Positions 1-64,000 of a stretch of DNA of 64,000 nt are shown one piece after another. The notes below the pieces were generated by a model. The model worked only from the letters and a program-made list of their open reading frames with translations. It was not told the origin of the DNA and ran no database searches. The translations under genes were made by a program, and so were the position numbers. Within the stretch, counting starts at the first letter, position 1. Each line of letters begins with the position of its first letter. Origin of the DNA: Chryseobacterium sp. C-71 (GTDB taxonomy: Bacteria; Bacteroidota; Bacteroidia; Flavobacteriales; Weeksellaceae); assembly GCF_020911865.1 (NCBI RefSeq), contig NZ_CP087131.1, positions 4,092,001 through 4,156,000 of the forward strand, written 5' to 3'.

Positions 1-2
1 TT

Positions 3-1394
3 GCTGCACCTCAAACAATCACATGTACTACAGCTCAGGTTACTTTAAATGCTTCGGCATCTGTAATTCCTGCAGGATCTACTATTGCTTGGACGACTAC
101 AGGTGGAAATATCGTATCAGGAGCAACGACTCTTACACCTGTCGTAAATGCTGCTGGAACATATACTTTAACAGTAACAAATAATACACAACCTGCCAAC
201 TTAACATGTACTTTTACTTCAGCAGTTACTGTGATAGAGGATAAAGTTCTGCCGATTGCAAATTTAACTTCAACTTTTCAACAAATTTGTCCGGGAGAAT
301 CTGTTACCTTAACGGCTTCGGGCGGTGCAACTTATAATTGGGGTAATGGTCTTCCTGGAAATGGAAACACACAAGTAGTTACTCCGGCTAGCAACACAAC
401 ATATACTGTATTTGCAGTAGGTGCGAATGGCTGTATTTCTGCAAATCCTGCAATAATTAATATTGTTGTAGGTCCGCCAACAGCAACATTATCTGCTTCA
501 AAAATTAAAATTTGTGCAGGTGAATCTGTTACTTTAACAGCTGGCGGAGGATTTACTTACAATTGGGTAGGTCTTACAGGAAATGGAAATACACAAATTG
601 TTACTCCTGCTGTTACCACGACTTATTCAGTATTTGCATTAGGTGGAAACGGCTGTGTGTCAAATACTCCGGCTACAGTTCAAATCGAGGTTGTACCTGC
701 AATTGTTTCAACATTAAAAGATGTGTATGCATGTGCTGGTGATACGGGAATTCTAGATGCCGGTGCAGGACCTAACTACACGTATCTTTGGAGCACGGGA
801 GCTACTACTCAGACGATTTCTACAAATATTCCTGGATCTTATTCCGTGACGATTGATAACGGAACATGTTCTAGATTGTTTACAGCACAATTAATTAATC
901 CGGATCTTCCTCAGTTCACCAATGTAGTATTTGAAAATAACGTTCTTACAATATCAGCTACCAATCCTACTGGCGGAACATTAGAGTATTCTATTGACGG
1001 AGGTATAACATGGCAATCTTCAAATATCTTTTATAATGTATTAAGTAATACTAATCTTACCTTAATGGTAAGAGTAAAAGATGCAAAATGTGGCAATACT
1101 TTGGAATTCTTTACTTTTGAAATGAGTAACGCAATTACTCCTAATAGTGATGGTGTCAATGATTTCATAGACTTTTCGGGAGTAAGTAATTATAAAAACT
1201 TTGCGGCATCTATTTTCGACAGATATGGAGCTGAATTATTTAAAGCAGATAAATCAAACGTAAAGTGGAATGGTTCTCTGAAAACCATCAATCTGCCAAC
1301 GGCAACCTATTGGTATAGAGTGCAGTGGGAGAATCCTGCAAGTAAAAAGCTAGAATTAAGATCCGGTTGGATTTTACTTAAAAATAGAAATTAA
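3..1394 (+). CDS. T9SS type B sorting domain protein (5' truncated by window edge)
   Basis: The reading frame is open from the first bases of the window, so the gene begins upstream and a GTG at 231 is only an internal codon. The visible part of about 463 residues is rich in Thr, Ser, Asn and Gly. It contains at least two repeated immunoglobulin-like units, each opening with an I-C-x-G-E-S-V-T-L-T-A motif and a Y-N-W motif, followed by a different unit with L-D-A-G-A-G. The last 85 residues carry the gliding-motility-associated C-terminal domain: TPNSDGVND, then IFDRYG, a W-N-G motif and ATYWYRV. This is the type B signal for secretion through the type IX system. The protein is therefore expected at the cell surface or outside the cell, as an adhesin-like or structural protein. 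Its C-terminal half closely resembles that of the next gene, so the two are tandem relatives. Confidence 0.85.
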   Translation, partial: AAPQTITCTTAQVTLNASASVIPAGSTIAWTTTGGNIVSGATTLTPVVNAAGTYTLTVTNNTQPANLTCTFTSAVTVIEDKVLPIANLTSTFQQICPGESVTLTASGGATYNWGNGLPGNGNTQVVTPASNTTYTVFAVGANGCISANPAIINIVVGPPTATLSASKIKICAGESVTLTAGGGFTYNWVGLTGNGNTQIVTPAVTTTYSVFALGGNGCVSNTPATVQIEVVPAIVSTLKDVYACAGDTGILDAGAGPNYTYLWSTGATTQTISTNIPGSYSVTIDNGTCSRLFTAQLINPDLPQFTNVVFENNVLTISATNPTGGTLEYSIDGGITWQSSNIFYNVLSNTNLTLMVRVKDAKCGNTLEFFTFEMSNAITPNSDGVNDFIDFSGVSNYKNFAASIFDRYGAELFKADKSNVKWNGSLKTINLPTATYWYRVQWENPASKKLELRSGWILLKNRN

Positions 1395-1427
1395 AAAAAG
1401 AGTCTCCTATTTGGGAGACTTTTTTTT
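1393..1427 (+). terminator. Rho-independent terminator
   Basis: Stem AGTCTCC (1401-1407) pairs with GGAGACT (1414-1420) around a six-base loop, followed by seven T. It sits directly after the stop codon of the first secreted-protein gene. Confidence 0.85.
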
Positions 1428-1472
1428 GTGTTAAAAATTTTAGTTATTTATGAAATTTGTTTAAAAAAAAAC

Positions 1473-1480
1473 TAAATTTG
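1473..1480 (+). promoter_or_regulatory. Bacteroidetes -7 promoter element
   Basis: TAAATTTG matches TAnnTTTG and lies 17 bases before the ATG at 1497. No TTG is seen at the usual -33 spacing, so support is partial. It implies that the second type B gene is transcribed separately from the first. Confidence 0.4.
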
Positions 1481-1496
1481 TTGAAACAAAATTATT

Positions 1497-3851
1497 ATGA
1501 AGAGATATATACTGTTGTTTTCATTATTACTCATCAGTACTTTTTCTTTTGCGCAGACTAAAACAGAAAAGCAAAAAAGAATAGAATTAACAAAAAATTC
1601 AAAACCTTCTCCATCAGCCAAAGCTGGTGATTTGATCGATGTAAATGTGCCTCCTTATCCAGCATCTACTTACACTCCCGCACAACTCGTTATAGATGTT
1701 TTGGTGGGAACTACATCGAATTGTGGAACACCAAATATAACAAATGTTTCAATTTCGCCTAACCAACCTGTAACTAATAATGAAAGGTTTTGGGGATATT
1801 TTAATAAAGGTACCTCGAATTTTCCTTTTGCTGAAGGTATTGTATTAACAACAGGTACAGCACGTTTGGCAGGGAATAACCCTGAAGGACAACTTGGAGT
1901 TAATCTTACTACGGGTAGTGATCCCGATTTAGAAACGGCTTTAGCAGGTAGTACACTTAATTTAGAAGATGCGGTTATCTTAGAGTTTGATTTTGTCCCA
2001 ACGAGTACACAGATGAAATTTAATTATATTTTTGCTTCGGAAGAGTATGATGGCGGATTTCCTTGTTCTGGGTATGAGGATGCATTTGCTCTTCTTCTGA
2101 AACCGAATACACCTGGAAGTACGTATACGAATCTTGCTGTATTACCAGGAGGTGCAGGACTTGTTACAGCTACTAATATTGTTCCTGCAAGTTTTTCTTG
2201 TGGTCCTATTAATGCACAATATTATGAGACGTCATCGCCTGTTAATCAAACAAACCTATTTGGAAGAACAGTCCCTTTAACAGCAATAGGAACGGTAATA
2301 CCAGGACAATCTTATCATATTAAGATGGTAATGGCTGATGATAATGACGGAACTCATGATTCTGCTGTATTCTTAGAAGCAGGATCATTCGATATAGGAG
2401 TAAAATTATTAGATCCTGCAGGCGCAACATTACCTGAAGAAATCAATGTCTGTGACAACGTTCCACAGTTAATTACAGCTTCTACCAGTGGTCCAAATTT
2501 ATTATATCAATGGTTTTTCAACGGTACTGCTATACCTGGAGCAAATACAAATGCAATTACGGCAATACAGCCAGGAAATTACAAAATCGAAGTAAGTGTA
2601 CCGGGAAATCCTTGTCCGGGATCAGCCACGATAAAAATTAATGGTGGATTTACACCATTAGCACAAGATGCTACTTTCTTATTGTGTAGCACACCAGACA
2701 TTACTACATTTGACTTAAATAATGCAAAACCACTGATAAGCCCTACACCTAATGCGACTTTTAGATTCTATGAAGATCAGGCAGATGCTGCAGCTCAGAA
2801 TGGAGATTTTATCACAAATGTTGCAAACTACAATGGTGCAGATGGTCAGATTTTATATGTGGTAGTATCAGACGGTGGTTTCTGTAGCAAAACAATAGAG
2901 TTGACTTTGCAGAAAGAGGTTACTCCAATCGCAGGAATTACCCCTTCAAGAATTAGAGTTTGCCCGGGAGAAACAGTTACGCTTACAGCTAATGGTGGTG
3001 TTACTTATTTGTGGGATAACTTCCCAGGAAACGGAAACACACAAACTGTTACTGTTAATCAAACGACCACATTTACGGTATATGCTATTGGGGCGAAAGG
3101 TTGTAAATCACTATTGCCGGCAAAAATCACTGTAGAGACTGTTGCACCCATTACCACACCATTGCTGGATGTTGAAATGTGTGTAGGTGATACTATTCTT
3201 TTAGATGCAGGTGCAGGAACTAACTATTCTTATTTATGGAATACTGGTGCAGAAACTCAAACTATTACAGCAACTCAGTTAGGAGTTTACACCGTAAAAA
3301 TCAATAATGGAATTTGTGAAGAAGTATTCACTGTGAAAGTTCACGGTGCAGCTTCGCCTTTCTTTACGAATTTAAGCTATGAAAATGGTACATTAACAGC
3401 TATTGCAACGAACCCTTCAATTAATAATATATTTGGAACCTTAGAATATTCTGTTGACGGAATCAATTGGCAAGAGTCAAATGTATTTACAAATCTTACA
3501 GATAATACGACTTACAATGTTCAGGTAAGAATTAAAGGGACAACTTGCTATGGTTCAGTTGAGTTCTTTACACTTGAAATTAATAATGTAATTACTCCAA
3601 ATCAGGATGGTGTGAATGATGTTTTAGATCTTAGTAATCTAAGAGATTTCAATAATTTCACAGGATCGATTTATGACAGATATGGCGTAGAAATATTCAA
3701 ATTCTCAAAAGAAAGACCAATTTGGGACGGTACCTTAGCAGGTAAAAGATTGCCGACAGCAACTTATTGGTACAAATTCAACTTCGAATACAAGAAGTCG
3801 AAAGTACAAATGAACAGAGCCGGATGGATTATGTTGAAAAACAGAGAATAA
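1497..3851 (+). CDS. Choice-of-anchor L domain protein with T9SS type B sorting domain
   Basis: The 784-residue protein starts with a typical signal peptide (MKRYILLFSLLLI...FAQ). Residues of about 60-300 match the choice-of-anchor L domain, with the FASEEYD motif, an acidic D-D-N-D-G-T-H-D segment and a cysteine pair. This domain occurs in large exported Bacteroidetes proteins of unknown binding target. Immunoglobulin-like units follow, and the last 85 residues are a type B sorting domain (TPNQDGVND, IYDRYG, W-D-G, ATYWYKF). The C-terminal 450 residues repeat the plan of the preceding protein, including the V-C-P-G-E-T-V-T-L-T-A and L-D-A-G-A-G units, while the N-terminal domain differs. It is probably secreted and surface-attached; the ligand cannot be told from sequence. 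Confidence 0.88.
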   Translation: MKRYILLFSLLLISTFSFAQTKTEKQKRIELTKNSKPSPSAKAGDLIDVNVPPYPASTYTPAQLVIDVLVGTTSNCGTPNITNVSISPNQPVTNNERFWGYFNKGTSNFPFAEGIVLTTGTARLAGNNPEGQLGVNLTTGSDPDLETALAGSTLNLEDAVILEFDFVPTSTQMKFNYIFASEEYDGGFPCSGYEDAFALLLKPNTPGSTYTNLAVLPGGAGLVTATNIVPASFSCGPINAQYYETSSPVNQTNLFGRTVPLTAIGTVIPGQSYHIKMVMADDNDGTHDSAVFLEAGSFDIGVKLLDPAGATLPEEINVCDNVPQLITASTSGPNLLYQWFFNGTAIPGANTNAITAIQPGNYKIEVSVPGNPCPGSATIKINGGFTPLAQDATFLLCSTPDITTFDLNNAKPLISPTPNATFRFYEDQADAAAQNGDFITNVANYNGADGQILYVVVSDGGFCSKTIELTLQKEVTPIAGITPSRIRVCPGETVTLTANGGVTYLWDNFPGNGNTQTVTVNQTTTFTVYAIGAKGCKSLLPAKITVETVAPITTPLLDVEMCVGDTILLDAGAGTNYSYLWNTGAETQTITATQLGVYTVKINNGICEEVFTVKVHGAASPFFTNLSYENGTLTAIATNPSINNIFGTLEYSVDGINWQESNVFTNLTDNTTYNVQVRIKGTTCYGSVEFFTLEINNVITPNQDGVNDVLDLSNLRDFNNFTGSIYDRYGVEIFKFSKERPIWDGTLAGKRLPTATYWYKFNFEYKKSKVQMNRAGWIMLKNRE

Positions 3852-3870
3852 TCTTAAATTAAATATAATA

Positions 3871-3908
3871 AAATAGCCTTTCAAATTTGAAAGGCTATTT
3901 TATTTTTT
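3871..3908. terminator. Bidirectional terminator between convergent genes
   Basis: A perfect 30-bp palindrome (3871-3900) built from half-site AAATAGCCTTTCAAA and its inverse, followed by a T-rich run on the plus strand and bordered by an A-rich stretch on the other side. It can serve the type B gene on the plus strand and rsmA on the minus strand. Confidence 0.8.
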
Positions 3909-3935
3909 GATGTATATTGAAAACGTTCGAAATTT

Positions 3936-4706
3936 TTACATATTCTCTTTCCAGAGTTGTGTAAAATGAATAAAATCCTCAACGCTCAATTCTTCGGCTC
4001 TTTTGTCCATAAATTCGTGAGTTTTTAATGCTTCAGGAATGTTCATAACTTTCCAAGAGTTAGAGAGCTTTTTTCTTCTTTGTCCAAAACCGGCCTTCAC
4101 GATTTGCTTAAAAAGAACTTCATTTCCTACGAGACCCTCTTTCGGATTTCTGGTTAGTCTGATAACTCCGGATTTCACTTTTGGCGGCGGATTAAATACA
4201 TTTTCATGAACTGTAAAAAGATATTTTACATCATAATAAGCCTGTACCAAAACAGATAAAATTCCGTAATCTTTCGTTCTCGGAACTGCTGCAGTTCTTT
4301 CTGCAACCTCTTTCTGGAACATCCCAACCATTTCCGGAACTATTTGATAATAATCAATAATTTTAAATAAAATCTGTGACGAAATATTATACGGGAAATT
4401 ACCAATAATGGCAATTTGCTCCTCGTTGATAAAATTAAAATCTTGCTTCAGGAAATCTCCTACAAAAGTTTCTTCGGTAGCTTTAGCATAGTTTTTTTTT
4501 AGATAATCTATAGATTCAGTATCAATTTCTGCCAGATAAATTTTTTGCTCTTTTTCCAGAAGATATTTGGTCAGCACACCCATTCCCGGGCCTATTTCCA
4601 TGACGTTGTTGTAGTTTTCGTAGCTTAAGCCTTCTACAATGTTTTTTGCGATGTTTTCATCAGTCAAAAAGTGTTGACCCAGATGTTTTTTTGCTCTTAC
4701 ACTCAA
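3936..4706 (-). CDS. rsmA: 16S rRNA (adenine1518-N6/adenine1519-N6)-dimethyltransferase RsmA (KsgA)
   Basis: RsmA transfers four methyl groups from S-adenosylmethionine to two adjacent adenines in the 3' terminal helix of 16S rRNA, a late step in 30S subunit assembly. The 256-residue protein has the usual family length. Visible motifs are KKHLGQHFL at residues 6-14, the SAM-binding EIGPGMGVL at 37-45, and the catalytic NFPY at 103-106 (the N-x-P-Y motif of adenine-N6 methylases). The start is a TTG: an in-frame TAA lies two codons upstream and no ATG is available before the conserved KKHLGQ segment. It points away from ftsX, with which it shares a 92-bp divergent region, and converges on the upstream secreted-protein gene. 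Confidence 0.95.
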   Translation of the reverse strand: MSVRAKKHLGQHFLTDENIAKNIVEGLSYENYNNVMEIGPGMGVLTKYLLEKEQKIYLAEIDTESIDYLKKNYAKATEETFVGDFLKQDFNFINEEQIAIIGNFPYNISSQILFKIIDYYQIVPEMVGMFQKEVAERTAAVPRTKDYGILSVLVQAYYDVKYLFTVHENVFNPPPKVKSGVIRLTRNPKEGLVGNEVLFKQIVKAGFGQRRKKLSNSWKVMNIPEALKTHEFMDKRAEELSVEDFIHFTQLWKENM

Positions 4707-4798
4707 AGTTTATTTATGATTTCGTTAACAATGATTTTCTCTTATTCGTTCCAAATTTCGGTAGAATTTTTCTATTTTAGCCAAAAATTTTAATATTA

Positions 4799-5695
4799 AT
4801 GGCGAAATCTGTAGAAGAGTTTAATAAGAAAAGGCTTCGGTCTAGCAATATTACTGTAGTAATAAGTATTGCCTTAGTGTTATTTTTGCTGGGATTAATG
4901 GGCTTAATTCTAATTAATGCACAAAAATATTCTGATTATTTAAAAGAGCAACTTGTTGTAAATGCGTACTTTGACGAAAATTACGACGATAAAGATTCTG
5001 CTAAAATAGCAAAACAGGAAGCGGTTGCCGTAGAAGTTATCAACGGGATGGAATCTGTAAAACGTACGAAATATATTTCTAAAAAAATGGCTACAGCTGA
5101 AGCCAAAAAAAGTTTAGGGATAGATACAGAAGCACTTTTTGACGAAGATATTTATCCGGCTTCTGTGGAAGTAGCATTAAAACCGGAGTATACAGATTCA
5201 ACTAAAATTGGAGCAGTTCTTACGCAAATCAAATCAGTTCCAGGAATTATCGACGTAAAAAACGATTCAGATTCTCAAAAGATATACGATAAATTAAATA
5301 AGATTTTAAAGTGGATCTTAGCGTTTTGTGTACTGTTTTTAGTTCTTGCCATTGTTTTAATTAACAACTCAATCAGACTAAAAGTATTCTCAAAAAGATT
5401 TATAATCAAAACTATGCAGTTGGTAGGAGCAAAAAGAAGATTTATTTTGACACCGTTTATCAAAGAAGCGTTAATTCTTGGTTTGTTGGGTGCAGTATTG
5501 GCTCTTATAGCTTTGTCAGGACTTTGGTATTACTTTACAACTACTATAAAAACTCCTTTTGTACAAGACACCAACCAATATTTCTGGTTAGTTCTTTTAA
5601 TATTTGGAGTTGGTATTTTCATTACAATATTAAGTACAATCGTTGCAACATGGAGGTTCTTGAGATCAAATGTTGACGACTTATATTATTCTTAA
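4799..5695 (+). CDS. ftsX: Cell division protein FtsX (permease-like)
   Basis: FtsX is the membrane subunit of the FtsE-FtsX complex, an ABC-type machine that controls peptidoglycan hydrolases at the division site. The 298-residue protein has the expected plan: a cytoplasmic N-terminus, one membrane segment at about 20-41, an extracytoplasmic domain at about 45-165, and three further membrane segments near 170-190, 222-245 and 262-286, with the conserved M-x-L-V-G-A loop near residue 206. FtsE is not encoded in this window, so the pair is split here. The next gene, a DUF3098 protein, starts three bases after the stop codon, so the two form an operon. Confidence 0.9.
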   Translation: MAKSVEEFNKKRLRSSNITVVISIALVLFLLGLMGLILINAQKYSDYLKEQLVVNAYFDENYDDKDSAKIAKQEAVAVEVINGMESVKRTKYISKKMATAEAKKSLGIDTEALFDEDIYPASVEVALKPEYTDSTKIGAVLTQIKSVPGIIDVKNDSDSQKIYDKLNKILKWILAFCVLFLVLAIVLINNSIRLKVFSKRFIIKTMQLVGAKRRFILTPFIKEALILGLLGAVLALIALSGLWYYFTTTIKTPFVQDTNQYFWLVLLIFGVGIFITILSTIVATWRFLRSNVDDLYYS

Positions 5696-5698
5696 AAA

Positions 5699-5998
5699 AT
5701 GGGCAAAAAAACACATAAATTTTCCGCATCAGATTTTGGTACGGAAACAGAAGTTTCAAAAGAACAAACATTCTACTTCGGAAAAGAAAATTACAAATGG
5801 ATGCTGATTGGTTTAGCTTGTATCGTTGTAGGATTTCTTTTAATGATGGGGCCAGACGCCAACACTGTTGACGGAAAACTAGACCCGAACGTATGGAACG
5901 ACGATATTTTTTCTATCAGAAGAATCAGAATTGCACCTCTACTTATCGTGATAGGTTTTGTAATCGAAGTATATGCAATCTTGAAAAGAAAGAAATAA
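5699..5998 (+). CDS. DUF3098 family small membrane protein
   Basis: A 99-residue protein with a hydrophilic N-terminus and two membrane segments (about 35-53 and 78-95). Between them is a D-P-N-V-W-N-D-D-I-F-S motif followed by R-R-I-R-I-A-P, characteristic of DUF3098, a family confined to Bacteroidetes. Its function is unknown. It starts three bases after the ftsX stop codon, so it is co-transcribed with ftsX and may act with the division complex; that is inference from position only. A terminator follows at 6025. Confidence 0.85.
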   Translation: MGKKTHKFSASDFGTETEVSKEQTFYFGKENYKWMLIGLACIVVGFLLMMGPDANTVDGKLDPNVWNDDIFSIRRIRIAPLLIVIGFVIEVYAILKRKK

Positions 5999-6024
5999 AA
6001 AATCAGTTAAAAAGATTTAATTAC

Positions 6025-6054
6025 AAAAGTCGGTTGCTTTGCAATTGACTTTTT
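6025..6054 (+). terminator. Rho-independent terminator after the ftsX operon
   Basis: A 13-bp stem (6025-6037 with 6041-6053, two G-T pairs) around loop TTT, ending in a T run. It separates ftsX-DUF3098 from uppP. Confidence 0.7.
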
Positions 6055-6083
6055 GTATAAATTAAAAACACTAACAGTAATAT

Positions 6084-6111
6084 TAATCATTACCAATTAC
6101 CCATTACTCAT
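6084..6111 (+). repeat. Degenerate heptamer array upstream of uppP
   Basis: Four successive seven-base units TAATCAT, TACCAAT, TACCCAT and TACTCAT end five bases before the uppP ATG. One of several arrays in the window that share a seven-base period but not a unit sequence. Confidence 0.6.
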
Positions 6112-6116
6112 AAATT

Positions 6117-6935
6117 ATGGATTTAATTAAAGCAATCATCATTGCGATTGTAGAAGGACTTACAGAATATTTACCCATTTCATCAACAGCTCACATGGGT
6201 TTTGCAGCCAGTCTGATGGGTTTAGAAGAAACAGAATTTTTAAAAATGTTTCAGGTTTCCATACAGTTTGGGGCAATTTTATCAGTTGTGGTAGCCTATT
6301 GGAAAAAGTTTTTTGATCTGAAGAATCTTCAGTTTTACTTTAAATTAGGTTTTGCTGTAATTCCCGCTTTGGCTTTAGGGTATATTTTTGATGATAAAAT
6401 TGAGGCAGTTTTGGGAAATCAGATTGCCATTTCTTCAGTTTTGGTTTTGGGAGGGATCGTTTTACTTTTTGCGGACAAATGGTTTAAGAATCCTGTCATT
6501 CACGACGAAAAAGAATTATCTATAAAAAAAGCAGTAATCATCGGCTTTTGGCAATGTCTAGCAATGATGCCTGGAACAAGTAGAAGTGCGGCTTCAATTA
6601 TCGGTGGGATGACGCAGGGTCTGACAAGAAAGGCAGCAGCAGAATTTTCATTTTTCCTTGCTGTACCTACGATGTTGGCGGTTACAGTATATTCGGTTTT
6701 TGTAAAAACCTGGGGTAAAGAAACAGCAAATCCTATGAAAGGTTACGAGATGATTTTTTCATCACAAGATCACATCATGATTTTCATTGTTGGGAATGTT
6801 GTAGCATTCATTGTTGCATTGATCGCAATCAAAGCATTTATCGGAGTACTAAACAAGTACGGTTTCAAACCTTGGGGCTGGTACAGAATTATTGTAGGAA
6901 TTGCTTTGTTGGTTTATTTCTATTGGTTCAAATAA
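6117..6935 (+). CDS. uppP: Undecaprenyl-diphosphate phosphatase UppP (BacA)
   Basis: UppP dephosphorylates undecaprenyl diphosphate on the outer face of the inner membrane, recycling the lipid carrier for peptidoglycan and other cell-wall polymers; high expression gives bacitracin resistance. The 272-residue protein is an all-membrane protein of family-typical length. The two diagnostic motifs are present: EGLTEYLPISSTAH at residues 13-26, and PGTSRSA near 152-158, which together form the active site. It lies between the ftsX operon terminator and truB, an order frequent in Flavobacteriia, and is preceded immediately by a heptamer array. Confidence 0.95.
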   Translation: MDLIKAIIIAIVEGLTEYLPISSTAHMGFAASLMGLEETEFLKMFQVSIQFGAILSVVVAYWKKFFDLKNLQFYFKLGFAVIPALALGYIFDDKIEAVLGNQIAISSVLVLGGIVLLFADKWFKNPVIHDEKELSIKKAVIIGFWQCLAMMPGTSRSAASIIGGMTQGLTRKAAAEFSFFLAVPTMLAVTVYSVFVKTWGKETANPMKGYEMIFSSQDHIMIFIVGNVVAFIVALIAIKAFIGVLNKYGFKPWGWYRIIVGIALLVYFYWFK

Positions 6936-6963
6936 TATTATTCATTAATAATTGCTGATTTTT

Positions 6964-7045
6964 GGGCAGCTATTTCCGCCTTCCACTCCCGCTTTTTTGC
7001 CTCCGCTTCGCTCCGGCAAAAAGAGCTCCGTTCAAACCTAACGTA
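6964..7045 (+). repeat. Dispersed AGCTATTTCC-type intergenic element, copy A
   Basis: Begins GGGCAGCTATTTCCGCC and contains a long hairpin in which CTTTTTTGCC and GGCAAAAAGAG enclose a TCCGCTTCGCTCC loop, ending with GTTCAAACCTAA. Related elements with the same order of blocks occur at 19083-19177 (inverted) and 34756-34834. A 63-codon minus-strand frame across it is considered spurious. Confidence 0.65.
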
Positions 7046-7143
7046 GTGGTTCGATGGTTCAGATTGAAAATAAATAAAAATATCATCAAGTCGGGCTGCG
7101 AGAGATTCAACGCAAAAAAACTGAACCAATTTGCTAATTAATC

Positions 7144-7177
7144 AACTGTAAACTGTATAACTTTCAACTCAACAACT
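7144..7177 (+). repeat. Degenerate AACT array before truB
   Basis: The word AACT recurs five times at steps of 7, 8, 7 and 8 bases, ending four bases before the truB ATG. A looser member of the seven-base-period arrays. Confidence 0.35.
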
Positions 7178-7181
7178 AAAA

Positions 7182-7880
7182 ATGACAGCAGAACAGCTTC
7201 TCGAAGGACATATCTTCCTTTTAGACAAACCTCTGGATTGGACTTCTTTTCAGGCGGTCAATAAAATGAAATACAAACTCAAAAGCGAGTTTGGTCTTCC
7301 GAAAAAATTTAAAATCGGTCATGCAGGAACCTTAGATCCGAGAGCGACAGGTCTTTTGATTGTTTGCACGGGTAAATTCACCAAAAAAATCCCTGAGATA
7401 CAAGATGCTCCAAAAGAATATTGGACGGAAATTAAAATCGGAGTTCAGACAGAATCTTACGACACCGAAAAACCTGAGATTCTTCAGCAAGATATTGCTC
7501 ATATTACAGAAGAGGATGTAAAGGAAGCTTTAGAGAAATTTTTAGGAGAAATTGAACAGAAACCACCTATTTTTTCAGCCATAAAAATAGATGGAAAAAG
7601 AGCTTACGACATGGCGAGAGCAGGGCAGGAGGTTGAGATGAAATCAAGAAAAACAACCATTACTTATATAAAAGATGTGGAAATCAATTTTCCGTTGGTG
7701 AGTTTTACAGTTGGCTGTTCGAAGGGAACATATATCAGAAGTTTAGCGCACGATATTGGTCAGAAATTGGGAGTTGGCGCATATTTAACCCAATTAAGAC
7801 GAACAAAAATAGGCGACTACAACGTTGAACATGCAACCAGTGATTTTTTAGAAAACGACTACAGATTTGAGAATTTATAA
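7182..7880 (+). CDS. truB: tRNA pseudouridine(55) synthase TruB
   Basis: TruB converts uridine 55 in the T-loop of tRNAs to pseudouridine. The 232-residue protein is short compared with the E. coli enzyme because the C-terminal PUA domain is missing, which is common in Bacteroidetes. The catalytic motif GHAGTLDPRATG lies at residues 46-57 with the nucleophilic Asp at 52; the later C-S-K-G-T-Y-I-R-S-L-A-H-D-I-G motif is also present. It follows uppP by about 250 bp, but a dispersed repeat lies between, so co-transcription is uncertain. The remains of an outer-membrane gene follow. Confidence 0.95.
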   Translation: MTAEQLLEGHIFLLDKPLDWTSFQAVNKMKYKLKSEFGLPKKFKIGHAGTLDPRATGLLIVCTGKFTKKIPEIQDAPKEYWTEIKIGVQTESYDTEKPEILQQDIAHITEEDVKEALEKFLGEIEQKPPIFSAIKIDGKRAYDMARAGQEVEMKSRKTTITYIKDVEINFPLVSFTVGCSKGTYIRSLAHDIGQKLGVGAYLTQLRRTKIGDYNVEHATSDFLENDYRFENL

Positions 7881-7881
7881 T

Positions 7882-8222
7882 AAGAAATTTATTTTTAGTA
7901 TCATCTTAATGATTTATTTACAGTTATTTTCACAAATAGATCTCCCAAAAACCGAAAATGGATTTCTATTTTAATTCTAATTTGAATGTGGGTTATAATT
8001 TAGGAAACAGAATTAAAGAAAATCAAAACAAAGATTCTTAAGATTATCAGCAGAATGTTGCACCTTTTCTGCCAAATGATTTTACTTACGAAATCTCAGC
8101 AATAGGAGGTTACAATTTTCTTCCTAACTTTGCAATCTCCAACATGGGTGCTGTATTTATAGGAATCAGTTATGGAATTACTATTTTTAGTAATAAAAAT
8201 TACACAATAGAAGAAATAGAAT
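7882..8222 (+). pseudogene. Decayed outer-membrane protein gene fragment
   Basis: This 340-bp stretch between truB and rluF is not empty. Frame 1 from 7882 reads K-K-F-I-F-S-I-I-L-M-I-Y-L-Q-L-F-S-Q, a plausible signal peptide, then reaches a stop near 7972. Another frame continues with D-F-Y-F-N-S-N-L-N-V-G-Y-N-L-G-N-R to a stop near 8040, and a later segment reads F-T-Y-E-I-S-A-I-G-G-Y-N-F-L-P-N-F-A-I and G-I-S-Y-G-I, typical of beta-barrel strands in small flavobacterial outer-membrane proteins. The pieces fit one gene broken by frameshifts, stops and deletions. The parent family cannot be named. The last codons run into the rluF start. Confidence 0.45.
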
Positions 8223-8945
8223 ATGGAAAAGACACGTATCAATAAATACCTTTCGGAAGTTGGTTTCTGCTCAAGAAGAGCAGCAGATAAGCTTTTGGAG
8301 GAAGGAAGAATAAAAATCAACGGTAAAGTTCCTGAATTGGGAACTAAGGTTTCTGATGAAGATGTAGTAGAAGTTGACGGAAAACCCATTCGTGAAAATG
8401 ACGAAAGCCCTATTTATATAGCTTTCAACAAACCTGTTGGAATAGTTTGTACTACAGATACAAAGCGTGAGATTGATAATATTATTGAATACATCAACCA
8501 TCCGAAAAGAATTTTCCCCATCGGAAGATTAGATAAACCGAGTGAGGGTTTGATTTTACTGACCAACGACGGTGATATTGTCAACAAAATTCTGAGAGGA
8601 AAAAACAACCACGAAAAAGAATATCTGGTAAGAGTTGATAAACCTTTGAACTCAAAGTTTCTCGAAAAAATGCGAAATGGTGTTCCAATCTTGGATACCG
8701 TTACCAAAAAGTGTGAAGTTGAGAGAATTGATGATATGACTTTTCGAATTGTTTTGACGCAAGGTCTTAACAGACAGATCAGAAGAATGTGTGAATTTCT
8801 AGGCTATGAGGTGAAAAAACTAAAGCGTATAAGAATTATGAATATCAAATTAGATATGCCTTTGGGGAAATGGAGAGATTTGACCGCAGAAGAACTGTCC
8901 GAACTAAATATGATGCTTGATGGCTCGTCAAAAACGTTTGACTAA
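8223..8945 (+). CDS. rluF: 23S rRNA pseudouridine(2604) synthase RluF
   Basis: A 240-residue pseudouridine synthase of the RsuA/RluB/RluF family. The N-terminal S4 RNA-binding domain spans about residues 1-60 ([15 protein letters not shown]). The catalytic motif GRLDKPSEG holds the nucleophilic Asp near residue 104, and the C-terminal [11 protein letters not shown] motif is intact. Two stretches, N-K-P-V-G-I-V with [12 protein letters not shown] and [10 protein letters not shown], match my recollection of E. coli RluF better than RluB or RluE, so RluF is preferred. A terminator hairpin lies about 150 bp downstream. Confidence 0.85.
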
Positions 8946-9091
8946 ATAGATTTTCAAATAAATTTTAAATTCGGAATAAAAATTAATAATGCAATACAAT
9001 TCTTTTTATAGTGATTTTTTTCGTGTATGACCATGAAATATTGATTAATAAATTGGTATTTTTAATTTTATCGTAAATAGATGCTGTAACC

Positions 9092-9127
9092 GTAAACCGT
9101 TATTTTTTAACGGTTTATGTTTTTTTT
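9092..9127 (+). terminator. Rho-independent terminator
   Basis: AAACCGTTA (9094-9102) pairs with TAACGGTTT (9108-9116) and is followed by a long T run. It ends the rluF transcript and insulates the next operon. Confidence 0.7.
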
Positions 9128-9140
9128 CACGTAAATGTTA

Positions 9141-9148
9141 TATATTTG
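9141..9148 (+). promoter_or_regulatory. -7 promoter element for the three-gene secreted-protein operon
   Basis: TATATTTG matches TAnnTTTG and is followed by about 50 bases of leader before the ATG at 9201. No clear TTG at -33. Confidence 0.5.
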
Positions 9149-9200
9149 TCACAGATAATCATCAGATTATTTAATAGAAACACTAATATAAATTACTACG

Positions 9201-10010
9201 ATGAAAAAAAACTTCTACCTAATAGTGGCTTTTAGTTTGCTATTTTCTTTCAAAACGAGTGCTCAAGTAGGGATAGGAACAACTACTATTGAAAATGATT
9301 TACTCCTAAAAATATCATCATCTAATAAAGGAATATTGATTCCTAATCTTTCAATCCCTGATCTAAGTTTAGCATCACCAGTTACCAATCCGGCAGTAGG
9401 GTTACTTGCTTACAATAATGCAACCGGAAAAAAAGGTTTTAACTTTTGGGATGGAGCAAAATGGAATGAACTCGTAGATACGAGAAACATCTATTCAGTT
9501 CTGGGTTTGACAATATCTTACAGTACCTCAAATTCTTCTGCAGTGGATATCAATGCAGTACGAGGTGCTATTAATTACTCGCAGAATTCTTTACCTGAAA
9601 CAATTTGGACAGAAGTACCGGGGTTATCAAAAGATATTACAATCACTCATGCAAATAACAGTATTGCAGTTATCACCGAAGGGATGATTCAGGCCAACAA
9701 CACGGTGGTGTCTACAGGGTCTGATGCATTCACTTATGCTGTAGGAATATTCATTGACGGAAAACTTTCTGGTGTAAGAAATTATTCAACAAAGTACTCG
9801 AATACATATCAGTATGATTTTTTCTCGATAAACAGTGTATTCAACAACTTAAGTTTAGGTAGTCATACCATCAAAACGTATGTGACTTTAAGGGCAAATA
9901 ATCTTGCCGGAGTAACTTTATGGAGATATGGAGGTCCTGTAAATACATCTTCTGTAAACAATGATATGTCCAGAATCAATATGTTCATAAAACTGACAGA
10001 AAAATCTTAA
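9201..10010 (+). CDS. Secreted hypothetical protein, tandem paralogue 1
   Basis: A 269-residue protein with a signal peptide (MKKNFYLIVAFSLLF...SAQ) followed by Q-V-G-I-G-T-T and S-S-N-K-G-I-L-I-P-N, an N-terminal signature common in exported proteins of Chryseobacterium and relatives. It then has a Y-N-x-A-T-G...F-W-D-G-A-K-W-N motif near residues 75-90 and a C-terminal beta-rich domain (about 140-265) with Y-A-V-G-I-F-I-D-G-K-L and L-S-L-G-S-H-T-I. No catalytic residues are recognisable. It is first of three adjacent paralogues with the same layout, spaced by 10 and 2 bases, so they are one operon. The function is unknown; an extracellular, perhaps multimeric fibre-like role is only a guess. 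Confidence 0.75.
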   Translation: MKKNFYLIVAFSLLFSFKTSAQVGIGTTTIENDLLLKISSSNKGILIPNLSIPDLSLASPVTNPAVGLLAYNNATGKKGFNFWDGAKWNELVDTRNIYSVLGLTISYSTSNSSAVDINAVRGAINYSQNSLPETIWTEVPGLSKDITITHANNSIAVITEGMIQANNTVVSTGSDAFTYAVGIFIDGKLSGVRNYSTKYSNTYQYDFFSINSVFNNLSLGSHTIKTYVTLRANNLAGVTLWRYGGPVNTSSVNNDMSRINMFIKLTEKS

Positions 10011-10020
10011 AACAGAAAGA

Positions 10021-10878
10021 ATGAAAAATACTTATTTGAAATTGCTTTTCCTCATATTAGGAAGCATTACTTACGCTCAGACTGGATCAGTAGGGATTGG
10101 CACGAATACTCCTAATGAATCTGCTATTTTAGATTTAGTATCATCAAACAAAGGGATGATGATGCCAAAAGTTTCACTAAACCCTTCAAATGCGTCAGAT
10201 TATAGTTTTATGGCAACGCAGCCTACTGCTTCATTGCTTGTTTATAATACGAATACTGCATTTCCTGGCGGAACTGGCATTTATTATTGGGATGGTGTAA
10301 AATGGACTTTCTATTTTACATCTGCCAATATCAATCTTTTATTAGGTATTACGAAGTATTATTCTAAAGTATATCCTAATCAACTATTTTCATTTGATTA
10401 TAATTCTGAAGCAAGTTCTGTGAGTTCTTTTGTGAATGGTTCTGCATTGGCTTTACCTTGGTTAAAAATTCCTGAAACAAATGATACACCCTTTAACATC
10501 ACAATTGACAGAGCAAAAAACAATACTGTGATTACCCTGACAGGAATGGTTCAGCTTAGAAATACTAATGTAGCCAATACTAATGTTAATGTAAACTATG
10601 GTTTAGGGATTTTTGTTGATAACAAATTAATTTCATCTAAGGCTGTTTCTTTAAGTACAGATACTACCTGTGCATTTCAGGAGTTTACCATTACAGGTTT
10701 TGTTGATGATCTTACGGTAGGGTCACATACCATAACGTTTGGAGCAATGAACAGGTCTGGTACTGCCGGCAGCACATCACTTTATTTTGGAAGACAGGCA
10801 GGAGGATGTGGTAATCTCTCGAACGATGAAGTGAGAATCAGTTCTGTAGTTTTAGTTAGTCAACCTTTACCTTATTAA
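10021..10878 (+). CDS. Secreted hypothetical protein, tandem paralogue 2
   Basis: A 285-residue paralogue of the preceding protein. It has a signal peptide ending near T-Y-A-Q, the S-V-G-I-G-T-N-T-P start of the mature protein, S-S-N-K-G-M-M-M-P-K, and the Y-Y-W-D-G-V-K-W motif. The C-terminal domain again has G-L-G-I-F-V-D-N-K-L and L-T-V-G-S-H-T-I, with an extra cysteine near the end (Q-A-G-G-C-G-N). It begins 10 bases after the first paralogue. Divergence between the copies is high, so the duplication is old or under diversifying selection. The function is unknown. Confidence 0.75.
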   Translation: MKNTYLKLLFLILGSITYAQTGSVGIGTNTPNESAILDLVSSNKGMMMPKVSLNPSNASDYSFMATQPTASLLVYNTNTAFPGGTGIYYWDGVKWTFYFTSANINLLLGITKYYSKVYPNQLFSFDYNSEASSVSSFVNGSALALPWLKIPETNDTPFNITIDRAKNNTVITLTGMVQLRNTNVANTNVNVNYGLGIFVDNKLISSKAVSLSTDTTCAFQEFTITGFVDDLTVGSHTITFGAMNRSGTAGSTSLYFGRQAGGCGNLSNDEVRISSVVLVSQPLPY

Positions 10879-10880
10879 TC

Positions 10881-11723
10881 ATGAAAAAGATATATAATTT
10901 TATAATATTATTGGCGATTCCGTGTCTTACAACTGCACAAGTAGTAATGACAGATAAGACGGTGCCGATTATTGATAACAGTGCGATTCTTAAATTAGAT
11001 TCTGATAAAAAAGGCGTTCTTTATCCTAGAATTGCTTTGAGTTCAAATACAGACATTGTCACTGTCGCAAATCCTCAAAACGGAAATGTGGTTTTTAATA
11101 CAAATTCAACCGCTACATTACCACAAACAGTCACTTATTTTGAAGCCGGAAAATGGAATGCACTGTATACGAAAGAACAGGTGTCTACGAAGTTTGATCT
11201 GGTAAGTATAAGTTCAGTATCAGCTTCTCCATCAACTATTTCAATATCAGGATTCAAACCCGGAAATTTTAATATAGGAGATAATAGCACTGCAGATTGG
11301 ACACCATTAAATATCAAGGATTCAAAAACTTTTACAAGAGCCAATAACTCTTTGGCTTTTACCTTGGAAGGAATGACTCAACTGGATATGTCTACCAATA
11401 AATATTATGAGTACGCAATAGGGGTTTTCGTCGACGGAAAATTGGCGGCAGTTAGAAAATACCACAAACACAACGAAAATTTTACCTGCTCATGGCATAA
11501 ATTTGTTTTGAATGGTGTAGTAAATAATCTGAGTGTAGGCGTACCTCACTTAATAGAGGTAAAGGCGAGAAATATATCTGCTACCAACAGTGCAAGCACA
11601 CCGGCACAAATAATTGTGTATGGCGGTCCTGCAAGATATGAGGACGGAACTCAATGCAACAATATGAGTAATTTTATGTCAAAAATTTCTTTAAGTACAA
11701 CGGTTGTAGAGTCAATTAATTAG
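10881..11723 (+). CDS. Secreted hypothetical protein, tandem paralogue 3
   Basis: A 280-residue third paralogue. It has a signal peptide (MKKIYNFIILLAIPCLTTAQ), the S-D-K-K-G-V-L-Y-P-R segment, and the C-terminal domain with Y-A-I-G-V-F-V-D-G-K-L and L-S-V-G-V-P-H-L-I. The Y-Y-W-D-G motif is replaced by Y-F-E-A-G-K-W. The start codon lies two bases after the stop of paralogue 2, so translation is probably coupled. A strong terminator closes the operon at 11757. The function is unknown. Confidence 0.75.
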   Translation: MKKIYNFIILLAIPCLTTAQVVMTDKTVPIIDNSAILKLDSDKKGVLYPRIALSSNTDIVTVANPQNGNVVFNTNSTATLPQTVTYFEAGKWNALYTKEQVSTKFDLVSISSVSASPSTISISGFKPGNFNIGDNSTADWTPLNIKDSKTFTRANNSLAFTLEGMTQLDMSTNKYYEYAIGVFVDGKLAAVRKYHKHNENFTCSWHKFVLNGVVNNLSVGVPHLIEVKARNISATNSASTPAQIIVYGGPARYEDGTQCNNMSNFMSKISLSTTVVESIN

Positions 11724-11756
11724 ACGTGATTTTTATCATGATATGTGTTTTTAGTT

Positions 11757-11787
11757 ACGGATGTGCTTTATGCCATCCGTTTTTTTG
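11757..11787 (+). terminator. Rho-independent terminator
   Basis: ACGGATG (11757-11763) pairs with CATCCGT (11774-11780), followed by seven T. It closes the three-paralogue operon. Confidence 0.85.
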
Positions 11788-11840
11788 GTAAAGACTTGAA
11801 AGACAGTATTTACTATTATTCAATTTTGATTTAAAAAATA

Positions 11841-11870
11841 TTGTTGCTATTAAAAAAAATCGTACTTTTG
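11841..11870 (+). promoter_or_regulatory. Consensus Bacteroidetes promoter of rpsA
   Basis: TTG (11841-11843), a 19-base spacer and TACTTTTG (11863-11870) match the Bacteroidetes -33/-7 consensus exactly. The start point would be near 11877, giving a leader of about 117 bases for rpsA, long enough to hold autoregulatory structure. Within the leader, ATTAACA occurs twice in tandem (11909-11922). Confidence 0.75.
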
Positions 11871-11993
11871 CACTCACTTTTGTGAACGTACTTTCGGCGA
11901 AGTAAAACATTAACAATTAACAACTTCCATATTTTTCAGGATTCACAGCAAAGCCGAGGTCTGTAGGAATTGGAATACAAATTTTATTAGAAA

Positions 11994-13805
11994 ATGTCAA
12001 AAGAGACAAATTCAGCAGAGGTTATTCTTAACCAAAACGTAGCACCAGAACAATTTGACTGGGATTCTTTCGAATCTGGTCTGGATGCAGATGCTAGAAA
12101 AGAAAAAAGCGATCTTGAAGAAATCTATAACGGATCTCTTAGCAGCTTAAATGATAACGACGTTATCACTGGTAAAGTTGTAAGATTGACTGACAAAGAA
12201 GCTATCGTAGACATCGATTTCAAATCTGAAGGTGTTATTTCTCTTAACGAATTCCGTTACAACCCAGGCCTTAAAGTAGGTGATGATGTTGAAGTAATGG
12301 TAGACAGAAGAGAAGACAAAACTGGCCAATTACAATTATCTCACAGAAAAGCTAGAACGCTTAAAGCTTGGGATAGAGTAAACGAACTTCACGAAACTGG
12401 AGAAATCGTTAACGGTTTTGTTAAATCAAGAACTAAAGGAGGTATGATCGTTGACGTACACGGTATCGAAGCATTCTTACCAGGTTCTCAAATCGACGTT
12501 AAGCCAATCAAAGATTACGATCAGTTCGTAGGTAAAACTATGGAGTTCAAAGTTGTGAAAATCAACCCTGAGTTCAAAAACGTAGTAGTATCTCACAAAG
12601 CATTGATCGAAGCAGATATCGAAGGTCAGAAAAAAGAAATCATCGCGCAGCTTGAAAAAGGTCAGGTTCTTGAAGGTACTGTTAAGAATATTACTTCTTA
12701 CGGTGTATTCGTAGATCTTGGTGGTGTAGACGGATTGATCCACATTACAGACCTTTCTTGGTCTAGAGTGAACCATCCATCTGAAATCTTAGAAGACGGA
12801 CAAACTGTGAAAGTGGTTATCCTTGACTTTGATGACGAGAAAACAAGAATCCAATTGGGTATGAAGCAATTAGAAGCTCATCCTTGGGATGCTCTTTCTG
12901 CTGACATGAAAGTTGGTGATAAAGTAAAAGGAAAAGTAGTAGTTCTTGCTGACTATGGTGCATTCGTAGAGATCGCTCCAGGTGTAGAAGGATTAATTCA
13001 CGTTTCTGAAATGTCTTGGTCTACTCATTTGAGAAGCGCAGGAGATTTCGTAAAAGTAGGTGACGAAGTTGAAGCTGAAGTACTTACTTTAGACAGAGAA
13101 GACAGAAAAATCTCTTTAGGTATGAAACAATTATCTAAAGATCCTTGGGAAAATATCGAAGCTAAATATCCGGTAGGTTCTGAGCACGTTGGGACTGTAA
13201 GAAACTTTACAAATTTCGGTGTATTCGTAGAATTGGAAGAAGGTATCGACGGATTGATCTATATCTCAGATCTTTCTTGGACTAAGAAAATCAAGCATCC
13301 ATCAGAATTCTGTGCAGTAGGTGATAAATTGAATGTTGTAGTTCTAGAACTAGACATCCAGGCTAGAAGATTATCTCTAGGTCACAAGCAATTGACAGAA
13401 AACCCATGGGATAAATTTGAAACTAAATATGCTGAAGGAACTGTACACGCTGGTAAAGCTGTAGAAGTACACGATAAAGGTGCTTCTGTACAATTCGAAG
13501 ATGCTGAAGTAGAAGCTTTCTGCCCTTCAAGATTATTAGAGAAAGAAGATGGATCTAAAATCAAAAAAGGTGAAGATGCTCAATTCAAAGTAATCGAATT
13601 CAACAAAGAATTCAAAAGAGTAGTAGTTTCTCACACAGGTATCTTCAGAGACGAAGAGAAAAAGAATGCAAGAGAAGCATCTAACAACAGATCTAATAAT
13701 AACAACAGTAACACTTCATCTTCTTCAAACAACGAAGAAAGATCGACTTTAGGTGATATTGATGTATTAGCTGAATTGAAAAGAAAAATGGAAGGAGGTA
13801 AATAA
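11994..13805 (+). CDS. rpsA: 30S ribosomal protein S1
   Basis: S1 binds mRNA on the 30S subunit and helps initiation on leaders without strong Shine-Dalgarno pairing, which matters in this group because such sites are scarce. The 603-residue protein holds six S1/OB repeats from about residue 50 to 555, several recognisable by Y-G-V/A-F-V-x-L/I and G-L-I-H-V/I-S/T-D/E-x-S-W. A low-complexity tail rich in Asn and Ser follows, ending in D-V-L-A-E-L-K-R-K-M-E-G-G-K, as is usual in Flavobacteriia. A consensus promoter and long leader precede it, and a strong terminator follows, so it is a monocistronic, highly expressed gene. Confidence 0.96.
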   Translation: MSKETNSAEVILNQNVAPEQFDWDSFESGLDADARKEKSDLEEIYNGSLSSLNDNDVITGKVVRLTDKEAIVDIDFKSEGVISLNEFRYNPGLKVGDDVEVMVDRREDKTGQLQLSHRKARTLKAWDRVNELHETGEIVNGFVKSRTKGGMIVDVHGIEAFLPGSQIDVKPIKDYDQFVGKTMEFKVVKINPEFKNVVVSHKALIEADIEGQKKEIIAQLEKGQVLEGTVKNITSYGVFVDLGGVDGLIHITDLSWSRVNHPSEILEDGQTVKVVILDFDDEKTRIQLGMKQLEAHPWDALSADMKVGDKVKGKVVVLADYGAFVEIAPGVEGLIHVSEMSWSTHLRSAGDFVKVGDEVEAEVLTLDREDRKISLGMKQLSKDPWENIEAKYPVGSEHVGTVRNFTNFGVFVELEEGIDGLIYISDLSWTKKIKHPSEFCAVGDKLNVVVLELDIQARRLSLGHKQLTENPWDKFETKYAEGTVHAGKAVEVHDKGASVQFEDAEVEAFCPSRLLEKEDGSKIKKGEDAQFKVIEFNKEFKRVVVSHTGIFRDEEKKNAREASNNRSNNNNSNTSSSSNNEERSTLGDIDVLAELKRKMEGGK

Positions 13806-13830
13806 TCTCAAATCATTTTAATCAATACGA

Positions 13831-13857
13831 AGCCACTCGAAAGAGTGGCTTTTTTTT
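13831..13857 (+). terminator. Strong Rho-independent terminator of rpsA
   Basis: AGCCACTC and GAGTGGCT enclose a GAAA tetraloop, followed by seven T. Confidence 0.92.
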
Positions 13858-13981
13858 ATTTTAATTTTTATATATTAATAATAAAAAGATTCTTACCTGA
13901 AAAAAAACTTTCATTAGTATAAAACTCGTATGTAATTTAGTAAATTGTTGCTATTTTTATAAATTATTAATAATCAAAAAT

Positions 13982-16600
13982 ATGAATTGTAATTTTACTC
14001 ACAATATAAATACAAAAAGCATTCAAATTCTTTTGGTGCTCTTTATTTTAATTCCTTTTTCTGTTTTCTCTCAACAACAGAAAAGGTTGATTACAGATTA
14101 TATTCTTACAAATCAAATTAAAGATTTTAAAAAATCAGATTTAATAGATTTTGAAATCGATAATGTAGATCAATCCCAATCTTTAAACGGAGAAATTGTA
14201 AAAATTCAGCAGAAATTTAAAGGCTATCCTATTTATAATGCTGTAGGAACAGTTTTAATTAAAAACGATAAAGTTGTCTATTTTTCAGATTCATTTTTAA
14301 AAAGTTACAATACTTCAACATCGAATGTCACAACATTAAGTAAAGAAAATGCCCTTGAAAGGATTGCGACACTTTTAGATAAAAAAGATGTAGTGGAATT
14401 TCAAATAATTGAAAATTCACAAGCTGAACCAACACATAGAAATTTCGCAAAGCAAAGTCAACTATTTGTCGAGGTTAATAATAATCTAAAATTGGCTTAT
14501 CAATTTTATCTGCGTGAACCAAAATCTCAAAACACTTGGAATATTTTAGTTGATGCCAACACAGGAGAAATTTTAAACAAAGAAAATCTTACCTTATCAT
14601 GTAATTTTCATACTGGAGCTTATGGTCATGATCATTCTAATGAAATTTTTTCTGAATCTATAATTAAAGTATCTGCATCTTCAGCTTTTCTTGCGCCTGA
14701 TAATGCAAGTTACAATGTTTTTCCGTTACCAGTTGAAGCACCGACTTTCGGAAATAGATCAGTAGTCAATAATCCTTGGATTCTTGCCTCATCTCCAGAA
14801 GGATGGCATTCAACGGGAAATACAAATTATACAATAACGAGAGGTAACAATGTTTACGCTTATGAAGATACGGCAGATAAAGACGAACCAGGGTATTCTC
14901 CCGATGGTGGTGCAAACCGAAATTTTGATTTTCCGTTTTCTATTAATGGAACACCATCGTTTAACCGAAATTCTGCGATTACCAATCTTTTTTACATCAA
15001 CAATAGAGTTCACGATATTTTTTATCAATTCGGATTTACTGAATCTGCCAGAAATTTCCAACAAAATAACTTTGGAAAAGGCGGAGCAGGAAATGATTAT
15101 GTTTTAGCAGAATCTCAGGATGGAGGTGGTTTGAATAATGCCAATTTCACTACACCTTCCGACGGAAGCAGACCTGTCATGCAGATGTATCTTTGGTCGT
15201 CAGTGAACAGATATTTTTTCTATAATGCTCCATCATCGGCAGTTCCTCGGATTCCTCAGGCAAATCCTGCACAGTTTGGTCCACAGCTCAATGGAACTGG
15301 TGTTACAGGTAATATTGCTTTAGCTTCAAATATAAATGGGTGTTCTGCATTGCCAGCAGGATCTTTAGCAGGAAAAATAGCGCTCATCGAAAGAGGAGGA
15401 TCTGCAAATTGTACATTTGTTGTAAAGGTAAAAAATGCTCAGAATGCCGGTGCAATTGCCGCAATTATTTATAATAATGCTGCTGCAGTTAATTTTCCGT
15501 CTTCAATGGGCGGCACTGATCCCACAATAACGATACCTTCAGTCTTGATTACCAATGATGAAGGTGAATATATTAAAACTCAATTAAGCAACTCGGTAAC
15601 AGTAAATGTAACTTTAAAAAGTGATCCGGCAACTGCTCTTACACCCGACGGAAGTTTTGATAACGGAATCATTACCCACGAGTACGGTCACGGAATTTCA
15701 AACAGATTGACAGGAAACGGATCTACTTGTCTTTTAAAATCTCAAAGTAAAGAACAGATGGGCGAAGGCTGGTCAGATTTTTTTGCATTAATGCTTACCA
15801 ACAGACCTGGTGATAATGCGAATGTTCCGAGAAGTATAGGATCTTATGCTAGCGGACAATCAACGAACGGGGTCGGATTTAGACCTGCAAAATATTCACC
15901 GGATTTTTCGATTAATGATTATACATACGCAGATACAAACGGAATGGAAATTGAGGAAGATTCTGAAATTGTTCCTGACGTTCACAGGATCGGATTTGTC
16001 TGGGCAACAATGCTTTGGGATCTACATTGGCAATATGCCGCAAAATATGGTTATTCTTCTGATGTAACTTCTAATAAGAATAGCGGAAGTGCAAGAGTTC
16101 TACAGCTGGTAACCGATGCTTTGAAACTTCAGGCTTGTAATCCTACATTTATAGATGGCCGTAATGCTATTTTATCTGCTGAAATGCTTACCACAAAAGG
16201 AGAAGACCGATGTATGATCTGGAAAACTTTTGCCAAAAGAGGTTTAGGTGTAAATGCTTTGGCAGGAAACAAAATGAATATCAGCGATCAGGTGGAAGAT
16301 TTTTCAATTCCGAAAGATTGTACCGAAGGAAATTCAAATATTGCAATCGACAGAAGTTTAGTAAGAATCTATCCGAATCCTGCAAAAGATGAGTTTTTTA
16401 TTTATTTAAAAGATTATTCCATCGGGAATGTTTATGTTCAAATCTACGATATGTCAGGAAAGTTGGTGTTGTCAGAGAATAGATCTTCTCCTGATTCAAG
16501 AATTCAGGTTTCAACAAGAGACTTTGAAAGTGGAGTCTATGTCGTAAAATTGCAAGGCATAGGAATTGACATCAGTTCGAAAATAATTATCAAAAAATAA
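13982..16600 (+). CDS. M36 (fungalysin-type) metallopeptidase with PA domain and T9SS type A sorting domain
   Basis: A secreted zinc protease of 872 residues. Order of parts: signal peptide (to about 32), FTP-like propeptide (about 50-200), M36 catalytic domain interrupted by a protease-associated (PA) domain at about 445-540 (G-K-I-A-L-I-E-R-G then A-G-A-I-A-A-I-I-Y-N-N), and the zinc site HEYGH at residues 566-570 with the third ligand in GEGWSDF near 595. The final 75 residues form a type A sorting domain (I-Y-P-N-P-A-K-D-E ... S-G-V-Y-V-V-K-L) ending K-I-I-I-K-K, which directs export through the type IX system. Broad protein degradation outside the cell is the likely role. It stands alone between two terminators. 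Confidence 0.92.
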   Translation: MNCNFTHNINTKSIQILLVLFILIPFSVFSQQQKRLITDYILTNQIKDFKKSDLIDFEIDNVDQSQSLNGEIVKIQQKFKGYPIYNAVGTVLIKNDKVVYFSDSFLKSYNTSTSNVTTLSKENALERIATLLDKKDVVEFQIIENSQAEPTHRNFAKQSQLFVEVNNNLKLAYQFYLREPKSQNTWNILVDANTGEILNKENLTLSCNFHTGAYGHDHSNEIFSESIIKVSASSAFLAPDNASYNVFPLPVEAPTFGNRSVVNNPWILASSPEGWHSTGNTNYTITRGNNVYAYEDTADKDEPGYSPDGGANRNFDFPFSINGTPSFNRNSAITNLFYINNRVHDIFYQFGFTESARNFQQNNFGKGGAGNDYVLAESQDGGGLNNANFTTPSDGSRPVMQMYLWSSVNRYFFYNAPSSAVPRIPQANPAQFGPQLNGTGVTGNIALASNINGCSALPAGSLAGKIALIERGGSANCTFVVKVKNAQNAGAIAAIIYNNAAAVNFPSSMGGTDPTITIPSVLITNDEGEYIKTQLSNSVTVNVTLKSDPATALTPDGSFDNGIITHEYGHGISNRLTGNGSTCLLKSQSKEQMGEGWSDFFALMLTNRPGDNANVPRSIGSYASGQSTNGVGFRPAKYSPDFSINDYTYADTNGMEIEEDSEIVPDVHRIGFVWATMLWDLHWQYAAKYGYSSDVTSNKNSGSARVLQLVTDALKLQACNPTFIDGRNAILSAEMLTTKGEDRCMIWKTFAKRGLGVNALAGNKMNISDQVEDFSIPKDCTEGNSNIAIDRSLVRIYPNPAKDEFFIYLKDYSIGNVYVQIYDMSGKLVLSENRSSPDSRIQVSTRDFESGVYVVKLQGIGIDISSKIIIKK

Positions 16601-16620
16601 CACTAAAAGTCAATCAATAC

Positions 16621-16649
16621 CATCACCTCAGAATTTCTGGGGTGGTTTT
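16621..16649 (+). terminator. Rho-independent terminator
   Basis: CACCTCAG (16624-16631) pairs with CTGGGGTG (16637-16644, one G-T pair) around AATTT, followed by T-rich sequence. Confidence 0.7.
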
Positions 16650-16688
16650 ATTTAATATTGAAACTTCTCCAAACAAATTTTTATGTCG

Positions 16689-16696
16689 TACCTTTG
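16689..16696 (+). promoter_or_regulatory. -7 promoter element that decides the EamA gene start
   Basis: TACCTTTG matches TAnnTTTG. Transcription would begin near 16702, downstream of the TTG at 16658, so that upstream start cannot be used from this promoter. The ATG codons at 16709 and 16715 become the likely starts. Confidence 0.5.
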
Positions 16697-16708
16697 CCGG
16701 CTGTAATA

Positions 16709-17698
16709 ATGGATATGGAGAAGAAGAATATTTTAAAAGGAGTGTTGTTTGTTGGTATTGGTGCAAGTATTTATGGGATGTTGGCAACTTTTGTGAAGAT
16801 GTCTTATAAAGAGGGTTTTACAACCTCTGAAGTCACAACCGCACAGTTTGTCATGGGATTTGTTGGTTTATTGATTTTAAATTTCATTCAAACCATTACA
16901 TCAAAAAAAACTTTAGCTTCACCGACTTCAAAAGAGATTAAAATGTTAATGCTGGCAGGAACATCATTAGGATGCACAAGCTTGTTTTACTACCTGTCAG
17001 TGCAGTACATCAATGTCTCGATTGCTATCGTTCTCTTGATGCAGTCTGTTTGGTTCAGCGTCGTTGTAGAAAGTTTCATAACTAAAAAATTACCGACACT
17101 CAGAAAAGTGATTTCGGTTTGTATTGTTTTGTTGGGGACAGTTTTAGCCACAAATTTGATCAATCTTGAAGTGACCATTGATTGGCATGGTATCTTTTGG
17201 GGATTATTGGCGGCAGCATCATTTACGATGACGATGTTTACGTCAAATACTTTGGCGACGGGGTTACCGGTTCTTAGAAAAAGTATCATCATGCTGTCGG
17301 GAGGTTCGGTTGTTATCCTATTGTTTTTATTTTTTGCACAAATCGGGCCTCTTCATTTTGAAGGTTTAAAATCATTTTATCTGAATTTTACTGAAAATAC
17401 ACAACATATCCGACCTTTTGATTATTCTATTTTTTGGAAATACGGATTTATATTAGCACTGTTTGGAACCATCATTCCGCCGATTTTATTTAATCTTGGT
17501 TTTCCAAATACAGGCCTGGGATTAGGAAGTATTATTTCCTCACTGGAACTTCCTGTTTCCGTGACGATGGCGTTCGTTTTATTAAGCGAAAAAGTAATCC
17601 TCATTCAATGGATTGGAATTGTTTTAATTCTTTTCGCAATTGTTTTAATGAATCTGCCTTCAAAAAAAGAAAGACTTATTAGTAAACAGTTTTCTTGA
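16709..17698 (+). CDS. EamA/DMT family transporter
   Basis: A member of the drug/metabolite transporter superfamily with about ten membrane helices in two EamA repeats (roughly residues 8-145 and 165-310). The first repeat has the G-A-S-I-Y-G-M and Y-Y-L-S-V-Q-Y-I-N-V-S-I-A motifs and the second ends with L-P-V-S-V-T-M-A-F-V-L-L-S-E-K-V, as in RhaT/YdcZ-like exporters. The substrate cannot be read from sequence; relatives move amino acids, nucleosides or other metabolites. A longer frame opens at a TTG at 16658 but includes the -7 promoter box, so the ATG at 16709 is chosen; 16715 is an equally possible start. It is monocistronic, with a terminator-like hairpin at 17871. Confidence 0.85.
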   Translation: MDMEKKNILKGVLFVGIGASIYGMLATFVKMSYKEGFTTSEVTTAQFVMGFVGLLILNFIQTITSKKTLASPTSKEIKMLMLAGTSLGCTSLFYYLSVQYINVSIAIVLLMQSVWFSVVVESFITKKLPTLRKVISVCIVLLGTVLATNLINLEVTIDWHGIFWGLLAAASFTMTMFTSNTLATGLPVLRKSIIMLSGGSVVILLFLFFAQIGPLHFEGLKSFYLNFTENTQHIRPFDYSIFWKYGFILALFGTIIPPILFNLGFPNTGLGLGSIISSLELPVSVTMAFVLLSEKVILIQWIGIVLILFAIVLMNLPSKKERLISKQFS

Positions 17699-17738
17699 AA
17701 TTATAATTAAGATTTTGATAACTAACGTATTAAAATAA

Positions 17739-17829
17739 AGTGCTTTGTGGTCTTAGCTGAGTGGAACGCCTTTGCGAGCTTTTAAAGCAGTTAGTAGTAA
17801 AAAAATCTTTGTGAACTTTGCGTTAAAAA
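17739..17829 (+). repeat. Dispersed GCTGAGTGGAACGCC...CTTTGCGTTAA element, copy 1
   Basis: Shares GCTGAGTGGAACGCCTTTGC and the closing ACTTTGCGTTAAAA with 45029-45122; the middle parts differ. It lies in the 3' region of the EamA gene and has no coding potential. Confidence 0.6.
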
Positions 17830-17870
17830 TCAGATAGCAATAATTATAATTAAAATATAAATAACGCCAG

Positions 17871-17898
17871 AAACCGTTTCTTTTGAAGCGGTTTTTTT
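17871..17898 (+). terminator. Rho-independent terminator
   Basis: AAACCGTTTC and GAAGCGGTTT pair (one G-T pair) around TTTT and are followed by a T run. It ends the EamA transcript just before the hydrolase gene. Confidence 0.7.
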
Positions 17899-17924
17899 AA
17901 ATTTATATCTAAAATCAATTTTTC

Positions 17925-18920
17925 ATGACCAAATTTAAAAATATTATCACTGGAATTTCACTTACGATCACCACAACGCTGGCTTTTTCACAGATAAAAC
18001 CTTTAGATGCAGCGCTTTCAAATTATCAATATCCTTTTGAAGTTCATTTTAAAGATTTAAATTCTCAAAAACAAAATCTGAAAATGGCCTACATGGATGT
18101 GAAGCCTAGAAAATCTAACGGAAAAACCATCATGCTTCTGCATGGGAAAAATTTTAACGGAGCGTATTGGGAAAAAACGGCAAAAGATTTATCAGATAAA
18201 GGTTTCAGGATAATTATTCCGGATCAGATTGGCTTTGGGAAATCTTCAAAACCTCAAAGTTATCAGTTTTCATTTGCGCAGTTAGCAAGCAATACCAAAG
18301 CAATTTTAGATGATTTGGAAATTGATAAAATTATTGTTCTCGGTCATTCAATGGGTGGAATGGTTGCTACAAGATTTACTTTAATGTATCCCGAAAACGT
18401 AGAAAAATTAATTCTCGAAAATCCAATCGGATTAGAAGATTATAAAGCTTTAGCGAAATATCAAACTGTCGATGAAGCCTATCAATCTGAATTAAAAAAT
18501 ACCGCAGAATCATATAAAAATTATCAGCTGAAATTTTACTACGACAACAAATGGAAAGCAGAATACCAACCTTGGTTAGATCTTATCGCAGGCTGGACTT
18601 TGCACAAAGACTATCCACAAGTCGCCTGGAATGCTGCGTTGACGAGTGATATCATTTTCAATCAGCCCGTAGTTTATGAGTTTAAAAATATTAAAACGCC
18701 AACCTTACTGATAATCGGAACAAGAGACCGAACCGCCATCGGAAAAGATCGTGCTCCAAAAGAAATTCAGCCAACGATGGGGCAATATCAGGAATTAGGT
18801 AAAAAAACGCAACAGCAAATTGCTGGATCAAAATTGGTAGAATTAGAAAATGTAGGTCACCTTCCGCACATTGAAGTTTACGATAAATTTTGGAATGCTC
18901 TTTATGACTTTATTAAATAG
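17925..18920 (+). CDS. Exported alpha/beta hydrolase
   Basis: A 331-residue alpha/beta-hydrolase with a signal peptide (about 23 residues, ending A-F-S-Q), so it is periplasmic or secreted. The oxyanion-hole segment L-L-H-G-K-N-F is near residue 72. The nucleophile elbow GHSMGG puts Ser at 142, the acid is Asp268 in G-T-R-D-R, and the His is 312 in V-G-H-L-P-H, so the triad is complete. The cap region at about 170-230 is rich in Tyr and Lys. Homologues are annotated as hydrolases of unknown substrate; an esterase or lactonase activity is possible. It follows a terminator and is probably monocistronic. Confidence 0.88.
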   Translation: MTKFKNIITGISLTITTTLAFSQIKPLDAALSNYQYPFEVHFKDLNSQKQNLKMAYMDVKPRKSNGKTIMLLHGKNFNGAYWEKTAKDLSDKGFRIIIPDQIGFGKSSKPQSYQFSFAQLASNTKAILDDLEIDKIIVLGHSMGGMVATRFTLMYPENVEKLILENPIGLEDYKALAKYQTVDEAYQSELKNTAESYKNYQLKFYYDNKWKAEYQPWLDLIAGWTLHKDYPQVAWNAALTSDIIFNQPVVYEFKNIKTPTLLIIGTRDRTAIGKDRAPKEIQPTMGQYQELGKKTQQQIAGSKLVELENVGHLPHIEVYDKFWNALYDFIK

Positions 18921-18927
18921 GAGGGGA

Positions 18928-18955
18928 GTTGGAAGCTAGGTGCTGGAAGTTTACA
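18928..18955 (+). repeat. Degenerate heptamer array GTTGGAA/GCTGGAA
   Basis: Units GTTGGAA, GCTAGGT, GCTGGAA and GTTTACA in tandem. The same unit type recurs at 54489-54523. Confidence 0.5.
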
Positions 18956-19012
18956 GCCTTGAAAATAACTCAAGTTTATTCATTACTCCTGTATTATAAA
19001 CGGAACAAAAAT

Positions 19013-19066
19013 TCCCATCCTTTGGAGGGGTGGCAAAAATTCAAAGAATTTTTGACGGGGTGGTTA
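19013..19066 (+). repeat. Intergenic repeat CCTTTGGAGGGGTGGC...GACGGGGTGG
   Basis: The block carries GGAGGGGTGGCAAAAATTC and AATTTTTGACGGGGTGG. The inner AAAAATTC / GAATTTTT can pair as a hairpin. No gene is seen here; this kind of block is a familiar dispersed intergenic repeat in flavobacterial genomes (from memory, only one copy in this window). Confidence 0.45.
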
Positions 19067-19082
19067 TAAAACTTCGCTTTTA

Positions 19083-19177
19083 TTAGGCCTGATTGGAACG
19101 ACATCCTTTTTCTGAAATGGCTTGAAAAAAAGTGTTGGCGAAAAAGATATAGTGGAAAGCGGGAAATAGCTTCTAAA
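19083..19177 (-). repeat. Dispersed AGCTATTTCC-type intergenic element, copy B
   Basis: Read on the minus strand it runs AGCTATTTCCCGCTTTCCACT, ATCTTTTTCGCC, AAAAAGGATGTCGTTCC and AATCAGGCCTAAT, the same block order as 6964-7045 and 34756-34834. Confidence 0.65.
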
Positions 19178-19202
19178 AATAATTAATGTACAATAAGTGT
19201 AA

Positions 19203-19243
19203 TAATTGAGATTGCTTTGTCGCTTCGCTTCTCGCAATGACAA
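19203..19243 (-). repeat. CATTGCGAG...AAGCAATCT dispersed repeat, copy 1
   Basis: Minus strand reads GTCATTGCGAGAAGCGAAG then CGACAAAGCAATCTCAAT. A second copy is at 29713-29740. This short repeat is widespread in unrelated bacterial genomes. Confidence 0.55.
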
Positions 19244-19244
19244 A

Positions 19245-19278
19245 AAATAAAAAGAGACCGCTAAAAATTAGCAGTCTC
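19245..19278 (-). terminator. Rho-independent terminator of rplS
   Basis: On the minus strand GAGACTGCTA pairs with TAGCGGTCTC (one G-T pair) and is followed by a T-rich run. Confidence 0.8.
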
Positions 19279-19302
19279 TCTTCGTATGTGTTGTTGTCTG
19301 AA

Positions 19303-19659
19303 TTATTTCTTCTTGTAAGCAGCGTCTTTAATTCTCGCTTTTTTACCTCTAAGATCTCTGAAGTAGTAAATTCTAGATCTTCTAACTCTACCTCTTCTGT
19401 CAACTTCGATTTTTTGAAGAGCAGGCATGTTGATAGGGAAAACTCTTTCTACACCTACATCACCACTCATTTTTCTGATTGTAAAAGTCTTTGTAGAACC
19501 TGTTCCTCTCAATTGGATTACAGTTCCTTTGAAGAACTGAGTTCTAGTTTTTTGACCTTCCTTAATCTCGTAATACACAGTGATTGTATCACCAGCTTTG
19601 AATTCAGGGAATTCTTTTTTTGTAATGTACTTGTCTTGTACGTACTTTAATAAATCCAT
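19303..19659 (-). CDS. rplS: 50S ribosomal protein L19
   Basis: L19 sits at the 30S-50S interface of the large subunit. The 118-residue product has the family core: F-P-E-F-K-A-G-D-T-I-T-V, G-T-V-I-Q-L-R-G, T-F-T-I-R-K-M-S, G-V-G/E-R-V-F-P-I and the basic end R-R-S-R-I-Y-Y-F-R-D-L-R-G-K-K-A-R-I. The start at 19659 (MDLLKYVQDKY) fits homologues and the promoter; an upstream in-frame start at 19692 would add eleven residues not seen in the family. It is monocistronic with its own promoter and terminator. In many bacteria rplS lies with rpsP-rimM-trmD; that group is not in this window. Confidence 0.96.
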   Translation of the reverse strand: MDLLKYVQDKYITKKEFPEFKAGDTITVYYEIKEGQKTRTQFFKGTVIQLRGTGSTKTFTIRKMSGDVGVERVFPINMPALQKIEVDRRGRVRRSRIYYFRDLRGKKARIKDAAYKKK

Positions 19660-19729
19660 TATTAATAAAATAAAATGTGTTACGCTAAGCAACTTTCACG
19701 GACTTCGTCAGAGGTTGAATAACAGGTTG

Positions 19730-19761
19730 CAAATATATGAAATACTTTTTGAATATGCCAA
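19730..19761 (-). promoter_or_regulatory. Promoter of rplS
   Basis: On the minus strand TTG (19761-19759), a 21-base spacer and TATATTTG (19737-19730). Transcription would begin near 19724, about 65 bases before the L19 ATG. Confidence 0.65.
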
Positions 19762-19922
19762 ACAATTTTGTGATACTAAATTGTGTTTTTTTATATTTTT
19801 TTTCGGAGAAAAATTAATGGTTGCTTATCATTAATGTCATTTTGAGTTTATAAGTGAAATTTATATTTGCCGGATCATAAAAATCACATAATCACTTAAC
19901 AATAAACTCAACTAAAATTACC

Positions 19923-22670
19923 ATGAGGCATTATCTATTATTCTTTTTTTTCGCCGTCCAGATGACGTACGCTCAGGTTTTGTATCCTTACCTGCAAAAT
20001 CCTGCTCACAATTCTATGATTGTCAACTGGAAGACAAGCTCAGACAATGAAACCACGGTTCTTTACGGAAATTCTCCAACGAACCTTAATGTGACTGTAA
20101 CAGGAACTACCAATATTTTTTCTGATACAGGCTACAATAACAATTACTATTATCACACGGCAAAGATTACCAATTTGCAACCTAACACCAAGTATTATTA
20201 CAAAATAAAAACGGGAACCAGCGAATCTGCAGTGTATAACTTCAGAACACTTCCTCTTCCCGGGCAGCCTGTAACTCTTGATGGCAAAATAAGGTTTTTG
20301 ATTATGGGAGACAACCAGATCAAGGCAGAACCTCGATATGATTCGTTAAATTACAAAGCGTACAAAAAGCTTAAAGAAAAGTTCGGGCTTACGTCTGACC
20401 CTTCAGATAATATTGCGTTGACATTTATGGTTGGAGATCAGGTAGATGTCGGGACTCTTGATCATTATGAAAATGTTCATTTCAAAAAAAATAGAAAACT
20501 ATCGCCCTACCTTCCGATACTGACAACAGTTGGAAACCATGAAACCTATGGAACATTGGGAATGAATTCTTACTATGCACATTTTAATATTGATGAAATT
20601 AAATATAAAAATATCACATCAGGTAACGAAAACTATTATGCTCAACAAGCGGGAAATGTTTTGTTCGTAAGTTTAAGTTCAGAGCATACAGGCTCAGCAC
20701 AGCAAACTTGGCTTCAGCAAATTTTAACCGAAGCAAATAATGATCCTACCGTTGACTGGATTATCTCATTAAGCCACAGACCTTATCAGGCAGAACAATA
20801 TGTAGGTGATATTTCTACATGGGTAAGAAACAATGCAGTTCCGCTTTTGGCAGGATCAGACAAATATTTGATGCATGTAGGAGCTCACCATCACCTTTAT
20901 CACAGAGGACAGTTAAAAAACACTCCAAATTATCAGATTATTTCAGGTGGAACGGCTTGGGATCAATATTGGGGAATGTCTACCGAACAAGATTTTGACG
21001 ACGTACAGAAAACATTAACAGACTGGACGTACCAAATCATCGAAGTGGATGTCACCAACGGAAAAGTAGATATCGAAAGTTATTCTATCGGAGGTATTTA
21101 TACTCAAAAAGACAATGTACTGATTGACTCATTCCACAGGTATAAAAATAAACCTAAACCGTTGAAGCCGTCAATTACAAACACTTTCACAGCACCAATC
21201 ACTTTGCCTTTAACGTTAAACGGAAGTACTTTTTCTTCACCGGCAAACGAACTTTTAAATACAACTCAGTTTTTAGTGAGTAAAGTCGCTGACTTTTCGG
21301 TGATTGAAAAAGAATTTTACAGAGATTACGAAAACTGGTTCGGGAAAGATGGTAACGGAAATCCAGATCTTACCAAAAACCTGAATGCAGGTGTTGATAT
21401 TACCAAAGTAACTTTCGCAGCAAACTCTATCACCAACGGAGTTTATTATGTGAAAACCCGTTACAGAGACAGAAATATGGAGTGGAGTGACTGGAGTGAT
21501 GTGAAGCAATTTGAAGTGACAGGAAGTGTAGTTTCAAATCCTACTTTTACTTTGAATAAAACAGAATACCTGCAAAATGAAGCGATTGCAGCTACTTACA
21601 ATGACGGACCAGGAAATCAGCAGGATTGGGTCGCTATCTATAAAAAAGGACAAAACCCAGCATCAGTAACTTCACAGGGTTATATTTATACGAACGGGCA
21701 AACTTCAGGAATTGCAAACTTCCCGAATGGTTTAACAACTAAAGGACAGTACTTTGCAGGATTTTTTGCAAATAACGGTTATACAGAAATTGCACCTAGA
21801 AAAAGTTTTTATGTAGGGCCGAAAGCAGTGCTTCAAACTACTGCAGATGCATATCCGGTTGGAGGAACAGTAGTAGTTAATTTTTCAAATGGTCCAAATT
21901 TAATAAAAGACTGGATCGGAATTTACAAAATGGGACATGTTCCAGGGCCAACTCCGGCAACGAAGTGGAGTTATGTAACAACGGCTTCTGGAACTCTTAA
22001 TTTTACAGGGCTTCCAAAAGGATATTATTATGCTCAGTATTTCCTTGAAGACGGCTACACCACAGTAGGAGAGAAGGTTTTCTTTAAGGTTGGAGATATT
22101 GTGACAGACCTTTGGATCAATAAACCTATTTATACTTTAGGTGAAAATATTTCTGCATCATGGACGGATTCTCCGGGCATTATCAAAGACTGGTTAGGAA
22201 TTTATCCTCAAAATATTTCTGTTCCGGATGATAATTTTGTTTCATACACTTATTTTGATGGAATTACCCAAGGTACAAAAGCTATTACCGGAAATGTAAA
22301 TGGAGTACCAACCACAGCGGGTAATTATTACATGGTGATGTTTACCAATGATTCTTATACAGAAGTTTCAAACAGAGTACAGTTTCAGGTAACTTCAGCT
22401 ACATTGGGAACTGAAGAAACGAAGAATAAGACTGAAAAAAATGTAGTTTTATATCCTAATCCTACAAAACCAGGACAGCCGACTTTTATCAAAAGTGATT
22501 ATCCTATTGAGAAAATTGAATTAATTTCAGCGACAGGTCAATTGTTGTACAAATCTGAAAACGTACAAAATCAGCGTTTTTCTTTAGTCAACGAAAACCT
22601 GCCAAAAGGTGTTTATTTTGTAAAAGTACATACCAGAAAATTATTTACTTTAAAATTAATTATTGAATAA
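19923..22670 (+). CDS. Secreted metallophosphoesterase with three C-terminal DWIGIY-type repeats and T9SS type A sorting domain
   Basis: A 915-residue exported protein. After a signal peptide (to about 18) comes a fibronectin-III-like domain (20-112), as in purple acid phosphatases. The calcineurin-like phosphoesterase domain (about 120-400) shows all five metal blocks: MGDNQ, GDQVD, GNHE, L-S-H-R-P and G-A-H-H-H-L-Y-H. Three beta-sandwich repeats of about 90 residues follow, each with a D-W-V/I/L-A/G-I-Y motif and a G-Y/S-Y-T-E/T ending, then a type A sorting domain (L-Y-P-N-P-T-K-P ... K-G-V-Y-F-V-K-V). The enzyme probably releases phosphate from organic phosphates outside the cell; the repeats may bind substrate or surface. 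It has its own terminator. Confidence 0.88.
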   Translation: MRHYLLFFFFAVQMTYAQVLYPYLQNPAHNSMIVNWKTSSDNETTVLYGNSPTNLNVTVTGTTNIFSDTGYNNNYYYHTAKITNLQPNTKYYYKIKTGTSESAVYNFRTLPLPGQPVTLDGKIRFLIMGDNQIKAEPRYDSLNYKAYKKLKEKFGLTSDPSDNIALTFMVGDQVDVGTLDHYENVHFKKNRKLSPYLPILTTVGNHETYGTLGMNSYYAHFNIDEIKYKNITSGNENYYAQQAGNVLFVSLSSEHTGSAQQTWLQQILTEANNDPTVDWIISLSHRPYQAEQYVGDISTWVRNNAVPLLAGSDKYLMHVGAHHHLYHRGQLKNTPNYQIISGGTAWDQYWGMSTEQDFDDVQKTLTDWTYQIIEVDVTNGKVDIESYSIGGIYTQKDNVLIDSFHRYKNKPKPLKPSITNTFTAPITLPLTLNGSTFSSPANELLNTTQFLVSKVADFSVIEKEFYRDYENWFGKDGNGNPDLTKNLNAGVDITKVTFAANSITNGVYYVKTRYRDRNMEWSDWSDVKQFEVTGSVVSNPTFTLNKTEYLQNEAIAATYNDGPGNQQDWVAIYKKGQNPASVTSQGYIYTNGQTSGIANFPNGLTTKGQYFAGFFANNGYTEIAPRKSFYVGPKAVLQTTADAYPVGGTVVVNFSNGPNLIKDWIGIYKMGHVPGPTPATKWSYVTTASGTLNFTGLPKGYYYAQYFLEDGYTTVGEKVFFKVGDIVTDLWINKPIYTLGENISASWTDSPGIIKDWLGIYPQNISVPDDNFVSYTYFDGITQGTKAITGNVNGVPTTAGNYYMVMFTNDSYTEVSNRVQFQVTSATLGTEETKNKTEKNVVLYPNPTKPGQPTFIKSDYPIEKIELISATGQLLYKSENVQNQRFSLVNENLPKGVYFVKVHTRKLFTLKLIIE

Positions 22671-22695
22671 AACTAGTCACAACTGATTGATAAAG

Positions 22696-22719
22696 AGCGG
22701 AACTTGTTTCCGCTTTTTT
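22696..22719 (+). terminator. Rho-independent terminator
   Basis: AGCGGAA (22696-22702) pairs with TTCCGCT (22708-22714), followed by a T run. Confidence 0.85.
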
Positions 22720-22835
22720 GTTTTTAAATAATACTGAAAATGAAATTCTATTTAAATCTTTCTCAAAATTTATTTGAAATACTGAAGGTGTCATAAAAAT
22801 GTTTAAATTTAAAACTGAAAAAAATCAAATGTTTC

Positions 22836-23537
22836 ATGATAGATAAAAGAGTAAAAAATGCTGCTGAAGCTATTGAAGGAATCCAAGACGGAATGACACT
22901 AATGCTTGGCGGATTCGGTCTTTGCGGAATTCCAGAAAATTCAATCAATGCATTGGTAGATAGTGATGTAAAAGATTTGACATGTATTTCAAACAACGCA
23001 GGAGTAGATGATTTTGGTTTGGGATTATTGTTACAGAAAAAGCAGATTAAAAAAATGATTTCTTCCTACGTTGGCGAAAATGCAGAATTTGAAAGACAAA
23101 TGCTTTCTGGTGAATTAGATGTTGAATTGACACCACAGGGAACTTTAGCCGAGAAATGTCGTGCCGCTCAGGCGGGAATTCCTGCATTCTACACACCGGC
23201 CGGTTTCGGAACTGAAGTCGCAGAAGGGAAAGAAGTAAAAGATTTCAAAGGGAAACCACATATTTTGGAGCACGCTTACGAAGCAGATTATTCAATAGTA
23301 AAAGCCTGGAAAGGTGATCACGCAGGAAATTTAATTTTTAAAGGATCAGCAAGAAATTTCAACCATCCAATGGCGGGTGCTGGTAAAATCACCATCGCTG
23401 AAGTTGAAGAATTAGTTGCTCCGGGAGAATTAGATCCAAACCAGATTCATATTCCGGGAATTATGATTCAAAGAATTTTCCAGGGAGAAAAATTTGAGAA
23501 AAGAATCGAGCAAAGAACAGTGAGACAAAAAGCTTAA
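22836..23537 (+). CDS. scoA: 3-oxoacid CoA-transferase subunit A
   Basis: Subunit A of succinyl-CoA:3-ketoacid CoA-transferase (SCOT), which moves CoA from succinyl-CoA to acetoacetate in ketone-body and fatty-acid use. The 233-residue product has the family length. It shows the glycine-rich [11 protein letters not shown] motif near residues 27-37, [15 protein letters not shown], and F-Y-T-P-A-G-F-G-T, typical of class I CoA-transferase alpha subunits. Subunit B lies 1 kb downstream on the same strand. An oppositely oriented gene sits between, and scoA ends in its own terminator, so the two subunits cannot be made from one simple operon. Confidence 0.92.
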
Positions 23538-23560
23538 TTTCTATTCAGCTACCTTAAAAA

Positions 23561-23594
23561 TGATCCCAAAAAATAATTTTGGGGTCTTTTTTTT
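23561..23594 (+). terminator. Rho-independent terminator of scoA
   Basis: GATCCCAAAA (23561-23570) pairs with TTTTGGGGTC (23576-23585, one G-T pair) around AATAA, then nine T. Confidence 0.8.
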
Positions 23595-23657
23595 TAAAAT
23601 CAAAAGTGAGACAATAAATATCCACAATTAATATAAAACTTCAGCATCCCTCTATTA

Positions 23658-24338
23658 TCATAACCTATATCCAATTCTCAATCCGAAACAAAAGTTAAAC
23701 AGATTTCCGGAACTTTCTTCCATATTCAACTCTCTGAAAAGTGGCACCAAGCCAGTCCCTACAATTTCATGTTTTGTTTTATCATATTGAATGTCGCTGT
23801 TTCTTATCTTTCGATTCATCATTCCCAGTCCAATAAATGGTTCCAGAACTATTTTTTCAGATAATGAAATTTGATTTCCGAAAGTAATATTAAAACCTTT
23901 GGCTGTTCTTTTTGTTCCGAAGTTGTCTGTATACTTTACATCCGCATCATTTGTCGGAGAAAAATCTACAAAATCTGTGTTCTGGTTTTCACGATAAAAT
24001 AGTTGTAGCCCAACAAAAAATTCATTTCTTTTAGGTTCAATTCTTGAATTCAATAATTTGAATAAATAAACACGACCTTCAAGATTGGTTTTAAAACCTT
24101 TAGATTTTAACAGGATCGTATCTTCTTTATTAAAATCATACAATTGATACCCTACTTCAGCATTGATACTGAAGTAAGGATTTATTTTTCTTTCAGCTGA
24201 AATTTGTAAAGTGGGATAAGAAACTACATCTACCAACTGTGCTGCATTTAGTTTTAAAATCCAATTACTTTCTTTGGATTCCTGTGCGAAAATTAAAGTT
24301 GAGAACATCAAAATGATAACAGATAATTTTCCTTTCAT
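23658..24338 (-). CDS. Predicted outer-membrane beta-barrel protein
   Basis: A 226-residue protein with a signal peptide (MKGKLSVIILMFSTLIFAQ). The mature part alternates hydrophobic and polar residues in short strands and ends in a strand with a terminal aromatic/leucine pattern (C-F-G-L-R-I-G-Y-R-L), as in small outer-membrane beta-barrels. Strand-like segments with Y-F-S-I-N-A-E-V-G-Y-Q-L and P-F-I-G-L-G-M-M-N are clear. No specific family was recognised. It lies between the two subunit genes of the CoA-transferase and is transcribed against them, which suggests a later insertion into an ancestral scoAB operon. Confidence 0.7.
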   Translation of the reverse strand: MKGKLSVIILMFSTLIFAQESKESNWILKLNAAQLVDVVSYPTLQISAERKINPYFSINAEVGYQLYDFNKEDTILLKSKGFKTNLEGRVYLFKLLNSRIEPKRNEFFVGLQLFYRENQNTDFVDFSPTNDADVKYTDNFGTKRTAKGFNITFGNQISLSEKIVLEPFIGLGMMNRKIRNSDIQYDKTKHEIVGTGLVPLFRELNMEESSGNLFNFCFGLRIGYRL

Positions 24339-24540
24339 TTTTAAAAAGTAGTTTTAAATGAATGTTATTGTTTTTTTTACTAGATTTAATTAAAGGCCTA
24401 ATTTAGTAAAATTTTCATTTCTAAGGGATTAAAACCTACGGATTTAAAAAAAACCACCAATAAAATTTATGGTAAACTTAGAAAAGAAAAAATTTCGTAA
24501 TTCTGAAAAAATGGCTAATTTGGCGGGACAAGAATATGCT

Positions 24541-25194
24541 ATGCTAACGAAAGAACAAATTGCACAAAGAATTTCAAAAGAGGTAAAAGACGGATATTAC
24601 GTAAACTTAGGAATCGGAATCCCAACATTGGTGGCCAACTATGTTCCCGATAATCTTTCAGTAGAGTTTCAGAGTGAAAACGGAGTTTTAGGAATGGGAC
24701 CATTTCCTTTCGAGGGCGAAGAAGACGCAGACGTTATCAATGCCGGAAAACAGACTATTACCATTTTAGAAGGCGGTTCATTTTTCGATTCTGCATTTAG
24801 TTTCGGGATGATCAGAAGTCAGAAAGTTGACTTGACCATTCTTGGCGCAATGGAAGTTTCAGAAAACGGAGACATTGCCAACTGGAAAATCCCAGGAAAA
24901 ATGGTGAAAGGAATGGGTGGCGCAATGGATTTAGTAGCTTCTGCAGAAAATATTATCGTTGCGATGATGCACGTCAACAAAGCTGGAGAAAGTAAAATCC
25001 TGAAAAAGTGTACACTTCCTTTAACAGGAATTAACTGCGTGAAAAAAATAGTAACTGAATTGGCTGTTTTAGACGTTACACCGACCGGATTCAAACTCGT
25101 TGAAAGAGCTCCCGGAGTTTCTGTAGAACACATCATCAAATCAACAGAAGCAGATTTAATCATCGAAGGAGAAATTCCTGAAATGCAATTCTAA
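24541..25194 (+). CDS. scoB: 3-oxoacid CoA-transferase subunit B
   Basis: Subunit B carries the catalytic glutamate of the CoA-transferase. In the 217-residue protein starting at 24541 the S-E-N-G-V-L-G-M-G motif puts Glu at residue 46, the residue that forms the glutamyl-CoA thioester. Other family motifs are V-N-L-G-I-G-I-P-T-L-V near 20-30 and G-G-A-M-D-L-V near 122. An in-frame ATG at 24469 would add 24 residues (M-V-N-L-E-K-K-K...) that are not conserved in the family as I know it, so the start at M-L-T-K-E-Q is preferred; the longer form cannot be excluded. A strong terminator follows. Confidence 0.9.
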   Translation: MLTKEQIAQRISKEVKDGYYVNLGIGIPTLVANYVPDNLSVEFQSENGVLGMGPFPFEGEEDADVINAGKQTITILEGGSFFDSAFSFGMIRSQKVDLTILGAMEVSENGDIANWKIPGKMVKGMGGAMDLVASAENIIVAMMHVNKAGESKILKKCTLPLTGINCVKKIVTELAVLDVTPTGFKLVERAPGVSVEHIIKSTEADLIIEGEIPEMQF

Positions 25195-25202
25195 ATAAAA
25201 CG

Positions 25203-25229
25203 AAAACCTTGTCATTGACAAGGTTTTTT
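25203..25229 (+). terminator. Strong Rho-independent terminator of scoB
   Basis: AAAACCTTGTC and GACAAGGTTTT form a perfect 11-bp stem around ATT, then TT. Confidence 0.88.
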
Positions 25230-25264
25230 GTTGAAAATATTTATTTCAATTAAATTGATATAGG

Positions 25265-25452
25265 AAATCGTAGCGTTAAGAAAATAAATTCTGTGAACGT
25301 TAAGAAAATTCTACTGTTTGAAGCGCAACAAAGATTCTGATTTGAAGAACAAATACCGAACTTGCGTGAGTTTTAGAATTTTTAGTTTACAGATTTTATT
25401 TTTAGCGAAGAGGTTCAAGTCTTGAATTTTTGTTTTGTTTCAAGACAAAAGA
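25265..25452 (+). repeat. Intergenic repeat-like block (CTACTGTTTGAAGCG ... TTCAAGACAAAAGAAC)
   Basis: The non-coding stretch between scoB and the DUF4197 gene carries GAAAATTCTACTGTTTGAAG, AGCGAAGAGGTTCAAGTCTT and TTTCAAGACAAAAGAAC. From memory this kind of block recurs between genes in Chryseobacterium; there is only one copy in this window, so the assignment is tentative. GTTAAGAAAAT occurs twice within it. Confidence 0.4.
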
Positions 25453-25453
25453 A

Positions 25454-26263
25454 CTACTTACCATCCTGCGCCCCAAAAACCTTCTGCAAAATACTTGTGG
25501 TTCTCATTACAGAATTATTTCTGATACCGCTTTCCTTCTCCGCAACCATTTTGAAAACTCCATTGATGGTTTCGTTGGTTACGTATTCATTAAGATCTGT
25601 TGAAACAGCATTTCCAGTCAAGGTATTGTATTTTGAAATTAAATTGTTCCAAACCTTATCAGCACCAACTTTCCCTAATGAAGCCTTCACTTTTGGCTGA
25701 AAAGCAGTGAATAATTGAGTTTGGGTTTTACTTTGTAAATAATTTGTCGCAGAATTATCACCTCCCAATAAGATGTTTTTAGCATCGGTAATCGTCATTG
25801 AAGTGATGGCTTTTGTGAAAATCGGTGCAGATTCAGTAACCGCATCTTCAGCGGCTCTGTTTAATAATTTTACGCCTTGATCAGCCAGACTTCCCAATCC
25901 GAATGCACGGAGTTTGGTATCAATCACTCTTAATTTTTCAGGCATTAAGATTTTTACAGCTTCATTTTTCAGGAAACCATCGGTTACGCCTAGTTTTTTC
26001 ACACCTTCAGTTACGCCTAAATTTAAAGCTTCCTTTAAACCTGATGAGATTTGGGTTGAAGTTAGACTTCCTAAATTGACTGAAGAAGTAGTTTTGGTTG
26101 GAGTTTGTGGACTTGTGGTAGAAGTTGCTGGTTTGGTTTTGGGATTGCTTAGATCTACACCAGTCTGGTTTTTAACGGTAGATTTAATGATATCTAAAAT
26201 TTGTGCCTGTGCAGAAACCGAGAATAATAATAATCCTGCTGCTAAGAGAAAAGTTTTTTTCAT
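25454..26263 (-). CDS. DUF4197 family exported protein
   Basis: A 269-residue protein with signal peptide (MKKTFLLAAGLLLFSVSAQA). A Thr/Pro/Ser-rich linker spans about 35-65, and residues of about 70-268 match DUF4197: S-S-G-L-K-E-A-L-N-L-G-V, K-L-G-V-T-D-G-F-L-K-N-E-A-V-K-I, N-R-A-A-E-D-A, M-T-I-T-D-A-K-N-I-L and the closing R-T-T-S-I-L-Q-K-V-F-G. The family is all-helical, periplasmic and of unknown function. It stands divergently from the hexosaminidase gene across 105 bp. Confidence 0.88.
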   Translation of the reverse strand: MKKTFLLAAGLLLFSVSAQAQILDIIKSTVKNQTGVDLSNPKTKPATSTTSPQTPTKTTSSVNLGSLTSTQISSGLKEALNLGVTEGVKKLGVTDGFLKNEAVKILMPEKLRVIDTKLRAFGLGSLADQGVKLLNRAAEDAVTESAPIFTKAITSMTITDAKNILLGGDNSATNYLQSKTQTQLFTAFQPKVKASLGKVGADKVWNNLISKYNTLTGNAVSTDLNEYVTNETINGVFKMVAEKESGIRNNSVMRTTSILQKVFGAQDGK

Positions 26264-26368
26264 CGTTTATTTTTATACAAAATTAGATGTTTTGAAGATG
26301 AAATAGTTAAATGATAGACCGAATTTTTCAGAAAATAATTATATTCGCTAAAATCTAAACTCAACAAG

Positions 26369-28624
26369 ATGCTGCGTATTCTTTTGGTCTTTTCTTTACT
26401 GATTTCAACGTGTTTTTTCTCCCAAATAAAATTGAATTTAATTCCTTATCCGCAGAAAGTTGAGTTGCAAAAAGGAGAATTTATTATTCCTAAGAATTTA
26501 AAACTTAATCAAATTCTGCCTGTAAAAGAAACTGATTATTTAAAAAAACGTCTTAATTATCTGCAATTTAGCGATTCTGTAAAAGAGGAGAGATCAGATT
26601 TAACTTACCTTGCCTTTCCTCCAAATGATAAAGACATAGCAAATGAGGAAAAATACTCTCTAACTATTTCATCTGATGGTATTACAATCAGTTCTGCTTC
26701 AAATAGTGGATATTTTTTAGCACTTCAAACTTTAATCCAATTGTTTGAACAATATAAAGATTCGGGGAAAATTCCCGCAATGACAATTGAAGACCAACCC
26801 AAATTCGCATGGCGAGGAATGCACCTTGATGTTTGCCGTCATTTCTTCACTGTCGAAGAAGTAAAACAGTACATCGATTATTTGGCAATGTACAAACTCA
26901 ATACATTTCATTGGCATTTAACAGACGATCAGGGTTGGAGAATTGAAATTAAAAAATATCCTAAATTAACGCAAATCGGTTCAAAACGTAAAGAGTCCAT
27001 GATCGGAGCTTACGTTGATAATACTTTCGACGGAAAACCTTACGGACCTTATTTTTATACACAGGATCAAATAAAAGATGTCGTAAAATACGCAACAGAA
27101 AGGCATATCACGGTTGTTCCGGAGATTGAAATGCCCGGTCATGGTTTGGCTGCGCTTTCTGCTTATCCTGAATTGGCTTGTACAAAAGGGCCATTCGAAG
27201 CAGCGACAAAATGGGGCGTTTTTGATGATGTTTTCTGTCCAAAAGAGGAAACGTTTACCTTTTTAGAAAATGTTTTGGATGAGGTCATTGCACTTTTTCC
27301 TTCGCAATACATTCACATCGGTGGTGACGAATGTCCGAAAACAAGATGGAAAGAATGTGCACATTGTCAGGAATTAATTAAAAAACATAATCTGAAAGAC
27401 GAGCACGGTTTGCAAAGTTATTTTATACAGAGAATTGAAAAACATGTCAACTCAAAAGGTCGAAAAATCATCGGCTGGGACGAGATTTTAGAAGGTGGAT
27501 TGGCTCCCAATGCCGCAGTAATGAGCTGGACGGGCATCAAAGGTGGAATTGAAGCCGCAAAAACCAATCATTTTGCAGTAATGACTCCTGGAGCATATTG
27601 CTACTTTGACCATTATCAGGGCGATCCACAGACAGAACCGAATGCTTTCGGAGGTTTTACACCTTTAGATAAAGTGTATTCATACAATCCAATTCCTGCT
27701 GAGTTGAATGCAGAGCAGTCGAAATATATTCTGGGAGTTCAGGCAAATTTGTGGACGGAATATATTCTTGATTTTAAGCAGGTTCAGTACATGATTTTCC
27801 CAAGATTATTTGCGCTTTCTGAAGTCGGTTGGGGAACTTCAAAACCTGAAAATTATAAAGAATTTGAAAACAGAGTGGTGGAGCATTTTAAGATTTTAGA
27901 TAAAATGAATATCAACTATGCTAAAAGTATCTATAATATTTCGGGCAAGGTAATTCCTAATAGCAATGGTGTTTTTTATGAACTTTCAACCTCACAGGAT
28001 CTAAACGGAATTAAATATACAATTGACGGAAGCGAACCAAAATCAAGTTCTGCAACCTATCATAATCCAATTCCTGTTTCAAAAGCGATGAAGGTAAAAT
28101 CTGCTTATTTTGAAGACGGAAAATTAAAATCTGCCGTTTCTTCTCAAAATTTTACCACCTCAAAAACTACCGGTAAAAAAATCACTTTAGAAAACCAGCC
28201 TAGCGAAAATTATTCTTTCGGCGGAGCGTTTACTTTAGTTGACGGAATTGTTGGAAACGTGAAGCAATTGGGAAAAACGTGGCTGGGTTTTCAGGGAAAA
28301 GATGTTGTGGCAACGATTGATTTAGGAGAAAAAACAAAGTTTTCAGAAGTTTATTTCAATACATTAGACAACAAAGGAAGCTGGATTCATCTGGCAAAAT
28401 CGGCGACAGTGTCAATTTCAGATGACGGAAAAAATTTTAAAACCATCAAAGAAATCGGAAAAGATGAAATTCTTTCAGCAAAAGGAAAAATTAATCTTAA
28501 AGTTGGAAATCAAAATGCAAAATTTATTAAAATTAAAATAGAAAATGCAGGAATTATTCCCGCAGGAAATCCGGGTGCAGACTCAAAAGCGTGGCTTTTT
28601 GTAGATGAAATCGGAGCGCAATAA
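26369..28624 (+). CDS. Beta-N-acetylhexosaminidase, glycoside hydrolase family 20
   Basis: An exported 751-residue GH20 enzyme that removes terminal beta-GlcNAc or GalNAc. It has a signal peptide (about 18 residues), a GH20b-like N-terminal domain (20-140), and the catalytic barrel (145-500) beginning F-A-W-R-G-M-H-L-D. The substrate-assisted catalytic pair Asp320-Glu321 lies in HIGGDECPKTRW, and H-W-H-L-T-D-D-Q-G-W-R is present. The C-terminal 240 residues hold a chitobiase-like beta domain and a discoidin-like carbohydrate-binding module. There is no T9SS tail, so it is probably periplasmic or outer-membrane associated. It starts a run with glycosylasparaginase, CutC and beta-mannosidase that fits breakdown of N-glycan cores. 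Confidence 0.94.
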   Translation: MLRILLVFSLLISTCFFSQIKLNLIPYPQKVELQKGEFIIPKNLKLNQILPVKETDYLKKRLNYLQFSDSVKEERSDLTYLAFPPNDKDIANEEKYSLTISSDGITISSASNSGYFLALQTLIQLFEQYKDSGKIPAMTIEDQPKFAWRGMHLDVCRHFFTVEEVKQYIDYLAMYKLNTFHWHLTDDQGWRIEIKKYPKLTQIGSKRKESMIGAYVDNTFDGKPYGPYFYTQDQIKDVVKYATERHITVVPEIEMPGHGLAALSAYPELACTKGPFEAATKWGVFDDVFCPKEETFTFLENVLDEVIALFPSQYIHIGGDECPKTRWKECAHCQELIKKHNLKDEHGLQSYFIQRIEKHVNSKGRKIIGWDEILEGGLAPNAAVMSWTGIKGGIEAAKTNHFAVMTPGAYCYFDHYQGDPQTEPNAFGGFTPLDKVYSYNPIPAELNAEQSKYILGVQANLWTEYILDFKQVQYMIFPRLFALSEVGWGTSKPENYKEFENRVVEHFKILDKMNINYAKSIYNISGKVIPNSNGVFYELSTSQDLNGIKYTIDGSEPKSSSATYHNPIPVSKAMKVKSAYFEDGKLKSAVSSQNFTTSKTTGKKITLENQPSENYSFGGAFTLVDGIVGNVKQLGKTWLGFQGKDVVATIDLGEKTKFSEVYFNTLDNKGSWIHLAKSATVSISDDGKNFKTIKEIGKDEILSAKGKINLKVGNQNAKFIKIKIENAGIIPAGNPGADSKAWLFVDEIGAQ

Positions 28625-28699
28625 TTAAATGAAATTTAGTATTTAAAGTATCTAAAATTTTAAACAAGTTAACTTTAACCTAAGCCTCAACTTAAAAAT

Positions 28700-29695
28700 A
28701 TGAATTCAAGAAGAAAATTTTTAAAAACCACAGGAATTTTATCATCCGCATTGTTGCTAAATCCGTTGGATTTGATTGCTAAAGAAATTCCCGAAAATGA
28801 AAATACGTTGGTCAATAAACCCATCGTTCTTTCAACCTGGGATTTTGGCCTAAAAGCCAACGAAGAAGCGTGGAAGATTTTAGGAAAAGGCGGAAGAGCG
28901 TTGGATGCAGTTGAAAAAGGTGTTCGTTTGGTTGAAAATGACCCGAACGAAAGAAGCGTTGGCTACGGTGGAAGGCCCGACAGAGACGGAAGAGTGACGT
29001 TGGATGCCTGTATAATGGATGAAAATTACAACATTGGTTCGGTTGCGTGTCTTGAAAATATTAAAAATCCAATTTCGGTAGCGAGAATGGTGATGGAAAA
29101 AACGCCACACGTGATGTTGGTAGGTGACGGAGCTTTTCAGTTTGCCGTTTCTCAAGGCTTTAAAAAAGAAAATATCCTTACAGCAGAATCCGAAAAAGAA
29201 TGGAAAGAATGGCTGAAAGACAGCAAATATCAACCGATTGTCAATATCGAAAATCACGACACTATTGGCATGATTGCGCTCGATGCTCAAGGAAATCTTT
29301 CGGGAGCGTGTACAACCAGTGGGATGGCTTTCAAAATGCACGGCAGAGTAGGTGATTCCCCAATTATCGGTGCAGGTTTGTTCGTTGATAACGAAGTCGG
29401 AGCGGCGACAGCGACTGGTCATGGTGAAGAAGTGATCAGAACGGTGGGAACTCATCTTGTGGTGGAATTGATGCGACAAGGAAGAAATCCTCAGCAAGCC
29501 TGTAAAGAAGCGGTTGAAAGAATCGTGAAAATTACTCAGCGAAGAAAGAAAAATCTAAAAGATATTCAGGTTGGCTTTATTGCCATCAGTAAAAAAGGGG
29601 AATATGGTTCATACTGCATTCAGGACGGATTTAATTTTGCGGTTTATGACCAAAAAGGAAACCGTCTGGAAAAACCTGAATTTGCTTTGAAATAA
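28700..29695 (+). CDS. N4-(beta-N-acetylglucosaminyl)-L-asparaginase (glycosylasparaginase)
   Basis: This Ntn-hydrolase cleaves the GlcNAc-Asn bond that joins an N-glycan to its protein. The 331-residue precursor matches the well-studied Elizabethkingia (Flavobacterium) meningosepticum enzyme in plan. The autoprocessing site is N-H-D-T-I-G, so cleavage before Thr188 would free the nucleophile and give alpha and beta chains of about 187 and 144 residues. The substrate-binding segments G-R-V-G-D-S-P and A-T-A-T-G-H-G-E-E follow. The N-terminus S-R-R-K-F-L-K-T-T-G plus a hydrophobic stretch fits a twin-arginine signal, suggesting export after folding. It follows the hexosaminidase by 75 bp. Confidence 0.93.
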   Translation: MNSRRKFLKTTGILSSALLLNPLDLIAKEIPENENTLVNKPIVLSTWDFGLKANEEAWKILGKGGRALDAVEKGVRLVENDPNERSVGYGGRPDRDGRVTLDACIMDENYNIGSVACLENIKNPISVARMVMEKTPHVMLVGDGAFQFAVSQGFKKENILTAESEKEWKEWLKDSKYQPIVNIENHDTIGMIALDAQGNLSGACTTSGMAFKMHGRVGDSPIIGAGLFVDNEVGAATATGHGEEVIRTVGTHLVVELMRQGRNPQQACKEAVERIVKITQRRKKNLKDIQVGFIAISKKGEYGSYCIQDGFNFAVYDQKGNRLEKPEFALK

Positions 29696-29712
29696 TTAGT
29701 GTAACAAGTAAA

Positions 29713-29740
29713 AGTCATTGCGAGCAAAGCGAAGCAATCT
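29713..29740 (+). repeat. CATTGCGAG...AAGCAATCT dispersed repeat, copy 2
   Basis: GTCATTGCGAGCAAAGCGAA then GCAATCT. Translation through it from 29718 gives M-R-A-K-R-S-N-L-L, a spurious N-terminus for cutC. The other copy is at 19203-19243 in inverse orientation. Confidence 0.6.
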
Positions 29741-29766
29741 TTTGAAGATAGTTCCTCCTTACAAAG

Positions 29767-29794
29767 ACATCAATCATCAAACATCCAACAAAAA
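29767..29794 (+). repeat. Degenerate heptamer array before cutC
   Basis: Units ACATCAA, TCATCAA, ACATCCA and ACAAAAA end one base before the cutC ATG at 29796. Confidence 0.5.
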
Positions 29795-29795
29795 T

Positions 29796-30458
29796 ATGTT
29801 CTTAGAAATTGCCACTTTTGATATCACCTCCGCTGAAATAGCTTTAAATTCCGTTGCCGACCGTATTGAATTTTGTGCAGACATCAATTCAGGAGGAATT
29901 ACGCCCGACCTTGAAGAATTGAGATACTTGAAAGAAAAATATTCAAAACCAATTCATGTGATGATCCGCCCTGTTGGAGGAGGTTTTCTGTACAGCGATT
30001 CAGAATTCATGAAGATGCAGAGAGATATCATAGAATTTTCAAAGGCCAAAGCTGATGGTTTTGTTTTCGGAATTTTAGATGAAAATCAGGAGATTGATTA
30101 TGAAAAAAACAGATTGTTAGTTGATTTAGCCAACGGTAAACCATGCGTTTTTCACAGAGCTATCGACCGAACCAAAAATATCTTCGAGTCTGCAGAAAAA
30201 TTGATTGAATTAGGGTTCAAAGAAATTCTCACTTCCGGCGGAGAAAATTCTGCGATGGAAGGAAAAGAAAATTTAAAAAAACTTATTGAGAATTGTGGCG
30301 ATGATATTAAAATCTTAATCGGTGGCGGAGTACGTTCTAATAATATTTCAGAGTTGAAAAATGTGACGGGTGGGAAATATTTTCATTCGTCAGCGGTGCT
30401 GTCTTATGAGTCATTTGCGAATGCTGAAGAGATAAAAAAGTTGAAAGTTAATTTGTAA
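29796..30458 (+). CDS. cutC: CutC family TIM-barrel protein
   Basis: A 220-residue single-domain TIM barrel of the CutC family, classically linked to copper homeostasis, though evidence for a direct copper role is weak. Family motifs are A-D-R-I-E-F-C near residue 23, G-G-I-T-P near 35, M-I-R-P-V-G-G-G-F near 58-66, F-H-R-A-I-D near 115 and G-G-G-V-R near 184. The start at 29796 (MFLEIATFDI) is chosen because the upstream part of the open frame runs through a dispersed repeat and a heptamer array. Its place between glycosylasparaginase and beta-mannosidase hints at a sugar-related rather than copper-related role; that is inference. Confidence 0.88.
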   Translation: MFLEIATFDITSAEIALNSVADRIEFCADINSGGITPDLEELRYLKEKYSKPIHVMIRPVGGGFLYSDSEFMKMQRDIIEFSKAKADGFVFGILDENQEIDYEKNRLLVDLANGKPCVFHRAIDRTKNIFESAEKLIELGFKEILTSGGENSAMEGKENLKKLIENCGDDIKILIGGGVRSNNISELKNVTGGKYFHSSAVLSYESFANAEEIKKLKVNL

Positions 30459-30488
30459 AATTTATTTTGAGATATTAAATAAAAATTT

Positions 30489-30714
30489 TTGACGCAAAGT
30501 TTTATTTTTAATGTCACATACTTAAAGTAGCAAAGAGTGACAGACAATCCATCTGAGCTTTAGAATATATTTACGATTAAAAATAAATTTAAATTTAAGA
30601 AAGAATAAATCAATAAGCAATTTTATAAATCTCATGTATTTTCAAGCTTAAGCAACTTGTTTACTACTCTTTGCTTCTTAAATCTTCATAAAGAAAGATA
30701 ATCTTTGCGTTAAA
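30489..30714 (+). repeat. Inverted-repeat element bounded by ACGCAAAG/CTTTGCGT, copy 1
   Basis: The block opens with GACGCAAAGTTTT and closes with CTTTGCGTTAAAA, so its ends are inverted repeats. Inside are AAGCAACTTGTTTACTACTC and TTTGCTTCTTAAATCTTC. A second, shorter copy follows at 30773-30909. Together they fill the 488-bp gap between cutC and the GxxExxY gene, and no gene is seen there. Confidence 0.65.
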
Positions 30715-30772
30715 ACAAATGCTGAGAAGAAATTTAAATTGTTAGATAATTATTAAAAAGTATTAGCGGAAT

Positions 30773-30909
30773 TTTTAACGCAAAGTTTTTTTTAAATCCG
30801 TATAATTTAAGGAGCAAAGAATGACGGATAAGCCGTCTAAGCTTAAGCAACTTGTTTGCTACTCTTTGCTTCTTAAATCTTCATAAAGAAAAATAATCTT
30901 TGCGTTAAT
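30773..30909 (+). repeat. Inverted-repeat element bounded by ACGCAAAG/CTTTGCGT, copy 2
   Basis: Opens TTAACGCAAAGTTTTTTTT, closes CTTTGCGTTAA. It shares AAGCTTAAGCAACTTGTTTG and the CTACTCTTTGCTTCTTAAAT segment with copy 1 almost base for base, but the middle part is shorter. Confidence 0.65.
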
Positions 30910-30946
30910 AAAGTATAAGATAAAAGTTAAACAAACACAAACACAA

Positions 30947-31324
30947 ATGACAGAAAACGAATTATCCTATAAAATTATTGGTGCTGCACTGGAAGTGCAT
31001 AAAACTTTGGGAGTTGGTTTGCTTGAAAGCGCTTATGAAGTTGCTTTAGCTTATGAGTTAAGAGAACTTGGTTTTGAGGTCAAAAGTCAAGTGGTACTTC
31101 CCTTAAAATATAAAAGTGAGATGATTGACAATGCTTATAGAATTGATTTGATTGTAGAAGATAAGGTAATTATAAAGGTAAAATCTGTCTTAGAAATTCA
31201 TCCCATTTCCTATTCGCAGATTTTGACTTATTTAAAATTAACAAACATCAAACTCGGACTTCTCATTAATTTTAATACACCTTTAATCAAAGACGGAATC
31301 CACAGAATTGTAAATAAACTATAA
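30947..31324 (+). CDS. GxxExxY family protein (probable damaged nuclease-like fold)
   Basis: The 125-residue protein has the family signature G-L-L-E-S-A-Y at residues 24-30 and the closing L-T-Y-L-K-L-T-N-I-K-L-G-L-L-I-N-F-N. The family is thought to have a PD-(D/E)xK nuclease-like fold; its role is unknown, although it is common in Bacteroidetes. The expected acidic triplet would be Asp67 followed by E-x-K. Here the segment reads V-I-I-K-V-K, so residue 77 is Lys (AAG at 31175) where I expect Glu. A single G-to-A change would explain it, and the protein may be inactive. The beta-mannosidase start codon follows the stop directly. Confidence 0.85.
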   Translation: MTENELSYKIIGAALEVHKTLGVGLLESAYEVALAYELRELGFEVKSQVVLPLKYKSEMIDNAYRIDLIVEDKVIIKVKSVLEIHPISYSQILTYLKLTNIKLGLLINFNTPLIKDGIHRIVNKL

Positions 31325-33811
31325 ATGAACAAAACCATACTTTTTGCTTTATTTTTCATTCAAATATTCGTTAACGCCCAATTTTCGGAACGAAATCTTT
31401 CGTCAGAAAAATGGCAGTTTAAAAATTCAAAAGAACAAAAATGGCTGACCGCCACAGTCCCAGGGACAGTTCATTTGGATTTGATGAATCATCAACTCAT
31501 TCCTGATCCGTACAAAGATGAAAACGAGAAAAAAGTACAGTGGGTTGAAAATGAAAATTGGGATTATCAGACAGCTTTTAAAGTTTCAGCTAAAGAATTA
31601 GAGAATCAAAATGCAGATTTGGTTTTTCATGGACTGGATACGTTTTCTGAAATTTATTTGAACGGAAAACTGCTGAAGAAAACAGACAATATGTTTAGAA
31701 CATGGAAAATTCCTGTTAAAAATAATTTGAAAGTTGGAAATAATACTCTACAAATTAAATTTAAATCTTCAGTCAATGTCGGAAAGGATTTAGCCAAAAA
31801 AGTTCCATTCACCATGCCAGAAACGCCTAGAAGTTTTGTCAGAAAAGCGCAATATCAGTTTGGTTGGGATTGGGGACCGAGATTGGTTACTGCCGGAATC
31901 TGGAAAGATGTCAAACTGAATTTTTGGAATTATGCGAAACTTGAGAATGTAAAAATAGAGCAGAAATCTTTAACAAAGCAAAAAGCTGATTTAATTATTC
32001 ACGGAGAAATTATTGCAGAAAAAGAAGGCAAGTATAGTTTTACTACAGATAAAACAAATTATGATATTGTTCTGAAAAAAGGTTTAAACAAAATTTCAGT
32101 TCCATTTAAAATTGAAAATCCACATTTTTGGCAACCGAACGGATGGGGAAAAGCAATGACTTATGTATTAAAATTTTCACTGAAAAAGGATGCTCAAATT
32201 ATTGATAAAAAAGATGAGACAATTGGTCTCAGAACTATCGAATTAATTCAGGAAAAAGACGAAAAAGGAAAAACTTTCTATTTTAAAGTCAATGGAAATC
32301 CGATGTATGCAAAAGGAACCAACTGGATTCCGTCTGATAGTTTTACACCCAGAATTACGAAAGAAAAATATCAGAAACTCATCAAAGATTGCAAAGATGC
32401 CAACATGAACATGATTCGTGTCTGGGGTGGCGGAATTTACGAAGATGATGAATTCTACAAAGCGTGCGACGAAAACGGAATTCTCGTATGGCAGGATTTT
32501 ATGTTTGCCGGAAGTTTTTATCCGTCAGATGAAGATTTTTTAAATAACGTAAAAGAAGAAGTTAAAGATCAGGTAAACCGACTTCAAAATCATCCGTCGA
32601 TTGCTTTATGGTGCGGGAATAACGAAATTGATGAAGCCATTGTCAACTGGGGCTATCAGAAACAATTCAAATATTCAAAAGAAGACTCTCTGCAGGTTTG
32701 GAAAGATTATAAAAAGGTTTTTCATGAAGTGATTCCGAATGCTTTAAAGGAAAGTTTAACTTCAGAAAAGAATATTTATTGGCCAACTTCTCCATCAATT
32801 GGATGGGGACATAAAGAAAGTTTAACTGAAGGCGATTCACATTATTGGGGCGTTTGGTGGGGTGAGTTTCCGTTTGAAATTTACAATGAAAAAGTTCCGA
32901 GATTTGCATCAGAATATGGTTTTCAGGGAATACCTAGTCTGGAAGCTGTAAAATCAATGTTTTCAGGACAACCTGACTTAAGTTTGGAAAATCCAACCAT
33001 CAAAGCGCACGAAAAAAATGCACGAGGTTTTCATATCATTAATGAATACATGAAGCGGGATTATGTCGTTCCAAAAGATTTTGTCAAATACAATTATGTT
33101 TCCCAATTGCTTCAGGCTCGTGGAATGCAGATGGCCATTGAGGCGCACCGCCGTGCAAAACCGTACAACATGGGAACGCTGTATTGGCAGTTGAATGATT
33201 GCTGGCCTGTAATTTCGTGGTCGTCGATTGATTATCTGGGTATTTGGAAAGCGTTGCATTATCAGGTGAAAAGAAGTTTTGAAAATCAAGTAATTTTAAC
33301 GGAAGAAATTGACGGTTTTTTGAACTTTTATGCTATTAATGATGATTTAAAAAAGTTTGAAGATATAAAAGTAGAAATTCAGATTGTTGATTTTAACGGA
33401 AAAATTTTAAATGATTTAACTACGGTTCAGAATGGGGAAACATTGGATGGAATTGCAAAGATCGATCATATAGAAATTAAAAATTTAATTAAATATTCCA
33501 ATAAAAATGAAGTCTTTTTAAAATTGATTTTAAAAGATATCAATAAAAAAATCATTGCAGAAAATCTTCATTTCTTCGCAAAACCTAAAGACTTAAAACT
33601 CACAAAACCAAATCTCAAAATCAAAAAAATCTCTCCCACAGAAATCGAAATTTCCACCGATGTTTTGGCGAAAGATGTTTATTTAATGGGTGACACACAT
33701 TTTTCTGACAACTTTTTTGATCTGCTGCCAAAAACTTCAAAGAAGATAAAGCTTTCAAAACCTGTGAAAAAAATCGAGTCAATGAGCCTTTGGGAAACGA
33801 TGAATCCTTAA
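31325..33811 (+). CDS. Exported beta-mannosidase, glycoside hydrolase family 2
   Basis: An 828-residue GH2 enzyme with signal peptide (about 18 residues, ending V-N-A-Q). The sugar-binding domain (about 25-190) contains G-L-D-T-F-S-E-I-Y-L-N-G, followed by an immunoglobulin-like domain and the catalytic barrel (about 300-600). The acid/base Glu434 lies in W-C-G-N-N-E and the nucleophile Glu530 in F-A-S-E-Y-G-F-Q-G, both in GH2 mannosidase context; W-D-W-G-P-R near residue 180 is typical of the mannosidase subfamily. The enzyme would remove the beta-1,4-mannose of the N-glycan core. It begins immediately after the GxxExxY stop codon. Confidence 0.92.
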   Translation: MNKTILFALFFIQIFVNAQFSERNLSSEKWQFKNSKEQKWLTATVPGTVHLDLMNHQLIPDPYKDENEKKVQWVENENWDYQTAFKVSAKELENQNADLVFHGLDTFSEIYLNGKLLKKTDNMFRTWKIPVKNNLKVGNNTLQIKFKSSVNVGKDLAKKVPFTMPETPRSFVRKAQYQFGWDWGPRLVTAGIWKDVKLNFWNYAKLENVKIEQKSLTKQKADLIIHGEIIAEKEGKYSFTTDKTNYDIVLKKGLNKISVPFKIENPHFWQPNGWGKAMTYVLKFSLKKDAQIIDKKDETIGLRTIELIQEKDEKGKTFYFKVNGNPMYAKGTNWIPSDSFTPRITKEKYQKLIKDCKDANMNMIRVWGGGIYEDDEFYKACDENGILVWQDFMFAGSFYPSDEDFLNNVKEEVKDQVNRLQNHPSIALWCGNNEIDEAIVNWGYQKQFKYSKEDSLQVWKDYKKVFHEVIPNALKESLTSEKNIYWPTSPSIGWGHKESLTEGDSHYWGVWWGEFPFEIYNEKVPRFASEYGFQGIPSLEAVKSMFSGQPDLSLENPTIKAHEKNARGFHIINEYMKRDYVVPKDFVKYNYVSQLLQARGMQMAIEAHRRAKPYNMGTLYWQLNDCWPVISWSSIDYLGIWKALHYQVKRSFENQVILTEEIDGFLNFYAINDDLKKFEDIKVEIQIVDFNGKILNDLTTVQNGETLDGIAKIDHIEIKNLIKYSNKNEVFLKLILKDINKKIIAENLHFFAKPKDLKLTKPNLKIKKISPTEIEISTDVLAKDVYLMGDTHFSDNFFDLLPKTSKKIKLSKPVKKIESMSLWETMNP

Positions 33812-33835
33812 ATTTGCGGAATACTTTTTAGAATC

Positions 33836-34744
33836 ATGGTAAATTTTGTTTTAATTGGCGTTTGCATTCTTGCGGGAATGATCCTCAAAGAAACAAAATC
33901 AATCCATCCCGACGCACATAAAGGCATCAATACTTGGATTCTCTATCTAGCATTACCTGCAGTTTCTTTCAAATATTTGCCGAAAGTTCAGTGGTCTCTA
34001 GAAATGCTTTTTCCCATTGCCGCAACATTTCTGACTGCCGTTTTTGCTTTCGTCTTTATGAAGATTTATTGTAAAACGAAAGGATATTCTGAAAGATCAC
34101 GAAGCACATTAGAGTTGGTCAGCGGTTACAGTAATACATCTTTCATTGGTTTTCCGTTGATTAGTGCATTTTACGGAGAAAGCCTTTTAAGTATTGCCAT
34201 CATTTGCGACCAGACGATGTTTTTTTCGCTTTCCACTTTAGGAATTATTACGGCAATAAGAGGCGGCGGAAAATCAGGCGAAGTGAGTGCGGAATTTATT
34301 TTTAAAAGATTAATCACCTTTCCACCTCTCGTAGGCTGTATTGCTGCATTGGTTCTGTCGCCATTCATCGATTTCACTTTTGCAGAACCGCTTTTCGATA
34401 AATTGGCAGCGACTTTAAGTCCGCTCGCACTATTTTCTGTCGGATTACAGTTAAAATTCAATGGCTGGAAAAAACTGATTCCTCAGATGTCAGCGTCGAT
34501 GTTTTACAAGTTAATTCTGGCTCCTGCAATCAGTTTGGGATTGGTTTTTCTATTCGGAATTACTGGAGATATTGCCAAAATCACCATTTTTGAATCTGCA
34601 ATGCCAACGGTTGTGACTTCCAGCATCATTGCAGAACAGTTCAGGCTCAATACCAAACTCACCAATCTTACCATTGGATTCAGCATTATTTTCGGTTTTC
34701 TGACAACAGCGGTTTGGTATCAGATTATCGAATTGATTTTTTAA
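33836..34744 (+). CDS. AEC family transporter (auxin efflux carrier-like)
   Basis: A 302-residue inner-membrane protein with about ten helices in two five-helix halves. The N-terminal half has A-G-x-I-L-K-E-T-K and N-T-W-I-L-Y-L-A-L-P-A-V-S; the G-Y-S-N-T-S-F-I-G-F-P-L motif near residue 92-103 is typical of the family, as is the late E-S-A-M-P-T-V-V-T-S segment. Bacterial members export small organic acids such as malate or malonate; the substrate here is unknown. It starts 24 bp after the mannosidase stop codon and may be co-transcribed with it. Confidence 0.9.
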   Translation: MVNFVLIGVCILAGMILKETKSIHPDAHKGINTWILYLALPAVSFKYLPKVQWSLEMLFPIAATFLTAVFAFVFMKIYCKTKGYSERSRSTLELVSGYSNTSFIGFPLISAFYGESLLSIAIICDQTMFFSLSTLGIITAIRGGGKSGEVSAEFIFKRLITFPPLVGCIAALVLSPFIDFTFAEPLFDKLAATLSPLALFSVGLQLKFNGWKKLIPQMSASMFYKLILAPAISLGLVFLFGITGDIAKITIFESAMPTVVTSSIIAEQFRLNTKLTNLTIGFSIIFGFLTTAVWYQIIELIF

Positions 34745-34755
34745 AATGTGAAATA

Positions 34756-34834
34756 TTTTTTTAGGAGCTATTTCCAGCTTTCCGCTGCAATCTTTTTTTT
34801 CAAAAAAGGATTTCCACTTCAATCTGGGCTAGGA
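34756..34834 (+). repeat. Dispersed AGCTATTTCC-type intergenic element, copy C
   Basis: Runs TAGGAGCTATTTCCAGC, TTTCCGCTGCAATC, a poly-T/poly-A hairpin with CAAAAAAGGATTTCC, then CAATCTGGGCTAGGAA. Same block order as 6964-7045 and the complement of 19083-19177. It opens the 489-bp gap before priA. Confidence 0.68.
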
Positions 34835-34982
34835 ATCTCGTGATCATTTCAAATTTTGTGATACCTATTACGATTGTCATTTCTCAGGAATCTACGCATT
34901 ACAATCTGAGTTAATTTTTGCTTAGAGTCCTTGGAAGAACAAGATAGATTTATATTTTAAATTCTTAGACTAATCAGCGTAA

Positions 34983-35057
34983 GTTTGTCATTCCGGAGGA
35001 ATCTCAATGTAGATATTTAAAATCCAATTTTGCTGAGATTCCTCCGGAATGACAAAC
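34983..35057. repeat. 24-bp perfect inverted repeat (GTCATTCCGGAGGAATCTCA type)
   Basis: Left arm 34983-35006 and right arm 35034-35057 are perfect reverse complements over 24 bp, with a 27-base spacer. A diverged single arm (GTCATTTCTCAGGAATCTAC) lies near 34878. No gene is seen in the surrounding gap (34745-35233). Confidence 0.8.
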
Positions 35058-35233
35058 CTTGTTTTGATTTGAAAAGTTGAGATTGATTTTGCTAGGTGAA
35101 ACGTCTTCTCAAACTAAAAATATTCTCTATAGAATAAATAAAAACTTAGCATGCTTTGTGTTTAAAAATTTAGCTTCATCAAAAAATTGCAATTCTGTTT
35201 AGAAACAATTAATTTTACATTTTAATTTTCCCC

Positions 35234-37681
35234 TTGCAGTACGCCCAGATAATTTTACCGCTCAATTTAAAAGGAACCTTTACTTACAAAGTTCCGGAAG
35301 AACTCGCTTTCAAAATTGAAAACGGAATGCGTGTACTCGTGCCGTTTGGCGGAAAAAAAATCTACACCGGAATTGTTTTTGAACTGCACGATCAGGCTCC
35401 TGAAAATTTTGTTGCTAAGGAAGTCATCAGTATTTTAGATGAATATCCGATTGTTCCGGCTGAGCAAATCGGCTTCTGGAAATGGCTTTCAAACTATTAT
35501 CTCTGTAATCTGGGAGAAATTTACCGCTTTGCTTTTCCGTCTTCTTTGAAACTGGAAAGTGAAACCTATTTAAAGTTAAAGCCCAACGCTGTCATTGAAT
35601 TTGAGAATCTCGATGTCAACGAAATGTATCTTATTCAGGCTTTAGAAGTTCGTCAACTCATCAATTTGACTGATATTGAAGCATTTATCCCAAAAAAAGA
35701 AATTATTAAAACCATCAATTCTCTGATTGATTTACAATACATTGAAATTGATGAAAAAGTTGCTGAAAAATACAAAGCCAAAGAAGTTGCGTACGTAAAA
35801 GTGAAAGATGAGGTTTTAAAAAATCAAAATCTGACCGAAATTCTTTTGCAACTTAACAGAGCCAAAAAACAGAAAGAACTTTTCCTGAATATTATAGAAA
35901 AGCAAACCGAAAATCCTGATGTACACATCAGAAAGTCAGAATTGTTTGAGGACGGATATTTTGGGAGTTCGCATTTCAAAGCTTTAGCTGATAAAAATCT
36001 GGTGGAAGAATATTACCTTCAGAAAGACAGAATCGAAAGTTATGAAGGCGAAATTGAAGAAATTGAAGAGCTTTCTGAAGCGCAAAAAGAAGCAAAAGCA
36101 GAAATTGATGAAGCTTTTGAAGAAAAGAAAAATGTTCTGATTCACGGTGTCACTTCTTCAGGAAAAACGCATTTGTATTTAGAAAAAATTGAAGAATGTG
36201 TCAACGAAGGAAAAAACGTTTTGTTTTTGCTTCCTGAGATTTCTTTAACCAAACAAATTACGCAACGTTTAGAAAAAAAATACGGTCGACAGTTGGGTTT
36301 TTATCATCAGAAACTGACTGATTTTGAAAAAGTTGAGGTTTGGCGAAGAATTAAAAATAACGACATTAAAATTCTGATTGCCACGAGAAATGCTTTATTT
36401 CTGCCTTATCAGAATTTAGGATTGATCATCTTGGATGAAGAACACGATTCTGCATACAGGCCAAGAGAGGTTTCTCCGTTTTTTAATGCGAAAGATGCAG
36501 CTTTGGTTTTGGCAGGTTTTTATGATGCGAGAGTGATTTTGGGTTCGGCAACGCCTTCAGTGGAAAGTTATTATTTAGCCAGAAAAGAAAAATTACATTA
36601 TATATTTTTAAATGAAAGATTCGGGAATGTGAAATTGCCTGAATTTGAACTGATTAATTTTAAAGAAGCTCAGGATTCCAAGAAAGTTTCCGGGAATTTT
36701 TCGTTACAGTTGATTGATGAGATTAAGAAAACTTTAGACGAAAAAAATCAGACCATCATTCTTCACAACCGTCGGGGTTACGCAAGTGTCATAGAATGTG
36801 AGACTTGTGGATATGTCAATTACTGCTCAAACTGCGACGTTGTTTTGACGTATCACAAAGCGGCAAACGAAATGAAATGCCATTATTGCGGTCAGCGAGC
36901 TTCAAAACCAAAAGCCTGCCCGAAATGTCATTCTGAAAATCTGAACGAAAGAGGAGTGGGAGTAGAGCAGATTCACGAGGAAGTTTCAAAAATTTTCCCT
37001 GACAATGAAGTGGATAGAATGGATGTTGATTCGATGCGGAAGAAATTTGCCTACGAAAAATTATACGAGAAAATTGAAGATCGCGAAACCGATATCGTTG
37101 TAGGCACACAGATGATTTCCAAAGGTTTAGATTTTGATCATATTGAATTGGTAGCCATCCCAAAGGCTGATTCTATGTTGTATGTTCAGGATTTCAGGGC
37201 AGAAGAACGTGCGTATCAATTGATTACACAGGTTTCAGGAAGAGCGGGACGAGTTTCAGGAAACGGTAAAATTTTAATTCAAACCTATAATCCGGATCAT
37301 TCTGTTTTTCAGTTAATTAAAATGAACAATGTTTTAAAGATTTATAAATATTTTCTCACAGAAAGACAGAAGTTTCATTATCCACCTTTCACCAAATTAA
37401 TCATGATTGAACTGAAACATATCAAAGATGATAAAGTCAATCGTGCGTCTCAGTTTTTAGGTTCCATTTTACGAAAATATCTGCCCGAAGATTGTATTCT
37501 CGGTCCGGAAAGAGCTCAGATTGCGAGATTGAATAATCTGTATCAGTTTCAGATTTTATTGAAGCTTCCAAGAGGGAAAAACTATGAAAAATTTAAAAGC
37601 CTGGTTTTATTAAGTCTGAAAGAATTTGAAGAAATCACTGCTTATCAAAGCATTAAAAAAGACGTTTTTGTGGATTTTTAA
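35234..37681 (+). CDS. priA: Primosomal protein N' (PriA helicase)
   Basis: PriA restarts stalled replication forks by recognising fork structures and loading the replicative helicase. The 815-residue protein has an N-terminal DNA-binding domain, a Walker A motif G-V-T-S-S-G-K-T at 305-312, the DEEH box at 401-404, and a zinc-binding insert with C-x2-C pairs (C-E-T-C, C-S-N-C, C-H-Y-C, C-P-K-C) between about 523 and 570. Motif V-VI signatures G-T-Q-M-I-S-K-G and Q-V-S-G-R-A-G-R are present. The start is TTG at 35234: an in-frame stop lies eight codons upstream and the sequence already matches the family N-terminus (Q-I-I-L-P-L-N-L-K-G-T-F-T-Y). It stands alone after a repeat-rich gap. Confidence 0.95.
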   Translation: MQYAQIILPLNLKGTFTYKVPEELAFKIENGMRVLVPFGGKKIYTGIVFELHDQAPENFVAKEVISILDEYPIVPAEQIGFWKWLSNYYLCNLGEIYRFAFPSSLKLESETYLKLKPNAVIEFENLDVNEMYLIQALEVRQLINLTDIEAFIPKKEIIKTINSLIDLQYIEIDEKVAEKYKAKEVAYVKVKDEVLKNQNLTEILLQLNRAKKQKELFLNIIEKQTENPDVHIRKSELFEDGYFGSSHFKALADKNLVEEYYLQKDRIESYEGEIEEIEELSEAQKEAKAEIDEAFEEKKNVLIHGVTSSGKTHLYLEKIEECVNEGKNVLFLLPEISLTKQITQRLEKKYGRQLGFYHQKLTDFEKVEVWRRIKNNDIKILIATRNALFLPYQNLGLIILDEEHDSAYRPREVSPFFNAKDAALVLAGFYDARVILGSATPSVESYYLARKEKLHYIFLNERFGNVKLPEFELINFKEAQDSKKVSGNFSLQLIDEIKKTLDEKNQTIILHNRRGYASVIECETCGYVNYCSNCDVVLTYHKAANEMKCHYCGQRASKPKACPKCHSENLNERGVGVEQIHEEVSKIFPDNEVDRMDVDSMRKKFAYEKLYEKIEDRETDIVVGTQMISKGLDFDHIELVAIPKADSMLYVQDFRAEERAYQLITQVSGRAGRVSGNGKILIQTYNPDHSVFQLIKMNNVLKIYKYFLTERQKFHYPPFTKLIMIELKHIKDDKVNRASQFLGSILRKYLPEDCILGPERAQIARLNNLYQFQILLKLPRGKNYEKFKSLVLLSLKEFEEITAYQSIKKDVFVDF

Positions 37682-37725
37682 CACTATTTAACAAACTTTA
37701 TACGCTTTTATCATACTTCGATAGG

Positions 37726-37754
37726 TTGGTTTCTAACAATAATTTCTACATTTG
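37726..37754 (+). promoter_or_regulatory. Promoter of dacB
   Basis: TTG (37726-37728), an 18-base spacer and TACATTTG (37747-37754). The leader to the dacB ATG would be about 80 bases. Confidence 0.65.
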
Positions 37755-37840
37755 AACGTTTATTATGTGTTTGAATTCTGAGAAAAGATTTAACTAATCA
37801 TTTTTTATGTCATCCAAAATATAACAAAAAGAAAAAATTG

Positions 37841-39310
37841 ATGATAAATTACAGAAAGTATATTTCAGGTATTACGGTTTTGGCCACAGGTTTTTTCCTT
37901 GCTCAGTCTACCGTATCTACCGTTCTTTATTCTCCAAATTTCGAAAGTCAAAAAAGCGGATTAAACTTACCTTCTCCCGCAGCAGCGATTGAAAAAGCTT
38001 TTTTGTCTCCCAAAGAACTTGTAGATGTTAACCTAAACACAATGATGACAGATCCCGTATTGAAAAATGCAACATGGGGATTTGTAGTCTATGACCCGAA
38101 AACGAAGAAAGTAATCTCTTCGTACAACGAAAATACTCCTCTCGTTCCTGCTTCTACTACCAAATTATTGACCACAGAAACTGCTTTGCATCTGTTGGGA
38201 GAAAATTACCGTTGGATGACGCAGCTTGAATATTCAGGAGAAATCGACGAAAATGGAGTTTTGAACGGCAATCTTTACATTGTAGGAAGTGGTGACCCAT
38301 CTTTGGGAACCAATAAAGCAGGAGCTTGGTCTTACAAAGAAATCGTTTCAGACTTCGTGAGTGGAATGTCTCGTGAGGGAATCAAAAAGGTAAATGGTGA
38401 TATTATTATTCAGACAGCGCTTTTCAAAGGTAACATTTCGAGACTTCCGGAAAATGTTGTGTGGCTAGAAAACAATAATTACTATCTGCCGGTTGGTACA
38501 ACTCGTGAGATCAATCCTGCAAACGAAAAACTGATCGTAAAAAAAGGAAACAACTCAGCTTCAGACAAAAAATATTTCTACGTTTCACCTTATGCCAATC
38601 AAATGGTTTATGCTGAAAAGTACGACGGTGACGGAGTTTTAACAACTAAACTTCCTGATGCACCTGCATTTTTAGCAAATACTTTCAGAGCAACTTTGGT
38701 GAAAAGTGGAGTAGGCGTTACCGGAAAAGTGACTCCAAGAACGACAGATGCAGTTCCTGAAGTTAGAAAAATGATTTCGGCTTACAAATCTCCAACTTTG
38801 TCAGATATTATTTATTACACCAATCAACGTAGTGATAACGGATTGGCAGAAGCTTTACTGAAAACAGTCGGTTTCCAGAAAATGGGTGATCAGACTTCAG
38901 AATCGGGAAGAATTGTAGTGAATGAGCATTTGAAAGATGTAGCTTTCGATGTTGAAGGTTTAAATTATATGGACGGCAGCGGATTGTCAAGAGGCAATCA
39001 TGTAACACCGATTTCTCAGGTTAAATTTTTAACATCATTAATGAACCAAAAATATTATAAAACATATTTCGATTCTCTGCCGATTGCAGGGCAAACTGGA
39101 ACTTTAAAAGGTATGTTTAAACTAGAAGGTAACGGACAGATTTTTGCAAAAACAGGTACCCTAAATAAAGTGAAAGCTTTGACAGGTTACATGAAAACGA
39201 ATACAGGCAGAACTTTAGTTTTTTCTATCTTGGTTAACAATTATGCAGGTTCTGTTGCTCAGGTAAAAAGCAAAATTGAAAAAATTCTGCAACCAGCTCT
39301 AGACCTTTAA
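37841..39310 (+). CDS. dacB: D-alanyl-D-alanine carboxypeptidase/endopeptidase (PBP4 class, peptidase S13)
   Basis: This periplasmic low-molecular-weight penicillin-binding protein trims or cuts peptidoglycan cross-links. The 489-residue protein has an N-terminal signal region (T-V-L-A-T-G-F-F-L-A-Q-like) and the three active-site boxes: S-T-T-K with nucleophilic Ser105 and Lys108, S-D-N at 331-333, and K-T-G near 437. The long segment between boxes one and two is typical of S13 enzymes. A TTG at 37838 directly precedes the ATG at 37841; the ATG is used here. A consensus promoter and a strong terminator mark it as monocistronic. Confidence 0.93.
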   Translation: MINYRKYISGITVLATGFFLAQSTVSTVLYSPNFESQKSGLNLPSPAAAIEKAFLSPKELVDVNLNTMMTDPVLKNATWGFVVYDPKTKKVISSYNENTPLVPASTTKLLTTETALHLLGENYRWMTQLEYSGEIDENGVLNGNLYIVGSGDPSLGTNKAGAWSYKEIVSDFVSGMSREGIKKVNGDIIIQTALFKGNISRLPENVVWLENNNYYLPVGTTREINPANEKLIVKKGNNSASDKKYFYVSPYANQMVYAEKYDGDGVLTTKLPDAPAFLANTFRATLVKSGVGVTGKVTPRTTDAVPEVRKMISAYKSPTLSDIIYYTNQRSDNGLAEALLKTVGFQKMGDQTSESGRIVVNEHLKDVAFDVEGLNYMDGSGLSRGNHVTPISQVKFLTSLMNQKYYKTYFDSLPIAGQTGTLKGMFKLEGNGQIFAKTGTLNKVKALTGYMKTNTGRTLVFSILVNNYAGSVAQVKSKIEKILQPALDL

Positions 39311-39330
39311 AAAATATTAAATCATATCAT

Positions 39331-39364
39331 AAACCTTTTAATCTGAGATTGAAAGGTTTTTTTT
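39331..39364 (+). terminator. Rho-independent terminator of dacB
   Basis: AAACCTTTTAAT pairs with ATTGAAAGGTTT (one T-G pair) around CTGAG, then a T run. Confidence 0.85.
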
Positions 39365-39450
39365 ATCTTTAAGCTCTAATTTGTTGATAATGAATTTGAT
39401 TTATATTTCAACCAAACCAATTCATGCAGACAATCGTATATTATAATAAT

Positions 39451-41370
39451 ATGAAAAAGTTTTATCTTCTAATTTTAGGTGTTTTAGTATGTCAAACCGT
39501 TTTAGCTCAGGAAAATCTTGAAATGAAAGGCTTGATGGTAAAAGAGATGAAATCTTTTACTGCTAAGATGAATGCCGGAAACACCAATCCGAATACTTTA
39601 AACTATGATTTGCAGTACCAGAGAATGGATGTTTCGTTAAATCCGGCTGTAGCTCAAATATCCGGTTCTGTAACTTCTCATTTCAAGCCGACTCAAGCTA
39701 TGAGCAGCATTTATTTTGATTTAACCAATCAGTTGACGGTTTCTCAGGTCACTTTTCATGGTCAGCCTTTAGCTTTTCAGCAGTTGGCAACCAAAGAAGT
39801 GAAAATTGATTTTACATCATCACTTCCTGCTAATGTTTTAGATTCATTGACGATACAATACAGCGGAAATCCTCCTACGAATAATAATGCATTCTTCATC
39901 AATACTCAAGGCGGAACCGGAAATCCTGTTCTCTCTACTTTGAATGAACCTTATGGTGCACAAGATTGGTTTCCGACGAAGCAAAGCTTAAACGATAAAA
40001 TTGAAAGATTTGATATCAAAGTGACCACTCCGTCTCAGTATAGCGTTGCATCAAACGGGAAATTAATGAGTGAAATAATTCTGGGAAGCGGACAAAAATT
40101 AACGTTTTGGAGAACACAATATCCTACAGCCGCTTATTTAGTCGCACTTTCCATTACAAATTTTGTTAAACTGAATGATACGATGGGAAATCCTCCATTT
40201 CCTTTTGTGAATTATATTTATCCCGGAACGTCTACCAATGCAGGCAGCATGGCAAATATTGAATGGACAAAGACTGTGATGAATACTTTTGAAACGTTCT
40301 TCGGAGCTTATCCTTTCAGAAACGAAAAATATGGTCACATGGAATTTACTGCCGGCGGAGGAATGGAGCATCAAACGATGTCTTCAATGGGTGGATGGAG
40401 TACACAGTTAATTGCTCACGAACTTGCTCATCAATGGTTTGGTGACAAAGTGACTTGTGGTGCTTGGAATGATATTTGGCTGAATGAAGGTTTTGCAACT
40501 TTTGGTGAGCATGTTGCTAATGAAAAATTATTGTTAACAAATGCTCAGTTTTTAAGTTATCTGCTTGATCAGAAAAACTTTATTACAAGTGCTACAGGCG
40601 GAAGTGTATATGTTGCAGACGCCAACTTAGGAAGCGTGGGTACTATCTTTAATGGGAGATTGACTTACGCTAAAGGTGGATATGTAGTTAGAATGATTAA
40701 GTGGATTTTGGGTGAAACTGTTTTTTATCAGGCTTTAAAAGATTACCATGCAAGACCAAATTTAGCTTATAATTATGTGAAAACATCAGACTTAAGTGCT
40801 TCACTGCTGCAGTCTACTGGGAGAGATTTTACTGGTTTTTTCAATGACTGGATTTATGGTCAGGGTTACCCGACATACGATATCCGATGGAAGCAGGTCG
40901 GAAATCAAGTAACTTTCAAAGCAGGACAAACGCAAAGTCATGCGTCAGTAAGCTTTTTTGATATGCCTTTGCCAATCAAAGTTAACGGTACAGGAGGTCA
41001 GGTTGCCTATTTTGCTTTAAATAATACCTCAAACAATCAATATTTTACAGAAACGGTTGCTTTTCCAATTGCAAGTGTAGAATTCAATTATGAATATCAG
41101 ATTCTGGAAAAAAATTCTACTGTTGCACAAGATAATACTTTGAGCACTTCAGAAGCCACATTAGATCAGTTAGCAATTTACCCAAACCCTGCAAAAGACG
41201 AATTGTTTATTTCAGGTTTAAAAAAGCAGACAGATTACATTATTGTTACGGCTGATGGCAGATTAGTGAAAAAAGGCAATACAGAAAAGAAAATTGATAT
41301 TACTGCTTTAGAAAAAGGCGTGTATTTTATTACCATCCAACAGTTGAATCTTAAATTTATAAAGGAGTAA
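39451..41370 (+). CDS. M1 family aminopeptidase with T9SS type A sorting domain
   Basis: An exported zinc aminopeptidase of 639 residues. A signal peptide (MKKFYLLILGVLVCQTVLAQ) is followed by the M1 beta-domain and the thermolysin-like catalytic domain. The zinc site HELAH is at residues 323-327 with Glu346 in N-E-G-F-A-T-F as third ligand, and the exopeptidase motif reads G-G-M-E-H-Q. The last 80 residues are a type A sorting domain (I-Y-P-N-P-A-K-D-E ... K-G-V-Y-F-I-T-I). It would release N-terminal amino acids from peptides outside the cell. An in-frame ATG at 39424 would lengthen the signal peptide by nine residues; TATATTTC near 39402 with TTG at 39381 is a probable promoter. Confidence 0.9.
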   Translation: MKKFYLLILGVLVCQTVLAQENLEMKGLMVKEMKSFTAKMNAGNTNPNTLNYDLQYQRMDVSLNPAVAQISGSVTSHFKPTQAMSSIYFDLTNQLTVSQVTFHGQPLAFQQLATKEVKIDFTSSLPANVLDSLTIQYSGNPPTNNNAFFINTQGGTGNPVLSTLNEPYGAQDWFPTKQSLNDKIERFDIKVTTPSQYSVASNGKLMSEIILGSGQKLTFWRTQYPTAAYLVALSITNFVKLNDTMGNPPFPFVNYIYPGTSTNAGSMANIEWTKTVMNTFETFFGAYPFRNEKYGHMEFTAGGGMEHQTMSSMGGWSTQLIAHELAHQWFGDKVTCGAWNDIWLNEGFATFGEHVANEKLLLTNAQFLSYLLDQKNFITSATGGSVYVADANLGSVGTIFNGRLTYAKGGYVVRMIKWILGETVFYQALKDYHARPNLAYNYVKTSDLSASLLQSTGRDFTGFFNDWIYGQGYPTYDIRWKQVGNQVTFKAGQTQSHASVSFFDMPLPIKVNGTGGQVAYFALNNTSNNQYFTETVAFPIASVEFNYEYQILEKNSTVAQDNTLSTSEATLDQLAIYPNPAKDELFISGLKKQTDYIIVTADGRLVKKGNTEKKIDITALEKGVYFITIQQLNLKFIKE

Positions 41371-41420
41371 CTGCATCGACTATTATAATTTTAAAGTCTA
41401 AAATTCATAAATCTGCTTAG

Positions 41421-41447
41421 AAACTTTCTGAAAAGGAAAGTTTTTTT
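41421..41447 (+). terminator. Rho-independent terminator
   Basis: AAACTTTC pairs with GAAAGTTT around TGAAAAG, followed by T. Confidence 0.75.
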
Positions 41448-41457
41448 GTAAAAGATC

Positions 41458-42297
41458 TTACAGTTCAACAGAAAAATTGAGATTATCAAAATTTCCCATG
41501 GCTCTTTCAGCGCGCTTATTGGCAACTCTCACTTTGTAATTAAACCATTGATCTTTAAAAATTTTTCGCATCAGATTATCAAAATGTCTTATGATGATCA
41601 AGTTTTTAAAACCTCTCCATTTTTCAAGCGCACTTGATGGAAGAGCTCTCACTGAAACCGAATAGCCTTCCGTTTCATATTGAATATAGTGCCACCAACC
41701 TGAAGGGATATATAAAGTCTCACCGGGATGAATGAACGCTTCATAACCTCTTAAATGTTTTACTGCAGGATATTTTTCATAGTCAGGTTCCTGAAGATTA
41801 ACTAAACTGTGGAAATTGTATGGCAATTTGTACATTAAATCAGATTGCTCCCACGGAAACAGCCACACTTTTTTCACGCCTTGAAATTGAGATAAAAAAA
41901 CATGCGACATATCAATGTCAATATGATTTCTTGTAATAGAACCTTGTCCGCCGAAAAACATAAAAGGCAGCCATTTCAAAACCTTTCCTTTGGTAATATC
42001 TTTATAATGAATGTCATTTTTGAGCTCAGGTTTTAAGCTTAAAAGATTAAACAAAAATAAACGGTGCTCAGTAATTTTAGTTGTAATTAAATCTAAATAT
42101 TCTGCAAATGTAGTTTCACCAACAGGTTTACTGGCAACCCGATCAATGGATTCTATTTCGCTGCCATAAACATTGACTTTTGTTTCTCCTGCAATCTCTT
42201 TGAAATATTCGTAATTCCATTTTTGAAATGCTGGGCTGTCTGGCTCTATGAAATCCTTTAAAATAATAGGTTTCCCTGCTTTCATATATTGTTTCAA
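41458..42297 (-). CDS. Cupin-like (JmjC-related) protein with frameshifted N-terminus
   Basis: The product belongs to the cupin_8/JmjC-like family of Fe(II)/2-oxoglutarate oxygenases. The metal ligands H-x-D (R-N-H-I-D-I-D-M-S-H) and a later His in I-P-S-G-W-W-H-Y are present, with P-G-E-T-L-Y-I-P between, so the core is intact. The substrate is unknown; relatives hydroxylate proteins or small molecules. The frame here opens only at a TTG at 42297. A better start, ATG at 42376 (M-K-L-S-Q-I-I-R), is thrown out of frame by a 28-bp tandem duplication at 42292-42350. Removing one copy would give a continuous protein of about 296 residues. Whether the short form from TTG is made is unclear. Confidence 0.8.
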   Translation of the reverse strand: MKQYMKAGKPIILKDFIEPDSPAFQKWNYEYFKEIAGETKVNVYGSEIESIDRVASKPVGETTFAEYLDLITTKITEHRLFLFNLLSLKPELKNDIHYKDITKGKVLKWLPFMFFGGQGSITRNHIDIDMSHVFLSQFQGVKKVWLFPWEQSDLMYKLPYNFHSLVNLQEPDYEKYPAVKHLRGYEAFIHPGETLYIPSGWWHYIQYETEGYSVSVRALPSSALEKWRGFKNLIIIRHFDNLMRKIFKDQWFNYKVRVANKRAERAMGNFDNLNFSVEL

Positions 42298-42350
42298 AAA
42301 GTCATCAGCGTCTATATTTTTTCAAAAAGTCATCAGCGTCTATATTTTTT
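42292..42350. repeat. 28-bp tandem duplication in the 5' end of the cupin-like gene
   Basis: Two exact copies with period 28 (42292-42319 and 42320-42347, plus three matching bases), unit beginning TTTCAAAAAGTCATCAGC. Because 28 is not a multiple of three, the duplication shifts the frame of the minus-strand gene and creates an early TGA after 23 codons from the ATG at 42376. Confidence 0.9.
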
Positions 42351-42536
42351 GCTCGTATAATCTGAGATAATTTCATATAATCGATTTTCAGAGTTCAAAT
42401 ATAATTATTATCCTATTAAATTAGTAGACTATTTGATAATAATCTCTTATTTAATTCAAAATTTATAATAATAAAGGATAAAAGTAAATACTTTAAAGCC
42501 TTTTTATTAAATTAGCGAACCTAAATAATTATTATA

Positions 42537-43733
42537 ATGATCTCTGAAAAGTATCTTGAAAATCTACAAAACGAACTTAAAAATATCGAAAATGACGGTC
42601 TTTTTAAAACAGAAAGAATCATCACGTCACAGCAAAGTGCTGAAATTGAAGCCAACGGAAAGAAGTTATTAAATTTCTGTGCCAACAATTATCTTGGACT
42701 TTCAAACCATCCGGAAGTGATGAAAGCTTCTCAAGACATGATAGAATCTCATGGTTACGGGATGTCTTCAGTGCGTTTTATCTGTGGAACTCAGGATATT
42801 CACAAGCAATTGGAAGAGAAAATTGCTCAGTTTTTGGGTCTTGAAGATACTATTTTATACGCAGCTTGTTTTGATGCAAATGGTGGTGTTTTCGAGCCTT
42901 TGTTCACTGATGAAGATGCAATTATTTCAGATGAATTGAATCACGCTTCGATTATTGACGGGGTTCGTCTTTGTAAAGCGGCAAGATATCGTTATAAAAA
43001 TAATAATATGGCAGATCTTGAAGCGCAGTTAATTGCCGCTTCAGAGAAAAATCACAGATTCAAAATCATCGTTACCGATGGAGTGTTCTCAATGGATGGA
43101 ATTGTTGCAGACTTAAAAGGAGTTTGCGATTTAGCCGACAAATACAATGCTTTGGTAATGGTTGATGATTCTCATGCAACTGGTTTCATCGGTAAAACCG
43201 GTCGTGGAACTCACGAAGCTAACGAAGTGATGGGTAGAGTAGATATTATTACTTCAACGCTTGGGAAAGCTTTGGGTGGTGCTTTAGGCGGATTTACTTC
43301 AGGTAAAAAAGAAATCATCGATATGTTGAGACAACGTTCTCGTCCGTATTTATTCTCAAATTCATTGGCTCCAGGAATTGTTGGGGCAGCTTTGAAAGTT
43401 TTAGATATGATTTCAGATGACACTTCATTGAGAGATCAGGTGATGGAAAATGCAGAATATTTCAGAAAAGAAATGAAAGCAAAAGGTTTTGATATTCCTG
43501 AAGGTGATGCTGCGATTGTTCCTGTGATGTTGTATGATGCAAAACTAGCTCAGAAAATGGCTGAAAAATTGATGGATGAGGGAATTTACGTTATTGGATT
43601 TTTCTATCCGGTAGTACCGAAAGAAAAAGCGAGAATCAGAGTGCAGCTTTCTGCGGCTCACACAAGAGCGCATTTAGATAAAGCTATTGTAGCTTTTGAA
43701 AAAGTTGGAAAAGAATTAGGTGTAATTTCTTAA
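42537..43733 (+). CDS. kbl: Glycine C-acetyltransferase (2-amino-3-ketobutyrate CoA ligase)
   Basis: Kbl is a PLP enzyme that splits 2-amino-3-oxobutanoate with CoA into glycine and acetyl-CoA, the second step of threonine degradation after threonine dehydrogenase. The 398-residue length is exact for the family. N-N-Y-L-G-L lies near residue 45, S-V-R-F-I-C-G-T-Q near 78, D-E-L-N-H-A-S-I near 130, D-D-S-H-A-T-G near 205, and the PLP lysine is Lys244 in S-T-L-G-K-A-L-G-G. Threonine dehydrogenase is not in the window. Related serine palmitoyltransferases share the fold, but the F-C-A-N-N-Y-L-G-L and R-F-I-C-G-T-Q context fits Kbl. Confidence 0.92.
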
Positions 43734-43753
43734 GGAATTACCTTAAAATAAAC

Positions 43754-43773
43754 TATTCTACAATTGTAGAATA
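43754..43773. promoter_or_regulatory. 20-bp perfect palindrome, possible operator
   Basis: Half-site TATTCTACAA followed by its exact reverse complement. The centre is TACAATTGTA, of the TACAnnTGTA form bound by BlaI/CopY-type regulators in other bacteria. It lies between kbl and the lipoprotein gene, next to the terminator at 43778, so it may simply be a second hairpin of the kbl end. Confidence 0.4.
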
Positions 43774-43777
43774 AAAG

Positions 43778-43811
43778 CAGAATTTCTATATTTACAGAAA
43801 TTCTGTTTTTT
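43778..43811 (+). terminator. Terminator abutting the next start codon
   Basis: CAGAATTTCT (43778-43787) pairs with AGAAATTCTG (43796-43805), followed by a T run that reaches the ATG at 43812. The hairpin therefore overlaps the leader of the lipoprotein gene. Confidence 0.7.
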
Positions 43812-44252
43812 ATGATTAAAAATCTCTTACTTCTAGGTCTGGTATTAACAATATTGGCTTCATGCAAAGCAAAAATAAATCAGTACGTAAAAGTTGAAAA
43901 CAAATGGAATAAACGCCACGGAAAATGGAAAGAAGAATATTCTTCTGACCAGGGAATTTTAACGGCTGTGGGAAAGTACAAAATGGGTGAGAAAGTAGGA
44001 GTGTGGAAAACCACTTTTGAAGGTAAGTCGTACCAAAAAGATAAAATCAGAAGGAATGTGACCAAGACAAAGCTGTATCATCCTAACGGTAAAATCATGG
44101 AGAGAGGTCAGTCAAAATTAGATATTTCCGATGCACAAAGGCATTGGTATTACTTTGGTGACTGGAAATATTATGATGAAAACGGTAAATTAAAGTATAT
44201 TAAAAAATATGCAGATGGAAAGAAAATTGACAGTATTTCTTTTAATCAATAG
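43812..44252 (+). CDS. Lipoprotein with MORN-like repeats
   Basis: A 146-residue predicted lipoprotein: the signal peptide ends in the lipobox L-A-S-C with Cys19 as lipidation site. The mature part contains three or four short MORN-like units (H-G-K-W-K-E-E-Y, G-V-W-K-T-T-F-E-G, K-L-Y-H-P-N-G-K-I-M-E-R-G, D-W-K-Y-Y-D-E-N-G-K-L), as in proteins often annotated YwqK family. Its function is unknown; relatives are surface or periplasmic. The kbl terminator ends at its start codon, so its own promoter should lie within the kbl 3' region; TATATTTA near 43787 is a weak candidate. Confidence 0.75.
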   Translation: MIKNLLLLGLVLTILASCKAKINQYVKVENKWNKRHGKWKEEYSSDQGILTAVGKYKMGEKVGVWKTTFEGKSYQKDKIRRNVTKTKLYHPNGKIMERGQSKLDISDAQRHWYYFGDWKYYDENGKLKYIKKYADGKKIDSISFNQ

Positions 44253-44310
44253 GAACGGGCTTTAGCCCGTTTTCAATTTAAAAATATTCCATATTGGCTT
44301 TAGCCAAAAT
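44252..44310. repeat. Double-hairpin intergenic repeat (CGGGCTTTAGCCCG)
   Basis: AACGGGC-TTTA-GCCCGTT (44254-44271) and TTGGC-TTTA-GCCAA (44294-44307), bounded by GGAA and TTCC-like ends. Both hairpins share the TTTA loop. Only one copy lies in this window. Confidence 0.6.
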
Positions 44311-44437
44311 TTAAAGTTATCTCAGATTTATTATTTCTCATTAAAATTTCATTAGAAGTATGAAAATACTAGATTGACTTTCTATTTAACCTTCATTTCG
44401 TCAACAAAATCCTTATCTTTGCAAACAAATTTTTACG

Positions 44438-44992
44438 ATGCTGTATACCATCATCAAGGCGTTGCATATCATTTTTATGGTCAGTTATTTTGCGGGAATT
44501 TTTTATCTCGTGAGAATTTTTGTGTACTATAAAGATACTGATGATTTTGAGGAAGATAAAAAGAGAATCCTCAGAGAACAATATATCTTTATGGCTCGCA
44601 GATTATGGAACATCATTACCGTTCCGGCAGGTGTTATCATGACTGTTTGTGGTTTAATAATGATTTTTCTCAATTCTGCTTTAATGAAAATGCCTTGGTT
44701 TCATTTAAAATTAACTTTTCTGATAGGCTTGGCGTTTTTCCATCATTGGGCTTGGAAAAAATTAAATCAAATTAAAAAGCTGAACGGCGAAACTTTGTCT
44801 ACCTCAAATGTAAAGCTGCGACAAATTAATGAGATAGCAACGTTTATTCTGTTTTTGGTTGTATTTACAGTAATTTTAAAATCTTCCGTAATAGAATATT
44901 GGTGGCAATTAATCACAGGATTTTTCGTTCTGGTATTTTTGATCATGATGACGGTGAAATTGGTCAATAAGAATAAGAAAAGTATAAAGTAA
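44438..44992 (+). CDS. hemJ: Protoporphyrinogen IX oxidase, HemJ type (CopD family membrane protein)
   Basis: HemJ oxidises protoporphyrinogen IX to protoporphyrin IX, the penultimate step of haem synthesis, in bacteria lacking HemG or HemY. The 184-residue protein has four to five membrane helices. Conserved residues are His10 in K-A-L-H-I-I-F, the F-A-G-I-F-Y-L-V-R segment near 20-28, R-R-L-W-N-I-I-T-x-P-A-G near 54-65, and W-F-H-L-K-L near 87. These match HemJ rather than copper-binding CopD. It may be linked in function to the haem-uptake locus at the right end of the window, but no shared control is seen. Confidence 0.85.
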   Translation: MLYTIIKALHIIFMVSYFAGIFYLVRIFVYYKDTDDFEEDKKRILREQYIFMARRLWNIITVPAGVIMTVCGLIMIFLNSALMKMPWFHLKLTFLIGLAFFHHWAWKKLNQIKKLNGETLSTSNVKLRQINEIATFILFLVVFTVILKSSVIEYWWQLITGFFVLVFLIMMTVKLVNKNKKSIK

Positions 44993-45028
44993 AAAGATAA
45001 AAAGTAAAATTAGAATACAAATTTTGTG

Positions 45029-45122
45029 AAGTGAAAACTTTGAGTTCTTTGCTGAGTGGAACGCCTTTGCAAACTTAACATCAGCATGAAAGTAAAAAGC
45101 TTAGCGGACTTTGCGTTAAAAT
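45029..45122 (+). repeat. Dispersed GCTGAGTGGAACGCC...CTTTGCGTTAA element, copy 2
   Basis: Shares GCTGAGTGGAACGCCTTTGC and ACTTTGCGTTAAAA with 17739-17829. It lies between hemJ and gldF and is not coding. Confidence 0.6.
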
Positions 45123-45186
45123 TAATTCAAAATATAATCTTACTACTTTTTGCTTAAAAAAGTAAGTTAAACTTCTAACTAAGAAT

Positions 45187-45915
45187 ATGATAGCAATTTT
45201 TAAAAAAGAACTTTGGAGTTATTTCGGGAACTGGAGTGCGTGGGTGATCATTGCGGCTTTCAGTTTGATAACAACATTGTTTTTGTTTTTTTTCGAGAAC
45301 GATTCTAATATTTTCGACATTGGGCTGGCTTCTTTACAAAGCTATTTTGTTTTAGTGCCTTGGCTTTTGATGTTTATCATTCCGGCATTGTCTATGAAAA
45401 CTTTTGCTGAAGAACAACAAACCGGAACACTGAATTGGCTTTTTTCTCAACCTCTGAAAGTTTCAGAATTGGTTTTCGGGAAATTTCTTTCGGTTTGGGT
45501 AGTCGGAATTTTATGTCTGATTCCTTCACTTATATATCTTTACACCGTTTACGTTTTAGGTGTTCCTGAAGGAAATATTGACTTGGGAATGACGTTCGGA
45601 AGTTATTTTGGACTGATTATTCTGATTGCAACATTTGCAGGAGTCGGGATTTTAGCTTCTTCGCTCTCTCAAAATCAAATCATGGCGTATTTGCTTGGTG
45701 TTTTCATGTGTTTCATTATGTATTTTGGGATTGAGCAGCTGGCGAGTTATAAACTGCTGGGCGGAGCAGATTTCATCCTTCAGAATGTTGGTTTTTATCA
45801 ACATTTCTTAGGCTTCACAAGAGGTTTGATCGATTTTAAAGATGTCGCTTATTTTGTATTTGTCATCGGTCTTACATTAGCATTGTCTAATCATTTTATC
45901 ACTAAAAAGAAGTAA
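45187..45915 (+). CDS. gldF: Gliding motility ABC transporter permease GldF
   Basis: GldF is the membrane permease of the GldA-GldF-GldG ABC transporter, needed for gliding in Flavobacterium johnsoniae. The 242-residue protein has six membrane helices, with the N-terminal K-K-E-L-W-S-Y-F motif, P-A-L-S-M-K-T-F-A-E-E-Q-Q-T-G-T near residue 61 and the Q-P-L-K-V-S-E-L-V-F-G-K-F motif near 91, typical of ABC-2 permeases in this family. The gldG start follows after four bases. The ATPase gene gldA is not in the window, as is usual in this group. Confidence 0.92.
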   Translation: MIAIFKKELWSYFGNWSAWVIIAAFSLITTLFLFFFENDSNIFDIGLASLQSYFVLVPWLLMFIIPALSMKTFAEEQQTGTLNWLFSQPLKVSELVFGKFLSVWVVGILCLIPSLIYLYTVYVLGVPEGNIDLGMTFGSYFGLIILIATFAGVGILASSLSQNQIMAYLLGVFMCFIMYFGIEQLASYKLLGGADFILQNVGFYQHFLGFTRGLIDFKDVAYFVFVIGLTLALSNHFITKKK

Positions 45916-45919
45916 AAAC

Positions 45920-47587
45920 ATGAAGAAGATATCCTTAAAATCTCCGTTCGGAATTTTACTGTTTGTAATTTTACCTTTAAGCATCATCCTGATGTTTTCA
46001 GGAATTCGACTGGATTTAACCAAAGAAAAAAGATATACACTTTCTGAAAGCACTGTTAAAATTTTAGAATCGATTAAAAAGCCTGTAACGGTAGATGTTT
46101 ATCTTGAAGGAGATTTCCCTGCAAGCTTTAAACAATTGCAGAGCGAGACGAGATTTATGCTCGAAGAGTTTAGAAAAATCAATCCTAAAATAGATTTTAA
46201 ATTTATAGATCCCATCAAAACCAAAATGTCTCAGGATACTTTGATGGCAATGGGAATGCAGCCTTCTGTGCTTCCGGATAATAAAGATGGAAAGATTACC
46301 CAGATTTATCTGTTTCCTTATGCAGTCGTGAAACACGGTCAGAACGGAGCTTCAATTCCGTTGGTTGTGCAGCAGGCAAACATCAATGCAGATGAACAAA
46401 TAAGAAAATCGATTGAAAATTTAGAATATAATTTAGTTTCGAATATCAAATCGGTTTCTACCAATCAAAGGAAAAAAGTTGGAATTTTGGTGAATCAGGA
46501 CGAGTTGAGACCTGAAGAATTTCAGGGTTTTATGAATCTGGCTTTGGAAAGTTATGATGCAGGTCCTGTAATTCCAAAAAACAATGTGGAACTTACTTTG
46601 GCAGATTTACCATTATTAAAGCAAATGAGCGCTTTGGTCATCGCAAAACCTCGAAAGGCATTTACAGACAACGAGAAACTAATTCTTGATCAATATATCA
46701 TGAATGGCGGGAAAACGTTATGGATGATTGATGCTGTGAATGCTGAAATGGATACACTGACAAAATCAAAAAAAGTAATGCCATTCCCGGTTGATATCAA
46801 TATGACCGATTTTTTCTTCAATTATGGTTTGAGAATCAATCCTGCTTTGGTCAAGGATGTGAAGAAATTTGCTTTGTTGAAATTGGTGACCGGTGAAGTA
46901 GGAGGGAATCCTCAATATACAAGTCTTCCTTGGCCATATTTTCCTTTGGGAATTGCTGAAAACAACAATCCGATTACCAAAAATATTAATCCTGTAAAGT
47001 TTGAATTTCCGACTTCTATCGATACCTTGGGTGGAAAGAAATTTAAAACCAATGTTCTTTTTGAATCAAGCGAGAGAACTTTATTAAAGCAGGTTCCGAA
47101 CTATGTTGAATTAAACGAAATTGCCAGCGTCGACAGCCTAGGACAAATGGAAAAGCCAAGCACGCCAAAGATTTTTGCCGTTGCATTAGAAGGGAAATTC
47201 TCATCTGCATACGCATCACGAATAGAAAGACAGTCGTATCCTGGTTTTAAAGCAAAAAGTCCGGAAAATAAAATGATTGTCATTGCAGATGGTGATGTGG
47301 GAAGAAATAAAACCCATAAAGGCGAAGCTTTACCTCTTGGAGTTGACCGTTTGACCGACGAACAGTTTGGTAACGAACAGTTTCTCAGAAATGCCTTAGA
47401 TTACCTTCTCGACGACAGCAATCTGATGGAACTGAGAAACAGAAACATTGAAGAAAGACTTCTGGACCGGCACAGAATTAGCGAAGAAAAAGCAAACTGG
47501 CAGTGGTTTAATTTACTGCTTCCTTTAGCGATCATCGGGCTTTTGGGAGGTTTGTTTTTCTGGTTAAGAAAAAAGAAATTTGGATAA
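45920..47587 (+). CDS. gldG: Gliding motility ABC transporter accessory protein GldG
   Basis: GldG partners GldF. The 555-residue protein has an N-terminal membrane anchor (about 10-30), a large extracytoplasmic domain of the ABC-type uncharacterised/IFT52-like family (R-Y-T-L-S-E-S-T near residue 36, I-D-P near 92), and a C-terminal membrane helix (about 528-549) followed by basic residues. It starts four bases after gldF, so the two are an operon, closed by the terminator at 47594. The presence of several T9SS cargo proteins in the same window agrees with a working gliding/secretion apparatus, though gldFG are not strictly required for T9SS in all species. Confidence 0.92.
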   Translation: MKKISLKSPFGILLFVILPLSIILMFSGIRLDLTKEKRYTLSESTVKILESIKKPVTVDVYLEGDFPASFKQLQSETRFMLEEFRKINPKIDFKFIDPIKTKMSQDTLMAMGMQPSVLPDNKDGKITQIYLFPYAVVKHGQNGASIPLVVQQANINADEQIRKSIENLEYNLVSNIKSVSTNQRKKVGILVNQDELRPEEFQGFMNLALESYDAGPVIPKNNVELTLADLPLLKQMSALVIAKPRKAFTDNEKLILDQYIMNGGKTLWMIDAVNAEMDTLTKSKKVMPFPVDINMTDFFFNYGLRINPALVKDVKKFALLKLVTGEVGGNPQYTSLPWPYFPLGIAENNNPITKNINPVKFEFPTSIDTLGGKKFKTNVLFESSERTLLKQVPNYVELNEIASVDSLGQMEKPSTPKIFAVALEGKFSSAYASRIERQSYPGFKAKSPENKMIVIADGDVGRNKTHKGEALPLGVDRLTDEQFGNEQFLRNALDYLLDDSNLMELRNRNIEERLLDRHRISEEKANWQWFNLLLPLAIIGLLGGLFFWLRKKKFG

Positions 47588-47593
47588 AAATAG

Positions 47594-47623
47594 AAAAGAG
47601 AAACATAGGTTTCTCTTTTTTTA
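47594..47623 (+). terminator. Rho-independent terminator of gldFG
   Basis: AAGAGAAAC and GTTTCTCTT pair around ATAG, then seven T. Confidence 0.85.
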
Positions 47624-47737
47624 TTATTCTTTTCAACTTTTTTACATTCTTTTCGAATGACCTGCTTAATTATCTATAGGCTGTATTCAAATTTAAAAAA
47701 GCATTATTAAAATAACTCTTTTAAATCATTAGAATTT

Positions 47738-48592
47738 TTACTTGCTCAAATCATAAACAGGCTCAACCTTATAACCGGCTTCTCTAAGTTGAGTAACCAA
47801 ACCGCATTTTCCGGTGAGATGAGCATATCCCACAGCAATGAAGCTCTTTTTCTCAGCAATATTTTTTTCTATAATTGGCAGCCAAACCGCATTTCTCGAG
47901 CTGATAATTACGGTTTCTGCGCATTCAGAACCCAACTGATAATCTAATTTTTGTTTTTTGTATGCTTCTGCCATGCTGCAAAGCGTTTGGGTTTCCCGCT
48001 TCATTTTGATGTTATCTAGCCAGGTGTAGATTTCTTTTTTCACATCTTTCCATTCTGTGCGGTCGGTTTTATTGATGTAAGATGTCATCAGGTCATTACT
48101 TTCTAAACCCAAAACTTCAACAGAATTTTTCTTAGCCATTTTTATGAGATAGCTATCAAATACTTTGGAGGTATCGGTGGGTCTTATTGTACCACATTGC
48201 GTTTCATAGTAGATTTGTTCAAGTTTTAGACGCAGTTCGGGAGGTGATAGTTTAGAAACAGGGACAGCCCAGTTTTTTGCGATCTCTTCTAAATCTTTCA
48301 GGTATTTTTTACTGAGTTTTTCTTTATAACTAAAATTTTCAAGTCGCGTATTAAGAAAACTTGCTAATTTTTCACCGGTATCAATATTTTCAAAAATAGC
48401 GAGTTGTGAAGACTGGAGCGCACGCGTCACGGTTTTCAGAGAATCTACATAAGAATTTCCCATCTGATGGTATGTTCCCAAAAGATAGGAAGTGTGAGGC
48501 TTTCCTTCTTTTTTTATCGTCCATAAGATGGTGTTTTGTGCTAGCGCAAAACTTACTGATAAAAGAAGAAAAAGTAATGTTGTTTTTTTCAT
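47738..48592 (-). CDS. TraB/GumN family protein
   Basis: A 284-residue exported protein with signal peptide (about 18 residues, ending F-A-L-A-Q). It shows the family motifs W-T-I-K-K...S-Y-L-L-G-T-Y-H near residue 25-42, V-L-G-L-E-S near 158, and F-I-A-V-G-Y-A-H-L near 254-262. The two G-x-x-H motifs and the Glu resemble the metal-binding residues of the TIKI/TraB protease-like superfamily. In Bacteroidetes these proteins are periplasmic or surface-located and of unknown substrate. It converges with gldFG and is not part of an obvious operon. Confidence 0.85.
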   Translation of the reverse strand: MKKTTLLFLLLSVSFALAQNTILWTIKKEGKPHTSYLLGTYHQMGNSYVDSLKTVTRALQSSQLAIFENIDTGEKLASFLNTRLENFSYKEKLSKKYLKDLEEIAKNWAVPVSKLSPPELRLKLEQIYYETQCGTIRPTDTSKVFDSYLIKMAKKNSVEVLGLESNDLMTSYINKTDRTEWKDVKKEIYTWLDNIKMKRETQTLCSMAEAYKKQKLDYQLGSECAETVIISSRNAVWLPIIEKNIAEKKSFIAVGYAHLTGKCGLVTQLREAGYKVEPVYDLSK

Positions 48593-48812
48593 TTTTGTCT
48601 ACTGCTATTTCAATTAAACATGAAAAATTTGTTTTAAACTCCTGAGTTTTTATTTCTAAAGAGTTATTTCCAAACATAATTTAATTTGTTATTTAGTTTT
48701 TGTTTAAAATACAAAGCAATTCAAATATAGAAAATGCAAACAAAAAATCACAAGCAAAAGAAAAATTATTTCGAACGAATCAGTTTTAAATTTAAAAACC
48801 ATCAACAACTAC

Positions 48813-51131
48813 TTAAAGCCTGTCCGATGTTTCATTCACCGTATTCTGCTTATAATTTGATTTGAGCAGCTTTCCGAAATTATATTTTACAGCAAAAGAT
48901 AGAGTAGGTGTGTTTCCAAAAAAAGTTCCTGTAGAAGACATTTGGTTATAGCTCATTTTCTGGATGTAATTCATTTGATTAAAAACATCATTATAACGAA
49001 GCGTAAAATCAAAATTTGAAACTGAGGAAGTAAGACCAAGGTTTACAAGACACATGGCGTTCACTTCATACAATCCTGCTGTGCGTTGTGTGATGTAAGA
49101 GCCATCAAGCAGAAAAGATAAATGCTTCAACAAAGTAAACGTGTTGTTGGTGGAGAGATAAAGGTAAGGCGTAGATTTTTTAATGACCGCTAAAGAATCT
49201 TCGGTTTTATCATAATTTAAAGACAAACTGTTTTGTGAAGTCCATTTTTTCCATTCAATTGGGAAGTCCAGACCTACATTTGCACCAAATTCTTTATCAA
49301 AATTAACCATCGTAAACTTTGAAATATTTCTGCTTTCATCATAAACCAAAGTATAACCAATCGGATTTTTACTGGTGTAAAAAGATGCATTCAAAGACCA
49401 TTTCTTCAGATTACTTGTGAAAGAAATCGTGTTCGTATAAGTTGGAACCAAATCAGGATTTCCTACATATTCTACATACGGACTTCCGTATAATCCGCCG
49501 GCAGCAAGATTTCCATAGTTGGGTCTTGAAATGCTTTTTCTGAAGTTTAATGTGTACGTATAATCTTCACTTTGCTTAAAATTTACTTCAGCATTGGGAA
49601 ACCAGTCCACATAATCTCTTTCGATTTTAGTTTCATTAATAACCGGTTCAAAACCTTTAGTAGAAGTGGTTTCCATTCTTATTCCACCTTTAAGATCCCA
49701 TTTATTGATATCCAAACCAAAATTGGCATACGATGCTAAATTACTTTCTTTAAATTGATATTTATAATATTCAATTGCCTGATTATTCCGGTAATCGGTG
49801 GTGTTGTCTGTATTGGTTTCGGCGCTAGTATAGCTTCCTCCCAATTCTAAAATATGTTTTTCATCAAATTTCTTTTCAAAATCAATTCTCCCGGAATACA
49901 CGTTCCCAGAATACAGTCGACTACGAAATTGACTGAATTCATACCCTGAATTATTAATATCGTTGTAAAAAATGTAGTCGACATTATTACTTTCTCTAGT
50001 GTATTGCAATCCGGTAAAAATATTGGCATCCCAATTCGTTAATTTTTTATTGTAATTAAATATCGAATTGATGGTTGACCGTTTACTGTCCTGCTGATTC
50101 AGTGTTTTGATGTAAGAAGAATTTCCTTTTTCAGAATATAACGTGTTGGTATTATTATCACCTTTATCTGGTCTGAAATTACTGTTGACCGTTAAAGTAA
50201 TATAGTCTCCATCATTCAATTCATGATATAAACTTCCTCCAAAAATCGTTTGTGGACGTTTGGTAATCGAGGTAATCACATAATCAGAATAAATATTTTT
50301 GCTGGGTACCGAATATTCAAAACCATTGCTCTCCCAATGATTGATCTGGTTGTATGCGGCATTGAGTTTCCACTCTGTTTTATTTTTTTTCTGCTGATAA
50401 TTTGCAGTGAAATGATTTCTGAATCGTTTTTGAAAAGTCGCCGTCTCAGAAATGCTGAGCTGAGCACCATCTTTTCTGCTTTTTTTAAGATTGATCTTAA
50501 TGACAGCTTTCCCTTCAGACTCATATTTTACGGATGGATTTCTGATAATTTCTACAGATTTGATGTCGTCCACGGCAATTCCCGATAAAGTGGCAAAATT
50601 TACTCTTTGGTTGTCAACATACAGTAACGGAACACCCTTTCCGACAAATGAAAGCCCTTCGCCATTGGCATCCATCATTACAAAAGGTAATTTTGATAAT
50701 AATTCTGTAGAGGTTGGTAATTTATTGAGCGGAGAATTGGCGACCTCTAAAGTGATGTTCCCGTTTTCAACTTTGAAATTACTCTTCTTTCCGACGAGAT
50801 TAACTTCCTCAATCTGTTGAACTTTTGGGTCGTAAATAATTTTTAAATCTAAATTTTTATCTAAATAAAATTGTTTTTCTTTCTGAGCGGTTTCATCCGA
50901 AGAGATTTGAAGATAATAATAGTTTGACTGTAATTGATGAAATTCGAATTTTGTATTCTGAGTGAGAGTAGATTTCACCAAATGATTTTCAGAATCAAAT
51001 AAATAAACCATAATGGGTGAAGGCAGTTTTTCCTGATTATGATTGATAAGTATCCCGTTGATACTTAAATTTTGCTGAGCAAAAGCGTTAATGATACAAA
51101 AGAATAATAAGAATAGAAATTTGAATTTCAT
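48813..51131 (-). CDS. TonB-dependent receptor / outer membrane beta-barrel family protein
   Basis: A 772-residue outer-membrane protein. After the signal peptide (MKFKFLFLLFFCIINAFA) comes a carboxypeptidase-regulatory-like beta domain (about 25-110), then a plug (about 120-225, with P-T-S-T-E-L-L-S-K-L-P and V-L-L-Y-V-D-N-Q-R, D-D-I-K-S-V-E-I-I-R-N-P-S), and a C-terminal barrel of the OMP_b-brl_3 type ending with an aromatic. The substrate is unknown. The TTG at 51152 would add seven residues before the true signal peptide, so the ATG at 51131 is used. It is followed upstream by an unrelated lipoprotein gene on the same strand, 156 bp away. Confidence 0.88.
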   Translation of the reverse strand: MKFKFLFLLFFCIINAFAQQNLSINGILINHNQEKLPSPIMVYLFDSENHLVKSTLTQNTKFEFHQLQSNYYYLQISSDETAQKEKQFYLDKNLDLKIIYDPKVQQIEEVNLVGKKSNFKVENGNITLEVANSPLNKLPTSTELLSKLPFVMMDANGEGLSFVGKGVPLLYVDNQRVNFATLSGIAVDDIKSVEIIRNPSVKYESEGKAVIKINLKKSRKDGAQLSISETATFQKRFRNHFTANYQQKKNKTEWKLNAAYNQINHWESNGFEYSVPSKNIYSDYVITSITKRPQTIFGGSLYHELNDGDYITLTVNSNFRPDKGDNNTNTLYSEKGNSSYIKTLNQQDSKRSTINSIFNYNKKLTNWDANIFTGLQYTRESNNVDYIFYNDINNSGYEFSQFRSRLYSGNVYSGRIDFEKKFDEKHILELGGSYTSAETNTDNTTDYRNNQAIEYYKYQFKESNLASYANFGLDINKWDLKGGIRMETTSTKGFEPVINETKIERDYVDWFPNAEVNFKQSEDYTYTLNFRKSISRPNYGNLAAGGLYGSPYVEYVGNPDLVPTYTNTISFTSNLKKWSLNASFYTSKNPIGYTLVYDESRNISKFTMVNFDKEFGANVGLDFPIEWKKWTSQNSLSLNYDKTEDSLAVIKKSTPYLYLSTNNTFTLLKHLSFLLDGSYITQRTAGLYEVNAMCLVNLGLTSSVSNFDFTLRYNDVFNQMNYIQKMSYNQMSSTGTFFGNTPTLSFAVKYNFGKLLKSNYKQNTVNETSDRL

Positions 51132-51287
51132 GTTAGTTTTTAGATAGAACAAATGGATGAGGTTGGATATTACATCTTGTGGTGAATTTATTTGGTTTTA
51201 AAGTGAAAGTAATATAATTTCAATCGAATAATAAACTTAATGTGTAAACCTTAATTCAACTGAGGCAAAATCTTCGTTGTCAAGTTT

Positions 51288-51848
51288 TCAGCTTTTGCCT
51301 CCAAATTTTTTAAAAAATGACTTTCTTCCTTTATCATCATAAACAAAAGGATTTGAAAATGTTTCGTCCCATTTGTTTTTGATGGTCGCAAAGTCGCTAC
51401 CAATAAATTTTTCAAGATCTTTTTTATTTACTAAAATTGAATAATTTGTTCCTTTGTAAGGTAATAAAATAGAAACAGTATCGATATAGTCAAGCTTTTT
51501 CATAATTCTTACCGAACCATCAACAAGAGCTTTTTCTATTGCGTCACCACTTTCCCAATAAGCATTCAACTCAGTTTTTGACAGTCCTGATTGTGGATTT
51601 AATTCTTTATATTCTTCGTAATCCTTTACGTATGTAATTTTTGCAAATTTGCTATCAAGTTCAACGTTCTTAATGGAACCACCAGCTCTTAGTCTTGAGG
51701 CTTCAAGTTCTAGATTCGAGAGTTTTTCATTTTTTGGTTGTTCTATTTCAATATTTTCTGTGTTTTTTGATTTCTTTTGTTTTGATTGTTCTCCACAGCT
51801 CAGTAGTATCAAAGAAAAGATTGTTATTGTATAGATATGTTTTTTCAT
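51288..51848 (-). CDS. Predicted lipoprotein of unknown function
   Basis: A 186-residue protein with a signal peptide ending in the lipobox L-L-S-C (Cys18). A lysine-rich, glutamine-rich linker spans about 19-45. The rest is a mixed alpha/beta domain with W-E-S-G-D-A-I-E-K-A, L-P-Y-K-G-T-N-Y-S-I-L-V-N-K and a basic C-terminus (G-R-K-S-F-F-K-K-F-G-G-K-S). I do not recognise the family. It lies upstream of, and on the same strand as, the TonB-dependent receptor gene, so a shared transcript is possible. Confidence 0.7.
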   Translation of the reverse strand: MKKHIYTITIFSLILLSCGEQSKQKKSKNTENIEIEQPKNEKLSNLELEASRLRAGGSIKNVELDSKFAKITYVKDYEEYKELNPQSGLSKTELNAYWESGDAIEKALVDGSVRIMKKLDYIDTVSILLPYKGTNYSILVNKKDLEKFIGSDFATIKNKWDETFSNPFVYDDKGRKSFFKKFGGKS

Positions 51849-52186
51849 TTTATAAATAATTTATGCTTGTAAATACTTTTATTTAATCTTTGTTTCACAC
51901 AATGTGCAAATTCAAATATAAAATCAAATATATATAAAAAGCCAATAAAAAATCATTCACAAAAGAAATCGCTTTTCAACAATCATCAATTTTCCAATTT
52001 ATAACGAGTTAAATCGCATCTCGATAGAGAAAATATCTTAAATCTCATTTTTTTCACTTTCTTATCCTATGTTAATGACTCAAACCATAAATTTTTCCGA
52101 GGTTTGCACAGTTAAAAATAATAAAACGGTATTTTTGCTGTTTAGTAAAGCAATACTTAATCAATAACAAAATTAAATTTTAAAAA
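51849..52186. other. Intergenic region between divergent genes
   Basis: AT-rich, 338 bp, no coding potential seen. Apart from the -7 box at 52130 and ordinary A/T runs I find no repeat, hairpin or RNA gene. Confidence 0.6.
52130..52137 (+). promoter_or_regulatory. -7 promoter element of the YceI gene
   Basis: TATTTTTG fits TAnnTTTG; a TTTG lies at 52103-52106, with a spacer of 23 bases that is longer than usual. The leader would be about 42 bases. Confidence 0.5.
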
Positions 52187-52864
52187 ATGAAAAAAATCAG
52201 TGTAATCGCTTTAGCAGGTATGGGTCTTTTATTGGCTTCTTGTGGAGACAAAAAAACAGAAACTGCAACTGCAGGTCAAGAGCAAACTGTTGCTGAAAAG
52301 AAAGGTGATGTTTTAGCAGTTGATGTTGCGGCATCTAAAGTAAACTGGAAAGCTTTCCACAAAGGAGGTATGGCACCACGTTGGGGAACTCTTGCGATCA
52401 CGTCAGGCGAATTATCTGTTGCTGATAACCAATTGGCTTCTGGAGAATTCGTAATTGATATGAAATCAATCAAAGTAGATCCGGCTTCTGTTACTGAGAA
52501 AGATAAAAAATCTACAGATCTTGAAGGTCACTTGAAGAATGAAGATTTCTTCAATGTTGAAAAATTTCCGACTGCTGATTTTAAAATCACTAAAGTTGAA
52601 GATTTGGCAACACCTGGAGCAGACGCTGTAGCAGGAGCTAACAAAACCGTAAGCGGAAACCTTACTTTGTTGGGTAAAACAATGAATGTTACTTTCCCTG
52701 CTAAAGTAGATGTAGTAGATAAATCAGCAAATATTGCGGCTAAATTTACAGTAAACCGTGCAGACTGGGGAATCAAATTCGGAACTTCTGAAGCAGATCC
52801 TGCAGAATGGATGATCAGCAAAGACATCGAAATTGATATTGATGTGAAAGCTGCAAAAAAATAG
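52187..52864 (+). CDS. YceI family lipoprotein
   Basis: A 225-residue lipoprotein: the signal peptide ends L-L-A-S-C (Cys19), followed by a Thr/Glu-rich linker (20-45). Residues of about 45-222 form the YceI lipocalin-like barrel, which binds isoprenoid chains in characterised members. Family motifs are S-K-V-N-W-K-A-F-H-K near 52, G-H-L-K-N-E-D-F-F-N-V-E-K-F-P near 109, G-N-L-T-L-L-G-K-T near 155 and F-T-V-N-R-A-D-W-G-I-K-F near 190. A stress-related or lipid-carrier role is the usual guess. It has its own promoter and a strong terminator. Confidence 0.92.
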   Translation: MKKISVIALAGMGLLLASCGDKKTETATAGQEQTVAEKKGDVLAVDVAASKVNWKAFHKGGMAPRWGTLAITSGELSVADNQLASGEFVIDMKSIKVDPASVTEKDKKSTDLEGHLKNEDFFNVEKFPTADFKITKVEDLATPGADAVAGANKTVSGNLTLLGKTMNVTFPAKVDVVDKSANIAAKFTVNRADWGIKFGTSEADPAEWMISKDIEIDIDVKAAKK

Positions 52865-52888
52865 TCAGCATACAAAATACATAAGAAA

Positions 52889-52916
52889 AACATCTGCCTC
52901 GGCGGATGTTTTTTTG
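52889..52916 (+). terminator. Rho-independent terminator of the YceI gene
   Basis: AACATCTGCC and GGCGGATGTT pair (one T-G pair) with a very tight loop, then a T run. Confidence 0.85.
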
Positions 52917-52932
52917 TTTTGTAATCATATTT

Positions 52933-53841
52933 CTATAAATTGATCAGATCTGAAAGAAGGTTTTCAGGATTGTATTCATAATCTTTTGGAAGTTCCATTC
53001 CGTATAAAAAATGTCCAAAATATAACGGAGGCAAACCTACGGATTTTCTTCTTTTATCAAGATTTTTTATGTCATCATAAGTTTGATTCATGCTTAATCT
53101 ACCAATATTACCAAGATCGTAGATTGCAGGCGCTTGTAGATTACCTGTACTAGCAGTAAATTCTTCAAAATCAACGAAGAAATTTTTATTGACATTACCT
53201 TTTTCAATTTCTTTCTGTATAAAAGGTTTAAAAAAGTCCCATACATAATGATTTTCTTTATAATAACCACGATGATGCCAAAGTAACACCCATGCCCTCG
53301 GTTCCCAACCATTTTTAATGGTAAGTTCTTTTAATGTTATGATATTGATTGAATCTATTTTGTTGGCTAATTCTTGGAAAATATTTTCTTCTTCTCTAAT
53401 TAGCTGATCTTTAGCGATGAGACTTTGAATTTCCATGTACGCTTTTGGATTCTTGAGTTCTCGGAAATATTGGTTTTCCAATTCGTCGTACTGCGCCAAA
53501 ACTTCTTTCATTTCTTCAGAATCTTGATAGGGTTTTAAACTTTTAAAACTTTTAATGAAATCTAATGGAGCTTGCTGCTTAGTAATACTTTTAATAAGAA
53601 GATCTTTTGCAATCTTTCTTTCATTAATTTTAAATGCAATGGAAGCCGCTTTAAGATAATCATCGCTTTCGATTTTGGAATTAAAATTTATAGCTTTCAA
53701 ATAACATTCAAGAGCTTTTTTGTCATTTTTTTGTTTAGCATAATATTCCGCTAAGTAGATCTGCTTTTGAGATTTAAATACATTTTGCGAAAAAATGATC
53801 TGAAATGTGAAAAAAAGTAATAATGTAAGTATTTTATTCAT
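52933..53841 (-). CDS. Exported protein with TPR-like N-terminus, unknown function
   Basis: A 302-residue protein with signal peptide (MNKILTLLLFFTFQIIFSQ). Residues of about 25-95 form one or two tetratricopeptide-like helical pairs (Y-L-A-E-Y-Y-A-K-Q-K-N-D-K-K-A-L-E-C-Y, then L-K-A-A-S-I-A-F-K-I). The C-terminal half has W-V-L-L-W-H-H-R-G-Y-Y and a K-R-R-K-S-V-G-L-P-P-L-Y-F-G motif. The second half faintly resembles DUF6624-type proteins, but I am not certain. It converges with the YceI gene. No operon partner is seen. Confidence 0.65.
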   Translation of the reverse strand: MNKILTLLLFFTFQIIFSQNVFKSQKQIYLAEYYAKQKNDKKALECYLKAINFNSKIESDDYLKAASIAFKINERKIAKDLLIKSITKQQAPLDFIKSFKSLKPYQDSEEMKEVLAQYDELENQYFRELKNPKAYMEIQSLIAKDQLIREEENIFQELANKIDSINIITLKELTIKNGWEPRAWVLLWHHRGYYKENHYVWDFFKPFIQKEIEKGNVNKNFFVDFEEFTASTGNLQAPAIYDLGNIGRLSMNQTYDDIKNLDKRRKSVGLPPLYFGHFLYGMELPKDYEYNPENLLSDLINL

Positions 53842-54037
53842 CTTTGAAGTGTTTTGTCAAAGATAATGCAAATTTAAGTTGGAGAAAAAAAAGTAAAGCT
53901 TCTCTTTAAAATTATTGTATATTTTTTTATTCTTCACAATGAAAAGCAGTTTGGCTTTCCTGTAAATGAAACAGAAAGTTTGAAAAAAATGAATTCAAAT
54001 AAAATTTCTGCAATGATTTCAAAAATCAACATAGTTA

Positions 54038-54466
54038 CTAAACATCTTTTATAAAATCCTCATACTCGTAATAAAACCTTTCAAAACCATCCATTTTCTC
54101 CACAAAAAACTCGAAAATCTGCTGCCAGGAATTTTTATTAAAAACCGAAACTCCTTCTTTTTCAACCCAGATTCTGCTGATGACTTTTCCGTTTTCCAAA
54201 GTATAGAATTCTTCTTTGTGAAAATCGGCAATGAAATCTTTAAGAATATCTTCAAGTGACCAAATCTTATTATAATAGGCATCTCGGTAGACTTCATCTT
54301 TCATTTCGATATCTAAAGAAACTTCTGCTTTTTTGTTGTCAGCATTAAATTTAAATGAGAAATCTTTCACTTTTGTATCATACAAAATCCATTTTCTGGG
54401 AAACGACTTTCCAAATGCCGTCCAAAATTCTTTTTTTAATTGCTGTGCTTCTTGTTTACTAAACAT
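54038..54466 (-). CDS. DUF4268 family protein
   Basis: A 142-residue cytoplasmic protein without signal peptide. The opening F-S-K-Q-E-A-Q-Q-L-K-K-E-F-W-T-A-F-G-K and S-F-P-R-K-W-I-L-Y-D-T-K-V-K-D-F-S-F-K-F are characteristic of the short flavobacterial DUF4268 proteins; in other bacteria DUF4268 occurs at the end of restriction-like or nuclease-like proteins. The remainder is rich in aromatic and acidic residues. The function is unknown. It is transcribed divergently from the Rrf2 regulator with 164 bp between, which includes a heptamer array. Confidence 0.8.
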   Translation of the reverse strand: MFSKQEAQQLKKEFWTAFGKSFPRKWILYDTKVKDFSFKFNADNKKAEVSLDIEMKDEVYRDAYYNKIWSLEDILKDFIADFHKEEFYTLENGKVISRIWVEKEGVSVFNKNSWQQIFEFFVEKMDGFERFYYEYEDFIKDV

Positions 54467-54488
54467 AAGACAAAGATAAATTTTTTTA

Positions 54489-54523
54489 GCTGGAAGCTGG
54501 ATGTTAGAAGCTGGAAGTTACAT
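54489..54523 (+). repeat. Heptamer array GCTGGAA
   Basis: Five seven-base units GCTGGAA, GCTGGAT, GTTAGAA, GCTGGAA and GTTACAT between the DUF4268 and Rrf2 genes. The same unit type occurs at 18928-18955. Confidence 0.7.
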
Positions 54524-54615
54524 CGAATCTATAAATTAAAAGTTCTCGTTTTTCTAAAATATTTACTTCCATCACACTGCTTCGAACTTCCAGCTTTATA
54601 TTCTAACTTTTTTCT

Positions 54616-54623
54616 TACTTTTG
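54616..54623 (+). promoter_or_regulatory. -7 promoter element giving a near-leaderless Rrf2 transcript
   Basis: TACTTTTG ends only seven bases before the ATG at 54631, so transcription should begin within a few bases of the start codon. Confidence 0.55.
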
Positions 54624-54630
54624 TGTTACA

Positions 54631-55038
54631 ATGTTGTCAAAAAAATCTCAATATGCTTTTAAGGCACTTTCATATCTTGTAGAAAAAAGAAATGAAGGTC
54701 CGGTTCTGATTTCCGAAATTGCGGAATACAAAAAAATTCCTTTAAAATTCCTTGAAAATATTTTATTAGAGCTGAAAAAATCTGAGATTCTCGACAGTAA
54801 AAAAGGCAAAGGCGGTGGCTATTTCCTCAAAGAAAGTCCAGAAAAAGTAAATTTAGCAAAGATCATCCGTCTTGTGAATGGTCCCATTGCGATGCTTCCC
54901 TGTGTGAGTCTCAATTTTTACGAAAAATGTGAGAACTGCAACGAAGATCACTGCAGTCTGCACGATGTTTTGATAGAAGTGCGTGATGCTTCGTTAAAAA
55001 TTTTGGAAGAAAAAACACTTTTAGATTTAATTGATTAA
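54631..55038 (+). CDS. Rrf2 family transcriptional regulator of the sulfate-assimilation genes
   Basis: A 135-residue winged-helix regulator of the Rrf2 family (IscR, CymR, NsrR). The N-terminus M-L-S-K-K-S-Q-Y-A-F-K-A-L-S-Y-L and the K-I-P-L-K-F-L-E-N-I-L recognition helix are typical, followed by G-K-G-G-G-Y-F-L. Four cysteines in C-V-S...C-E-N-C...H-C-S near residues 89-109 may bind an iron-sulfur cluster or sense redox; the spacing differs from E. coli IscR. Its position just before cysH-cysD-cysN suggests it controls sulfur uptake, as CymR does in Firmicutes. The promoter box lies almost at the start codon, so the mRNA may lack a leader. Confidence 0.9.
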   Translation: MLSKKSQYAFKALSYLVEKRNEGPVLISEIAEYKKIPLKFLENILLELKKSEILDSKKGKGGGYFLKESPEKVNLAKIIRLVNGPIAMLPCVSLNFYEKCENCNEDHCSLHDVLIEVRDASLKILEEKTLLDLID

Positions 55039-55064
55039 ATCCGTTTAAATTTAATTTTACAAGT

Positions 55065-55092
55065 CTACTTATTTGGTAGGATAATATTTTTG
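55065..55092 (+). promoter_or_regulatory. Promoter and possible Rrf2 operator of the cys operon
   Basis: TATTTTTG at 55085-55092 is the -7 box; no TTG is found at -33. Overlapping the spacer is the dyad CTAC-N7-GTAG (55065-55079), a plausible binding site for the adjacent Rrf2 regulator. The start point would be near 55098. Confidence 0.45.
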
Positions 55093-55123
55093 TTAGATAT
55101 TTGCGGGTATCAAACAGAAAATT

Positions 55124-55813
55124 ATGTTTTCAAAAGAGGATATCGAGACTTTACAACAACTTACTTTGGAAGATGGATTACAATTCATTTCATCAAAGAT
55201 TTCAGAAGGAATTGTTTTCTCCACGTCGCTTGGTCAGGAAGATCAGGTAATTACAGACGCTATTTTCAAAAATAATTTACCGATAAAAATTTTTACTTTA
55301 GATACCGGAAGGCTCTTCTATGAGCATTACGATTTGCTTTCAAAAAACAATTCACGCTATCAAAAAAAAACTGAAGTATACTTTCCGGAAGCTTCTGATG
55401 TAGAAAATTATGTGAATTCAAAAGGGATCAATGCATTTTATCACTCAGTAGAAAACAGAAAAGAATGCTGTTTTATACGAAAAGTAAAACCTTTGAATCG
55501 CGCTTTGGAAAATGCCAAAGTCTGGATTACCGGACTTCGTGCAGAACAATCTGAAAACCGTGAAAATATGTCGGTTCTGGAGTGGGATGAGGAAAGAAAT
55601 CTGTACAAATACAATCCATTAATCAACTGGGCGTATCAGGATGTTTTAAATTATTTAGAACAAAATAAAGTTCAGGAATTGTCTCTTCATAAAAAAGGCT
55701 TTATCAGTGTAGGCTGTCAACCTTGTACAAGAGCTATCGAAGAAGGCGAAAACCCGCGAGCCGGACGCTGGTGGTGGGAAAGTTCACAAAAAGAATGCGG
55801 TCTGCATACATAG
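55124..55813 (+). CDS. cysH: Adenylylsulfate (APS) reductase, CysH family
   Basis: The 229-residue enzyme reduces adenylyl sulfate to sulfite with thioredoxin-type electrons. Four cysteines in E-C-C-F (115-116) and G-C-Q-P-C (198, 201) are the ligands of a [4Fe-4S] cluster. This marks an APS reductase, not the cluster-free PAPS reductase of E. coli. The catalytic cysteine is Cys225 in the C-terminal E-C-G-L-H-T. The PP-loop-like S-T-S-L-G-Q-E-D-Q and L-D-T-G-R-L are present near residues 32 and 61. No APS kinase is in the window, which agrees with direct APS reduction. It is first of cysH-cysD-cysN, with the cysD start 23 bp downstream. Confidence 0.92.
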   Translation: MFSKEDIETLQQLTLEDGLQFISSKISEGIVFSTSLGQEDQVITDAIFKNNLPIKIFTLDTGRLFYEHYDLLSKNNSRYQKKTEVYFPEASDVENYVNSKGINAFYHSVENRKECCFIRKVKPLNRALENAKVWITGLRAEQSENRENMSVLEWDEERNLYKYNPLINWAYQDVLNYLEQNKVQELSLHKKGFISVGCQPCTRAIEEGENPRAGRWWWESSQKECGLHT

Positions 55814-55835
55814 TAACAAAAATCTCAAATTAAGA

Positions 55836-56744
55836 ATGAGTGCATATACATTAGATTATCTCGAACAGCTGGAAGCAGAAAGCATTTACATCATGCGTGA
55901 AATTGCAGCTCAGTTTGAAAAACCGGCGTTACTTTTCAGTGGCGGAAAAGATTCTATTACTTTAGTTCATCTGGCAAAAAAGGCTTTTGCTCCTATGAAA
56001 ATTCCTTTTCCGTTGGTTCATATTGATACCGGACACAATTTTCCGGAAGCTCTGCAGTTCAGAGATTATTTAGCAGAAAATATGGGTGCAGAATTGATTG
56101 TAAGAAAAGTGGAAGATACCATTAAAGCTAAAAATTTAACAGAACCAAAAGGAAAGTTTGCTTCAAGAAACTGGTTACAAACCCACACTTTATTAGATAC
56201 CATAGAAGAGTTTCAGTTTGATGCATGTATTGGCGGAGCAAGAAGAGATGAGGAAAAGGCGAGAGCGAAAGAACGCTTTTTCTCTGTTCGTGACGAATTC
56301 GGACAATGGGATCCTAAACTTCAGCGTCCCGAATTGTGGAATATCTATAACGGAAGAATCAATAAAGGTGAAAATGTAAGAGTTTTCCCTATATCCAACT
56401 GGACGGAGCTTGATGTCTGGAATTATATTAAAAAAGAAAATATTCAGCTTCCGCCGATTTATTTTGCTCATCAACGGGATGTCATTGAGTTTGATGGGCA
56501 GTTAATAGCTGTTTCAGATTTTATCCAGATTGATGAAAATGATACCATTGTTAATAAAAAAGTGCGTTACAGAACGGTTGGTGATATGACCTGTACCGCT
56601 GCTGTAGAAAGTTCTGCCGAAACTTTGGATGATGTGGTGAGAGAAATCACTGCTTCTAAAATTTCTGAACGTGGTGAAACCCGAATCGATGATAAGGTAA
56701 CGGAAGCCGCCATGGAAGACCGAAAGAAAGGAGGATATTTTTAA
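55836..56744 (+). CDS. cysD: Sulfate adenylyltransferase subunit 2 (CysD)
   Basis: CysD is the adenylyl-transferring subunit of ATP sulfurylase, which makes APS from sulfate and ATP. The 302-residue protein matches family length. The PP-loop S-G-G-K-D-S lies at residues 35-40, with H-I-D-T-G-H-N-F-P near 68, G-G-A-R-R-D-E-E-K-A-R near 132, and the closing R-K-K-G-G-Y-F. It lies 23 bp after cysH and 78 bp before cysN; two heptamer arrays fill the latter gap. Confidence 0.95.
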   Translation: MSAYTLDYLEQLEAESIYIMREIAAQFEKPALLFSGGKDSITLVHLAKKAFAPMKIPFPLVHIDTGHNFPEALQFRDYLAENMGAELIVRKVEDTIKAKNLTEPKGKFASRNWLQTHTLLDTIEEFQFDACIGGARRDEEKARAKERFFSVRDEFGQWDPKLQRPELWNIYNGRINKGENVRVFPISNWTELDVWNYIKKENIQLPPIYFAHQRDVIEFDGQLIAVSDFIQIDENDTIVNKKVRYRTVGDMTCTAAVESSAETLDDVVREITASKISERGETRIDDKVTEAAMEDRKKGGYF

Positions 56745-56778
56745 GCAATAAGCTAAAAGCAGTAAGCAACAAGCTTTT
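56744..56778 (+). repeat. Heptamer array AGC-N4 after cysD
   Basis: Five seven-base units AGCAATA, AGCTAAA, AGCAGTA, AGCAACA and AGCTTTT, starting at the final base of the cysD stop codon. All begin AGC; the other four bases vary. Confidence 0.75.
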
Positions 56779-56786
56779 AAAAATTG

Positions 56787-56814
56787 ATCATTTATCACTC
56801 ATAACTTATAACTC
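56787..56814 (+). repeat. Heptamer array AT(C/A)A-N3 before cysN
   Basis: Units ATCATTT, ATCACTC, ATAACTT and ATAACTC in tandem, ending eight bases before the GTG start of cysN. Confidence 0.65.
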
Positions 56815-56822
56815 AATTACAC

Positions 56823-58064
56823 GTGGACATATTAAGATTTATCACTGCGGGAAGTGTAGACGACGGAAAAAGCACGCTGATCGGAAGACTTCTCTATGAC
56901 AGTAAAAATATACTGATTGATCAGCTTGAAGCTTTAGAAAAACAATCAAAAAACAAGAATGAGAACGGAATTGATCTGGCTATTCTCACCGACGGCCTGA
57001 GGGCAGAAAGAGAACAGGGAATTACCATTGATGTAGCCTACCGTTATTTTTCGACACCGAAAAGGAAATTCATTATTGCAGATGCACCAGGACATATTCA
57101 GTATACCAGAAATATGATTACCGGCGCATCAAATTCACAATTGATCATAATTTTGATTGATGCAAGGCAAGGTGTAATCGAGCAGACAAGAAGACATTCA
57201 ATCATTGCTTCATTATTAAAAATGAAAAATGTTGTAGTTGCCATCAATAAAATGGATTTGGTTGATTATTCTGAAGATATTTATAATGATATCAAAGCAC
57301 AATATGATTCGGTAGCTAAAAAATTAGGTTTAGAGAATGTTAAATATTTCCCTATTTCAGCTTTCTATGGAGATAATATTGTCGAAAAATCGGAAAGAAT
57401 GCAATGGTATCAAGGTATTGCACTTTTAGATTTTCTTGAAAATGTGGAAATTAATGAAAATAAAGATTCAGAGAATCCGAGATTTCAGGTACAGTATGTC
57501 ATTCGTCCGCAGACTGACGATCTGCATGACTACCGAGGATATGCAGGAGAGGTAATTTCGGGAGTTTACACAAAAGGGGATGAAATAACGGTTCTTCCAC
57601 AAAATATTCAGAGCAGAATATCAAAAATTGAAACTGGCGGAAAAGAGGTGGATTTTGTATTTACCAATCAACCTGCAGTTTTGCATATTGAGGATGATAT
57701 TGACATCAGCCGTGGTGATTTTATAGTGAAAACTGATCGCCAGCCCAAAGTTGAAAATGAATTGGAAGCGGTCGTTTGCTGGCTCGATAAAAAAGAATTG
57801 AATGAAGGAAATAAATATTTTATTCAGCATAAAAGCAAAACATTGAAAGCGATTATTAAAGAAATTGAATATAAAATTGATGTCAACACTTTAGAAAAAA
57901 CAGAAATAACTAGTAGTATTAAACTGAATGAGGTAGTTAAATTGCGCTTGAAAACTTCTTCACCTCTAGTTTTTGACAGTTTTGAAGACAGCAAATCAAC
58001 AGGAAATGCAATTTTGATTGACGAAACAAGTAATTCTACCGTTGGAGCGGTCATGATTTTGTAG
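56823..58064 (+). CDS. cysN: Sulfate adenylyltransferase subunit 1 (CysN GTPase)
   Basis: CysN is the GTPase subunit that drives ATP sulfurylase. The 413-residue protein has an EF-Tu-like GTP domain with P-loop G-S-V-D-D-G-K-S-T at residues 10-18, D-A-P-G-H near 87-91 and N-K-M-D near 142, followed by two beta-barrel domains. No APS kinase domain is fused, unlike CysNC. The start is GTG at 56823: the sequence begins M-D-I-L-R-F-I-T-A-G-S-V-D-D-G-K, already at the family N-terminus. The TauE-type exporter gene starts one base after the stop codon. Confidence 0.94.
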   Translation: MDILRFITAGSVDDGKSTLIGRLLYDSKNILIDQLEALEKQSKNKNENGIDLAILTDGLRAEREQGITIDVAYRYFSTPKRKFIIADAPGHIQYTRNMITGASNSQLIIILIDARQGVIEQTRRHSIIASLLKMKNVVVAINKMDLVDYSEDIYNDIKAQYDSVAKKLGLENVKYFPISAFYGDNIVEKSERMQWYQGIALLDFLENVEINENKDSENPRFQVQYVIRPQTDDLHDYRGYAGEVISGVYTKGDEITVLPQNIQSRISKIETGGKEVDFVFTNQPAVLHIEDDIDISRGDFIVKTDRQPKVENELEAVVCWLDKKELNEGNKYFIQHKSKTLKAIIKEIEYKIDVNTLEKTEITSSIKLNEVVKLRLKTSSPLVFDSFEDSKSTGNAILIDETSNSTVGAVMIL

Positions 58065-58065
58065 A

Positions 58066-58950
58066 ATGGTGATTTCACGAAAAATTAAGATCAGGCTGAA
58101 TGTACTTTTTGCTACTGCTGCAATTCTCCTAATTGTATCAGGAATTCTTTATAATTTGGGTTATCTGGAAGAACTTCAGATGATTTTAGCCAAAGATAAT
58201 TACATTTTTTACTGGATGCTTTTAGTAGGGGTTTTAGCAGAAATCGTCGCAGGATCAATGGGAATGGGGTATGGTGTAATCTGTACGACCACACTTCTTT
58301 TTCTGAATATTCCGCCACATATTGTGAGTGCAAGCATCCATTCCGCAGAAAGTTTTACGACCGCAGCCGGAAGCATCAGTCATATTAGACTTAAAAATGT
58401 GAGTAAAAGTCTGGTAAAAAGATTGGCAATTCCTGCAGTGATCGGTGCGATTATCGGTGCATTATGTCTCACTTATGTCGGAGAATATTATTCTAAAATT
58501 ACAAAAACGGTTATCGCTTTTTATACTTTGTATCTTGGTTTTCAGATTTTATCGAATGCTTTTAGACCAAAACAGAATAAAGCTTTGAAAAGAAAGACCA
58601 ACCTTACAAGGCTCGGCGTTATTGGAGGGTTTATAGATTCTTTTGCCGGTGGTGGCTGGGGACCATTAGTAACCGGAACTTTAATTAAAAATTCTTTTAC
58701 TCCGAGATTTGCTGTGGGAAGTTCAACGGTTGCGAAATTTATTTTAACGATCACTGCAGCAATCACTTTTTTCTTTACATTAGGAATTCAGCACTGGAAT
58801 ATTATTCTCGGTCTCTTGTTTGGAGGAATCATCACGGCGCCCTTTTCGGCAATGCTAACCGCAAGACTTCCCGTGAACAAAATGTTTATCATCATCGGAA
58901 GTCTGGTGATTATCATGAGTTCAGTTACCATTTACAAATCTATCTTTTAA
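58066..58950 (+). CDS. Sulfite exporter TauE/SafE family protein
   Basis: A 294-residue inner-membrane protein with about eight helices and the family motifs G-S-M-G-M-G-Y-G near residue 64 and G-G-F-I-D-S-F-A-G-G-G-W-G-P near 186-199. Members move sulfite, sulfoacetate or other small anions. Its start overlaps the end of cysN by position (one base gap), so it is translated with the cys genes; a role in moving sulfate into the cell or sulfite out is likely. A full sulfate permease (CysP or ABC type) is absent from this cluster, so import is the more attractive idea, but that is inference. Confidence 0.88.
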   Translation: MVISRKIKIRLNVLFATAAILLIVSGILYNLGYLEELQMILAKDNYIFYWMLLVGVLAEIVAGSMGMGYGVICTTTLLFLNIPPHIVSASIHSAESFTTAAGSISHIRLKNVSKSLVKRLAIPAVIGAIIGALCLTYVGEYYSKITKTVIAFYTLYLGFQILSNAFRPKQNKALKRKTNLTRLGVIGGFIDSFAGGGWGPLVTGTLIKNSFTPRFAVGSSTVAKFILTITAAITFFFTLGIQHWNIILGLLFGGIITAPFSAMLTARLPVNKMFIIIGSLVIIMSSVTIYKSIF

Positions 58951-59034
58951 ACATTAAATTTTGTGATAAATTTAGGACAGGAATGATGAAATCAATTTTA
59001 AAATTATTTTACATTTACAGCCTAAAATTAACAC

Positions 59035-59325
59035 ATGAATTTACATATAGTTGCACTTTTCAAGTTCAATGAAAATTATCTGATGGAAGCCGTTGAGCTT
59101 TTTCAGAAGCTGGTGAGAGAAACAAGAAAGGAAGAAGGATGTCTGCAGTACGAATTGATTGAAGATAATGAGCAAAAAGGAACTTTTTTCCTGATTGAGT
59201 TATGGGAAAGCGCAGAACATCACAACCGCCACAACGGAACCGATCATCTTTTTGAATTCAGAAAAAATACTTCAAAAATTTTAACCGAAACCGCACAGGT
59301 TTATAAAGGTTTTAAGATTTATTAA
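59035..59325 (+). CDS. Antibiotic biosynthesis monooxygenase (ABM) domain protein, putative quinol monooxygenase
   Basis: A 96-residue dimeric alpha/beta barrel of the ABM/YgiN family. Typical features are V-A-L-F-K-F near residue 6, E-E-G-C-L-Q-Y-E-L near 34-42, and F-F-L-I-E-L-W-E-S near 51, where the Trp lines the active site. Family members oxidise quinols or break down small aromatics without cofactors. It follows the TauE-type gene by 84 bp and may be the last gene of the cys transcript, though a functional link is not obvious. The stop codon is followed immediately by a heptamer array. Confidence 0.82.
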   Translation: MNLHIVALFKFNENYLMEAVELFQKLVRETRKEEGCLQYELIEDNEQKGTFFLIELWESAEHHNRHNGTDHLFEFRKNTSKILTETAQVYKGFKIY

Positions 59326-59329
59326 TTTT

Positions 59330-59387
59330 GGCTAATGGCTAATGGCTAATGGCTAATGGCTAATGGCTAATGGCTAATGGCTAATGG
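59330..59387 (+). repeat. Perfect heptanucleotide repeat, 8 x GGCTAAT
   Basis: Eight exact copies of GGCTAAT from 59330 to 59385 plus GG. It starts five bases after the stop codon of the monooxygenase gene. Copy number should vary between strains through slippage. Confidence 0.95.
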
Positions 59388-59389
59388 TA

Positions 59390-59515
59390 TAAAAATGCAA
59401 AGGCAGTTTCATCATTCTTGAAACTGCCTTTTTATAGAAAAAATAGAAAGTATTAGATTATCATTTTAGATTAGTTAAAATAGAGAATATTCTTTTTTTG
59501 GTTATCTAAAATTAC
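59390..59515 (-). ncRNA. Candidate small RNA under a Fur-like operator
   Basis: The stretch has no gene of its own, yet on the minus strand it has a TATTTTTG box (59527-59520), a dyad operator six bases further upstream and, at its end, a perfect 13-bp terminator hairpin followed by GCATTTTT. The transcript would run about 125 bases. It would contain a 9-bp stem (ATTTTAGAT with ATCTAAAAT, 59504-59512 and 59463-59471) enclosing an AGAATATTCT palindrome. The only short frame (ATG-ATA-ATC-stop) is too small to matter. The alternative is that this is a relic of a duplicated promoter with no product. No known RNA family was recognised. Confidence 0.4.
59399..59433. terminator. Bidirectional terminator hairpin
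   Basis: AAAGGCAGTTTCA (59399-59411) pairs perfectly with TGAAACTGCCTTT (59419-59431); T-rich on both exits. It serves the monooxygenase gene on the plus strand and the candidate small RNA on the minus strand. Confidence 0.85.
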
Positions 59516-59519
59516 TCTA

Positions 59520-59554
59520 CAAAAATAAATAATTATTTTTAATTATTCTAAATA
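59520..59554 (-). promoter_or_regulatory. Fur-like operator plus -7 box, copy 1
   Basis: Half-sites TATTTTTAAT and ATTCTAAATA (59534-59554, one base between) lie six bases from TATTTTTG read on the minus strand (59527-59520). It is nearly identical to copy 2 and points into the candidate small RNA. Confidence 0.6.
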
Positions 59555-59605
59555 AAATTGATGTTTTTAATCTTTTTAGAGTACTGTAAACTTTGTCGAT
59601 AGCCT

Positions 59606-59643
59606 ATTAAAATAAAAAGGCTGACTACAATTTGTAATCAGCC
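59606..59643 (-). terminator. Terminator of the T9SS secreted-protein gene
   Basis: On the minus strand GGCTGATTAC pairs with GTAGTCAGCC (one T-G pair) around AAATT, followed by TTTTTATTTTAA. Confidence 0.8.
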
Positions 59644-59666
59644 CTTATGTTTTTGATGAGATCTTA

Positions 59667-60503
59667 TTATTTTTTAATAAATTTAGATTTTACAGCTTTA
59701 TCATCAGTAGTTTCGATAAAGATATAATAAACTCCGGATTGAAGTGTACTGATATCAAAGTTGGAGCTGCTTACTTTACCAGCAGCAACCTGTTGCCCTG
59801 CAGCAGAGTAAATTTCTACAGTTTTAGGCTGTACTTTACCTACAAACTGAAGTGCTGTATTTTGTGTATTTACAGCAAACTTTATAGCATTATTTTTAGT
59901 GAAAGCATCATCTGAAACAGAAAGATTACCAGCTGTGTTATAAACTATATTATCAATTGCTAAAGCAGCATGGGAAGGTCCCGGTGGAGGAAAAGGAGAA
60001 CCCATCAGCTGAGGATTACGGAATCTAAATACAATATACTGTTTTGAAGATGCAGGTATTGTAAAAGGAGTGATTACAGGAGTATTAGTATCCGAAAAAA
60101 CATAAGTTTGTAAAAGCTGATAAGATGCTGGAACACCTGAATTGGCAGTAAGAGTAGCTGGATCATCTATTAAACCAACTTCGAGAGTGGATCCTGCTGT
60201 TGGAGTAGCTGTAAATGCAAGTTGTTTAGTTCCATCTGGAGCTACAATTTGTGGAGAAATAAGAAATACATCTGTAGCTGCAGACCCACCAGCATAAAAC
60301 TGAAGATATTTATTACCAGTTGCTTGATCGATGTAAACCGTACGATCTACAACTTTTTTATTTGTCCATCCATTCACCATATTATTATAGTTTGCTGGAG
60401 TTGATACAACTGCACTTTCGAAATTTTCATTTAGTGTAGCCAATTGAGCATTTGCTGTAAAAGCTGATAAAACCAACCCTGCAAAAAGTAATCTTATTTT
60501 CAT
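59667..60503 (-). CDS. Secreted protein with T9SS type A sorting domain (choice-of-anchor J-like)
   Basis: A 278-residue exported protein. The signal peptide (MKIRLLFAGLVLSAFTANAQ) is followed by a beta-sandwich of about 170 residues with N-E-N-F-E-S near 27 and A-L-A-I-D-N-I near 185, the pattern of cleaved-adhesin or choice-of-anchor J domains. The C-terminal 75 residues form a type A sorting domain (V-E-I-Y-S-A-A-G-Q-Q-V ... S-G-V-Y-Y-I-F-I) ending S-K-F-I-K-K. The open frame extends to a TTG at 60530, upstream of the likely transcription start, so ATG 60503 is used. It lies divergent from the haem receptor and shares its operator type, so it is probably induced under the same conditions, perhaps iron or haem limitation. 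Confidence 0.82.
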   Translation of the reverse strand: MKIRLLFAGLVLSAFTANAQLATLNENFESAVVSTPANYNNMVNGWTNKKVVDRTVYIDQATGNKYLQFYAGGSAATDVFLISPQIVAPDGTKQLAFTATPTAGSTLEVGLIDDPATLTANSGVPASYQLLQTYVFSDTNTPVITPFTIPASSKQYIVFRFRNPQLMGSPFPPPGPSHAALAIDNIVYNTAGNLSVSDDAFTKNNAIKFAVNTQNTALQFVGKVQPKTVEIYSAAGQQVAAGKVSSSNFDISTLQSGVYYIFIETTDDKAVKSKFIKK

Positions 60504-60527
60504 TTTTTTATTATTTAAATTATGGTG

Positions 60528-60562
60528 CAAAAATAAACAATTGTTTTTAATTGTTCTAAATA
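60528..60562 (-). promoter_or_regulatory. Fur-like operator plus -7 box, copy 2
   Basis: Half-sites TGTTTTTAAT and GTTCTAAATA (60542-60562) lie six bases upstream of TATTTTTG on the minus strand (60535-60528). It controls the T9SS secreted-protein gene; its start point would be near 60522, about 20 bases before the ATG. Confidence 0.65.
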
Positions 60563-60706
60563 AAACTTATATTTTTTATGAATTTTATCAATATTGAATA
60601 ATTAATTTAGAATCTATTAAAATAAATGTCAGTATTTTGGTTATCATTTTCGATTTTTAGTTATCATATTGTGGTTGTAAAATATCATATCGATAAAATA
60701 AATATT

Positions 60707-60741
60707 TATTTTTAATTATTCTAAATAAACTATTATATTTG
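60707..60741 (+). promoter_or_regulatory. Fur-like operator plus -7 box, copy 3
   Basis: Half-sites TATTTTTAAT and ATTCTAAATA (60707-60727) lie six bases upstream of TATATTTG (60734-60741) on the plus strand, in front of the haem receptor gene. No TTG at -33: the dyad occupies that region. Confidence 0.65.
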
Positions 60742-60756
60742 TCAAAATTTGAGTTT

Positions 60757-62859
60757 ATGAAGAAGAAAGTGCTTTCTATTGTGTTATTATCCTCTATATT
60801 TTTAGTGAATGCACAGGAAAAAGATTCTCTCAATCAGAAAAAAATTGAGGAGGTTGTATTGACAGGACAATACACTCAGCAATCCATCAATAAATCAATC
60901 TACAAGGTTGAAGTTATTAATGCAGAGCAGATTAAAAACATGGCAGCAACAACTGTTGCCGAAGTTCTCAATCAATCTCTGAATATACAAATCACTCCAG
61001 ATACAAATTCCGGAAATTCTACAGCCAATATTTTAGGCCTGGGGGGGGCATATGTTAAAATACTGATAGACAACATTCCTGTTGTTGGTGATACAGGTCT
61101 TGGAAGCAATATTGATCTTACAAAACTAAGTCTTAGCAATATCGAAAGAATCGAAATCGTAAAAGGTAGCATGGGTGTAGAATATGGTAATGGAGCATTA
61201 GCCGGCGTTATCAATATCATTACCAAAAAAAGCAGTGCGAAGAAATTAAGCATAAGAGCTGCTTTACAGGAAGAGACGGTAAGAGACGGCTATGACATTA
61301 AGAAGAAAGGTAAAGGAAGACATATTCAGAATATTAATGTAGGCTACAATTTTAATGATAATTGGTTTACAAACATCAGTTTTAATCATAATCAATTTAT
61401 GGGTTATGAAGGTGAAAGTAAGGGCTATAAGTACTTTGAAAGAGATAATAAAAGAGGTTATGAATGGAATCCCAAAGATCAGTACGAGATCAACGGATTG
61501 ATCAGATATTCAAAAAATAAAACTTCACTATTTTATAAAGCTTCGTATCTAAATGAAGAATTTAATTACTACAATCCAAAGGTAGACAGAGTGCCTTTAA
61601 ATGATGGTATAGGAGGTGTGGTTTACAAAAGTTTGGATAGAAACTACAACACCGAACGTTGGCTGCATCAGTTCAATATTCAAACCAATTTAGGACAAAT
61701 TCGTTACGCAGGAGATTTTTCTTATCAGACACAAAATAGAAAATTCTACGATTACAACTATGATATTCCCAACAGAATAAAAGACAATAACTACAATGAG
61801 CAGTCTTATTATGATACTGATGTGATCTATTCCAGAGGGATGTTCAGTAATTTCTTGGATAGTAAAACTTTTGATTTCCAACTTGGCTATGAGTTAGATC
61901 ATACCAATGGTTATGCTGCTCTCATTGCAGGAGAATTTAATGGGAAAGACATTAAAAGGAAAATTTTCACCTACGGTACATTCCTGTCTGCAGAATGGAA
62001 TGTTTCTGATCGATTTTCTTTGCGTCCAGGAGCCAGACTTTCTGTAAGTGATACCTTCGATAATCAATTCAACTATTCGCTTTCTGCAAGATATAAAACT
62101 TCTGAAAATTCAAATTTAAGAGGTGTATTCGGTACTGCAAACCGTTATCCCACCTATGACGAATTGTACACTTATTTTGTAAACGTCAATCACGACATTC
62201 AGGGAAATCCTGATTTGAAACCGGAAAAAGGTTATTCTGCGGGCTTGTTTTGGGATCAGGGTTTTGATATTGGAAACGATTGGAAATTAAATTATAATCT
62301 GGAAGCACTTTATGTAGATCTTAATGATAAGATCGAGAATGTAATGATTGTAAGACCATCTACTTACAAATACATGAATCTAGACAAGTACAGAAGTTTG
62401 TTATTCGGAGCTAATGCCAATATTGTAAAAAATCAGTTTTCATTAGGTGTAAGAACCTCAGTGAATGGAATTTCTGTTTCTAAACAGGAGATGGAAGTAA
62501 GTACTCCAAAAGATTTCCAGTACAACTTTCAGGCAGGTGCAAATGCGGGCTACAAGCTTACTGCTTCGAAAACAGCTTTTAATCTTTACTATAAATATAC
62601 AGGACCGGCAAGAATCTATGTCATCGAGTCTGAAGCTTTTCGTCTTGCAAAAACTGATGGATTTCATATGATGGATTTTATTGTGAGCCAGCCCTTTTGG
62701 AAAGATCGTCTGGAACTTGCAGTTGGGGTGAAAAATATATTTGATGTTACCACAATCAACAGCACCAATAGTACTGCTACAGGACACAATGCGGCAACTG
62801 ACCGTCTGAATTTGTACTATGGCAGAAGCTATTTCGCAAGATTAATGTATCAATTTTAA
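60757..62859 (+). CDS. TonB-dependent receptor, probable haem receptor (HmuR-like)
   Basis: A 700-residue outer-membrane receptor. The signal peptide (MKKKVLSIVLLSSIFLVNAQ) is followed by a plug domain (about 25-160, with E-E-V-V-L-T-G near 31 and V-K-G-S-M-G-V-E-Y-G near 128) and a barrel ending N-L-Y-Y-G-R-S-Y-F-A-R-L-M-Y-Q-F. The barrel holds N-R-Y-P-T-Y-D-E-L-Y and G-N-P-D-L-K-P-E, comparable to the YRAP and NPDL boxes of haem receptors. A HmuY gene follows after 12 bp, which makes haem the likely substrate. A TTG at 60739 precedes the probable transcription start, so ATG 60757 is used. An eight-G tract at 61041-61048 (residues 95-98, in the plug) is unusual in such an AT-rich gene. Confidence 0.88.
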   Translation: MKKKVLSIVLLSSIFLVNAQEKDSLNQKKIEEVVLTGQYTQQSINKSIYKVEVINAEQIKNMAATTVAEVLNQSLNIQITPDTNSGNSTANILGLGGAYVKILIDNIPVVGDTGLGSNIDLTKLSLSNIERIEIVKGSMGVEYGNGALAGVINIITKKSSAKKLSIRAALQEETVRDGYDIKKKGKGRHIQNINVGYNFNDNWFTNISFNHNQFMGYEGESKGYKYFERDNKRGYEWNPKDQYEINGLIRYSKNKTSLFYKASYLNEEFNYYNPKVDRVPLNDGIGGVVYKSLDRNYNTERWLHQFNIQTNLGQIRYAGDFSYQTQNRKFYDYNYDIPNRIKDNNYNEQSYYDTDVIYSRGMFSNFLDSKTFDFQLGYELDHTNGYAALIAGEFNGKDIKRKIFTYGTFLSAEWNVSDRFSLRPGARLSVSDTFDNQFNYSLSARYKTSENSNLRGVFGTANRYPTYDELYTYFVNVNHDIQGNPDLKPEKGYSAGLFWDQGFDIGNDWKLNYNLEALYVDLNDKIENVMIVRPSTYKYMNLDKYRSLLFGANANIVKNQFSLGVRTSVNGISVSKQEMEVSTPKDFQYNFQAGANAGYKLTASKTAFNLYYKYTGPARIYVIESEAFRLAKTDGFHMMDFIVSQPFWKDRLELAVGVKNIFDVTTINSTNSTATGHNAATDRLNLYYGRSYFARLMYQF

Positions 62860-62871
62860 AAATATAATATT

Positions 62872-63987
62872 ATGAAATATTTAAAATTACTTTTCCTTAT
62901 TTTACTTGTTGCGGTGCAGTCTTGTGTTTCAGCAGATGAAGATCCGGTTTCTGTTGCTCCGCTTACGGGGTCTACTGCAGATCCTGAGGTTGGCGGAGCT
63001 ACTCAGCCAAATCAGGTGTGGGTTGATTTAAGCGATACTGATCCTGTAACAGGAAAACCTAAACTTAGCAATACGTTGAGAACAGATTGGGAACTTGGTT
63101 TTTATACGGGTAACGAATTCCGTGTGGTGATCAATGGTTCAATAGGAATGGCAGTTGCTAAAATCCCGAATGCTACAGACATCAATAATGTGAAATCTGC
63201 AGATGTTGCAAGCATGACTGGTGTTGTGAAGATCGGTACATTCACATCAACAAACTTAGCTTATATTGATAATCCTGACGGTAATTTTTTAAACCAGACT
63301 ACGGCAATTGCTGAAATTAAAGTAAATGATTCTGAAAACGGTGTGTACTTGGTCAATATGGGAAATGGCATCCCGACAGGTGCGGTTGCTCCGGGTTCTG
63401 TCTCACTTACAGGTGACCTTAGAGGATGGAAAAAAATTCAGGTCTTAAGAGCGAATAACGGATATCGATTGAGATATGCAGATTTGGATGACAGCCAGTA
63501 CAAAGAAATTACAATCACAAAAAATTCTGAATATAATTTTAATTTCTTCAGTCTTCAAAAAGGTCAGCAGGTCAATATACAACCAAAAAAAGACAATTGG
63601 GATTTTGTTTTTACCACCTTTACCAATGAAGTGTTTTTAGGACCAGGGCAAAGTGCAGGCAGTTACTTCTATGCAGATTTCATCCTTACTAATACAGCAA
63701 ATGGAGTGGGAGTATATCAGGTAGATGTACCACCCGGGCAAACATTAGATATGATCTATAATGATTTTAAACTGAGCAGTATCGATCAGTCTAAATTGAT
63801 TTTCAATGATCACAGAGCGCTCGGTGATAAATGGCGCACAACCACAGGTGCAAATGGCGCACAGACCTACAACAACAGATTTTTTGTTATAAAGGATGCA
63901 GAAGGGTTTTATTTTAAGATAAGATTTAATGCAATGACAAAAAATGGGGTGCGCGGCTATCCTAATTTCGAATTTGAACCTCTATAA
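62872..63987 (+). CDS. HmuY family haem-binding lipoprotein
   Basis: A 371-residue predicted surface lipoprotein. The signal peptide ends V-Q-S-C (Cys18), followed by an acidic Asp/Glu-rich stretch. The rest fits the HmuY family: W-V-D-L-S-D near 51, T-D-W-E-L-G-F-Y near 70 (the family opening), W-D-F-V-F-T-T-F-T near 243 and F-F-V-I-K-D-A-E-G-F-Y-F-K-I-R-F near 341-356. In Porphyromonas HmuY captures haem from host proteins and passes it to HmuR. Two copies of the HmuY fold may be present given the length, longer than P. gingivalis HmuY. It is 12 bp after the receptor gene and so co-transcribed. Confidence 0.88.
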   Translation: MKYLKLLFLILLVAVQSCVSADEDPVSVAPLTGSTADPEVGGATQPNQVWVDLSDTDPVTGKPKLSNTLRTDWELGFYTGNEFRVVINGSIGMAVAKIPNATDINNVKSADVASMTGVVKIGTFTSTNLAYIDNPDGNFLNQTTAIAEIKVNDSENGVYLVNMGNGIPTGAVAPGSVSLTGDLRGWKKIQVLRANNGYRLRYADLDDSQYKEITITKNSEYNFNFFSLQKGQQVNIQPKKDNWDFVFTTFTNEVFLGPGQSAGSYFYADFILTNTANGVGVYQVDVPPGQTLDMIYNDFKLSSIDQSKLIFNDHRALGDKWRTTTGANGAQTYNNRFFVIKDAEGFYFKIRFNAMTKNGVRGYPNFEFEPL

Positions 63988-64000
63988 TTAAAATCAAACA

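Follow-up and report, generated by a model that had tools for sequence, protein, structure and literature searches.

RyhB-type small RNAs are made from a Fur-repressed promoter, end at a terminator and bring about iron sparing. According to the available passages of PMC9438474, other metal-related small RNAs come from mRNA 3'UTRs: s-SodF of Streptomyces derives from the 3'UTR of a gene under the Fur-family regulator Nur and has sodN as its established target, and RsaC of Staphylococcus aureus (584-1116 nt, cut by RNase III) derives from the 3'UTR of the MntR-controlled metal-uptake operon mntABC, is induced by scarcity of that metal and represses a metal-using enzyme. Sources available in part also describe a 3'UTR class of small RNAs in B. 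thetaiotaomicron and the small RNA Rfp18 in F. psychrophilum. For haem uptake, the closest described system is hmuR/hmuY/RhuH of Riemerella anatipestifer. Its Fur box is given as ATTTAGAATTATTCTAAAT and the hmuR box as ATTTAAAATTATTCTAAAT in the accessible parts of PMC5609570, where purified Fur binds DNA of the hmuR promoter and the Fur-regulated genes include hmuY and hmuR. A single promoter region with one Fur box serves both rhuR and the divergent gene of a secreted protein, RhuH (PMC11967795, in part), and a later Riemerella paper quotes the E. coli-type Fur consensus instead (PMC7976709, in part). The passages at hand from PMC5609570 and PMC11967795 name no small RNA.

We analysed a haem-uptake locus of Chryseobacterium sp. 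C-71 in a stretch of 64,000 nucleotides of contig NZ_CP087131.1 (the window). As in Riemerella, a near-identical 19-bp palindrome stands before the hmuR-like gene (PMC5609570, in part) and a secreted-protein gene lies divergent to it, and in many Chryseobacterium loci one Fur box serves divergent promoters. Unlike Riemerella, the window has a separate box for each promoter and a third, orphan unit (Table 1). On our reading, sulfate-assimilation genes also lie upstream of the ABM gene.

Table 1. Features of the haem-uptake locus, in window coordinates.
Feature	Position	Strand	Basis or remark
ABM-domain protein	59035-59325	+	behind TauE-family gene
Candidate small RNA, ~120 nt	59391..59513	-	5' end estimated from promoter box
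Intrinsic terminator hairpin	59399..59431	-	terminator prediction; stem sequence varies between genomes
Conserved 18-nt motif TACTTTCTATTTTTTCTA	59435..59452	-	just before terminator hairpin
Decayed second Fur box	59503..59523	-	TTTGTAGAGTAATTTTAGATA versus TTTGTAGAATAATTCTAAATA in relatives, three differences
TATTTTTG promoter box, copy 1	59520..59527	-	six bases from dyad
Fur-type box copy 1 (orphan operator)	59534..59554	-	exact dyad; in relatives the operator of the ~430-aa gene
Terminator of T9SS-tailed gene	59616..59646	-	terminator prediction
T9SS-tailed secreted protein, 278 aa	59667..60503	-	PF18962; jelly-roll model
TATTTTTG promoter box of T9SS-tailed gene, copy 2	60528..60535	-	six bases from dyad
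Fur-type box copy 2	60542..60562	-	dyad, 2 mismatches
Fur-type box copy 3	60707..60727	+	dyad, 0 mismatches
TATATTTG promoter box of receptor operon, copy 3	60734..60741	+	six bases from dyad
TonB-dependent receptor, hmuR-like	60757..62859	+	PF07715, PF00593
HmuY-family protein	62872..63987	+	PF14064

The 278-residue protein has 14 relatives (39-69% identical). Its structural model (mean pLDDT 74.4) resembles CBM4 modules and Lys-gingipain cleaved adhesin domains in the PDB at low TM-scores (0.28-0.39 by query), and the modelled protein may bind haem or haemoglobin. Homology to RhuH was considered and dropped, the single PDB chain matched being a piece of Endonuclease I at E 0.1; the name RhuH is absent from the 50 fold rows listed for the model. 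In one relative (G095; L301 3648-5054) a 432-aa T9SS gene occupies the position of the 278-type gene, as the immediate divergent neighbour of the receptor gene.

The three 21-bp dyads described in an earlier note on this DNA are real, with 0.02 expected and none of 100 shuffles reaching three, and a TAnnTTTG box does lie exactly six bases from each of them. The AATTATT repeat with a ten-base period, also described for the unit, is exact in copy 1 only; copy 2 has AATTGTT twice and the first unit of copy 3 is ATTTATT. Cut to 19 bp, copies 1 and 3 are two positions off the Riemerella hmuR box. The dyads have the form of the Weeksellaceae Fur-operator palindrome (19-21 bp, ATTTAGAATNATTCTAAAT) and lie over promoters of iron or haem genes, and the genome encodes three Fur-family proteins (PF01475; E 4.8e-21, 9.4e-11 and 1.4e-6), Fur among them, the best match lying in a 158-aa ORF. 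From their sequences, Fur-type operators over the haem-uptake promoters are well supported and Fur control of the window's dyads, although predicted, is very likely; copies 2 and 3 would be operators on the promoters of the T9SS-tailed gene and of hmuR-hmuY, respectively. Fur control of hmu genes is already known in the family, and the operator result is sound and expected; from it we infer Fur binding and an iron response at this locus.

Thus far the earlier view of Fur-like operators on haem-uptake promoters holds, with a box of the Riemerella Fur type. What lacks support is the fixed spacing as the mark of a regulon and the limitation of that regulon to these copies. At the locus in relatives the exact six-base spacing is kept in 259 of 287 full boxes (152 genomes), and 98 of the 287 are flanked on either side by TAnnTTTG at that distance, so that one box serves two divergent promoters. 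Outside the locus, only one (L021) of 20 fetched sites in the window's own genome has it; the spacing is a property of this locus, conserved here and not elsewhere. A search of the same genome with the relaxed dyad (at most 3 mismatches) gave 86 strand-wise matches versus 44 for the reversed control, near-palindromic sites being counted on both strands, and the dyad is therefore not confined to the haem locus. This and our other genome-wide statements come from pattern searches in which the reversed pattern served as control. Sites with at most 2 mismatches precede two TonB receptors (L001 and L015; from boxes L001-L023, Pfam was run on the downstream proteins of L001, L004, L013, L015 and L018). 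Another such site, TATTTATAATGATTATAAATT (L014 1501-1521), lies between the class I Fe-S fumarase gene and a divergent fumC-like gene and may switch between the two fumarases according to iron. In appearance this box is Fur/PerR-like.

Copy 1, in the earlier note, faced an unannotated stretch. There is indeed no protein gene there, but the gene that once followed appears to have been lost, leaving its promoter as an orphan from which a conserved 3' end would still be transcribed. This gives the observation a different meaning. We searched for relatives with 59380-59600 in 59 genomes (the window's own, 35 of the same genus and 23 from other families of the order). Between the promoter and the terminator, at least 28 of the 35 same-genus loci carry a ~430-aa ORF of one type; four of these compared with Pfam all had a T9SS tail above the cut-off and one (L064) had a HmuY domain. 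Against the window's genome the ~430-aa protein gave eight matches, none of them reaching beyond residues 317-434 at its T9SS-tail end, and the gene is therefore lost in this genome. We had initially read the unit as a long-established RNA gene in its own right, and revised this when relatives turned out to have a protein gene separating the promoter from the terminator. Copy 1 would be the Fur operator and promoter, still intact, that served the gene of the ~430-aa secreted, T9SS-tailed protein, and this gene would have been deleted, apparently recently, in the lineage of the window. Many relatives (L057-L091) have a double operator, two Fur boxes 31 bp apart with the second overlapping the TTTG of the promoter box; at the window's copy 1 this arrangement has decayed.

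The 3' end that copy 1 now reads into is marked by an 18-nt motif, TACTTTCTATTTTTTCTA, which among 320 family genomes has an exact copy, always a single one, in 158 of the 173 from the same genus, and also matches exactly in 1 of the 147 from other genera; the window's own genome holds a single exact copy. Eleven of the 15 same-genus genomes lacking the exact motif have a variant at the locus, namely G027 with one extra T and ten of eleven further fetched stretches. Two others (G160 and G165) have no hmuR match at E <= 1e-60, and in G088 and G181 the locus runs off the contig. Column conservation was measured over the 152 of 160 loci that passed a filter for the 12-nt motif core and the G-rich triplet following it (8 were dropped); as the loci were picked by the core, conservation of the core columns is conditioned on that choice. 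The four bases 5' of the core are 0.98-1.00 conserved and the three bases after its T run 0.95, versus a mean of 0.68 at third codon positions of the ABM gene. In an alignment of 54 distinct versions the motif is constant and the terminator stem differs between genomes. Judged by sequence, the conserved segment sits at the 3' end of the predicted mRNA and shares its terminator.

The only closed ATG-started ORF in the candidate RNA of the window has 3 codons, and the RNA folds with an MFE of -26 kcal/mol (z -4.75), the terminator hairpin included. RNAalifold on a MAFFT alignment gave no pairs, which in our opinion reflects hairpins not aligned with one another, and the RNA model built from it, R1, is therefore sequence-only; in other genera R1 gave weak matches (best E 1.1e-5). 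Seven Rfam matches were obtained in 58500-61000, all below the gathering score, and the segment does not belong to the RyhB family by this measure. Just past the terminator, on the ABM side, eight GGCTAAT copies stand head to tail at 59330-59385; G001 and G018 have other short tandem repeats in the equivalent position.

We then counted what precedes the motif. Of the 152 genomes read, two were unmatched, namely G021, whose motif sits on a different contig, and G027, whose motif has seven T, leaving 150 Chryseobacterium loci. In 124 of them the motif comes after an ORF for a secreted protein of 420-448 aa, a class that includes a few long forms of the 278-type, and a Fur box lies at most 160 nt upstream of the ATG in 123 of the 124. 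It follows a 278-type gene in a further 17, each with a box upstream (17/17); in G033, of this class, the distance from stop to motif is 273 nt. Two loci (G172 and G196) have shorter ORFs. The remaining seven (G000, G024, G029, G075, G105, G149 and G162) are orphan forms, in which box and motif are not separated by any ORF of 150 aa. The motif is linked to Fur boxes and is retained where the ORF has been lost, as far as genome sequences can tell.

In six of the seven orphans the box-6-TAnnTTTG arrangement is intact while the leader differs; G162 has TAATTTTA. Their predicted RNAs are 77-198 nt long, with closed ATG-started ORFs of at most 16 codons. The shortest prediction, in G149, folds as only 77 nt, and homology of this locus to a gene-bearing relative picks up right at the promoter box. 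On a tree of ABM sequences (144 rows) the orphan label requires seven changes, a number equalled by shuffled labels, and no more than two of these are forced by branches with strong support; the rows closest to the window, G073 (95%) and G168, are both gene-bearing. From this tree the orphan form appears to have arisen in two to seven events.

Taken together, the short stretch after copy 1 is probably a regulatory small RNA made under iron scarcity. The Fur-controlled unit that remains, ~120 nt, would end in the unpaired 18-nt motif and the intrinsic terminator. In most loci read in the genus the same 3' end would close the mRNA of a protein gene; where the gene is present the RNA would be cut from the mRNA 3'UTR, and where it has been lost the RNA would be a primary transcript. 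Its U-rich motif would act by pairing with A-rich translation starts.

Candidate targets were sought in the own genome by complementarity. The 10-mer complement ATAGAAAGTA is not enriched there (23 copies, the locus itself included, versus 42 for the control), nor is AAAATAGAAA within 12 nt of an ATG (36 versus 39). Thirty of the 36 near-ATG loci were fetched; in ten the ATG opens at least 50 aa, one inside a longer frame. These ten include class I fumarase, RimO, 4-hydroxyphenylpyruvate dioxygenase (HPD) and a 143-aa membrane protein (L326), and one ATAGAAAGTA copy lies just upstream of the ATG of the class I Fe-S fumarase. Across 29 fumarase leader rows (28 genomes, including the window's; the start in G160 was not found and G035 had no match) the complement is 12-13 nt long in eight, the other 21 having 6-8 nt, and class I fumarase was dropped as a general target since the complement is limited to those eight. 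By two measures, 2 and 6 of 400 shuffles were as high as the fumarase leaders.

The L326-type leaders stand out more. Of 138 loci 80 were kept and the nine nearest omitted, leaving 71 loci with 50 distinct leaders, and the null was 400 dinucleotide shuffles (380 distinct). The mean longest complement was 9.82 versus 6.14 (sd 0.98) in the shuffles, none of the 400 being as high. For control leaders the shuffles as high, out of 400, numbered 328 (hmuR), 33 (ABM), 338 (TauE), 103 (T9SS 430), 120 (T9SS 278) and 114 (fumC); the T9SS 278 control set was also high when scored by the share of leaders with a complement of 11 nt or more (8/400). As L326 was picked after the list from the own genome and its leaders are related by descent, this is a lead and not proof; the leader sequences suggest a trans target chosen post hoc. 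The gene itself (L326 1072-1503) encodes a conserved membrane protein called hypothetical or 50S ribosomal protein L27 in most named sources, the latter of which looks like a misannotation, and heme A synthase in two of 120 listed sources; it has no Pfam or NCBIfam family. Hfq was not found in the window's genome, by a search in which a Bacteroides control genome likewise gave no match.

We next compare the candidate with the RNAs introduced above. With the RyhB type it shares a Fur-repressed promoter (predicted here), a terminator and a proposed iron-sparing role, unlike it in having no Rfam match above the gathering score, no Hfq found and a location mostly within an mRNA 3' end. It is like s-SodF in being the 3'UTR RNA of a gene under a Fur-family regulator; the regulator, host gene and sequence are other ones, and whereas s-SodF has an established target the candidate has none (PMC9438474, in part). 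RsaC resembles it as the 3' end of a metal-uptake transcript tied to scarcity of that metal, but is far longer than the ~77-198 nt predicted for the orphans with their short fixed motif (PMC9438474, in part), and, unlike RsaC, the candidate has lost its parent ORF in some species.

These observations could be accounted for in other ways. The motif might be a cis element of the haem mRNA that serves stability, processing or 3'-end protection, perhaps as a protein-binding site, with no role in trans, the orphan being a deletion scar not yet eroded. In its favour, the motif lies behind one of two secreted-protein genes in 141 of 150 loci (124 + 17) and its complement shows no genome-wide enrichment. 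Furthermore, F. psychrophilum makes a processed and more abundant hfpY mRNA (PMC9331221, in part), and the stability of mRNA 3' ends could thus be of importance. However, it is hard to see what a cis element would do once its message is gone, and ORF-less orphan units occur in seven of 150 genomes, six of them with the exact promoter; the motif is also retained behind different parent genes. On balance we consider a purely cis role rather unlikely.

Far less credible is a role of the conserved stretch as a DNA element or within the terminator that serves the convergent plus-strand cysteine/ABM operon. A T run can also follow the hairpin on the plus strand, and ABM is present in 145 of 152 loci, but for plus-strand transcription the motif lies beyond the hairpin, it is the sole exact copy in the genome, and it persists with the haem gene in G013 and G014, which have no ABM gene in the fetched stretch. 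Equally little weight falls, if not slightly less, on another Fur-family regulator of the PerR or Zur type, or something else, reading the dyads, with the unit outside iron control. The genome does encode three Fur-family proteins, and the box between the fumarases has a PerR-like look. Against this, the dyad almost matches the Fur box of Riemerella hmuR, whose promoter DNA was bound by purified Fur, and both hmuY and hmuR appear there among the Fur-regulated genes (PMC5609570, in part). We favour, at a rough probability of 0.6, the reading in which copies 2 and 3 are Fur operators and copy 1 is the Fur unit of a lost gene, now giving a ~120-nt regulatory RNA that acts by pairing; the accumulation of the RNA and its pairing in trans are what we infer. 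The odds seem to us even that this is a Fur-repressed small RNA throughout the genus, with a fixed 18-nt motif for pairing and normally forming the 3'UTR of a secreted-protein mRNA of the haem locus, its RNA function outranking the protein, with deletion of the ORF having left a ~75-200-nt iron-starvation RNA gene in several lineages.

A Fur-controlled small RNA at the haem locus goes unmentioned in the available portions of PMC11967795, PMC5609570, PMC7976709, PMC9723704, PMC9438474, PMC7366714, PMC9331221 and PMC13209784, and we found no conserved RNA ending a Fur-driven haem transcript in the largely non-subscription literature searched. The orphan unit is, to judge from the genomes compared, a well-conserved RNA candidate, apparently undescribed in that literature, for which a trans role is proposed. 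Should it prove to act in trans, a genome with no Hfq found would possess a small RNA that responds to iron, and bacteria without Hfq would have an iron-responsive RNA arm. The orphan loci would then be natural experiments in which a 3'UTR RNA is separable from its ORF, and the passage from mRNA tail to independent RNA gene would be the birth of a small RNA from a dying protein gene, caught in the act.
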